A DNA stretch of 36,731 nt from an uncultured Alphaproteobacteria bacterium (GTDB taxonomy: Bacteria; Pseudomonadota; Alphaproteobacteria; SP197), in assembly GCA_938048755.1 (NCBI GenBank), contig CALIUG010000167.1, positions 1 through 36,731 of the forward strand, read 5' to 3'. Below are positions 1-36,731 of the stretch, piece after piece; position 1 is the first letter of the stretch; every line of letters starts with the position of its first letter. The position numbers and the translations under genes are program-made. Below the pieces are notes generated by a model. It ran no database searches, was not told the DNA's origin, and saw only the letters and a list, made by a program, of their open reading frames with translations.

Positions 1-53
1 AGAAGGCCAAATTTGCCTACCACGGCCCGGCGGATCGGGCCACACTTCGCCCC

Positions 54-1445
54 ATGGAAACACCCTCTGCCGCCTTTCTCGAAGCCCTTGCCGCAACCGT
101 GGACGCGGGTGCCTTGCGTCACGGCAATGTCATCGAAACCCTCGATCCCGGCTTCGACAAGGCCAACCTCGACGCCGATGTTGTGGTGTTTCCGAAACGT
201 ACGGATCAGGTCGCGGCCATTGTCCGCCTTTGCTCAGCCCATGGCGTTGCTCTGGTGCCCCAGGGCGGCCGCACGGGGCTCGCCGGAGCCGCGCAATCGC
301 AGGTCGGGCAGGTGGTCATCGACATGACCCGGATGAACCGGATTCTCGATCTTGATGTCCAGGGCGGCACCGCGCTGGTGGAGGCCGGTGTCGTACTCTC
401 GGCGGTTCAGGCTGCTGCCGGCGAACATGGTCTCTCCACCGGGATCGATCTTGCAGCCCGCGACAGCGCCACGATTGGCGGCATGATTTCGACCAATGCC
501 GGAGGCATCGAGGCCTTTCGCTATGGCACCATGCGCCATCGTGTTCTGGGCCTGGAGGTCGTGCTGGCCGACGGCACGGTGCTTTCGGATCTCAAGCGGG
601 TCGTGAAGGCCAATGAGGGATATGACCTCAAGCAGCTCCTGATCGGTGCCGAAGGTACGCTTGGGATCGTGACATCTGCCGTTCTGGACCTGGTGCCCGA
701 AGACCGTGATGCCGTCACCGCACTGGTTTCCTGCTCCAGCTCGGACGACGCACTCAAGATCTTCAGGCGCCTTCATGGCACGTCCAGGGGAACCCTGCTT
801 GCCTGCGAGATCATGTGGCCGACCCATGCACGCCTGACCGCCAAGGCTCTGAAACTGGAGAGCGTGCTGGGCTTTGCCCCTGAGGACGCTCTCTTTCTGC
901 TGGTCGAGTTTGCTGCGTCCGATGCCGAAACCGGCCAACTTGTTCTGGAGGAACTGCTGGCTGATGTCCTGGAGGCCGAAGAGGCGAGCGATGCCGTGAT
1001 TGCCAAGAGTGGCGAGGAACGCCGCCGCATCTGGCAGATCCGCGAAGACAGTTTTGAAGCTGACAAGGATCTCCCTCATGGCTTCTGGTACGATATCTCG
1101 GTGCCCCATGCGCACATGCAGACCTACACCGATGATCTCTTCACCAGGATGGCCGCCATCGATCCTGCGCTGGTCGTTCTGATGTTTGGTCATCTGGGTG
1201 ACGGCAACCTGCATCTCACCGTGACCCGGGGGACGCCCATGCCCGAGCTGCACGATGCCGTCGATCACGCCATGTTTGACGGCCTGCAGGCCCTTGGTGG
1301 CTCCTTCAGTGCGGAGCACGGCATCGGTCTGGAAAAACGTGGGCATCTGGCCAGGCTGGGCCAGCCTGAACTGCTGGAGACCATGCGGGCGGTCAAACGG
1401 GCTCTGGATCCAAATGGGATCATGAATCCCGGCAAGGTTCTGTGA
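54..1445 (+). CDS. FAD-binding oxidase, GlcD / D-2-hydroxyacid dehydrogenase family
   Basis: The 463-residue product is a flavoprotein of the vanillyl-alcohol-oxidase fold, which oxidises D-2-hydroxyacids such as D-lactate, glycolate or D-2-hydroxyglutarate. The PCMH-type FAD domain covers about residues 40-215, with the Gly-rich VPQGGRTGLAGAA segment near 70 and ISTNAGG near 145. The C-terminal FAD-oxidase domain carries FGHLGDGNLHL near 378-388 and SAEHGIGLEKR at 419-429, both typical of the family, and it ends with the usual NPGKVL. Length is normal. No Shine-Dalgarno is visible before ATG 54, and the frame stays open to the window edge, so the start is probable rather than certain. It converges on the next gene with a 4-bp gap. 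The substrate cannot be told from sequence. Confidence 0.9.
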   Translation: METPSAAFLEALAATVDAGALRHGNVIETLDPGFDKANLDADVVVFPKRTDQVAAIVRLCSAHGVALVPQGGRTGLAGAAQSQVGQVVIDMTRMNRILDLDVQGGTALVEAGVVLSAVQAAAGEHGLSTGIDLAARDSATIGGMISTNAGGIEAFRYGTMRHRVLGLEVVLADGTVLSDLKRVVKANEGYDLKQLLIGAEGTLGIVTSAVLDLVPEDRDAVTALVSCSSSDDALKIFRRLHGTSRGTLLACEIMWPTHARLTAKALKLESVLGFAPEDALFLLVEFAASDAETGQLVLEELLADVLEAEEASDAVIAKSGEERRRIWQIREDSFEADKDLPHGFWYDISVPHAHMQTYTDDLFTRMAAIDPALVVLMFGHLGDGNLHLTVTRGTPMPELHDAVDHAMFDGLQALGGSFSAEHGIGLEKRGHLARLGQPELLETMRAVKRALDPNGIMNPGKVL

Positions 1446-1449
1446 CCTT

Positions 1450-2847
1450 CTACTGACCGGTCTGCAGGCGTTCCATGAGCTGGGCCACAGTGGGCACGAA
1501 GCCGTCGGCGTACCAGGGATCGCTGGCGAATCGGTAGGCGTTGTGGCCGGCAAACATCAGCTGGGTTTCGATATCATCGCTGTGGCTGATGCTCTGCAGG
1601 GTCTTCTGAATGCAGAAGCTGCGGGGGTCCGGTTTTTTGCCCGTCGTGCCGCCTTCATCGCATTTCCAGTTCGAGAAACGGCACTGGCTGAGGCAGCCCA
1701 TGCATCCGACCTGGTGGCTGCGAATCTGGTGTGACTTTTCAGGGGTCACAAAGACCAGTGTCGAATCCGGCGTTTTCAAGGGCTCGGTAAACCCTGCCGC
1801 CAGCCAGTCGCGCACATGGACTTCGTCATGTTCGGTGAGCCAGACGCCACGGCCGCGCGGGCCGAACTTGAACTCGACGACATGGTCGCCGACTTCTTCG
1901 GTTGCGTAAGCTACCTGGCGTTCGTTGCGACCCTTCAGTTCCATCAGGAAGCTGTTTTCGACCGCAGAGGAATAGAACCCGGTCGGGCTGAAACGGTTAA
2001 GGTAGATCTCGCCCTCGCGCAGGGTCGGGAGCCGGCGCTTCCAGGTGTCTGAAATCGGGCTCTCCTGGGTCAGCAGTGGGCGTGTGCCGAACTGGAAGCA
2101 GATTGGTCCGATCTCGGGATTGTCGAGCCAGTCTTCCCATTCGTCGATGCGCCAGACACCGCCTGCCATGACAATCGGGGTTTCTTCGAGGCCACAGGCA
2201 ATCATCACCTTGCGCAGTGCCGCAACCCGGGGATACGGGTCTTCGGGCACCTGGGGGTCCTCGACATTGGAGAGGCCGTTATGGCCACCGGCGCGCCAGG
2301 GGTCTTCATAGACCACGCCGCCCAGCCATTCGGGGAAGCGGTGATAGGCCCGCTTCCAGAGAATCTGGAAGGCCCGGGCCGAACTGATGATGGGGTAGTA
2401 ATAGACGCCGTATTCGGCGCAGATCTGGGCCATCTTGTAGGGCATGCCCGCGCCGCAGGTCACGCCGTTGACCACACCCTTGGCGCCTTCGAGCACGCCA
2501 TGGAGGATGCGCTCGCAACCGCCCATTTCCCACAGCACGTTCATGTGGATCGCGCCATTGCCGCCCGAAAGCTCATGGGCGACCTGTGCCTGGTGGATGC
2601 CACCCTTGATGCCATAGGCAACAAGTTCTTCGTGCCGGTCACGGCGGCTCTTGCCGTGATAGATCTGCTCGACCATTTTGCCGTCTTCACCCGTGAAGTC
2701 GGCATTGACGCCCGAGAAGGTCCCAACGCCGCCACAGGCGGCCCAAGCACCGGAACTTTCGCCGTTGGAAACGGCAATACCCTTGCCACCTTCCACCAGC
2801 GGAAGCGCTTCACGTCCGGAAATTCGAATAGCGTTAAGCGATTTCAC
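1450..2847 (-). CDS. Nitronate monooxygenase-like flavin oxidoreductase with C-terminal Cys cluster
   Basis: The first 330 or so residues resemble the FMN-dependent nitronate monooxygenase / 2-nitropropane dioxygenase TIM barrel. Visible landmarks are VNGVTCGAGMP near 126-136, the GGHNG signature with the likely catalytic His189, the phosphate-binding PIVMAGGVWR, and FGTRPLLTQESPIS. The 465-residue protein is about 100 longer than typical members. The extra C-terminus holds Cys382, 385, 389, 396 and 412 in a C-x2-C-x3-C-x6-C-x15-C array, which suggests a metal or Fe-S site. The start codon read here is GTG at 2847. It lies downstream of pnp on the same strand, 92 bp away, beyond a strong hairpin, so it may not be in the same transcript. 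Substrate unknown; enoyl reductase or other flavin chemistry is possible. Confidence 0.8.
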   Translation of the reverse strand: MKSLNAIRISGREALPLVEGGKGIAVSNGESSGAWAACGGVGTFSGVNADFTGEDGKMVEQIYHGKSRRDRHEELVAYGIKGGIHQAQVAHELSGGNGAIHMNVLWEMGGCERILHGVLEGAKGVVNGVTCGAGMPYKMAQICAEYGVYYYPIISSARAFQILWKRAYHRFPEWLGGVVYEDPWRAGGHNGLSNVEDPQVPEDPYPRVAALRKVMIACGLEETPIVMAGGVWRIDEWEDWLDNPEIGPICFQFGTRPLLTQESPISDTWKRRLPTLREGEIYLNRFSPTGFYSSAVENSFLMELKGRNERQVAYATEEVGDHVVEFKFGPRGRGVWLTEHDEVHVRDWLAAGFTEPLKTPDSTLVFVTPEKSHQIRSHQVGCMGCLSQCRFSNWKCDEGGTTGKKPDPRSFCIQKTLQSISHSDDIETQLMFAGHNAYRFASDPWYADGFVPTVAQLMERLQTGQ

Positions 2848-2885
2848 ACCCTGTCCCGTCCTGTTTCCCAGTCATCTTAACGACA

Positions 2886-2919
2886 ACGGCCGGACGGTAA
2901 AAGCGTACCGCCCGGCCGT
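2886..2919 (-). terminator. Hairpin downstream of pnp
   Basis: ACGGCCGG and CCGGCCGT flank a second inner pair CGGTA/TACCG around a 6-base loop, with one mismatch between the two stem segments. It lies 20 bp after the pnp stop. No T-run follows on the minus strand, so it may be an RNA 3'-end stabiliser or a Rho-assisted stop rather than a classical intrinsic terminator. Confidence 0.5.
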
Positions 2920-2939
2920 GCCGATTCAACACCGATCAA

Positions 2940-5168
<2,229 letters not shown>

Positions 5169-5369
5169 TGAGTCTTTCTCTTCCTCTTCCTACGGATCAA
5201 ACGGCAATTCGTTCATGTCAGACGCGGTCCTGGCCCCCGTATGCGGCCTGGTTGTCTGTGAAAGTGATGTTCCTGTGAACGTCGATTTCATGACGCCCCC
5301 CATGGGCGCCACACGGATTTGCCGTGTCGGCTCGGATTCCATCCAGCTTCATGTTGTCGAATCACGAAC

Positions 5370-5391
5370 GGGGACGCGATTGCGCGTCCCC
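5370..5391 (-). terminator. Hairpin between rpsO and pnp
   Basis: GGGGACGCG and CGCGTCCCC form a perfect 9-bp stem with a 4-base loop, starting 12 bp after the rpsO stop codon. Only a weak T-poor sequence follows on the minus strand. It may partly terminate or protect the rpsO message, or serve as an RNase III type processing site as in other rpsO-pnp junctions. The rest of the 5169-5403 gap holds one more small hairpin, ACACGG/CCGTGT near 5310-5330, and the pnp ribosome-binding site. Confidence 0.5.
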
Positions 5392-5403
5392 GCCGTGGCC
5401 CGA

Positions 5404-5673
5404 TCAACGCCGGATGCCGAGTGTCTTGATGAGCGTCTGATAACGCTCTTCGTTCACACCCCGCAGATAATCAAGCAGGGAGCGGCGGCGGCTGACCAAC
5501 ATCAGCAGGCCGCGGCGGGAATGCTTGTCCTTGCGGTGTGTCTTGAAATGTTCGGTAAGGTTGGTGATGCGTTCCGTCAGGATCGCGACCTGGACCTCAG
5601 GCGAACCGGTGTCGTCTGTACCACGACCGAATTCCTTGATGAGTTCGGTCTTGCGTTCAGCCGTTATCGACAT
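5404..5673 (-). CDS. rpsO: 30S ribosomal protein S15
   Basis: The 89-residue product has the exact family length and hallmarks: the N-terminal [17 protein letters not shown], the [14 protein letters not shown] helix, the [12 protein letters not shown] loop that contacts 16S rRNA, and the C-terminal [11 protein letters not shown]15 is a primary binder of the central domain of 16S rRNA in the small subunit. Its first codons overlap the end of truB by 17 bases, so translation of the two is probably coupled. Confidence 0.98.
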
Positions 5674-6586
5674 CGTGGCCTCTCTTTTCGTTCAGGTTGA
5701 AAACACGCAACGGTTTCAGGATGCCTTCGTGGACCTCGCCAAGTGCGACAAGGCCAACATCGTCATGGACCTGAACGGTACCGTTGCAACTTTCGGGAGC
5801 TTTGACCGGCTGTCCCTGCCGGAGCAGGTTGGCCATGGCCTCCGTAATGGCGAGCGCCGGGATGTCGTCCAGCGCCGTCTCCACGGGCAAAAGCGCCTCG
5901 AAAGGCGGCGGTTCATTACCATATTGATCGAGTTTATCCACTGAAATCGCCATGGCCTCGGTAAAGGGGCCCACGCGCGTGCGCCGCAGGGCCGGCACGT
6001 GACCCAGGGTTCCCAGGTGTGCGGCGATGTCCCGGCCCAGAGCACGTACATAGGTCCCTTTGCCGCACAGAACCTCGAAACTGGCATGATCGTCATCGGG
6101 CATATCGGTCAGTTTCAGATACGCGATGTCGACTTGGCGGGGCTTCATTTCCGGCATTTCCCCGCGCCTGGCGAGATCATAGGCACGTTCGCCATCAATC
6201 TTCAGGGCCGAAAAGATGGGCGGAATCTGGGTGATCGTGCCGGTAAAGACGGGAATCGCTGCTTCGATCGCCGCTCGAGTCGGGCGCACATCGCTCTCAG
6301 CAGTGACCTCGCCTTCTGCGTCGTGGGTGGTGGTCGCCACGCCCCAGCGGATCGTGAAGGTGTAGACCTTGGAGCCGTCCTGACACCAGGGAATGGTCTT
6401 GGTTGCTTCGCCCAGTGCGATCGGCAGCAGGCCGGTTGCCTCGGGATCCAGAGTTCCGCCATGGCCCAGCTTGGCGGCCTGGGTGGCACGGCGCACACGG
6501 CCGATCACCTGGGTCGAGGTCATGCCGGTGGGTTTGTCGACAATGATCCAGCCGTCGACCTTTTGCCCCTTGCGCCTACGCGCCAT
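5657..6586 (-). CDS. truB: tRNA pseudouridine(55) synthase
   Basis: TruB makes pseudouridine 55 in the T-loop of tRNAs. The 309-residue protein carries the catalytic motif [15 protein letters not shown] with the nucleophile Asp47, the [11 protein letters not shown] segment near 18-28 and [15 protein letters not shown] further on. The N-terminus [13 protein letters not shown] gives a normal length. It sits 35 bp after rbfA and overlaps rpsO by 17 bp inside the translation operon. The long C-terminal part after about residue 210 is the usual variable TruB C-terminal domain. Confidence 0.97.
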
Positions 6587-6621
6587 GGCGCGGCCAGGTC
6601 CAACAGGAACCGCAGCGATGA

Positions 6622-6999
6622 TCAGACGTCATCGGTGCCTTTGAGCAATGCGTCGATGCGCTGGGCATGATCGAAGCCCATATCGGCCTTGAACCTGAGT
6701 TCGGGAACCAGACGCAGCCGGATACGCCGCCCGACTTCTCCGCGCAGGAACGGGGCGGCACGTTTCAGGCCGACCAGAACCTCATCGATGTCCTCGCCGC
6801 CCAGCGGCATCACGAAACAGGTGGCGTGCCGCAGGTCCGGACTCATGCGCACTTCCGAAATCGTGATGGTGCGGCCTGATAACGCCTTGTCATGGACTTC
6901 ACCACGGGTGAAGAGTTCCGACAGGACATGACGGACTTCCTCACCGACGCGAAGCTGACGCTGGCCGGGAATGGCATTGTTGTTCTTTCTCTTGGGCAT
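6622..6999 (-). CDS. rbfA: 30S ribosome-binding factor A
   Basis: RbfA is a small KH-fold factor that binds immature 30S subunits and helps form the 5' end of 16S rRNA; it matters most in the cold. The 125-residue product shows the N-terminal QRQLRVGEEVRHVLSELF, the ISEVRMSPDLRHATCFV strand-helix and the C-terminal LRLVPELRFKAD with a late Asp-rich stretch. Length is normal. No clear Shine-Dalgarno lies before ATG 6999: the 5' side is occupied by a 252-bp palindromic repeat that ends only 22 bases upstream. In the operon it follows infB. Confidence 0.96.
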   Translation of the reverse strand: MPKRKNNNAIPGQRQLRVGEEVRHVLSELFTRGEVHDKALSGRTITISEVRMSPDLRHATCFVMPLGGEDIDEVLVGLKRAAPFLRGEVGRRIRLRLVPELRFKADMGFDHAQRIDALLKGTDDV

Positions 7000-7021
7000 G
7001 GGTCGCTTCGCTTTTATCTAG

Positions 7022-7273
7022 CCTCAGTCGCCGGCACTCGCTCCGCTCGTTTGGCTTCCGCCGCATGCGCGGCGCCGGTGCGGTCGCACCGGTCGGCGGC
7101 CGCTTCGCTCTCGCCGCCGAATGCCTGTTCACCAGCAGTGCAAGGGGCGTCCCACAAACAGCTCAGGTGGCGCGTCCATGGGGAGGCCCGCTTGGGCCGA
7201 CGGGGAGCAACTGCGACCCCGCGTCGCCAGGCGCGAAAGCCAAGCATGCGGAGCATGCGCCCGGCGCTTGAGG
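7022..7273 (-). repeat. 252-bp palindromic repeat, copy A, in the infB-rbfA gap
   Basis: This non-coding block nearly fills the 288-bp space between infB and rbfA. It is the same length as the copy at 18927-19178 and aligns with it end to end, in opposite orientation within the window. It begins CCTCAGTCGCCGG and ends CCGGCGCTTGAGG. The arms (7022-7057 and 7237-7273) share the repeat's outer and inner ends, but their centres differ: one contains GCATGC-TCC-GCATGC (read on the minus strand), the other ACTCGC-TCC-GCTCGT. The core at 7074-7222 can form several hairpins, including CCGGTGCG/CGCACCGG and TCGGCGGC/GCCGCCGA. No transposase is linked to it. Confidence 0.85.
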
Positions 7274-7287
7274 GAACATCAAACGAT

Positions 7288-9915
<2,628 letters not shown>

Positions 9916-9917
9916 GG

Positions 9918-10520
9918 CTACCGTCCTTCCTTCCAGACACCGGTCAGGCCACGAAATCCGGCCAACCGGGAACATTCACGCTTAATTCCATCCGCAAGCC
10001 CACCGGGCGTTACGGCAACATGCACCGCCGATTCGCGCCCGAAGGGCAAACCGAGTTCGGCGCCATCAAGGACACGGATCACCTGTTCATGATCCGCACC
10101 GGCAAGCTTCTGCAGCCCGTCCATAGAACCATCGCAGGCGTGCAGCAACACCGTGTCGCCACGCGAGAGCGCCGCGCGGCACTTTTCGAAGCCCGTCACG
10201 GCCTCACCGGCGCGACGCGCCAGGGCGAGCAAATCACATGCCCGCGTGACCAGCAGCCGCTCGATCAGCTGATCGAGATCGGCATCGGCGAGCGCGCGCG
10301 TCTTGAAGCCACGCGAGAAAAGGCCCTTGGAAACCGCATACTGCACCGCATCGCGATGGGCCGTCACCCAGACTCCCCGGCCCGGCAGACGTTCTGCCAG
10401 GTCAGGCACAACCATGCCGTCGGGTGCCAGTGCAAAGCGCACCAACGCATCCTTGCCGAGCGAAACGCCAGACGCGACACAGCGCCGTTCGGCATCTGTC
10501 TCGCTAGTCTGCGTCGTCAT
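9918..10520 (-). CDS. ylxR: YlxR (DUF448) RNA-binding protein fused to an L7Ae-like domain
   Basis: The first 90 residues are the YlxR fold, with RRCVASGVSLGKDALVRFAL and the GRGVWVTAHRD segment. Residues from about 100 to 190 resemble the small L7Ae/L30e RNA-binding fold (LLALARRAGEAVTGFEKC, then GDTVLLHACDGS). This two-domain form of about 200 residues is common in alphaproteobacteria, while YlxR alone is near 90 residues elsewhere. It sits between nusA and infB, 11 bp after nusA and 2 bp before the infB start, the standard place for this family. The role in translation or RNA processing is not well defined. The fusion is inferred from sequence pattern, not a search. Confidence 0.88.
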   Translation of the reverse strand: MTTQTSETDAERRCVASGVSLGKDALVRFALAPDGMVVPDLAERLPGRGVWVTAHRDAVQYAVSKGLFSRGFKTRALADADLDQLIERLLVTRACDLLALARRAGEAVTGFEKCRAALSRGDTVLLHACDGSMDGLQKLAGADHEQVIRVLDGAELGLPFGRESAVHVAVTPGGLADGIKRECSRLAGFRGLTGVWKEGR

Positions 10521-10531
10521 GGCGGTTGCGT

Positions 10532-12109
10532 TCAGGATGCCGTTTCCTCCTCGGCCTCGGTCTCTTCAGCAGCTTCCTCGGCTGGCGCTTCCTCGTCATC
10601 GAACCAATGGGCGCGTGCGGCCATGATGATGGTGTTGGCTTCGTCCATGTTGAGATAGCTGTCGGGCAGGTAATCCTTCAGCAGTTCGTCGCTGGCCAGA
10701 TCGCCCAGGTCATCCAGCGTCTTGATGCCCTTTTCGCCCAACTGCACGATCATTGACGGCGACAGGCCCTCGATCTCGGCAATGGCGTCATCAACACCCA
10801 GCTCGCGACGGCGTGCGTCCATCTGCTGATCGCGCTCCTCGACAAAGGAAAGCGCCCGGTTCTGCAGTTCCTGGGCAATCGCTTCGTCCAGACCATCGAT
10901 CCCCGCCAGTTCGCCAACGGGGACATAAGCCACTTCGTCAGCCTCGCTGAAGCCCTCGGTCACCAGCAGGCGTGCCAGCACGTCATCAACATCCAGCGCT
11001 TCCATGAGATGTTCGGAGCGGATGCGCATCTCCTCGATCCGGCGTTCGCTTTCGTCGGTCTCGGTCATGATGTCGATGTCCCAGCCGACCAGCTGGGAGG
11101 CCAGGCGCACGTTCTGGCCACGGCGTCCGATTGCCAGCGAAAGCTGATCGTCGGGCACCACGACTTCCATGCGACGGTCATCCTCGTCCATGACCACCTT
11201 GGTCACTTCGGCAGGCTGGAGGCCGTTCACAACAAAGGTCGCGGTATCGGGCGACCAGGGAATAATATCGATCTTCTCGCCACCCAGCTCGCTCACCACG
11301 GCCTGGACACGGCTGCCGCGCATGCCCACGCAGGCGCCGACCGGGTCGATCGCGCTGTCGTTGGACAGCACGGCGATCTTGGCGCGGCTTCCGGGATCAC
11401 GGGCAACAGCCTTGATCTCGATGATGCCGTCATAGATTTCAGGGACTTCCTGGGCAAACAGCTTGGCCATGAACTGGGGATGGGTGCGGCTGATGAAAAT
11501 CTGCGGGCCACGGGGTTCCGGCCGCACGTCATAGATATAGGCGCGCACGCGGTCGCCGCGGCGCAGAATCTCGCGCGGAAGGCAATCGTCACGGCGCAAC
11601 ATGGCTTCGGCCTTGCCCAGGTCAATGACCCAGTTGCCGTGCTCGGGACGTTTGACCAGACCGTTGATGATCTCGCCGATGCGATCCTTGTATTCGCCGA
11701 ACTGACGCTCGCGTTCTGCCTCGCGCACCTTCTGCACGATAACCTGCTTGGCGGTCTGGGCGGCAATACGGCCGAATTCGATCGGGGGCAGGGTCTCGGC
11801 GATGAAGTCACCAATCTGGGCAACTTCATTCTGCTGCCTGGCTTCCTCCAGGGTCACCTGGGCACCGGGATCCTCGACTTCCTCGACGACCTCGATGAAG
11901 CGCTGCAGCAGCACGGCACCGGTCTGACGGTCGATCTCGGCACGGATGTCGAGCTCATGGCCGTACTTGCGTTTGCCGGCATGCTGGATTGCCTGTTCCA
12001 TGGCCTCGACCACGGTTTCGCGTTCGATGCCCTTCTCGCGCGCAACAGCATCAGCAACCTGGATCAACTCCTGGTATGCAACCGTTGCTACGGATTCCGT
12101 GGCTGCCAT
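10532..12109 (-). CDS. nusA: Transcription termination/antitermination factor NusA
   Basis: NusA binds RNA polymerase and nascent RNA to modulate pausing, intrinsic termination and rRNA antitermination. The 525-residue protein has the N-terminal RNAP-binding region (EKGIERETVVEAMEQAI), an S1 domain near 135-200, two KH domains in about 200-345 (GACVGMRGSRVQAVV and AIGRRGQNVRLAS), and C-terminal helix-hairpin-helix acidic repeats with DDVLARLLVTEGF. It ends in a Glu/Ala-rich tail. It starts 3 bp after the rimP stop and is followed by ylxR. A terminator-like hairpin in the operon leader may let NusA influence its own synthesis. Confidence 0.97.
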   Translation of the reverse strand: MAATESVATVAYQELIQVADAVAREKGIERETVVEAMEQAIQHAGKRKYGHELDIRAEIDRQTGAVLLQRFIEVVEEVEDPGAQVTLEEARQQNEVAQIGDFIAETLPPIEFGRIAAQTAKQVIVQKVREAERERQFGEYKDRIGEIINGLVKRPEHGNWVIDLGKAEAMLRRDDCLPREILRRGDRVRAYIYDVRPEPRGPQIFISRTHPQFMAKLFAQEVPEIYDGIIEIKAVARDPGSRAKIAVLSNDSAIDPVGACVGMRGSRVQAVVSELGGEKIDIIPWSPDTATFVVNGLQPAEVTKVVMDEDDRRMEVVVPDDQLSLAIGRRGQNVRLASQLVGWDIDIMTETDESERRIEEMRIRSEHLMEALDVDDVLARLLVTEGFSEADEVAYVPVGELAGIDGLDEAIAQELQNRALSFVEERDQQMDARRRELGVDDAIAEIEGLSPSMIVQLGEKGIKTLDDLGDLASDELLKDYLPDSYLNMDEANTIIMAARAHWFDDEEAPAEEAAEETEAEEETAS

Positions 12110-12112
12110 TTC

Positions 12113-12625
12113 CTACTCCACTTCCTCATCTCGACCGCCCTTGGGCGGCGTCATCGCCTTCACCAATTCATCGGTCAGGACCAGTTTGGCCTCAACGATG
12201 CATGCAAAGGGCAGATCGATCGTGCGATCACCCTTCAGTTCAAACCGTACCTTCCCGTCCACCAGTCCCAGCAGCTTGCCGCGAAAGCGGCGCTGCCCTT
12301 CCTGGGCCGGGTCGACCGATGCAACGGCTTCAAAGCCGGCATAGCGGTCAAAATCCTCTGGCCGCACCAGCGGCCGGTCGATGCCTGTGGAACTGACCTC
12401 CAGGTGAAACTTGCCCGGGATCGGATCCTCGACATCCAGCACAGCCGAAATGGCCCTGCTTATTCTTGCGCACTCGTCGACCACGACCGGCGAGCCGTCT
12501 TCACGTTCGGCCATCACCTGCAGCGTCCGACTGGGTGCAGCGAACAACTTCACGCGCACCACCCGGAAGCCCATGGCTTCGATGGTCGGATTGATCAGAC
12601 CTTCGATCTCGCCGGCAAGGCTCAT
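12113..12625 (-). CDS. rimP: Ribosome maturation factor RimP
   Basis: RimP assists 30S assembly. The product has the two-domain layout: an N-terminal alpha/beta domain (IEAMGFRVVRVKLFA, then CARISRAISAVLDVEDPIPGKFHLEVSSTGIDRPL in the middle) and a C-terminal SH3-like domain (FRGKLLGLVDGKVRFEL). It is the first gene of the operon. ATG 12625, giving 170 residues, was chosen over the TTG at 12637, because GGATGAAAAG lies ahead of the ATG at useful spacing while the TTG directly abuts its only purine stretch. The long leader and promoter upstream are listed separately. Confidence 0.95.
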   Translation of the reverse strand: MSLAGEIEGLINPTIEAMGFRVVRVKLFAAPSRTLQVMAEREDGSPVVVDECARISRAISAVLDVEDPIPGKFHLEVSSTGIDRPLVRPEDFDRYAGFEAVASVDPAQEGQRRFRGKLLGLVDGKVRFELKGDRTIDLPFACIVEAKLVLTDELVKAMTPPKGGRDEEVE

Positions 12626-12731
12626 CTTTTCATCCAACCCTGTGCGCCAAGCCGGGGTCCGGATCGTCGGGCATAGACCTCACGCACAGCCAAAAGACCG
12701 AATCAGATTCAGCAAACCAACGGCCTAAACG

Positions 12732-12753
12732 AAAAAGTGGGCCGATGGCCCAC
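12732..12753 (-). terminator. Terminator-like hairpin in the rimP-nusA leader (possible attenuator)
   Basis: On the minus strand GTGGGCC-ATC-GGCCCAC is a perfect 7-bp GC-rich stem with a 3-base loop, followed at once by TTTTT. It lies about 35-56 nt after the predicted start of transcription and about 107 nt before the rimP ATG, with no gene between. That is the form of an intrinsic terminator placed inside a leader. On the plus strand no T-run follows, so it should not act on the cold-shock gene. Confidence 0.7.
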
Positions 12754-12793
12754 CCTGTTACCTGCCTGGAAGGCCATGCTTCAAGGCGGCGCG

Positions 12794-12821
12794 ATCATAG
12801 TCATGACGCGCCCAAGAGCAA
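12794..12821 (-). promoter_or_regulatory. Sigma-70-type promoter of the rimP-pnp operon
   Basis: Reading the minus strand, TTGCTC (12821-12816) is followed after 16 bp by TATGAT (12799-12794). Transcription would start near 12787, giving a leader of about 160 nt before rimP. The gap 12638-12945 holds this promoter, the leader hairpin and the short upstream region of the divergent gene; no tRNA gene, such as the metY found here in enterobacteria, can be seen. Confidence 0.6.
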
Positions 12822-12945
12822 GTGTTTTCGGGATTTTCGGCCCGGTATCCGGCAATGGTGCAATCACGGGCGCAGTTGGAAAAACGGGGCTGCCGATTCG
12901 CATCTCCCTTGACTTCCTCTCCGCCTGCCCTGAAACGTCACCGCC

Positions 12946-13167
12946 ATGAACGGCGAGATCGTCTGGTACAACGCATCCAAGCGCTACGGGTTTGTCCGCC
13001 CCAGTGAGGGTGGCGCTGAGATCATCTTCTATCTGGACGAGGCAGAAGAGGCCTTGCTGGGCCCGGTTTCCCGTGGTCAGGCAGTCCATTTCATGGTGCG
13101 CCAGGAATCTTCAGGTCCCGTTGCAATACGGTTGGCGCCAGGTCATCTCCTTGATGATTCGATCTGA
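12946..13167 (+). CDS. Divergent cold-shock-domain protein
   Basis: The 73-residue product looks like a single cold-shock (OB-fold) nucleic-acid-binding domain. MNGEIVWYNASKRYGFV corresponds to strand 1 and the RNP1 motif (KRYGFV at 12-17, usually K-G-F/Y-G-F-I/V). The second strand reads EIIFYLDEAEEA where typical Csp proteins have DVFVHFSA, so RNP2 has lost its usual His and Phe pattern. The rest, GPVSRGQAVHFMVRQESSGPVAIRL, matches the final strands. It is transcribed away from rimP. No clear Shine-Dalgarno is seen. It may bind RNA weakly or have another ligand. Confidence 0.75.
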   Translation: MNGEIVWYNASKRYGFVRPSEGGAEIIFYLDEAEEALLGPVSRGQAVHFMVRQESSGPVAIRLAPGHLLDDSI

Positions 13168-13265
13168 ACAGAGCTCTGGTACCCATGGCGTGATCGAAAC
13201 ACGCTGGCGGCGTGTGCCCGGAACCGATTCGTCCTAGGATGGCGTCTTCGGCTCATGAGGCAGCA

Positions 13266-13895
13266 ATGACACCCGATGACGCGACGGCACTGAACCAGAA
13301 TCCCCACGGCACGCCCGATGATGAACGCGACCTTGAGGCAGCGATCGGTGCCCAGGTCCGCACGCAACGCAAGAAACTGGGTATGACCGTGGGCGAACTG
13401 GCCTCCCTGGCGGGTCTTTCCGCGGGCATGCTCTCGAAGATCGAAAACGGCCTGACGTCACCTTCCCTGACGACGTTGAAGGGGCTGGCCATGGCGCTCA
13501 ACGTGCCGTTCACCGCGCTTTTCCAGCGATTCGAGGAGCAGCGTGACGCCAGCCATGTCAAATCCGGCGAAGGGCTCAAGATCGAGCGGCGCGGGACGCG
13601 TGCGGGTCATCAATATGCCCTGCTGGGGCACGGCGTGCACAAACAGGTCGCGGTCGAACCCTACATGATCACCCTGACCCATGAGTCCGAGGTTTTCCCC
13701 CTGTTCCAGCATGACGGCCAGGAGTTTCTCTATGTCGTTGATGGCGCGATGGACTACCGCCATGGCGGTCGCAGTTACCGCATGGACCCTGGCGATTCGC
13801 TCTTCTTTGATGCCGATGCGCCACACGGCCCCGAGACTCTGCATGATGTGCCGGTCCGGTTTCTCAGCGTGATCGTCTATCCGCGCGGAGAGTAG
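13266..13895 (+). CDS. XRE-family regulator with C-terminal cupin
   Basis: The 209-residue protein has a helix-turn-helix XRE domain at about residues 24-85 (IGAQVRTQRKKLGMTVGEL, then SAGMLSKIENGLTSPSL) and a cupin_2 beta-barrel at about 125-205 (HDGQEFLYVVDGAMDYRHG, DPGDSLFFDADAPHGPE). This class of one-component regulator binds DNA with the first domain and a small metabolite with the cupin. ATG 13266 has GAGG six bases ahead and was preferred to the upstream starts at 13212 and 13239. It converges on the PhyH gene with a 2-bp gap and may control that neighbouring operon, but this is inference. Confidence 0.9.
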   Translation: MTPDDATALNQNPHGTPDDERDLEAAIGAQVRTQRKKLGMTVGELASLAGLSAGMLSKIENGLTSPSLTTLKGLAMALNVPFTALFQRFEEQRDASHVKSGEGLKIERRGTRAGHQYALLGHGVHKQVAVEPYMITLTHESEVFPLFQHDGQEFLYVVDGAMDYRHGGRSYRMDPGDSLFFDADAPHGPETLHDVPVRFLSVIVYPRGE

Positions 13896-13897
13896 AG

Positions 13898-14725
13898 CTA
13901 GGCCGAAGCGCCCGCGTCAAACACTCTGGGAAAATACGCGCTGTCGATGGGGTCACCGGTCTTCAGGCCGCAGTCGGGGAAATCCGGTTCCATGACACCG
14001 GGACGTTCGATGTAGCGGCCGTCGTCGCCGACCCAGGTGCAGTTGGTCGCGCGGCGGCGGTGGGGTCCGGGGTTGCCGGGGGCGCCGTGCATGGTCATGC
14101 CGTGAAAGGCGAGCACGTCGCCGGGTTCCAGATCGAAGCTCACGATGTCGTCGGCGAAGGTCTGCTCGACATCGGGCGGGTCGAGATAGCCGTCATCGGC
14201 GCCTCGTCCGAAATCGGTGCCGTCGCGGAACTTGACGGGACGGAACGCCTTGCCCAGCAGGTGCGATCCCTTGACGCATTGCAGGCTGACCGAGGCCGGA
14301 CAGGGATCCAGCGGAGCCCACAACACGACAATCTGGCGACCTTCGACACAGTAATAGGGCTGGTCCTGGTGCCAGGTGCTGCGTTTTGTCACGCCGGGCT
14401 CCTTCACGAAAACGCCATCGAACAGGAAGTTCGCCTTCGTGGAGCGCATCAGCGCTGCACTCAGCTCGGCCGCCGGACCCTCCATGACGAACTTCCGGAT
14501 GTGGGGTGCACGTTTCCAGGCGATGTAGTCGGTGAAGAAGTCGGGCTCGCCCGCATCCTGAATGCGGCGCGTATAGCGGTCCGATGTCGTCATCGCCTCG
14601 TCCACACCCTGGCGCAGGACTTCGACCCAGTCGTCCTGATAGACGCCCTTCAGCGCCACAACGCCATCGGCCTCGAAGGTCGCGATTTCCTGTTCATCGG
14701 GAAGACGTAACGGCCGGTCGGGCAT
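13898..14725 (-). CDS. Phytanoyl-CoA dioxygenase (PhyH) family protein
   Basis: This is a non-haem Fe(II)/2-oxoglutarate dioxygenase. The metal triad can be placed at His119 and Asp121 (WHQDQPYY) and a distal His213 in LAFHGMTMHGAPGN, with Arg residues 223-225 available for the 2-oxoglutarate carboxylate. The 275-residue length is typical. ATG 14725 was taken because AAGGAGG lies 7 bases upstream; the frame extends further to 14746. The gene follows the M24-type gene by 27 bp on the same strand, so the two probably form an operon. Substrate unknown; the EctD signature is not present. Confidence 0.88.
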   Translation of the reverse strand: MPDRPLRLPDEQEIATFEADGVVALKGVYQDDWVEVLRQGVDEAMTTSDRYTRRIQDAGEPDFFTDYIAWKRAPHIRKFVMEGPAAELSAALMRSTKANFLFDGVFVKEPGVTKRSTWHQDQPYYCVEGRQIVVLWAPLDPCPASVSLQCVKGSHLLGKAFRPVKFRDGTDFGRGADDGYLDPPDVEQTFADDIVSFDLEPGDVLAFHGMTMHGAPGNPGPHRRRATNCTWVGDDGRYIERPGVMEPDFPDCGLKTGDPIDSAYFPRVFDAGASA

Positions 14726-14752
14726 AAAGGGCCTCCTTGGTCTCAACGTCGC

Positions 14753-15907
14753 CTACTTCACCACCATATCGTGCGGCATGGAAGAGACGGATTCGAAATG
14801 GTCTTCGTGCATGATTCCGGTTTCGCCCAGACTCATGGTCACCGTGTTGGCGGCATCGACCAGGATCATGTGCATGAAGATCACCATGCCCGGTTCGATC
14901 ACGGTGGTGTTGCCGGGATAGATCATGGGTTCCTCCATCCAGGAGGGCGGGAAGTTGGCGCTGAGGGAATAGCCGCAGGCGTTGAGGCGGCAGTCCTTCA
15001 GGCCATGGGCATCGACCACGCGCGCATGGGCTTCATAGATGTCGGCATAGGTCGCGCCGGGCCGGGCGGCTTCCTGGCAGGCTGCCAGTGCTTCGACGCC
15101 GGCGGCATGCATCGCCTTGTGGCGTTCACCGGCCACGCCGGTCAGGACCGTGCGCATGATCGCGACATGGTAATGGCGATAACCAGCGCCGTATTCCAGC
15201 TGCACCTGATCCTGTGCGCCGACCTTCTGGCGTCCGGTGAAGTAACGCACCAGCATGGCGCCGTCACCGGAACCGATGATCGGGCGGCTTGCGGCGGGAT
15301 CGCCGCCGCCTTCCAGAATGGCCTGCATCATGCGGGAGTAGAGGAGACCCTCATCGACACCGGGCTCAATGGCTTCGTTGAGTGCCTTCAGGGCGTCGTC
15401 ACACAACGCGCCAGCCTTGCGCACATACTCCATTTCGGCGGGGCTCTTGATCAGGCGCAGGCCCTGGATCAGGTCGGTTGCATCTGAGTGATTACAAAAC
15501 CCGTCCAGCGCATGGCGCACCATTTCCCAGCGCTGGCCGGTCAGGCACCAGGCGTGGAGTTCGACGCCGACCTGTTTGCCGGCCAGGCCTTTTTCCTTCA
15601 GCACCGCGACGACATCGTGGGCCGGATTGGCACCGCCCTTGTCGATCCAGATGCGCACATCGGGAATCATGGACGTGTGGGCGGCCTGCAGCTTGTCGGC
15701 CGAGCGGGTAACCAGAACGAGATCGCCATCGGCCCGCAGGATCAGGCACTGGAAGAGCGAGTAGCCCCCGGTGTCATAGCCGGTCAGGTAATACATGCTC
15801 TCCTGCTTGAAGAGCAGCACGGCATCCAGGCCCTGCTTTGCCATTTTCTCGCAGGCGCGCTGACGGCGCCCGGCAAGCTCGTCTTCGGAAAAATGCAGAA
15901 TGGCCAT
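14753..15907 (-). CDS. M24-family (pita-bread) hydrolase lacking the canonical metal ligands
   Basis: The 384-residue protein has the creatinase N-terminal domain (residues 1-150, with MYYLTGYDTGGY) and the pita-bread C-terminal domain. In metal-dependent members five residues D-D-H-E-E bind two metals. Here the first region reads LEYGAGYRHYHVAIMRT (237-253), with Glu238 for the first Asp and Ala249 at the second; the His motif reads CGYSLSANFPP, with Tyr313; the Glu positions read VIFMHMIL and MSLGETG. So none of the five appears to be kept. Metal-free chemistry is known for creatinase, and I recall it also for ectoine hydrolase. The start has AGGGG upstream. Its likely partner is the downstream PhyH gene. 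Substrate unknown. Confidence 0.85.
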   Translation of the reverse strand: MAILHFSEDELAGRRQRACEKMAKQGLDAVLLFKQESMYYLTGYDTGGYSLFQCLILRADGDLVLVTRSADKLQAAHTSMIPDVRIWIDKGGANPAHDVVAVLKEKGLAGKQVGVELHAWCLTGQRWEMVRHALDGFCNHSDATDLIQGLRLIKSPAEMEYVRKAGALCDDALKALNEAIEPGVDEGLLYSRMMQAILEGGGDPAASRPIIGSGDGAMLVRYFTGRQKVGAQDQVQLEYGAGYRHYHVAIMRTVLTGVAGERHKAMHAAGVEALAACQEAARPGATYADIYEAHARVVDAHGLKDCRLNACGYSLSANFPPSWMEEPMIYPGNTTVIEPGMVIFMHMILVDAANTVTMSLGETGIMHEDHFESVSSMPHDMVVK

Positions 15908-15944
15908 GAACGATCCCCTTGAAGGCTGAGATCAGATCATGCCG

Positions 15945-15974
15945 TTGCAGGTGCGTGAAGGTAAAGGCTAGAAG
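15945..15974 (+). promoter_or_regulatory. Possible promoter of the thioesterase operon
   Basis: TTGCAG at 15945-15950 is followed after 18 bp by TAGAAG at 15969-15974, in the 120-bp gap between two divergent genes. Match to the sigma-70 consensus is modest. Confidence 0.3.
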
Positions 15975-16027
15975 TGTGGCGACGACCGGTGCCGGTCAGT
16001 GGTCCGATCACAGACAAGAGGAATTCC

Positions 16028-16513
16028 ATGGAGATCGATCCCCGCCTGTTTCAGCTGCGCGCGTCCGTCAAACCCGAGTGGATCGATGAGTACGGTCACC
16101 TCAACATGGCCTATTACGTGCTGATCTGTGACCACGCGACCGCCGCGTTCTGGGATACGATGAACGCGCCCAGACTGCAGGATGAACGCGACGGCGCCGA
16201 ATACGCCGTGGTCGAAACCCACGTGAACTATCTCGATGAGGTTCGCGAAGGCGATCCGGTCCTGGTAACGACCCAGGTCATTGCGGCCGATACCAAGCGC
16301 TACCGCCTGTTCCATCGCATGTATCATGAGGACAAGGGTTACCTGGCCGCGACCAACGAGGTGATGTCCCTGGGCTTCAACCTCAACACGCGCGGTATGA
16401 TGGAGTTTGTTCCTGAAGTCTATGATCGCCTGCAGCAGGCCGTGGCGGACCATGCCGACATGGAACAGGACCGCAATCTGGGGCGGGCAATCGGTCAAGC
16501 GAGGAAACGATGA
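16028..16513 (+). CDS. Hotdog-fold acyl-CoA thioesterase (4HBT-like)
   Basis: The 161-residue product matches hotdog thioesterases: VKPEWIDEYGHLNMAYYVLICDHAT in the N-terminal half has the conserved WID..GH(L/M)N followed by the central helix, and THVNYLDEVREGDPVLVTT is the typical second strand pair. Such proteins hydrolyse acyl-CoA thioesters; some relatives act with carnitine or betainyl-CoA catabolism. ATG 16028 was preferred to the upstream 15974 start because AGAGGAA lies 6-11 bases ahead. The stop overlaps the ATG of the next small gene (ATGA), so the two should be co-translated. Confidence 0.85.
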   Translation: MEIDPRLFQLRASVKPEWIDEYGHLNMAYYVLICDHATAAFWDTMNAPRLQDERDGAEYAVVETHVNYLDEVREGDPVLVTTQVIAADTKRYRLFHRMYHEDKGYLAATNEVMSLGFNLNTRGMMEFVPEVYDRLQQAVADHADMEQDRNLGRAIGQARKR

Positions 16514-16668
16514 GCGACGAGAACACAAAGAAGGACGAACCTGTCGAAGAGGCGCCGCGTCTGGGCCCGGATGGCAAGCCCATGCCCAAGGAGTATGGCG
16601 GTTCCAAGGGGCCGGAGCCCACGCGTCACGGCGAATGGGAAGTCAACGGACGGGTGGTCGACTTTTGA
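16510..16668 (+). CDS. DUF1674 / SDHAF4-type succinate dehydrogenase assembly factor
   Basis: This 52-residue gene is easily missed. It starts in the ATGA overlap with the thioesterase. The sequence has an acidic N-terminus, then GPDGKPMPKEYGGSKGPEP and the diagnostic C-terminus TRHGEWEVNGRVVDF, which corresponds to the conserved PTRYGDWE..GR..DF of DUF1674. The mitochondrial homologue SDHAF4 binds the flavinylated SdhA subunit before complex II assembly; the bacterial protein is expected to do likewise. No sdh genes lie in the window. The identification rests on the C-terminal motif and size. Confidence 0.85.
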   Translation: MSDENTKKDEPVEEAPRLGPDGKPMPKEYGGSKGPEPTRHGEWEVNGRVVDF

Positions 16669-17546
16669 ATCTCGCGGGCGGTACGCTGGTCGCTGCGGTT
16701 GTGCTGGCTCTGCTGGTGTCGGGTTGTGCGCCGCCGACACCGTCGGTGCGTGATCCCAATGCGGCCGCCATGCAGGAAACCATCGCTGTCGCTGAGGCAG
16801 GCGACCCCGTCGCGCAGACCGTGGTCGGGACCATGTACGAAGCCGGTGTCTTTGGGGCTCCCGATCCCTATGCCGCTGCGCTCTGGTACGACAAAGCCGT
16901 GTGGCAGGGCGATCCGCTTGCCGCGTTCTATCTTGCTGCCCTGTTCGAGGACGGCCGCGGTGTCGAGCGTGACTACCTCTCGGCTGCCAATCTCTACCGG
17001 CGCGCCGCCCAGTCCGTACACGGCAGTGCTGCCTTCAAGCTGGGTTATCTCTATGAGAAGGGGCTGGGTGTCGAGCAGGACTTCGTCGAAGCACGCTCCT
17101 GGTACGACGTAGCTCAGAAGGGCTGGCTTGATGGCGGCATCAATCCGTTTCTGCCGGCCTATCTGGAGGCCTCGGCAGATCCTGATGTCGTTGACGCCGG
17201 TCTGCCGGTTGCCGTGTTGTCCGATGCAGGATCAGATCTTTCCATCACCGGTGCCGCACCGGCCGGGACCGTGGAAACCACGGATCTCGCCAACGCCTTT
17301 CATGTGCACCTTGGTTCGGAAAAGACAGTCGAGGCGGCGATGGCCCAATGGCAGGAACTGCGCGTGCGCTTCGACAGCCTGTTGGGGACCTACACACCAG
17401 CGTTGGCCAAGCTGCAACTGGCAGGTGGCGCGACCTATTATCAGATTCTCGCCGGCCCGCTGAGCGCCGAGTCGGATGCCGACATCCTGTGCGCCCAGCT
17501 CCAGCCCCAGGGCCAGTACTGCAACCCGATACCGCCAACGAGCTGA
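16635..17546 (+). CDS. Sel1-repeat lipoprotein with C-terminal SPOR-like domain
   Basis: From ATG 16635 the product has 303 residues: a lipoprotein signal (hydrophobic 17-29, lipobox LVSGC with Cys31), three tetratricopeptide-like Sel1 repeats at about 55-165 (ALWYDKAVWQGDPLAAFYLA, then ANLYRRAAQSVHGSAAFKLG), a linker, and a C-terminal region at about 215-300 ending YYQILAGPLSAESDADILCAQL, which looks like a SPOR peptidoglycan-binding domain. A TTG at 16665 is an alternative start, overlapping the SDHAF4 stop. It is the third gene of the overlapping run and is probably attached to a membrane facing the periplasm. Confidence 0.8.
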   Translation: MGSQRTGGRLLNLAGGTLVAAVVLALLVSGCAPPTPSVRDPNAAAMQETIAVAEAGDPVAQTVVGTMYEAGVFGAPDPYAAALWYDKAVWQGDPLAAFYLAALFEDGRGVERDYLSAANLYRRAAQSVHGSAAFKLGYLYEKGLGVEQDFVEARSWYDVAQKGWLDGGINPFLPAYLEASADPDVVDAGLPVAVLSDAGSDLSITGAAPAGTVETTDLANAFHVHLGSEKTVEAAMAQWQELRVRFDSLLGTYTPALAKLQLAGGATYYQILAGPLSAESDADILCAQLQPQGQYCNPIPPTS

Positions 17547-17558
17547 GGTCTCAGGGCT

Positions 17559-18197
17559 CTAGCGCCCGTCCTCGACCAGAACAAACAATCCCAGTCCGAC
17601 CAGTACCGAGCCGGCAAGCCACCGGCGCAGTCGTGCCACAAACGGATTCCCGCCCAAGCGCGAGAGTGCCGCCGAAGCACCAAAGGCGATGGCAAGATCG
17701 ACGGGCAGAGCTGTCAGGGGTACGAGCAGGCCCAGGATCGGCATTTCCAGTCCCGGCGCAGGGCTGGCGGGCGAAACGAATTGCGGCAGGAACGCCAGAA
17801 AGAACAGGGCCGTTTTCGGGTTGAGCACCTCGATGATGAAACCCTGCCGGAACAGGTGCCAGGCTGAACGGCGTGCCACCGGCTTGCCGACCTCGCTCGG
17901 GTTGGCATCGTCCTTCTCGCGCCAGGTCGCGATGCCAAGCCAGATGAGATAGGCCACTCCGATCCAGCGCACGACATCAAACAGTGCCGGTGTCGCAGCC
18001 ATCAATGCGGTCAGTCCAGTAGACGCCAGAACGACATGCACGACCGCCCCGCTTGCCAGGCCAGAGGCCGAAGCAAACCCGGCTCCCCGGCCCAGGGCGA
18101 TGGTGCGTGTCACGACGTAAAGCTGGGACGGCCCCGGCAGCGCGTTCATGATGGCTGCCGCGACGGTCACCAGGAGCAACGTCTCGAAGGTCGGCAC
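17559..18197 (-). CDS. LysE/RhtB-family amino acid exporter
   Basis: The 212-residue integral membrane protein has the family's N-terminal signature AAAIMNALPGPSQLYVV near 12-28 and the GxxxG-type ASGLASGAVVH helix. About six hydrophobic segments can be drawn, at roughly 5-25, 40-65, 70-90, 115-140, 150-175 and 190-210, as expected for LysE. It exports amino acids or related metabolites across the inner membrane. The gene follows the FMN split-barrel gene by 5 bp, so they likely share a transcript. Confidence 0.9.
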   Translation of the reverse strand: MPTFETLLLVTVAAAIMNALPGPSQLYVVTRTIALGRGAGFASASGLASGAVVHVVLASTGLTALMAATPALFDVVRWIGVAYLIWLGIATWREKDDANPSEVGKPVARRSAWHLFRQGFIIEVLNPKTALFFLAFLPQFVSPASPAPGLEMPILGLLVPLTALPVDLAIAFGASAALSRLGGNPFVARLRRWLAGSVLVGLGLFVLVEDGR

Positions 18198-18202
18198 GGC
18201 CG

Positions 18203-18856
18203 TCAGCCGAACCGGATGTTCTTGAGATGGTCGGGCCGACCGACACCCCCTTTCAGGCGGGGATCGTCCTCGGGTTCGCCGATCACCGTGTGGATGGGCA
18301 CGATGCCGGCCCAGATGTCGAGTGCATAGTCTTCCTCGTCATCCTCGCAGTGGCCGGTTCGGATCTTGGCGCTGGCTTCCTCGATCGTCATGGCAACGAT
18401 GGTCGTGGCCTTGAGCTCCTGGCTGTTGACTGGTCGCAGGGTGTCCCAGTGACCGGGGACAAAGCGTTCCAGAAAGGCCTTGAGGGACGCTTCCTGTTCT
18501 TCGGCGCCTTCCACCACTTCGGCTGTCCCGAACAGGGTTGCGGAACGGCAGTTGACGCTGGAATGAAAGCCCGAGCGTGCCAGTACCAGGCCATCGAGAT
18601 GAAAGACGTTCAGGCTGACGGGAATTCCGGTCTTGACCTGGCGCAGCATGCGGCTGGCCGATGAACCGTGCCAATAGACACGGTCACCTTCGCGCCAGAC
18701 CAGGGTTGGCGTGACATGGGGCTGACCATCGATCACATAGCCGACCGAGCCGGTGCCGATTTCATCAATCAGGCGATGTACGGTCTCATGATCGTAATGC
18801 GCGCGCTTGTAGAGGCGTTTGACGCGGCTGCGCTCTGTCGGTGTGTACTCGGACAT
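18203..18856 (-). CDS. Pyridoxamine 5'-phosphate oxidase-like FMN-binding split-barrel protein
   Basis: The 217-residue product matches the flavin-reductase-like Pyridox_ox_2 group. It has an N-terminal LYKRAHYDHETVHRLIDE, then TGSVGYVIDGQPHVTPTLVWREGDRVYWHG and the FMN-binding GSSASRMLR near residues 70-80. The NCRSATLFGTAEVVEG strand is typical. Relatives include nitroimidazole-resistance proteins and haem-degrading enzymes, but no specific function can be assigned. Repeat copy B lies immediately upstream of the gene. Confidence 0.85.
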   Translation of the reverse strand: MSEYTPTERSRVKRLYKRAHYDHETVHRLIDEIGTGSVGYVIDGQPHVTPTLVWREGDRVYWHGSSASRMLRQVKTGIPVSLNVFHLDGLVLARSGFHSSVNCRSATLFGTAEVVEGAEEQEASLKAFLERFVPGHWDTLRPVNSQELKATTIVAMTIEEASAKIRTGHCEDDEEDYALDIWAGIVPIHTVIGEPEDDPRLKGGVGRPDHLKNIRFG

Positions 18857-18926
18857 GGTTGGATGTTTCCCTGTTGGTGACTGATGTTGTTGATCGTGGC
18901 GTGTTGAACGCGGTTTGTTTGTTTAG

Positions 18927-19178
18927 CCTCAAGCGCCGGCGTTCACTCCGTTCACTTGGCTTACGCCGCATGCGCGGCGGGGTCGCGGTCGCTCCCCGTC
19001 GGCCCAAGTGGGCCTCCCCATGGACGTACTGCCTGAGTTACTTGTGACGGGCCTCCTGCGCCACTGGTGAGCAGGCAATCGGCGGCGAGAGCGCAGCGGC
19101 CGCCGACCGGTGCGACCGCACCGGCGGGCCGGTCAGGCCCGGAAGCCAAGTGAACGGAGTGAACGCCGGCGCCTGAGG
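18927..19178 (+). repeat. 252-bp palindromic repeat, copy B
   Basis: The gap 18857-19196 holds this second full copy, which has the same length as copy A. Its 36-bp ends (18927-18962 and 19143-19178) are inverted repeats with one mismatch and contain GTTCAC-TCC-GTTCAC. Inside are sub-terminal hairpins (CCGC-ATGC-GCGG at one end, GGCC-based at the other), then the shared core at 18977-19125. Flanks also match: TTTGTTTAG on the left and GGAACAAAG on the right, so the inverted repeat may extend to about 45 bp. No reading frame inside is conserved between copies. Confidence 0.88.
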
Positions 19179-19196
19179 GAACAAAGATCAAGACTC

Positions 19197-19934
19197 CTAC
19201 GGCTTGCGGCCCGAGAAGATGGCGTGGCCGGCTTTCAGCCAGTGCACGTCGACTTCGACCAGGCCTGCCTCGGACATCCAGCGCATCTGGTCGAACAGGC
19301 TTGAAGGCATGTCGATGGGGTCGGCGTCGGGCGCGCTGTAGTAGTTCCAGCCGTCGTCGCGGAAGAAATGGAGCATCTTGTCGTTGCCATCCAGTTCCTG
19401 TGCGCGTTGGGCAACGCCGGTATCCCAATGTCGCTCCCACAGCTTCAGACCGGCATCGCGCTGGGCTTCGACCAGGTCGCAGATCACCACCACTCCGCCT
19501 GGTGCCAACTGACCTGCCAGGTCCTTGAAAAGCTGCGCCTTGCCGGGGCCATCAAGATGATGGACCGCAAGCGACGAGACGAAGGCATGGACCGGCTGGT
19601 CAAACCTGCGCCATTCGGTCTCGGCAATGTCCATCAGCGCGCTGTGGTGTTGCACGCCGAGTGCATCGAGTTTGGCCGCAGTCGAATCGAGCATGGTCTT
19701 CGAGCCGTCGAGTGCGTGGAAGATTGTCTTGGGGAACTGCCGGGCAATGGCTTCGGCCAGCAGACCTTCACCGCAGCAGATCTCAGCAATCACCGCGCCG
19801 TTGGGGGCAGGCGGAATGACACTCACGATCGTTTCGATCTGCACCTCGCTCTCGGGCACGAAATAGGCACCGTAGTCGATGAAGTGCTGCGAGGTTTCTT
19901 CGGTCCATGCATCGGGTTGGGTTGCATCGGTCAT
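19197..19934 (-). CDS. Class I SAM-dependent methyltransferase
   Basis: The 245-residue product has motif I as VIAEICCGEGLLAEAIA (residues 48-64), motif II around FHALDGSKTML, and the motif IV/V region FVSSLAVHHLDGPGK followed by LAGQLAPGGVVVICDL. This is the methyltransferase_25/12-like Rossmann fold. The Cys-Cys in motif I is unusual but compatible with SAM binding. ATG 19934 has AGGAGG about 9 bases upstream, a strong site. It ends 18 bp from repeat copy B. Its substrate is unknown; neighbours give no firm clue. Confidence 0.88.
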   Translation of the reverse strand: MTDATQPDAWTEETSQHFIDYGAYFVPESEVQIETIVSVIPPAPNGAVIAEICCGEGLLAEAIARQFPKTIFHALDGSKTMLDSTAAKLDALGVQHHSALMDIAETEWRRFDQPVHAFVSSLAVHHLDGPGKAQLFKDLAGQLAPGGVVVICDLVEAQRDAGLKLWERHWDTGVAQRAQELDGNDKMLHFFRDDGWNYYSAPDADPIDMPSSLFDQMRWMSEAGLVEVDVHWLKAGHAIFSGRKP

Positions 19935-20005
19935 GTCGTCTGTTCCTCCTGAACTCCGGCCAGATTACGAAGCATTGGCTCCATGAAAAAGTCCATTCTC
20001 AGGAT

Positions 20006-20034
20006 ATTTTCAAGACCAATGGCTCCTGTGCCAA
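20006..20034 (-). promoter_or_regulatory. Possible promoter of the methyltransferase gene
   Basis: On the minus strand TTGGCA is followed after 17 bp by GAAAAT. The spacer holds GGAGCCATTG, and a second copy, GGAGCCAATG, occurs 43 bp downstream, which could be a paired operator. The match is moderate. Confidence 0.35.
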
Positions 20035-20126
20035 AAATATCGCCTCACGGCTCTCAAATCATCACATCGCAGTGAGGGCTCGGCCTTATGGCGTACGGAC
20101 ATGGTAAGGACCAAGGCAACACTCTG

Positions 20127-20597
20127 ATGGACCGGTTCATGTTAATGTCACGCCTTGTCGTTTCGGTACTGCTTGCCTTTCTCGCGGTTTCCTCGCCCCT
20201 GATGGCGGCGGAACTGGTGACCAAGGAAAGCCCGCACAGCGTTGGCGAAACGCTTGATCGCCTGGAAGCCCTGCTGGACCAGAAGGGGATCGGCGTCATG
20301 GCGCGGATCGATCATGCCGCCAACGCAGAGCGTGTCGGCCTTGAACTGGCACCATCCCAACTGCTGCTCTTTGGTGACCCCGCAAACGGTACCTTGCTGA
20401 TGCAGGAAGAAGCGGTCATCGGCATTGATCTCCCCATGAAGGCGCTGGCCTGGGAAGATGAGGATGGGGTGGTCTGGCTTGCTTATGTCGTGCCTTCGTC
20501 GATTGCCGAGGAGCGCGGTGTCACAGGCGTGCCCGATACCGTTTCGGCCATGGATGCCGGCCTCAACAAACTGACCGACGCCGTCATCGCGCCCTGA
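20127..20597 (+). CDS. Secreted DUF302 protein
   Basis: The 156-residue product starts with a signal peptide (hydrophobic VVSVLLAFLAVSS, cleavage after LMAA near residue 28), then a DUF302 domain: ETLDRLEALLDQKGIGVMAR near 40-59, IDHAANAERVGLEL, LLFGDPANGTLLMQ and the IGIDLPMKALAWEDEDG strand. DUF302 folds as an alpha/beta domain found singly or fused to other domains; the role is unknown, and export suggests a periplasmic task. The first of three Met codons at the start of the signal was taken; ATG 20139 and 20145 are alternatives. It ends just before the B12 riboswitch of bluB. Confidence 0.85.
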   Translation: MDRFMLMSRLVVSVLLAFLAVSSPLMAAELVTKESPHSVGETLDRLEALLDQKGIGVMARIDHAANAERVGLELAPSQLLLFGDPANGTLLMQEEAVIGIDLPMKALAWEDEDGVVWLAYVVPSSIAEERGVTGVPDTVSAMDAGLNKLTDAVIAP

Positions 20598-20612
20598 AGC
20601 CCCATTCCTGTC

Positions 20613-20641
20613 TTGGATAAGGCGGGGCGACCGTGTTAAGC
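20613..20641 (+). promoter_or_regulatory. Possible promoter of the bluB riboswitch transcript
   Basis: TTGGAT and TTAAGC are 17 bp apart and predict a start near 20648, which is where the aptamer begins. That agreement supports a modest consensus match. Confidence 0.4.
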
Positions 20642-20646
20642 GATCT

Positions 20647-21568
<922 letters not shown>

Positions 21569-21574
21569 AGCGAT

Positions 21575-22969
21575 TCAGGCCAGCGGCGGGCGCCTGTCGA
21601 ACAGCGGGTTGGCGCGCTCGAAGGCGCGTGCAGCCTGAAGGACGAGCGCATCCTCACGCCGCCGCCCGGCGATCTGCAATCCGTAGGGAAGTCCTGCCTT
21701 GGTGAAGCCGCAGGGCACGCTGACGGCAGGTTGGCCCGTGGCGTTGAATGGCTGCGGGAAGGTCTCGTAATTGTCTTCCGACATGGGCCAGTCGGGTGGC
21801 GCGTCATGGCCGGTGGGATAGGCCGTCACGGCAGCAGCCGGTGTCATGATCAGGTCCCAGTTCCAGTGGAACTCGTCCATCAGGCGCGTCATGTCGCTGC
21901 GCATGCGCCGGGCATGGAAGAACCGTTCGATGGAAACCGTTTTTCCGGCCTCGACGGCGTCACGCATTTCACGACCGATCCCGGCCCGGGTTTCCTCATC
22001 CATCCCAGCCGCTGATTCTGCCGACAAGGTTTCCCAGAGCATGCCGAACCAGGAATAGGGATCGGGGAAACCGGGATCGACCTCTTCGACTGTGGCGCCG
22101 GCGTCGCGAAGGATGGCAATGGCAGTGCGACAACCCTCGGCGATCTCGGGGTCGCACCAGGTGAATCCCAGATCCGCGCTGTAGGCGATGCGCAGGCCCG
22201 CCACGCCGTTCTCAAGGGTGGTAGTGTGATCAACCCCGTCATCGGGCAGGCTGTGCCAGTCCATCACGGCGTGTTTGGCCATCGCGTTCATCATCATGGC
22301 CGCATCCCGAACGGTGCGGGCGATCGGGCCGGAAGCCGAGAGCCGCCCGAAGTGCTCGCCCGGAGCCTGGGGAACACGGCCAAAGGTCGGCTTGTGTCCC
22401 ACCAGATTGGTGAACGACGCAGGTGTGCGGATCGAGCCGCCGCCATCGCTGCCCAGCGAGAGCGGGCCGCAGCCCGACGACACCGCAGCGACACTGCCGC
22501 CCGATGACCCGCCGGGGGTGCGTCCGGTATCCCAGGGATTGACCGTAAGGCCCGTGAGCGGGGAATCGGTTACGCCGGAGTTGCCGAATTCCGGTGTTGT
22601 CACCTTGCCGGTGAGGACGCATCCAGCCGCGCGCAGATGGGCTACGGCGGGATCATCTTCCGGGTTGGGTTCGTCAGATGTGGTCAGGCTGCCATAACGT
22701 GTGGGCCATCCCTTCAGCCACATCAGATCCTTGATCGAAACCGGCACGCCTTCCAGCGGGGAACGCGCCGTGCCCGCGCGCCAGCGCGCCTCCGATTCTG
22801 CTGCCTGGGCCAAGACGATTGCGTCGTCGCGATGGCAGAAGGCGTTGAGAACCGGATCCACCGCATCGATCCGCGCCAGCACGGCCCGCGTCGCTTCGAC
22901 GGGTGACAGCGTGCCTGCCGCATAGGCTGCGGATAGTTCCGCGGCGGTCATCCAGATGATGTCGGTCAT
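21575..22969 (-). CDS. Amidase (amidase-signature family)
   Basis: The 464-residue protein carries the Ser-Ser-Lys triad of the family: Lys80 in GVPVSIKDLMWLKG, the Ser in PGGSSGGSVAAVSSG (155/156) and nucleophile Ser179 in SDGGGSIRTPAS. These enzymes hydrolyse amides, for example of aryl acids or glutamine-linked tRNA. No gatB/gatC genes are nearby, and the sequence looks like a stand-alone catabolic amidase rather than GatA, but this is not certain. It converges on bluB with a 6-bp gap. Confidence 0.9.
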   Translation of the reverse strand: MTDIIWMTAAELSAAYAAGTLSPVEATRAVLARIDAVDPVLNAFCHRDDAIVLAQAAESEARWRAGTARSPLEGVPVSIKDLMWLKGWPTRYGSLTTSDEPNPEDDPAVAHLRAAGCVLTGKVTTPEFGNSGVTDSPLTGLTVNPWDTGRTPGGSSGGSVAAVSSGCGPLSLGSDGGGSIRTPASFTNLVGHKPTFGRVPQAPGEHFGRLSASGPIARTVRDAAMMMNAMAKHAVMDWHSLPDDGVDHTTTLENGVAGLRIAYSADLGFTWCDPEIAEGCRTAIAILRDAGATVEEVDPGFPDPYSWFGMLWETLSAESAAGMDEETRAGIGREMRDAVEAGKTVSIERFFHARRMRSDMTRLMDEFHWNWDLIMTPAAAVTAYPTGHDAPPDWPMSEDNYETFPQPFNATGQPAVSVPCGFTKAGLPYGLQIAGRRREDALVLQAARAFERANPLFDRRPPLA

Positions 22970-23023
22970 GATCTTTTCCTCGTCCCTGATCCGGTGCTAC
23001 AGAGCGGCTCCTGAACTCATCGT

Positions 23024-23647
23024 ATGGAGTTGTCTGTCGTGCGCCACTTCTTTGCCGCGTTCCTTGTCCTGGCTTTCGGCCTTGGTTCCGTTCACGCCGT
23101 CTGGGCACAGAACCTTCCTGAAGAGGTGGCCGGTTCACTCAAAGCCGCATCCGATGCCGACCTCACGACCCACCTGCGGACGGTCAACATGGAACTCGCC
23201 ATGGCGACCGGTGATGCCTCGCAGCAGCGCGAGATCATCGCCTATGCCCTCATCCTGCGCAAAGACGACATGATCGAAACCATGGGTGCGGCCTCCATGG
23301 TCGACGGGCAGTTCCGCGATGCCATCGATTTTGGTGCCCGCGCCTTTCCCAAACAGACCCTCGCGCTGACAGGTTCGATTGCGCATCTGTTGCCCGAGGA
23401 AACCGACGTCATTGTCATCCACGCCTTCATGATGGCCCCGATCACGGCCGGTGAATCGATCGCGACCATTGCAGAGATCACTGGCCGCGACGTCGATGAA
23501 CTCTTTGCGCTCATTTCGGGCGATGCCGAACTGCTGGGCTGGGACGTTGAGGCCTTGCGTCATGATGCGCATCACGCCGATGTTTCCGGCCATGTCGAAC
23601 GCGCTGTCGAAGCCGGCAATAACGTTCTCTATGCCATGGGCATGTAG
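23024..23647 (+). CDS. Secreted protein of unknown function
   Basis: The 207-residue product has a probable signal peptide (FFAAFLVLAFGLGSVHAVWAQ, cleaved near residue 29) and a mature part of helices with no motif I recognise. Visible stretches are LRTVNMELAMATGDASQQRE, GARAFPKQTLALTG and ESIATIAEITGRDVDELFAL. GTG 23039 is a possible start, with GGAG 9 bases upstream; ATG 23024 has no such site. It is divergent from the amidase by 54 bp. It may be a conserved lineage-specific periplasmic protein. Confidence 0.6.
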   Translation: MELSVVRHFFAAFLVLAFGLGSVHAVWAQNLPEEVAGSLKAASDADLTTHLRTVNMELAMATGDASQQREIIAYALILRKDDMIETMGAASMVDGQFRDAIDFGARAFPKQTLALTGSIAHLLPEETDVIVIHAFMMAPITAGESIATIAEITGRDVDELFALISGDAELLGWDVEALRHDAHHADVSGHVERAVEAGNNVLYAMGM

Positions 23648-23656
23648 TCTGCCCAC

Positions 23657-24365
23657 TCAGCCGCGTTCTCTTGTGATGAGGTCGGCCAGCCGCTGCTTCT
23701 GACGGCCGGCTTCGTCGAAGTTTGCCCCATCCAGCCATGCCTCAAATCCGGCGCGCACGGCCAGCCATTCTTCATCGGTGATGCTGAACCAGGCGGTGTC
23801 GCGGTTACGCCCGTCGATGATCCTGTGGCGATAGAAGATGCCTTCGAACTGGAATCCGAAACGCGGTGCGGCACCGCGTGAACCCGCGTTGAGCGCATTG
23901 CATTTCCATTCCATGCGGCGATAGCCCAGGTCATCAAAGGCGTGACGCAGGGAAAGAAAGATGGCTTCGGTTGCTGCCCGGGTTTTCTGCAGAAACGGTG
24001 CAAACCAGATATGGCCGATCTCGACGGAGCGATGGGCAGGCTCGATGGTGAGGTAACTCATCATGCCTGCCAGGCGGCCGTTCTTCCAGGTCGCGGATGG
24101 CAAAAAAGAGCGGATCGGCGCTGGCCGTGCAGGCCGCGAACCAGGTCTGGAAGGCCGCTTGATCGACGAAGGGGCCATAGGGCAGATAGTCCCAGATCTC
24201 CTGTCCGGCCTCGCTTTCATGACCAACGGCAAAGAGTTCGGCGCAATGGCTTGCGATGCTGACCGGCTCCAGAGCCGCCCATGTGCCGGTATGGGGTATG
24301 GCAGCCGGCCGGGGCGAGGGAAGGCCTGCAACGGCATCACCGCTGAGGGTCCGGGATTGCGACAT
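23657..24365 (-). pseudogene. GNAT (RimJ/RimL-like) N-acetyltransferase, frameshifted
   Basis: Two overlapping frames together make one GNAT protein of about 236 residues. The first, from ATG 24365, reads MSQSRTLSGDAVAGL and proceeds to FAIRDLE. The second continues NGRLAGMMSYLTIEP, VEIGHIWFAPFLQ, RRMEWKCNALNAGS and GFQFEGIFYRH, typical of RimJ/RimL acetyltransferases. The switch falls in the run ttcttcc at 24081-24087, and removal of one base restores the frame: the 709-nt span is one more than a multiple of three. It is either a genuine loss or a sequencing error. It is divergent from a MocR regulator, which often controls such a gene. Confidence 0.8.
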
Positions 24366-24384
24366 GATGGTAGCGCCTTGCTGA

Positions 24385-24413
24385 TTGAACCGTACAGATG
24401 GTGGCGGCAAAAT
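24385..24413 (+). promoter_or_regulatory. Possible promoter of the MocR regulator
   Basis: TTGAAC at 24385-24390 and CAAAAT at 24408-24413 are 17 bp apart. The putative operator begins at the end of this -10 box. Confidence 0.4.
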
Positions 24414-24464
24414 TGGACTTGTGACAAGGTCCACTGTCAGTAGTTTTTGCAAACCAATTGGACC
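24414..24464. promoter_or_regulatory. Putative MocR operator sites
   Basis: TGGAC-TTGTGACAAG-GTCCA at 24414-24433 is an imperfect dyad, and AATTGGAC occurs at 24411-24418 and again at 24456-24463, start points 45 bp apart. Paired direct and inverted sites between a regulator and its divergent target are typical for MocR proteins. Confidence 0.45.
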
Positions 24465-24468
24465 GACC

Positions 24469-25929
24469 ATGGCCCTTCCCGCTCCCGATGCCGGCCCCTT
24501 GCCCCTGTCATTGGATCGCGACTCGGGCACGCCCATGTCCGGCCAGCTTTATGACCAGCTTCGTGAACTGATCCTTTCGGGCCGCTTGCCGCCGGGCACG
24601 CGGCTGCCGTCGACCCGTGGACTGGCCGCCGAGCTTTCCGTTTCACGCAACACCGTGGTGGCCTGCTTCGACCAGCTCTTTGCCGAAGGGTATGTGAGCG
24701 GTGCCGTGGGTGCCGGAACCTTTGTCGCCGAGGGTGCCGCGGGGTCTGGTCGGAAAGACAAGCTGCCGGCGACACAGGACCTGCCGGGGCCATCGCGTCG
24801 CGGAGAGGCGCTTGCAGCCATGGCGCCGCCGCGGGCACGGCGTCATCGTGCCTTTGCCGTGGGTGTTCCAGCTCTGGATGCCTTTCCCTTTGCCCATTGG
24901 TCGCGCCTGATGGGGCAGGCCTGGCGTGGGCCGGGTGTCGACACTTTGGCGCTGGGTGCGCCGGCCGGGCTTGATGCCTTGCGTGCCGCAATCGCACGTT
25001 ATCTGGCGGTTGCGCGCGCCGTGGCCTGTTCGCCCGAGCAGGTGATTGTCACCTCGGGCATCCAGCAGGGCATCGGCCTGACCTGCCAGTCGCTCCTGAA
25101 CCGGGGCGATCGCGCATGGGTCGAGGATCCAGGATATCCCGGTGTACGGGGTGCCCTTGCCGGTGCGGGGGTTGATACGGTGCCGGTGCCGGTCGATGCC
25201 GAAGGCCTTGATCTCGAAGCTGGTGATATGCTTGCCGAGGATGCCCGTCTGGCTTGCGTCACACCGTCGCATCACTATCCCCTTGGGACCGTCATGAGTC
25301 TGCAGCGCAGGCTTGCCCTGATCGACTGGGCGGAACGTCGTGACGGCTGGATCCTCGAAGACGATTACGACAGCGAGTTCCGTTATCGCGGTCGGCCGCT
25401 GGCTTCCCTGCAGGGGCTGGACCGCTCGGGTCGGGTGATCTACGCTGGCAGTTTCTCCAAGGTCATGTTTCCCTCCCTGCGCCTGGGCTACCTGGTGGTG
25501 CCCGAACACCTGATCGATACGTTCCTGAAGGTACGCGCCGCGCTGGACGATCATGCCCCACTGACCGCGCAGCCCGCGCTGGCCCGCTTCATGGAAGAAG
25601 GACACTTTGCGGCCCATGTGCGGCGTATGCGTCGCCTTTATGGCGCACGCCAGGAAGCCCTGCTGGACGCAGCCGGGAAACATCTGGATGGGTTGCTGAC
25701 CCTGGCTCCTGATGATGCGGGGATGCATCTGGTCGGCACGCTGGATGATGCCGGGAGCGATGATGTCGCCTTGGCCGCCCGGGCCGATGACGCCGGGATC
25801 GCCACGGTTGCGCTGTCGTCCTATGCGACGTCCGCGGTGGTGCGGCCCGGACTTGTGCTGGGTTACGCGGCGGTGAACGAAGCCGAAATCATGCGCGCGG
25901 CCAAACGGCTTGGCGAGGTCATGGCGTGA
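24469..25929 (+). CDS. MocR/PdxR-type GntR transcription regulator with aminotransferase domain
   Basis: The 486-residue protein has a GntR winged-helix at about residues 20-90 (YDQLRELILSGRLPPGTRLP, STRGLAAELSVSRNTV) joined to a fold-type I aminotransferase domain. The PLP lysine is Lys331 in GSFSKVMFPSLRLGY, and EDDYDSEFRYRGRP (297-310) is the typical MocR stretch. Such proteins bind pyridoxal phosphate and amino compounds to switch genes, usually divergent ones. ATG 24469 was taken because it starts the family-like MALPAPDAGPLPLSLDR; the frame is open to 24385. It ends 11 bp inside the convergent cyclase gene. The divergent target is the frameshifted GNAT gene. Confidence 0.93.
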   Translation: MALPAPDAGPLPLSLDRDSGTPMSGQLYDQLRELILSGRLPPGTRLPSTRGLAAELSVSRNTVVACFDQLFAEGYVSGAVGAGTFVAEGAAGSGRKDKLPATQDLPGPSRRGEALAAMAPPRARRHRAFAVGVPALDAFPFAHWSRLMGQAWRGPGVDTLALGAPAGLDALRAAIARYLAVARAVACSPEQVIVTSGIQQGIGLTCQSLLNRGDRAWVEDPGYPGVRGALAGAGVDTVPVPVDAEGLDLEAGDMLAEDARLACVTPSHHYPLGTVMSLQRRLALIDWAERRDGWILEDDYDSEFRYRGRPLASLQGLDRSGRVIYAGSFSKVMFPSLRLGYLVVPEHLIDTFLKVRAALDDHAPLTAQPALARFMEEGHFAAHVRRMRRLYGARQEALLDAAGKHLDGLLTLAPDDAGMHLVGTLDDAGSDDVALAARADDAGIATVALSSYATSAVVRPGLVLGYAAVNEAEIMRAAKRLGEVMA

Positions 25930-27259
25930 CCGTCTCGCGGGGGAGGTAACAGACCTCGACCGGCGCCTTTCGCCCGCGCAAATCCTGTGGCCCGCCTTCG
26001 ATCATGCCGGAAGGGGTGAACCCCGCCGCGTCGAGAAGTTCCCGGCTGACCACCACGGATGCACCCAGAACCCGGGAGAGCTCCTCCAGGCGTGAAGCAA
26101 CGTTCACGGTATCGCCGATGACCGCGTATTCCAGACGCCAGGCCGAGCCGACATCGCCCAGAACGACCTCGCCAAAATGCACACCCACAGACAGGGTAAC
26201 GGGGTCCTGCTTCATGCTGGCGCGTACCTGATTCCAGTCCTCGGAAAGTTGCACCACGGCCAGGGCTGATTCCAGAGCGTGCGTGGCGTCCCGTTCGCCG
26301 GGATGGGTTGTGCCGAAGGTCGCCATGACCCCGTCGCCCAGGAACTTGTCGAGTGTTCCGCCATGCTCGAACACGGTCTGTTCCAGACGTCCGTGCAGTT
26401 CCCGTAACAGGGCAATGGTGCCTTCTGCGCCGAGCCGTTCGGAAAGACTGGTGAAGCCCACGACATCGACAAACATCACCGCAATATCCTGGCGACGGAC
26501 TTCCGCCAGGGGCTGGTCGTGGCTTGCCAGTTCGTCGACCATGGTGGGCGGGAAGTGCCGCGCCAGATTGGCGCGTTCGCGCGCAACAGTGATCTGGCGC
26601 GATAGCAACCTGCGTGTGCGCCAGACCACAACGGCAAGCACCAGCGTCGTGATCGACAGGACCAGAAGGTCCTGACTCCAGACCTCGACATTGACGAAGT
26701 CGGGATGGTTGATAAGCGCGACTTCCTCTTCGATGGTGATCCCGTCCGGGATGGCGACGATGCTTTCGGGCAGCGATGCGATCCACCAGAATCCGGCGCT
26801 CCAGACCAGTCCGGAGAAAATTCCCGCCCACAGGACGAGCCATGGCGAGAAGTAGAGCGTCGTCAGAGCCAACACGAAGTAGAAATAGACGACCGTGTGG
26901 TTGTCCAGAAGGACCTGCGGCGGCCATGGAGGTTCGAGGATGATCTGGGCGCCGAACATGGCAAAGCCGGCGACGACGATCTCCAAGGCAACGATCACGT
27001 AGACCTGCCAGGACCGGAACCAGCTGCTCGACAGCAGGGCAATCTGTGCGACCCCCAGGCTGAGCATGACCAGAAGACATGCCTCGATCAGCCACAGGAT
27101 ATCGAGTGGTACCCAGATCAGCATCGCAATCATGACCATAGGAATGGCAATCAGGCGCAGCCTGGCGCCCAGACGTGCCCCGGCGATCTCTTCCTCGCGT
27201 ACGGCGCGCCAGACCTGGCGCACGGGTCCGCGGGGGACGGATTGCTGGACCGCAGTCAT
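25919..27259 (-). CDS. Membrane-bound class III adenylate cyclase
   Basis: The 446-residue protein has an N-terminal membrane part with about five hydrophobic segments (35-70, 85-108, 122-137, 141-160 and 197-215), then a class III nucleotide cyclase domain at about 255-435. FVDVVGFT supplies metal-binding Asp265, LDKFLGDGVMATFG supplies Lys305 and Asp309, and IGDTVNVASRLE supplies Asp383, Asn386 and Arg390. Lys305 with the Asp383 position favours ATP over GTP. Its stop overlaps the MocR gene by 11 bp (convergent), and its ATG overlaps the stop of the Ldh-family gene as ATGA, so it is translated with that gene. Confidence 0.9.
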   Translation of the reverse strand: MTAVQQSVPRGPVRQVWRAVREEEIAGARLGARLRLIAIPMVMIAMLIWVPLDILWLIEACLLVMLSLGVAQIALLSSSWFRSWQVYVIVALEIVVAGFAMFGAQIILEPPWPPQVLLDNHTVVYFYFVLALTTLYFSPWLVLWAGIFSGLVWSAGFWWIASLPESIVAIPDGITIEEEVALINHPDFVNVEVWSQDLLVLSITTLVLAVVVWRTRRLLSRQITVARERANLARHFPPTMVDELASHDQPLAEVRRQDIAVMFVDVVGFTSLSERLGAEGTIALLRELHGRLEQTVFEHGGTLDKFLGDGVMATFGTTHPGERDATHALESALAVVQLSEDWNQVRASMKQDPVTLSVGVHFGEVVLGDVGSAWRLEYAVIGDTVNVASRLEELSRVLGASVVVSRELLDAAGFTPSGMIEGGPQDLRGRKAPVEVCYLPRETVTP

Positions 27260-28269
27260 GCCGGTGGTGCCACGCCGGCCTGTCGTGCGGCATCGCAGAG
27301 GCCCTGCCAGACACCATCATGCAGAACGATGCCGTTCGTGCGTGCCAGAGTTTCCTTTTCTGCTTCGGGGTCGCCGGCGACCCGTACCTTGTCGAAGCCG
27401 GGAGCGGGCGGTGTCGCACGGATGCGCGCAACCTCACGCTCCGCAGCATCGGCATAGTCCGCACCAAAGCCGAATGCGTCGATGTCGAGGGCAATGAGCA
27501 GCCAGTTGAACTCGAAGGCATTGCCGAGCATGGCCTTGCCCACGAGCTCAGCGATGGTCGCCAGACCAGATCCCTTGTAGGCGCCGGCTGGGAGGATCGC
27601 GCCGCCGTCGTCATAGGCGTCGATACTTGTGGTGGGGTTGCCGTCGCGGTCGGCCAGCCAGCCTTCCGGCACCGGTTCTTCGGTGCGCCGGCGGATGCGT
27701 ACCTTGCCGTTGGCAACGACGCAGGTGGCAAAGTCGGCCGAAACCATGCCGGCTTCGCCCGCCTCCATCGCAAGAGCCCAGGGGTTGGTCGACATGGTCC
27801 CACCGCGCCCGCCATGGGCCGCGACCATGGGGAACTGCTCGGCCCCGCCGCCGCCCAGACCGATGGCGAACTTGCCTGCCCGTGCCAGGCGTTCGCTGTA
27901 GGCACCCATGCGCCCGGTATGGCCGACTTCGGTGATGCCCGCACAGACGATGGCCTGATCGCGTCCCATCTCGAGCAGCTCGTCAACCGCGCGTTCCATG
28001 GCGGGAATGCCAAGGCCCCTGCCGCCGTCGATATGGACGACCGTGCTGCTGCGCCGGGCCGCGGTGATGGTGCCGACCGGCCTGGCCTGATCGGTCGCAA
28101 AGAGGTCGAGATAGTAGGCGACCCGATTGATCCCGTGGGAAACCACCCCTTTCATCTCCGCATCGATCAGATGGCGCGCCACGGCCGCCGCATCGCCGGG
28201 CTCCATGCCCGCACCGGTCAGGATGTCGGCACAGAAGGCCTCAAGCGTTTCGGCCCGGAAGGTCGGCAT
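27256..28269 (-). CDS. Malate/L-lactate dehydrogenase (Ldh_2) family oxidoreductase
   Basis: The 337-residue product belongs to the NAD(P)-dependent Ldh_2 family, separate from classical LDH/MDH. Visible features are MKGVVSHGINRVAYY near residues 39-53, DGGRGLGIPAMERAVDEL, the GHTGRMGAYSERLARAG segment, and GGGAEQFPMVAAHGGRGGTMSTNP, then LPAGAYKGSGLATIAELV, where the Lys is typical of the active site. Substrates in the family include malate, sulfolactate, ureidoglycolate and delta-piperideine-2-carboxylate. The start of the next gene overlaps its stop. Exact substrate unknown. Confidence 0.9.
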   Translation of the reverse strand: MPTFRAETLEAFCADILTGAGMEPGDAAAVARHLIDAEMKGVVSHGINRVAYYLDLFATDQARPVGTITAARRSSTVVHIDGGRGLGIPAMERAVDELLEMGRDQAIVCAGITEVGHTGRMGAYSERLARAGKFAIGLGGGGAEQFPMVAAHGGRGGTMSTNPWALAMEAGEAGMVSADFATCVVANGKVRIRRRTEEPVPEGWLADRDGNPTTSIDAYDDGGAILPAGAYKGSGLATIAELVGKAMLGNAFEFNWLLIALDIDAFGFGADYADAAEREVARIRATPPAPGFDKVRVAGDPEAEKETLARTNGIVLHDGVWQGLCDAARQAGVAPPA

Positions 28270-28293
28270 GGCGCATTTCCCGTGCGTGGAAGG

Positions 28294-28323
28294 TTGGTTG
28301 TTCCCTGGTCACCACGCTAACCT
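28294..28323 (+). promoter_or_regulatory. Possible promoter of the agmatinase-like gene
   Basis: TTGGTT and TAACCT are 18 bp apart in the 80-bp gap between two divergent genes. The gene's ribosome-binding site AGGAGAGG follows. Confidence 0.25.
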
Positions 28324-28349
28324 AAGCACAACAACATGAGGAGAGGCGC

Positions 28350-29309
28350 ATGGCGCAGAGGAACGGCGACTTCGCCTTCACATCGGATTCGCTTTATGGC
28401 ACGTCCGACGACAACACCTATTCCGGCGCACTGAGTTTCATGCGTCGGCGCTACACCCGGGACCTCACCGGCGTCGATGTTGCGGTCTCCGGCATTCCCT
28501 ATGATCTGGGCACCTCGAACCGGGCGGGCACACGGTTCGGACCGCGTGCGATCCGCCAGGCCTCCAGCCACATCGCCTGGGGTCCCCAATGGCCTTATGA
28601 CTTTGACCCGTTCCATCGTCTGGCGTGCGCCGACTGGGGCGATCACAGCTTCAGCGTCGGCTATACCGACCGCATGCTTGAATCCGTGGAAGCCAACACA
28701 CTGGAGATGTTCCAGGCCGGCTGTTTCCCCATGACCATGGGCGGCGACCATTTCGTCACGCTGCCGCTGCTGCGCGCCGCTGCGAAACATCATGGCGGCG
28801 GGCTTTCACTGATCCATTTTGATGCCCATACCGATACCAGCCGAAGCGAGAACCTCAACCACGGCACCATGTTCTGGCATGCCATGCAGGAAGGCCTGAT
28901 CGATGCCAAACGTTCGATCCACATGGGTATCCGCATGTTCGTCGACTGGGATGACGGGTTCACCAAGATCGGTGGCTGGGATGCCCAGCGCCTGTCACCC
29001 GATGCCATTGGCGAGCGAATCCACGACGTGGTCGGCGACAACAAGGCCTATGTCACGTTCGACATCGATTTCCTTGATCCCTCCTATGCACCGGGCACGG
29101 GAACACCGGTGGTCGGCGGCCCGACCACCATGCAGGCCATGGACATCCTGATGCGTCTGAAGGGTCTCAATCTTATCGGCATGGATCTGGTAGAGGTCGC
29201 ACCCGAACATGACAACGGCGAGGTGACGGCGCTGGCCGGTGCGTCGCTGATGTATCAGGTGCTGCATGTCCTGGCTGAAGACAGGCCCGACATGATCAAG
29301 GCGGATTGA
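28350..29309 (+). CDS. speB: Agmatinase-family ureohydrolase
   Basis: The 319-residue protein has every dinuclear Mn ligand of the arginase/agmatinase fold: GGDHF (His134), IHFDAHTDT (Asp158, His160, Asp162) and TFDIDFLDP (Asp238, Asp240). The N-terminal GTSNRAGTRFGPRAIRQ and C-terminal MDLVEVAPEHDNGEVTALAG are typical. Agmatinase splits agmatine to putrescine and urea; other members act on guanidinobutyrate or guanidinopropionate, so the name gives the family rather than proven substrate. A strong AGGAGAGG site precedes ATG 28350. An SDR gene follows after 61 bp. Confidence 0.9.
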   Translation: MAQRNGDFAFTSDSLYGTSDDNTYSGALSFMRRRYTRDLTGVDVAVSGIPYDLGTSNRAGTRFGPRAIRQASSHIAWGPQWPYDFDPFHRLACADWGDHSFSVGYTDRMLESVEANTLEMFQAGCFPMTMGGDHFVTLPLLRAAAKHHGGGLSLIHFDAHTDTSRSENLNHGTMFWHAMQEGLIDAKRSIHMGIRMFVDWDDGFTKIGGWDAQRLSPDAIGERIHDVVGDNKAYVTFDIDFLDPSYAPGTGTPVVGGPTTMQAMDILMRLKGLNLIGMDLVEVAPEHDNGEVTALAGASLMYQVLHVLAEDRPDMIKAD

Positions 29310-29318
29310 CCACGGTAA

Positions 29319-29345
29319 TATGGAAAGCTAGAACTTTCCTATAAT
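29319..29345 (+). promoter_or_regulatory. Promoter with dyad ahead of the SDR gene
   Basis: A perfect TATAAT lies at 29340-29345. Immediately upstream is the dyad GGAAAG-CTAGAA-CTTTCC (29322-29339), flanked by TAT on each side. No good -35 box is at standard spacing, so the promoter may need an activator or be a repressor target. Confidence 0.5.
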
Positions 29346-29370
29346 GAAGCTGCAACCCGATGAGGACGTC

Positions 29371-30057
29371 ATGACCAAACGAGCCCTGGTAACCGGTGCC
29401 AACCGCGGTATCGGTCTTGAGATCAGCCGCCAGCTAGGCCAGGCAGGCCATGCCGTGCTGCTCGGAGCACGCGATCTGGCCAACGGCGAGGAAGCCGCCG
29501 CCAAACTGCGCGAAGAGGGTCTGGATGTCACCGCCGTGGAGATCGATGTCTCCAAGGCTTCTTCGGTGAAGAAGATTGCGGCCTCCCTGAAGAAGCAGGG
29601 TCTGGATGTCGATGTGCTGGTCAACAATGCCGGTGTTCTTGCCGAAGGTGAGCTGCTTACCGGTCCCGACCCCATGAAGGGTGCGCTGGGCGTCAATCTC
29701 ATGGGCCCGCTCGCGACCACGCGGGCCTTTGCGCCGGCCATGGCCGAGCGGGGCTGGGGCCGCATTGTCAACGTTTCGTCGACCTGGGGTTCGTTCGAAA
29801 GCGGCCTTGAAGGCCCCGCCGCCTATGCCATTTCAAAGGCCGCCCTGAACGCACTGACCGTGCGCCTGTCGCGCGAGATGGGCGATGGCATCCTGATCAA
29901 TGCGATGTGCCCAGGCTGGGTCCGCACGCGCATGGGCGGGGATGAAGCCAACCGCTCGGTTGAGGAGGGCGCCGATACCGCGCTGTTCCTGGCGACCCTG
30001 CCCGATGGCGGCCCGACGGGCGGCTTCTTCCGCGACCGTGCGCCGATTGCCTGGTAA
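29371..30057 (+). CDS. Short-chain dehydrogenase/reductase (SDR)
   Basis: The 228-residue protein shows the classical SDR marks: the NAD(P)-binding TGANRGIG near residues 8-15, the NNAG motif in VDVLVNNAGVLAEG near 80-90, catalytic Ser in VNVSSTWGSF, and the Tyr-Lys pair in AAYAISKAALNAL. It then has CPGWVRTRMGG. Basic residues after the first beta strand (GARDLANG) favour NADPH. ATG 29371 with GAGG 5 bases ahead was preferred to ATG 29344, which overlaps the promoter -10 box. Substrate unknown. Confidence 0.92.
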   Translation: MTKRALVTGANRGIGLEISRQLGQAGHAVLLGARDLANGEEAAAKLREEGLDVTAVEIDVSKASSVKKIAASLKKQGLDVDVLVNNAGVLAEGELLTGPDPMKGALGVNLMGPLATTRAFAPAMAERGWGRIVNVSSTWGSFESGLEGPAAYAISKAALNALTVRLSREMGDGILINAMCPGWVRTRMGGDEANRSVEEGADTALFLATLPDGGPTGGFFRDRAPIAW

Positions 30058-30132
30058 AGCCGGGTCGGGCATGCCTTGCGTCTGCACGGCAATGGTGTTC
30101 AAGATGTCGGGACCGATACAGGAGAATGCGTG

Positions 30133-30711
30133 ATGAAAAAGGTGAGCTTCATTCACATGGCCGACGGCACGGCCGAGGACTACCAGATCATTGCCGAGGC
30201 AATGGAGAGTGCCCATAACCCGCTGGCTGACGATCTGCTGGAACTGCTCCAGAAGAACGAAGGTCATGACATCGGGTATCAGGTCTCGCGCCTGGAGCAT
30301 TCCCTGCAGTCTGCGACCCATGCCTTCCGCGACGGGCAGGACGAGGAGATGGTGGTTGCCGCCCTGATGCACGACATTGCTGATACCATCGCGCCCTACA
30401 ACCATGCCGATGTCGCCGCCGGCATCCTGCGGCCCTATGTCTCGGACCGCACCCACTGGGTGGTGAAGTATCACGGTCTCTTCCAGACCTACTACTACGC
30501 CCACCATTTCGGCAACGACCGGAACCAGCGCGACAAGTACCAGGGCCATCCGCACTTCCAGGCCTGCGTCGACTTCTGCGAGAAGTACGATCAGAACGCA
30601 TTCGATCCCAACTTCGACACCATGCCGCTCAGCGCGTTCGAACCCATGGTGCGGCGCATCTTCGCCCGCAAGCCCGGCTTCGATATGGCGTCACGCGACG
30701 TCGCGGCCTGA
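30133..30711 (+). CDS. HD-domain metal-dependent protein (PhnZ/inositol-oxygenase-like ligand set)
   Basis: The 192-residue protein belongs to a group often annotated as predicted HD phosphohydrolase. Likely metal ligands are His56 (RLEHSLQ), His80-Asp81 (ALMHDIAD), His91, His114 (VVKYHGLF) and Asp153. Six ligands of this kind match the dinuclear iron site of PhnZ and myo-inositol oxygenase, which oxidise rather than hydrolyse. ATG 30133 has AGGAG 8 bases upstream. It lies downstream of the SDR gene with a 75-bp gap. Which reaction it performs cannot be told from the window. Confidence 0.8.
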   Translation: MKKVSFIHMADGTAEDYQIIAEAMESAHNPLADDLLELLQKNEGHDIGYQVSRLEHSLQSATHAFRDGQDEEMVVAALMHDIADTIAPYNHADVAAGILRPYVSDRTHWVVKYHGLFQTYYYAHHFGNDRNQRDKYQGHPHFQACVDFCEKYDQNAFDPNFDTMPLSAFEPMVRRIFARKPGFDMASRDVAA

Positions 30712-30727
30712 CGGCAGGTTTTGGGTT

Positions 30728-30810
30728 CCCCAGCGAAGGCTGGGGTCCATATCCCAGAGGCTGAAAAGAAACGTCAATCTTGTGCGTATGGGCCCCAGCC
30801 TTCGCTGGGG
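30728..30810. repeat. Pair of inverted CCCCAGC palindromes between convergent genes
   Basis: CCCCAGC-GAAG-GCTGGGG at 30728-30745 is repeated in inverted orientation at 30793-30810, with 47 bp between and matching flanks (TCCATA and TATGGG). Each is a 7-bp stem with a 4-base loop, and the two can also pair with each other. They sit in the 121-bp gap between the convergent HD-domain and acs genes, and could stop transcription from both sides. It resembles a REP-type dispersed repeat. Confidence 0.75.
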
Positions 30811-30832
30811 CGCCAGAATAGATGACCGCAGG

Positions 30833-32773
<1,941 letters not shown>

Positions 32774-32835
32774 CTGGCCTGTCTCCCCACACGGTTCCTG
32801 ATCCGCTCGCCTGAAACGCGAGTCGTTATGCTCTT

Positions 32836-32864
32836 ATTGTCACCACATTGATGCCGGCCCGCAA
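32836..32864 (-). promoter_or_regulatory. Possible promoter of acs
   Basis: On the minus strand TTGCGG is followed after 17 bp by GACAAT, placing a start about 55 bp before the acs ATG. Confidence 0.4.
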
Positions 32865-32872
32865 CACGCCGA

Positions 32873-33235
32873 TCACGCGTTCTGCCTGCGTTTCAGGCGT
32901 TTGATCACGCCGGCGCAGGAGAGGACCGGATGGCCGTCAACCTCCAGGACCGCCCGCATGAACACAAAGCTGTTGGTGCGCCGCAGGATTTCCGGCCGGG
33001 TTTCGATCAGGGCGCCCTTATGGACTGCTGCAAGAAACTCCGACGAGAACGATATGGTGAGTGGTGCCTCTTGCGGGTAACCGCGAACGGCTTCCGCGCA
33101 GATGGCAAAGTCGGCAAAGGTCATCAGGGCACCGCCATGGATCGCGCCGCCGGCATTGGCATGGTCGGCCTCCATGCGGAACGCATAGGTTCTCTCCTCA
33201 CCCGTGTCGCGGGCATAAAACGGCCCGGTCTTCAT
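32873..33235 (-). CDS. PaaI/hotdog thioesterase, 5' end interrupted by a stop
   Basis: The intact frame encodes 120 residues of a PaaI-type thioesterase: HANAGGAIHGGALMTFADFA has the conserved HGG and the catalytic Asp, and TISFSSEFLAAVHKGALIETRPEIL and RRTNSFVFMRA complete the hotdog fold. The frame opens at an internal Met. In family members, about 19 more residues stand before this point; they can be read upstream as MSSAMPEGF, a TAA stop, then ILDPDDPFE. So the gene appears broken at codon 10, unless translation begins at ATG 33235. The upstream ATG 33292 has the strong GGAG site; ATG 33235 has none that is clear. Confidence 0.8.
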   Translation of the reverse strand: MKTGPFYARDTGEERTYAFRMEADHANAGGAIHGGALMTFADFAICAEAVRGYPQEAPLTISFSSEFLAAVHKGALIETRPEILRRTNSFVFMRAVLEVDGHPVLSCAGVIKRLKRRQNA

Positions 33236-33292
33236 CTCGAAGGGATCGTCGGGATCCAGGATTTAGAACCCTTCGGGCATGGCTGAGGACAT
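33236..33292 (-). other. 5' remnant of the PaaI thioesterase gene with in-frame TAA
   Basis: Nine sense codons from ATG 33292 (MSSAMPEGF) are followed by TAA at 33265-33263, then ILDPDDPFE in the same frame running into the intact part. PEGF and the DPF segment are typical of this family's N-terminus. A GGAG site lies ahead of 33292. A single base change from AAA would give the stop. Confidence 0.7.
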
Positions 33293-33379
33293 CGTTGATC
33301 TCCGGGATAGGTTTCGGTTGTTCGTGGGCATCGGCACGGGTTGCCATTAGGCTTGCGCTTTCGCATGAGGGAGAAGGCC

Positions 33380-34126
33380 ATGCAACTGCAACAAGCGACC
33401 TGGCAGGAGGTCGAGCGTTACCTCCAGACCTCCACCGGCATCATCATGCCCATCGGCTCGGCCGAACAGCATGGGCCCAACGGCATGATCGGTACCGATG
33501 CAATCTGCCCCGAGGTTATTGCCAGGGGCCTGGGCGAGGCTGCCGGCGCCATGGTGGCTCCGACTATTTCTGTGGGCATCGCCCAGCATCATCTGGGTTT
33601 TGCAGGCTCGATGTGCCTGCGCCCCTCGACCCTGATTGCACTCATGCGCGACTACATCGTCTCCCTGTCGCGTCACGGGTTCGACCGGTTCTTCTTCCTG
33701 AACGGCCATGGCGGCAACATCGCCACGGTGCATGCCGCCTTTGCCGAAGTGCATTCGGAAGTCTCGATGCTGACGCGCGAAGCCGCGCGTCCGATCCGCT
33801 GCACGTTGTCGAACTGGTGGGATTCCAAGGGCGTGCAGAAAATCAGCAAGGAACTCTATGGCGATGACGAGGGCCAGCACGCGACCTGCAGCGAGGTTTC
33901 CGTGACTCAGTTCGCCTATCCTGACATGATCAAGAATGCCAATTTCGAGGGTCGTGCACCGGCCTATAGCGGCATTCACGATGCCGATGATTATCGCCGC
34001 CGTTATCCCGACGGCCGCATCGGCAGCCTGCCGTCGCTTTCGACCCCCGAGGCCGGAAAGCGGCTCTATGACGCGTCGATCAATGACTTGAAAGATACCT
34101 ACCGTACTTTTATGACAGAAGACTGA
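33380..34126 (+). CDS. Creatininase-family amidohydrolase
   Basis: The 248-residue product has the ligands of this fold: Glu29, His31 and Asp40 (GSAEQHGPN, then GTDAICPE), His110 in FFLNGHGGN and Glu172 in CSEVSVTQ. The family includes creatininase, formamide hydrolases of riboflavin and F420 biosynthesis, and mycofactocin-maturation proteases. The GSAEQHGP and NGHGGN motifs are general to it. ATG 33380 has AGGGAGAAGG just upstream; the frame is open to 33341. No creatine-metabolism or mycofactocin genes are nearby, so the substrate is open. Confidence 0.88.
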   Translation: MQLQQATWQEVERYLQTSTGIIMPIGSAEQHGPNGMIGTDAICPEVIARGLGEAAGAMVAPTISVGIAQHHLGFAGSMCLRPSTLIALMRDYIVSLSRHGFDRFFFLNGHGGNIATVHAAFAEVHSEVSMLTREAARPIRCTLSNWWDSKGVQKISKELYGDDEGQHATCSEVSVTQFAYPDMIKNANFEGRAPAYSGIHDADDYRRRYPDGRIGSLPSLSTPEAGKRLYDASINDLKDTYRTFMTED

Positions 34127-34162
34127 ATTTCAAAAGAGCGCTTAACTTTAGGAACAACTCAA

Positions 34163-34306
34163 ATGACAGATTCATCCCTTACGCGCCGTAACCTTTGTTG
34201 CGGCGTTGCCGCTGCTGCTGCTGCGGTAACCGCTGTTTCCGTATCGAACTAGGCGCAGGCGCAGGCCAACGCGTGCACCGCCTATACCTCGCAGCGCCAG
34301 CAGGCC
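34163..34306 (+). other. Tat signal peptide of the carbonic anhydrase, interrupted by TAG
   Basis: ATG 34163 opens a frame reading MTDSSLTRRNLCCGV, a run of Ala, then VTAVSVSN, a TAG at 34250-34252, and AQAQANACTAYTSQRQQA into the intact enzyme. TRRNLC is a twin-arginine motif, followed by a hydrophobic core and an AQA cleavage site. A CAG to TAG change would make the stop, as SNQAQAQA would be a natural reading. Confidence 0.75.
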
Positions 34307-34888
34307 ATGAGCCCGGCTGAAGCGATCGAGGAATTGCGGCGTGGCAACGCGCGCTTTCTCAACAACCAGTCGGTTCATTGCGACCTGCTCGAGCAGGTCC
34401 ACATGACCAGTGCCGGTCAGGCGCCGTTTGCGGCCGTCGTGGGTTGCATGGATTCGCGGGTGCCGCCCGAACTGGTGTTCGACCAGCAGATCGGCAGCAT
34501 TTTTTCCATCCGCATCGCCGGCAATTATGTCGACCCCAGCATTACAGGCGGTCTTGAATTTGCCACAGCGGTCGTGGGCACACGCGCCATTCTGGTGCTG
34601 GGTCATACAGGCTGCGGTGCGATCCGTGGCGCCATCGACGATGTCGAACTGGGCAACCTCACCACCACGCTGGCCCATCTGACGCCTGCGGTTGAAGCAG
34701 CCGGTGCGGTTGGCGCCGACAGCGCCGACAGCAACGTCATGTGGGACGTCGCGGCAGAGAACGTGCGCCTCGGCATGGCCTCGCTCACCGACAACAGCGC
34801 GATCCTGGCCGAGCAGGTCGCCAAGGGTGACCTCCTGATCGCCGGCGCCATGCACGATGTCGCCAACGGTCAGGTCACGTTCCTCTGA
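34307..34888 (+). CDS. Beta-class carbonic anhydrase, 5' end interrupted
   Basis: The enzyme interconverts CO2 and bicarbonate. The 193-residue intact frame has the zinc ligands Cys47 in VVGCMDSRVPPELVF, with the Asp49/Arg51 dyad, and His100 and Cys103 in LGHTGCGA. NYVDPSITGGLEFA is also typical. The full gene seems to begin at 34163 with a Tat signal, but a TAG cuts it. If translation starts again at ATG 34307 the enzyme would stay in the cytoplasm, lacking its export signal. Whether that happens is not known. Confidence 0.88.
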   Translation: MSPAEAIEELRRGNARFLNNQSVHCDLLEQVHMTSAGQAPFAAVVGCMDSRVPPELVFDQQIGSIFSIRIAGNYVDPSITGGLEFATAVVGTRAILVLGHTGCGAIRGAIDDVELGNLTTTLAHLTPAVEAAGAVGADSADSNVMWDVAAENVRLGMASLTDNSAILAEQVAKGDLLIAGAMHDVANGQVTFL

Positions 34889-35017
34889 CCGGAGCTGCCA
34901 GAAGCCATGCATGCGGGGAGGCAGGAATGTCTCCCCGTTTGTTGTTGCAGCTGGCCGCAACAGGTTTCACGCCATGACAATCCGCTCTATGGTCCAGCCA
35001 CCATTCCAGGAGGGAAC

Positions 35018-36559
35018 ATGAACGGAGCTGAAAGCCTTGTGCGCACGCTGGTCGAAGGGGACGTCGATGTCTGCTTCACCAACCCCGGCACCTCGGAAAT
35101 GCATTTCTGTGCCGCGCTCGACCGGGTCGATGGCATGCGTTGTATCCTGGGCCTGTTCGAAGGTGTCGTGACCGGCGCTGCCGATGGCTATGGCCGCATG
35201 ATGGACAAGCCTGCGGCGACTCTGCTTCACACCGGCCCCGGACTCGGTAACGGCGTGGCCAACCTGCACAACGCAAAGAAGGCCAAGACGCCCATCGTCA
35301 ACATCGTGGGCGAACACGCGACCTATCACATTGCCCATGACGCGCCGCTGACCGCCGATATCGAGGCCATCGCATGGCCGGTTTCCCACTGGGTCAAGAC
35401 CTCGGCCGATGCTCCCTCAGTCGCCGTGGATGGCGCCCAGGCCATTGCCGAGGCAAAGACGGCGCCTGGCCGCATTGCTACGTTGATCCTTCCTGCCGAC
35501 ACCGCCTGGAACGAGGCGCAGGGAACCGCAAAGGTCCCTGATGTACCGCCTCCCGGTTCCGTGACCGAAGGCGCGGTGCGTGATTGCGCCGATGCCCTGC
35601 GTTCGGGCGAACCCGCGATGATCGTGGTCGGTCACCGTGGCCTGCGCGCCGATGCGCTTGAGATCGCCGGACGCATCGCGGCCAAGACGGGTGCCGAGAT
35701 CCGCACCGAATTTGCTGCCGCTCGTGCCGAGCGCGGCGCGGGGCAGGTCACACCCGAACGTATGCCCTATGTCGTGGACCAGGCGTTGGCGGTTACGAAG
35801 GACGTGCGCCACATGATCCTGATCGGGGCCAAGACGCCGGTTGCGTTTTTCGCCTATCCCGACAAACCCAGCGTCCTGATTCCAGATACCTGCCAGACCC
35901 ATCTTCTGGCATCGGCCGAAGAAGACATCATGGGCGCGCTGGAATGGCTCGCCGACGAGCTGGATGCCGGGAACGCCGAGCCGGTGCGTGAAGCAGCACA
36001 ACGCCCGGATCTGCAGACCGGCGACCTCACCATCGACACCATCGCCAGCGCGATCGGCCATCTGATGCCGGAAGGCTGCATTGTGTCGGATGAGGCGATC
36101 ACGTCGGGGCGCATGCTGCATCCCTTCACCAAGGGTTGCCCGCCCCATGACTGGCTGTTCGGCACCGGCGGCTCCATCGGGCGCGCCCTGCCCGAAGCAA
36201 CCGGCGCGGCTGTGGCCTGCCCGGACCGCAAGGTGCTCTGCATCTCCGGTGACGGCAGCGCGATGTACACGCTTCAGGGGTTGTGGACCCAGGCGCGCGA
36301 AAATCTGGATGTGGTCACGGTGATCTATGCCAACCGCACTTATGCCATCCTGCATGGCGAGCTCAGGAACGTGGGTGCCAATCCCGGTCCCAAGGCCCAT
36401 GATATGTTCGACCTCGACCGCCCCAACCTCGATTGGGTCGCCATGGCCAACGGCATGGGCGTGGAAGCCACGCGGGTCGACACCTCCGAAGGGTTCAACC
36501 GCGCACTGGCGGCCGCCTTCAACAGCAAGGGCCCGTTCCTGATCGAAGCGGTGGTTTAA
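35018..36559 (+). CDS. ThDP-dependent enzyme of the acetolactate-synthase/decarboxylase family
   Basis: The 513-residue protein has the N-terminal pyrimidine-binding domain with catalytic Glu48 in GLFEGVVTGAADGYGRM, a central domain, and a C-terminal diphosphate domain with the GDGSAMYTLQGLW motif (411-423) and its partner Asn439. GTSEMHF near residue 24 is the common N-terminal marking. It is related to IlvB, benzoylformate decarboxylase and oxalyl-CoA decarboxylase. The FAD-binding region of true acetolactate synthase is not clear. AGGAGGG stands 4 bases before ATG 35018, and no small IlvN subunit lies next to it. Substrate unknown. Confidence 0.88.
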   Translation: MNGAESLVRTLVEGDVDVCFTNPGTSEMHFCAALDRVDGMRCILGLFEGVVTGAADGYGRMMDKPAATLLHTGPGLGNGVANLHNAKKAKTPIVNIVGEHATYHIAHDAPLTADIEAIAWPVSHWVKTSADAPSVAVDGAQAIAEAKTAPGRIATLILPADTAWNEAQGTAKVPDVPPPGSVTEGAVRDCADALRSGEPAMIVVGHRGLRADALEIAGRIAAKTGAEIRTEFAAARAERGAGQVTPERMPYVVDQALAVTKDVRHMILIGAKTPVAFFAYPDKPSVLIPDTCQTHLLASAEEDIMGALEWLADELDAGNAEPVREAAQRPDLQTGDLTIDTIASAIGHLMPEGCIVSDEAITSGRMLHPFTKGCPPHDWLFGTGGSIGRALPEATGAAVACPDRKVLCISGDGSAMYTLQGLWTQARENLDVVTVIYANRTYAILHGELRNVGANPGPKAHDMFDLDRPNLDWVAMANGMGVEATRVDTSEGFNRALAAAFNSKGPFLIEAVV

Positions 36560-36574
36560 GGAAGGTTTGTTCAG

Positions 36575-36620
36575 CCTCAAACGCCGCCGAATGCCTGCTC
36601 ACCGGCGGTGCAGGGTGCCC
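36575..36620 (+). repeat. Truncated copy C of the palindromic repeat
   Basis: The end TTTGTTCAGCCTCAAACGCC matches the left terminus of copies A and B, but then jumps into their inner core (CGCCGCCGAATGCCTGCTCACC), followed by a GTGCAGGGTGCCC stretch also found in them. Most of the element is missing, so this is a deleted remnant. Confidence 0.75.
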
Positions 36621-36640
36621 ATTGCTACGATCACTCCTCT

Positions 36641-36731
36641 GTCATCCCGGCCTTGAGCCGGGATCCCGGTCCGCACGTTGCCTTTGAAACCCGTCATGAC
36701 GAGATCCCGGATAACCGCTGTGCGGTTTCCG
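36641..36731. repeat. REP-like palindrome, cut by the window end
   Basis: ATCCCGGC-CTTGA-GCCGGGAT (36644-36664) is a perfect 8-bp stem with a 5-base loop. A second arm, starting GAGATCCCGGATAACCGC at 36701, is followed by TGT and GCGGTTTCCG, where the window ends. This type of paired GTCATCCCGG repeat is widespread in alphaproteobacterial genomes. Confidence 0.7.

Follow-up and report, generated by a model that had tools for sequence, protein, structure and literature searches.

A REP/BIME-like, three-hairpin repeat with covarying stems, present singly, in arrays and as inverted dimers near gene 3´ ends in Alphaproteobacteria

Two complete 252-bp palindromes (A and B) and one partial palindrome (C) lie in a stretch of 36,731 nt from an uncultured alphaproteobacterium (the window), and all three are probably copies of a REP/BIME-like, non-autonomous structured repeat that is spread by a trans-acting factor and homogenised by conversion through its inverted arms. 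The repeat is present in many copies, its hairpins covary, it sits at gene 3´ ends, it is present at some sites and absent from the same sites in relatives, and sites shared between genomes hold exchanged, often inverted cores. A preliminary description of the sequence had offered a MITE-like element moved in trans, a REP-like element or a structured RNA; overall, that interpretation found partial support, with the REP/MITE-like nature upheld and no Rfam family that fits.

Copies in the window and the architecture of the unit

Two units of ~75 nt, each with three hairpins and set in inverted orientation to each other, make up the element. Copy A and inverted copy B, each of 252 bp, align end to end with 204 of 255 positions identical (80%) and six gaps, and the ends of B are inverted repeats identical at 35 of 36 positions, confirming the equal lengths and the 36-bp inverted end of the preliminary description as well as its third, partial copy at 36575-36620. 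In folding, z relative to 200 shuffles each was -10.0 for B and -4.0 and -4.5 for the two strands of A. With B as the query (window 18920-19185), 104 alignments were obtained in its own genome (G000, 4.16 Mb in 301 contigs). The copies and their parts are listed below, with bit scores from R1, a covariance model of the unit for which up to 150 candidates were scored per genome.

7022..7273, minus strand: copy A, complete inverted dimer in the REP-free form, between infB (IF-2) and rbfA (both minus strand), 14 bp past the infB stop and 22 bp ahead of the rbfA start
7022..7095, minus strand: one unit of copy A (R1, 86.4 bits; in alignment A2)
7036..7050, minus strand: left GGA hairpin of copy A, plus strand ACTCGC-TCC-GCTCGT, purine strand with a tandem G.A centre
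7199..7273, plus strand: other unit of copy A (R1, 87.6 bits; in alignment A2)
7244..7258, plus strand: right GGA hairpin of copy A, GCATGC-GGA-GCATGC, all pairs Watson-Crick
18927..19178, plus strand: copy B, complete inverted dimer in the REP-free form, flanked on the minus strand by a methyltransferase-domain gene and a Pyridox_ox_2 gene, 18 bp past the upstream stop and 70 bp ahead of the next start
18927..19000, minus strand: left unit of copy B (R1, 87.3 bits)
18941..18955, minus strand: left GGA hairpin of copy B, plus strand GTTCAC-TCC-GTTCAC, purine strand with a tandem G.A centre
19104..19178, plus strand: right unit of copy B (R1, 83.1 bits), with hp b at 19107-19124 and the GGA hairpin at 19150-19164
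36575..36620, minus strand: copy C, partial, TIR start followed by a reverse-oriented part of the core
36640..36731, plus strand: TGTC-tagged REP sequence (the module found inside longer copies), running off the contig end; REP class as described in PMC3733652

Elsewhere in the window, positions 20637-20816 match the Cobalamin riboswitch at 103.5 bits.

On the purine-rich strand the unit consists of hp b (a stem closed by GACN), then hp a and AAGCCAAG, followed by a hairpin whose loop is GGA(U) and by CGCCCGGCG-NN-TGAGG; its conserved parts are GACN, AAGCCAAG, GGA and CGCCCGGCG-NN-TGAGG. Both arms of A and B follow one layout (hp b, hp a, AAGCCAA, GGA hairpin, GCC(C)GGCG-NN-TGAGG), and the end of the element reads GCCAA-N6-GGA-N6-GCC(C)GGCG-NN-TGAGG on that strand. 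In copy A, the unit at 7022..7095 is ordered as hp b (CCGGTGC-GACC-GCACCGG), hp a, AAGCCAA, GGA hairpin and GCCGGCG-AC-TGAGG, while the unit at 7199..7273 has a GGGG/CCCC-type hp b, then hp a, AAGCCAA, GCATGC-GGA-GCATGC and GCCCGGCG-CT-TGAGG. Copy C is a deletion form made up of the TIR start from 36575, a reversed piece of core (36582-36620) and TGTC-tagged REP sequence from ~36640 up to the contig end; its far end is unseen because the contig stops at 36731.

The preliminary description had taken the middle of the 36-bp end for a hexamer repeated directly around TCC. The letters that it gave hold for B and for the right end of A, but N6-GGA-N6 on the purine strand pairs with itself, forming a covarying hairpin that often has a tandem G.A centre. 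The direct repeat was ruled out by pair counts over 145 distinct arms, which hold 52 distinct hexamer pairs and whose commonest form, GTGAGC-GGA-GCGAAC (26 arms), has no direct repeat. Hexamer positions 1, 2 and 5 were paired in proportions of 0.87, 0.77 and 0.79, compared with shuffled means of 0.59, 0.50 and 0.51; position 6 is near-invariant and hence uninformative on pairing. The two centre positions were GA/GA in 98 arms, Watson-Crick at both (GT/AC, AT/AT, GC/GC or GA/TC) in 34, and neither in 13. GTTCAC-TCC-GTTCAC resembles a repeat only because the tandem G.A centre renders the hexamer nearly self-complementary. We take C-GGA-G to be a GNA-type loop, and a Py-GA-Pu context favours sheared pairs.

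Twenty copies were cut out and aligned, and the 18 besides A and B span 277-372 bp. Seventeen of the 20 contain an inner module, TGTCATCCCGG...CCGGGATGACAC, whose flanking sequences meet as ACCACC-TGAG in A and B. Going by its sequence and by the description in PMC3733652, this module is a head-to-head TGTC-tagged REP dimer, and it fits TGTC-AT; it is a separate module within the three-hairpin element. Other variants were also seen. Among copies of 277-313 bp in the sister species G008 (L080, L085, L086, L089, L090, L092 and L093), several have extra, partly repeated core sequence, as by internal duplication, and many copies in the genus (L058, L066, L083, L096 and others) have extra TIR-like ends ~32-44 bp outside, as if enclosed by smaller palindromes. 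Palindromes without a core were sought as targets in the sequences examined and none was found; the partial copies are single units.

Covariation and distribution of the unit

The pairing was evaluated with alignment A2, which comprises 56 of 62 arms picked for diversity out of 142 parsed (one false match was left out along with L012, L066, L072, L093 and the second arm of L165; eight arms were trimmed by eye at the 5´ end) and from which the structure itself was assigned. In A2, 85.3% of cells were paired, compared with 68.1% after shuffling, and covariation was 0.432, compared with 0.157 for shuffled alignments (reached in 0 of 500) and at most 0.084 when the structure was slid; both sides had changed in 15 of 19 pairs. 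For the class-wide alignment A3 (59 matches, 56 distinct), which is aligned to the model and so leans toward it, the values were 0.540 and 0.112 shuffled. A test of the GGA hairpin that is independent of the alignment gave 0.93 paired class-wide (37 of 40 parsed), compared with 0.624 and a shuffle maximum of 0.73 in 5000, and 0.735 in the genus (40 of 56 parsed), compared with 0.629 and a shuffle maximum of 0.68 in 5000. The genus hairpin scores weaker because tandem G.A centres are not counted as pairs; the lower score counts against our reading. Since compensatory changes exceed both shuffled and slid controls, the unit is a structured nucleic acid. The preliminary description had proposed a covariance-model search and named a lack of further copies or of common pairing as grounds for rejection; the opposite was found, namely many further copies with conserved pairing and compensatory changes in their stems.

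Hairpins could also persist through mutation rather than function, with template switching repairing imperfect palindromes and leaving covariation without selection. Both hp a and the GGA hairpin often form perfect palindromes, and chimeric hairpins occur (for example in L082). Part of the covariation could reflect such hairpin-templated correction, a point against our reading. Templated correction would erase the tandem G.A centres, however, and these persist in the 98 arms noted above; loops and unpaired segments are conserved as well. We find template switching very doubtful as the explanation.

Among ten congeners, R1 found units in six (71 in G000, 74 in G004, 61 in G008, 27 in G002, 6 in G003 and 4 in G009) and gave no match in G001, G005, G006 and G007. 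At E≤1e-4 it matched 18 of 240 genomes of the class, in 15 of 202 genera, with G000 and G003 of this genus among the 18. A second model, R2, built from the class-wide matches, detected the unit in 14 of 398 genomes of a phylum sample with an unstated share from other classes; all 14 are Alphaproteobacteria, though the unit may not be limited to that class. The exact core pattern was found in five of 61 relatives and, in a genome-contig collection where records very near the window may be absent, in only four named MAGs (25 stretches). That pattern had suggested a lineage-specific element, a restriction discarded when the structural model R1 matched across the class. The core had been described as the closely conserved, defining part. 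It is better conserved than the arms only within the genus, where the element is mainly an inverted dimer, CCTCA...TGAGG, of ~252 bp around a variable core; class-wide, the arms are preserved instead of the core, and the core found no support as the defining part.

In other alphaproteobacteria the unit occurs singly, in tandem arrays or in inverted dimers of 202-226 bp (~215 bp), the last with the CCTCA...TGAGG layout of the genus and different cores. A lone unit is common in distant genomes, with one more hairpin ahead of it (CCAA...TTGG) and another behind. Niveispirillum cyanobacteriorum TH16 (G188) carries 16 units on plasmid NZ_CP025613.1 and three on another plasmid, and the other named carriers are Sphingobium, Nitratireductor thuwali and Azospirillum lipoferum 4B. 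Three tandem units with a period of 103 bp were observed in genome G057 (L261, 457-733). Separately, a phage-like contig, IMGVR_UViG_2708742415_000004 (weak portal match, DNA polymerase A), has 25 unit matches over three non-overlapping stretches (L293, L310 and L312), and some of these matches follow one another as identical tandem repeats at periods of 108 and 116 bp. The core pattern had no match among viral contigs, and one dimer compared with phage records gave none.

Genomic context, turnover and exchange between relatives

Dispersed intergenic copies and their presence or absence between relatives, both anticipated in the preliminary description, were observed. The 36 complete copies in G000 and G008 lie between convergent (16), tandem (13) and divergent (7) genes, compared with 146, 505 and 148 gene pairs in the background (convergent 16/36 vs 146/799, Fisher p = 4e-4); stops lie a median of 43 bp away, and starts 155 bp. 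Without nine G008 copies at sites already counted in G000, the numbers are 13, 10 and 4 of 27 (convergent p = 5e-4). Class-wide, with gene calls that rest on the codon statistics of the window, 39 of 47 copies were classifiable, 20 of them convergent, 18 tandem (8 sense, 10 antisense) and one divergent. Inverted pairs or arrays, many copies and a location in gene 3´ regions make this a BIME-like organisation. Three units in 16S-23S spacers of rRNA operons (L265 1513-1583, L320 2487-2557 and L318 1501-1573), on Sphingobium and Nitratireductor plasmids, lie in the sense in which the operon is transcribed, before tRNA-Ile in Sphingobium and between tRNA-Ile and tRNA-Ala in Nitratireductor.

These spacer units, the placement at gene 3´ ends and the class-wide conservation of loops and single-stranded segments beside covarying stems are all consistent with a multi-copy structured RNA under host selection, such as a 3´ UTR element, an RNA-processing site or a sponge, in which a host factor binds the loops and AAGCCAAG/CGCCCGGCG. 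The absence of a strand preference in tandem gaps weakens a sense-RNA role and better suits a DNA element that 3´ ends tolerate. The four congeners without a match, arrays in which identical copies stand in tandem, and presence or absence at one and the same gap among relatives also argue against an RNA selected in the host, which we judge unlikely. Under the favoured reading of a mobile structured repeat, a transcribed hairpin cluster in a 3´ UTR or intercistronic gap would probably shield the upstream mRNA or limit readthrough, by analogy with what has been proposed for REPs.

Both window sites were compared between relatives. G000, G002 and G004 have a copy in the infB-rbfA gap and G008 has none, though the rbfA genes of G000 and G008 share 93% identity; the gap of copy B is filled in G000, G008 and G004, and in G003 the two genes overlap. 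Conversely, a 253-bp copy flanked by further partial ends in G008 (C2:80586-80838) is absent from the orthologous junction of the window, where convergent genes lie 2 bp apart (13895/13898, within 13893-13912). Five presence/absence sites were read, one of which (C218:15892) is no clean case, and they revealed no recognisable target-site duplication; short duplications may have been missed because the flanks have diverged. With inverted ends present and no duplication recognised at these sites, classical mobility of the MITE kind is at most a possibility, and the missing duplication also weighs against our reading.

Of 26 places with a core in the G000 sequence examined, 13 are sites with a core in the orthologous G008 gap and four are sites without one there (the rest are seven entries without an orthologous pair and one with short flanks; two L022 entries are one site). 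At the 13 shared sites the cores are inverted relative to each other in eight and in the same orientation in five, and the REP dimer is in the G000 copy only at nine, in both copies at three and in neither at one (B). Flanks of orthologous sites align at 78-99% identity. Core identity for orthologous compared with non-orthologous pairs was 0.828 vs 0.811 on the left and 0.857 vs 0.857 on the right (11 of the 13 sites). Although the flanks align, orthologous cores resemble each other little more than other core pairs do, which indicates that the sites were inherited and their contents exchanged. The arms gave a mixed picture, neither clearly following the core nor clearly staying with the flank. 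One shared site (C96/G008 C11) is near-identical and lies within recently shared DNA. As a separate observation, window positions 30833-36586 are 96% identical to G008 (99.5% in 35574-36528), compared with 78-95% in 1-kb windows elsewhere, from either recent exchange between species or mixed binning.

In the mechanism that we favour, a trans-acting factor would recognise the folded single strand and spread copies, and the two copies of a pair would then replace one another's sequence by gene conversion that starts in the inverted arms, as the comparison of two genomes suggests. The core brought in by such conversion could end up either way round, and gene conversion through inverted arms would account for exchange and random orientation together. 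The main alternative to conversion is that shared sites arose by independent insertion into the same gaps.

Candidate movers and relation to known repeats

The RAYT domain (Y1_Tnp, PF01797) was searched for twice, with the controls positive in 5 of 14 both times. The domain was found in none of ten congeners (three of the six carriers among them are just 90-93% complete) and in four of 12 distant carriers, the eight without it including the complete N. cyanobacteriorum. A GTAG tag was not seen by eye at unit ends in the alignments. A REP mobilised by a RAYT (Y1 HUH) transposase would share the design of small hairpin units, inverted dimers and gene 3´ ends, and according to PMC8266576 the target of TnpAREP is folded single-stranded DNA; given the distribution of PF01797 and the lack of a tag, we disfavour this mover as highly improbable. 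Reverse transcriptase was considered as the copying enzyme and rejected, as RVT_1 occurs in two of ten carriers and two of four non-carriers and is not tied to the element. A larger element with genes between half-copies was likewise rejected: L155, the one pair of half-copies read (1.4 kb apart), encloses a gene that by eye is no transposase. That neither PF01797 nor RVT_1 searches found a mover counts against our reading. The unit could instead be a MITE of a DDE transposon, a ~200-bp monomer whose ends resemble TAATACCAA...TTGGTATTA and may have a TA target duplication, and of which the genus dimer is a derivative. Inspection by eye showed such ends in copies from G026, G188 and G241, but genus copies and some other distant copies are without them and the five genus sites revealed no duplication, leaving a DDE MITE quite unlikely.

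Beyond the favoured reading of a repeat spread in trans and homogenised by conversion, we tentatively propose as a possibility that a three-hairpin family across the class spreads without RAYT, known to its mover as folded single strands (GNA-type loops, tandem G.A), and that facing units form a self-exchanging cassette in which sites may be fixed while cores are overwritten or flipped and REP dimers dock at one internal spot. The structural unit described here, for which genomes can be scanned with a covariance model, links scattered alphaproteobacterial palindromes to one another. Shared sites, exchanged or inverted cores and defined empty sites offer a natural system in which to test REP-like persistence and spread without RAYT, a question that PMC3733652 leaves open for CGTC REPs.

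In Rfam 15, no family reached its gathering score on the units, and B had no match at E≤1. Weak matches below the gathering score at E≤1 numbered four for L247 and 11 for L226, both single copies (best E 0.036, mir-186); the alphaproteobacterial ones, CC3552 (E 0.15) and Rhizobiales-2 (E 0.99), do not recur in a set of 16 loci that includes L226. The literature searched by sequence string and by topic, a scope outside which most subscription papers lie, held nothing recognisable as the unit. RIME1/2 of rhizobia and Bru-RS1/2 of Brucella are palindromic intergenic mosaics of ~100 bp. By partial description, not sequence, our element resembles them as a palindromic intergenic mosaic of alphaproteobacteria; R2 gave no match on S. 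meliloti pSymB, a replicon that may or may not hold RIMEs. REPINs and RAYT-mobilised REPs consist of hairpin units paired in inverted orientation, and such a pair acts as a non-autonomous element. The inverted pairing of hairpin units is shared with our element, whereas no Y1 transposase was found in this genus.

The closest likeness is to REP/BIME. According to Di Nocera et al. 2013 (PMC3733652), REPs of the GTAG and CGTC super-families are dispersed palindromes that form head-to-head dimers and follow genes in gaps of the convergent or unidirectional type, and an unpaired GTAG or CGTC/TGTC/CCTC motif marks one end of their 20-40 bp stem-loop. Most CGTC REPs belong to alphaproteobacteria and seem to have no transposase dedicated to them, and REP dimers are reported within larger palindromes in A. 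variabilis and H. neapolitanus. Dispersed palindromes, head-to-head dimers, gene 3´ ends and a REP dimer within a palindrome recur in our element. In contrast to the single stem of a 20-40 bp REP, the unit has ~75 nt and three hairpins; by eye it has no GTAG and lacks the AT-starting 8-9 bp stem. Its end, TGAGG, is CCTCA on the other strand, and CCTC is among the variant tags listed there (PMC3733652), yet neither a GTAG nor a CGTC tag was seen on the unit, and the TGTC-tagged REP dimer sits inside the element instead. The element, probably a new one, is laid out like REP/BIME repeats but departs from them in tag, size and RAYT.
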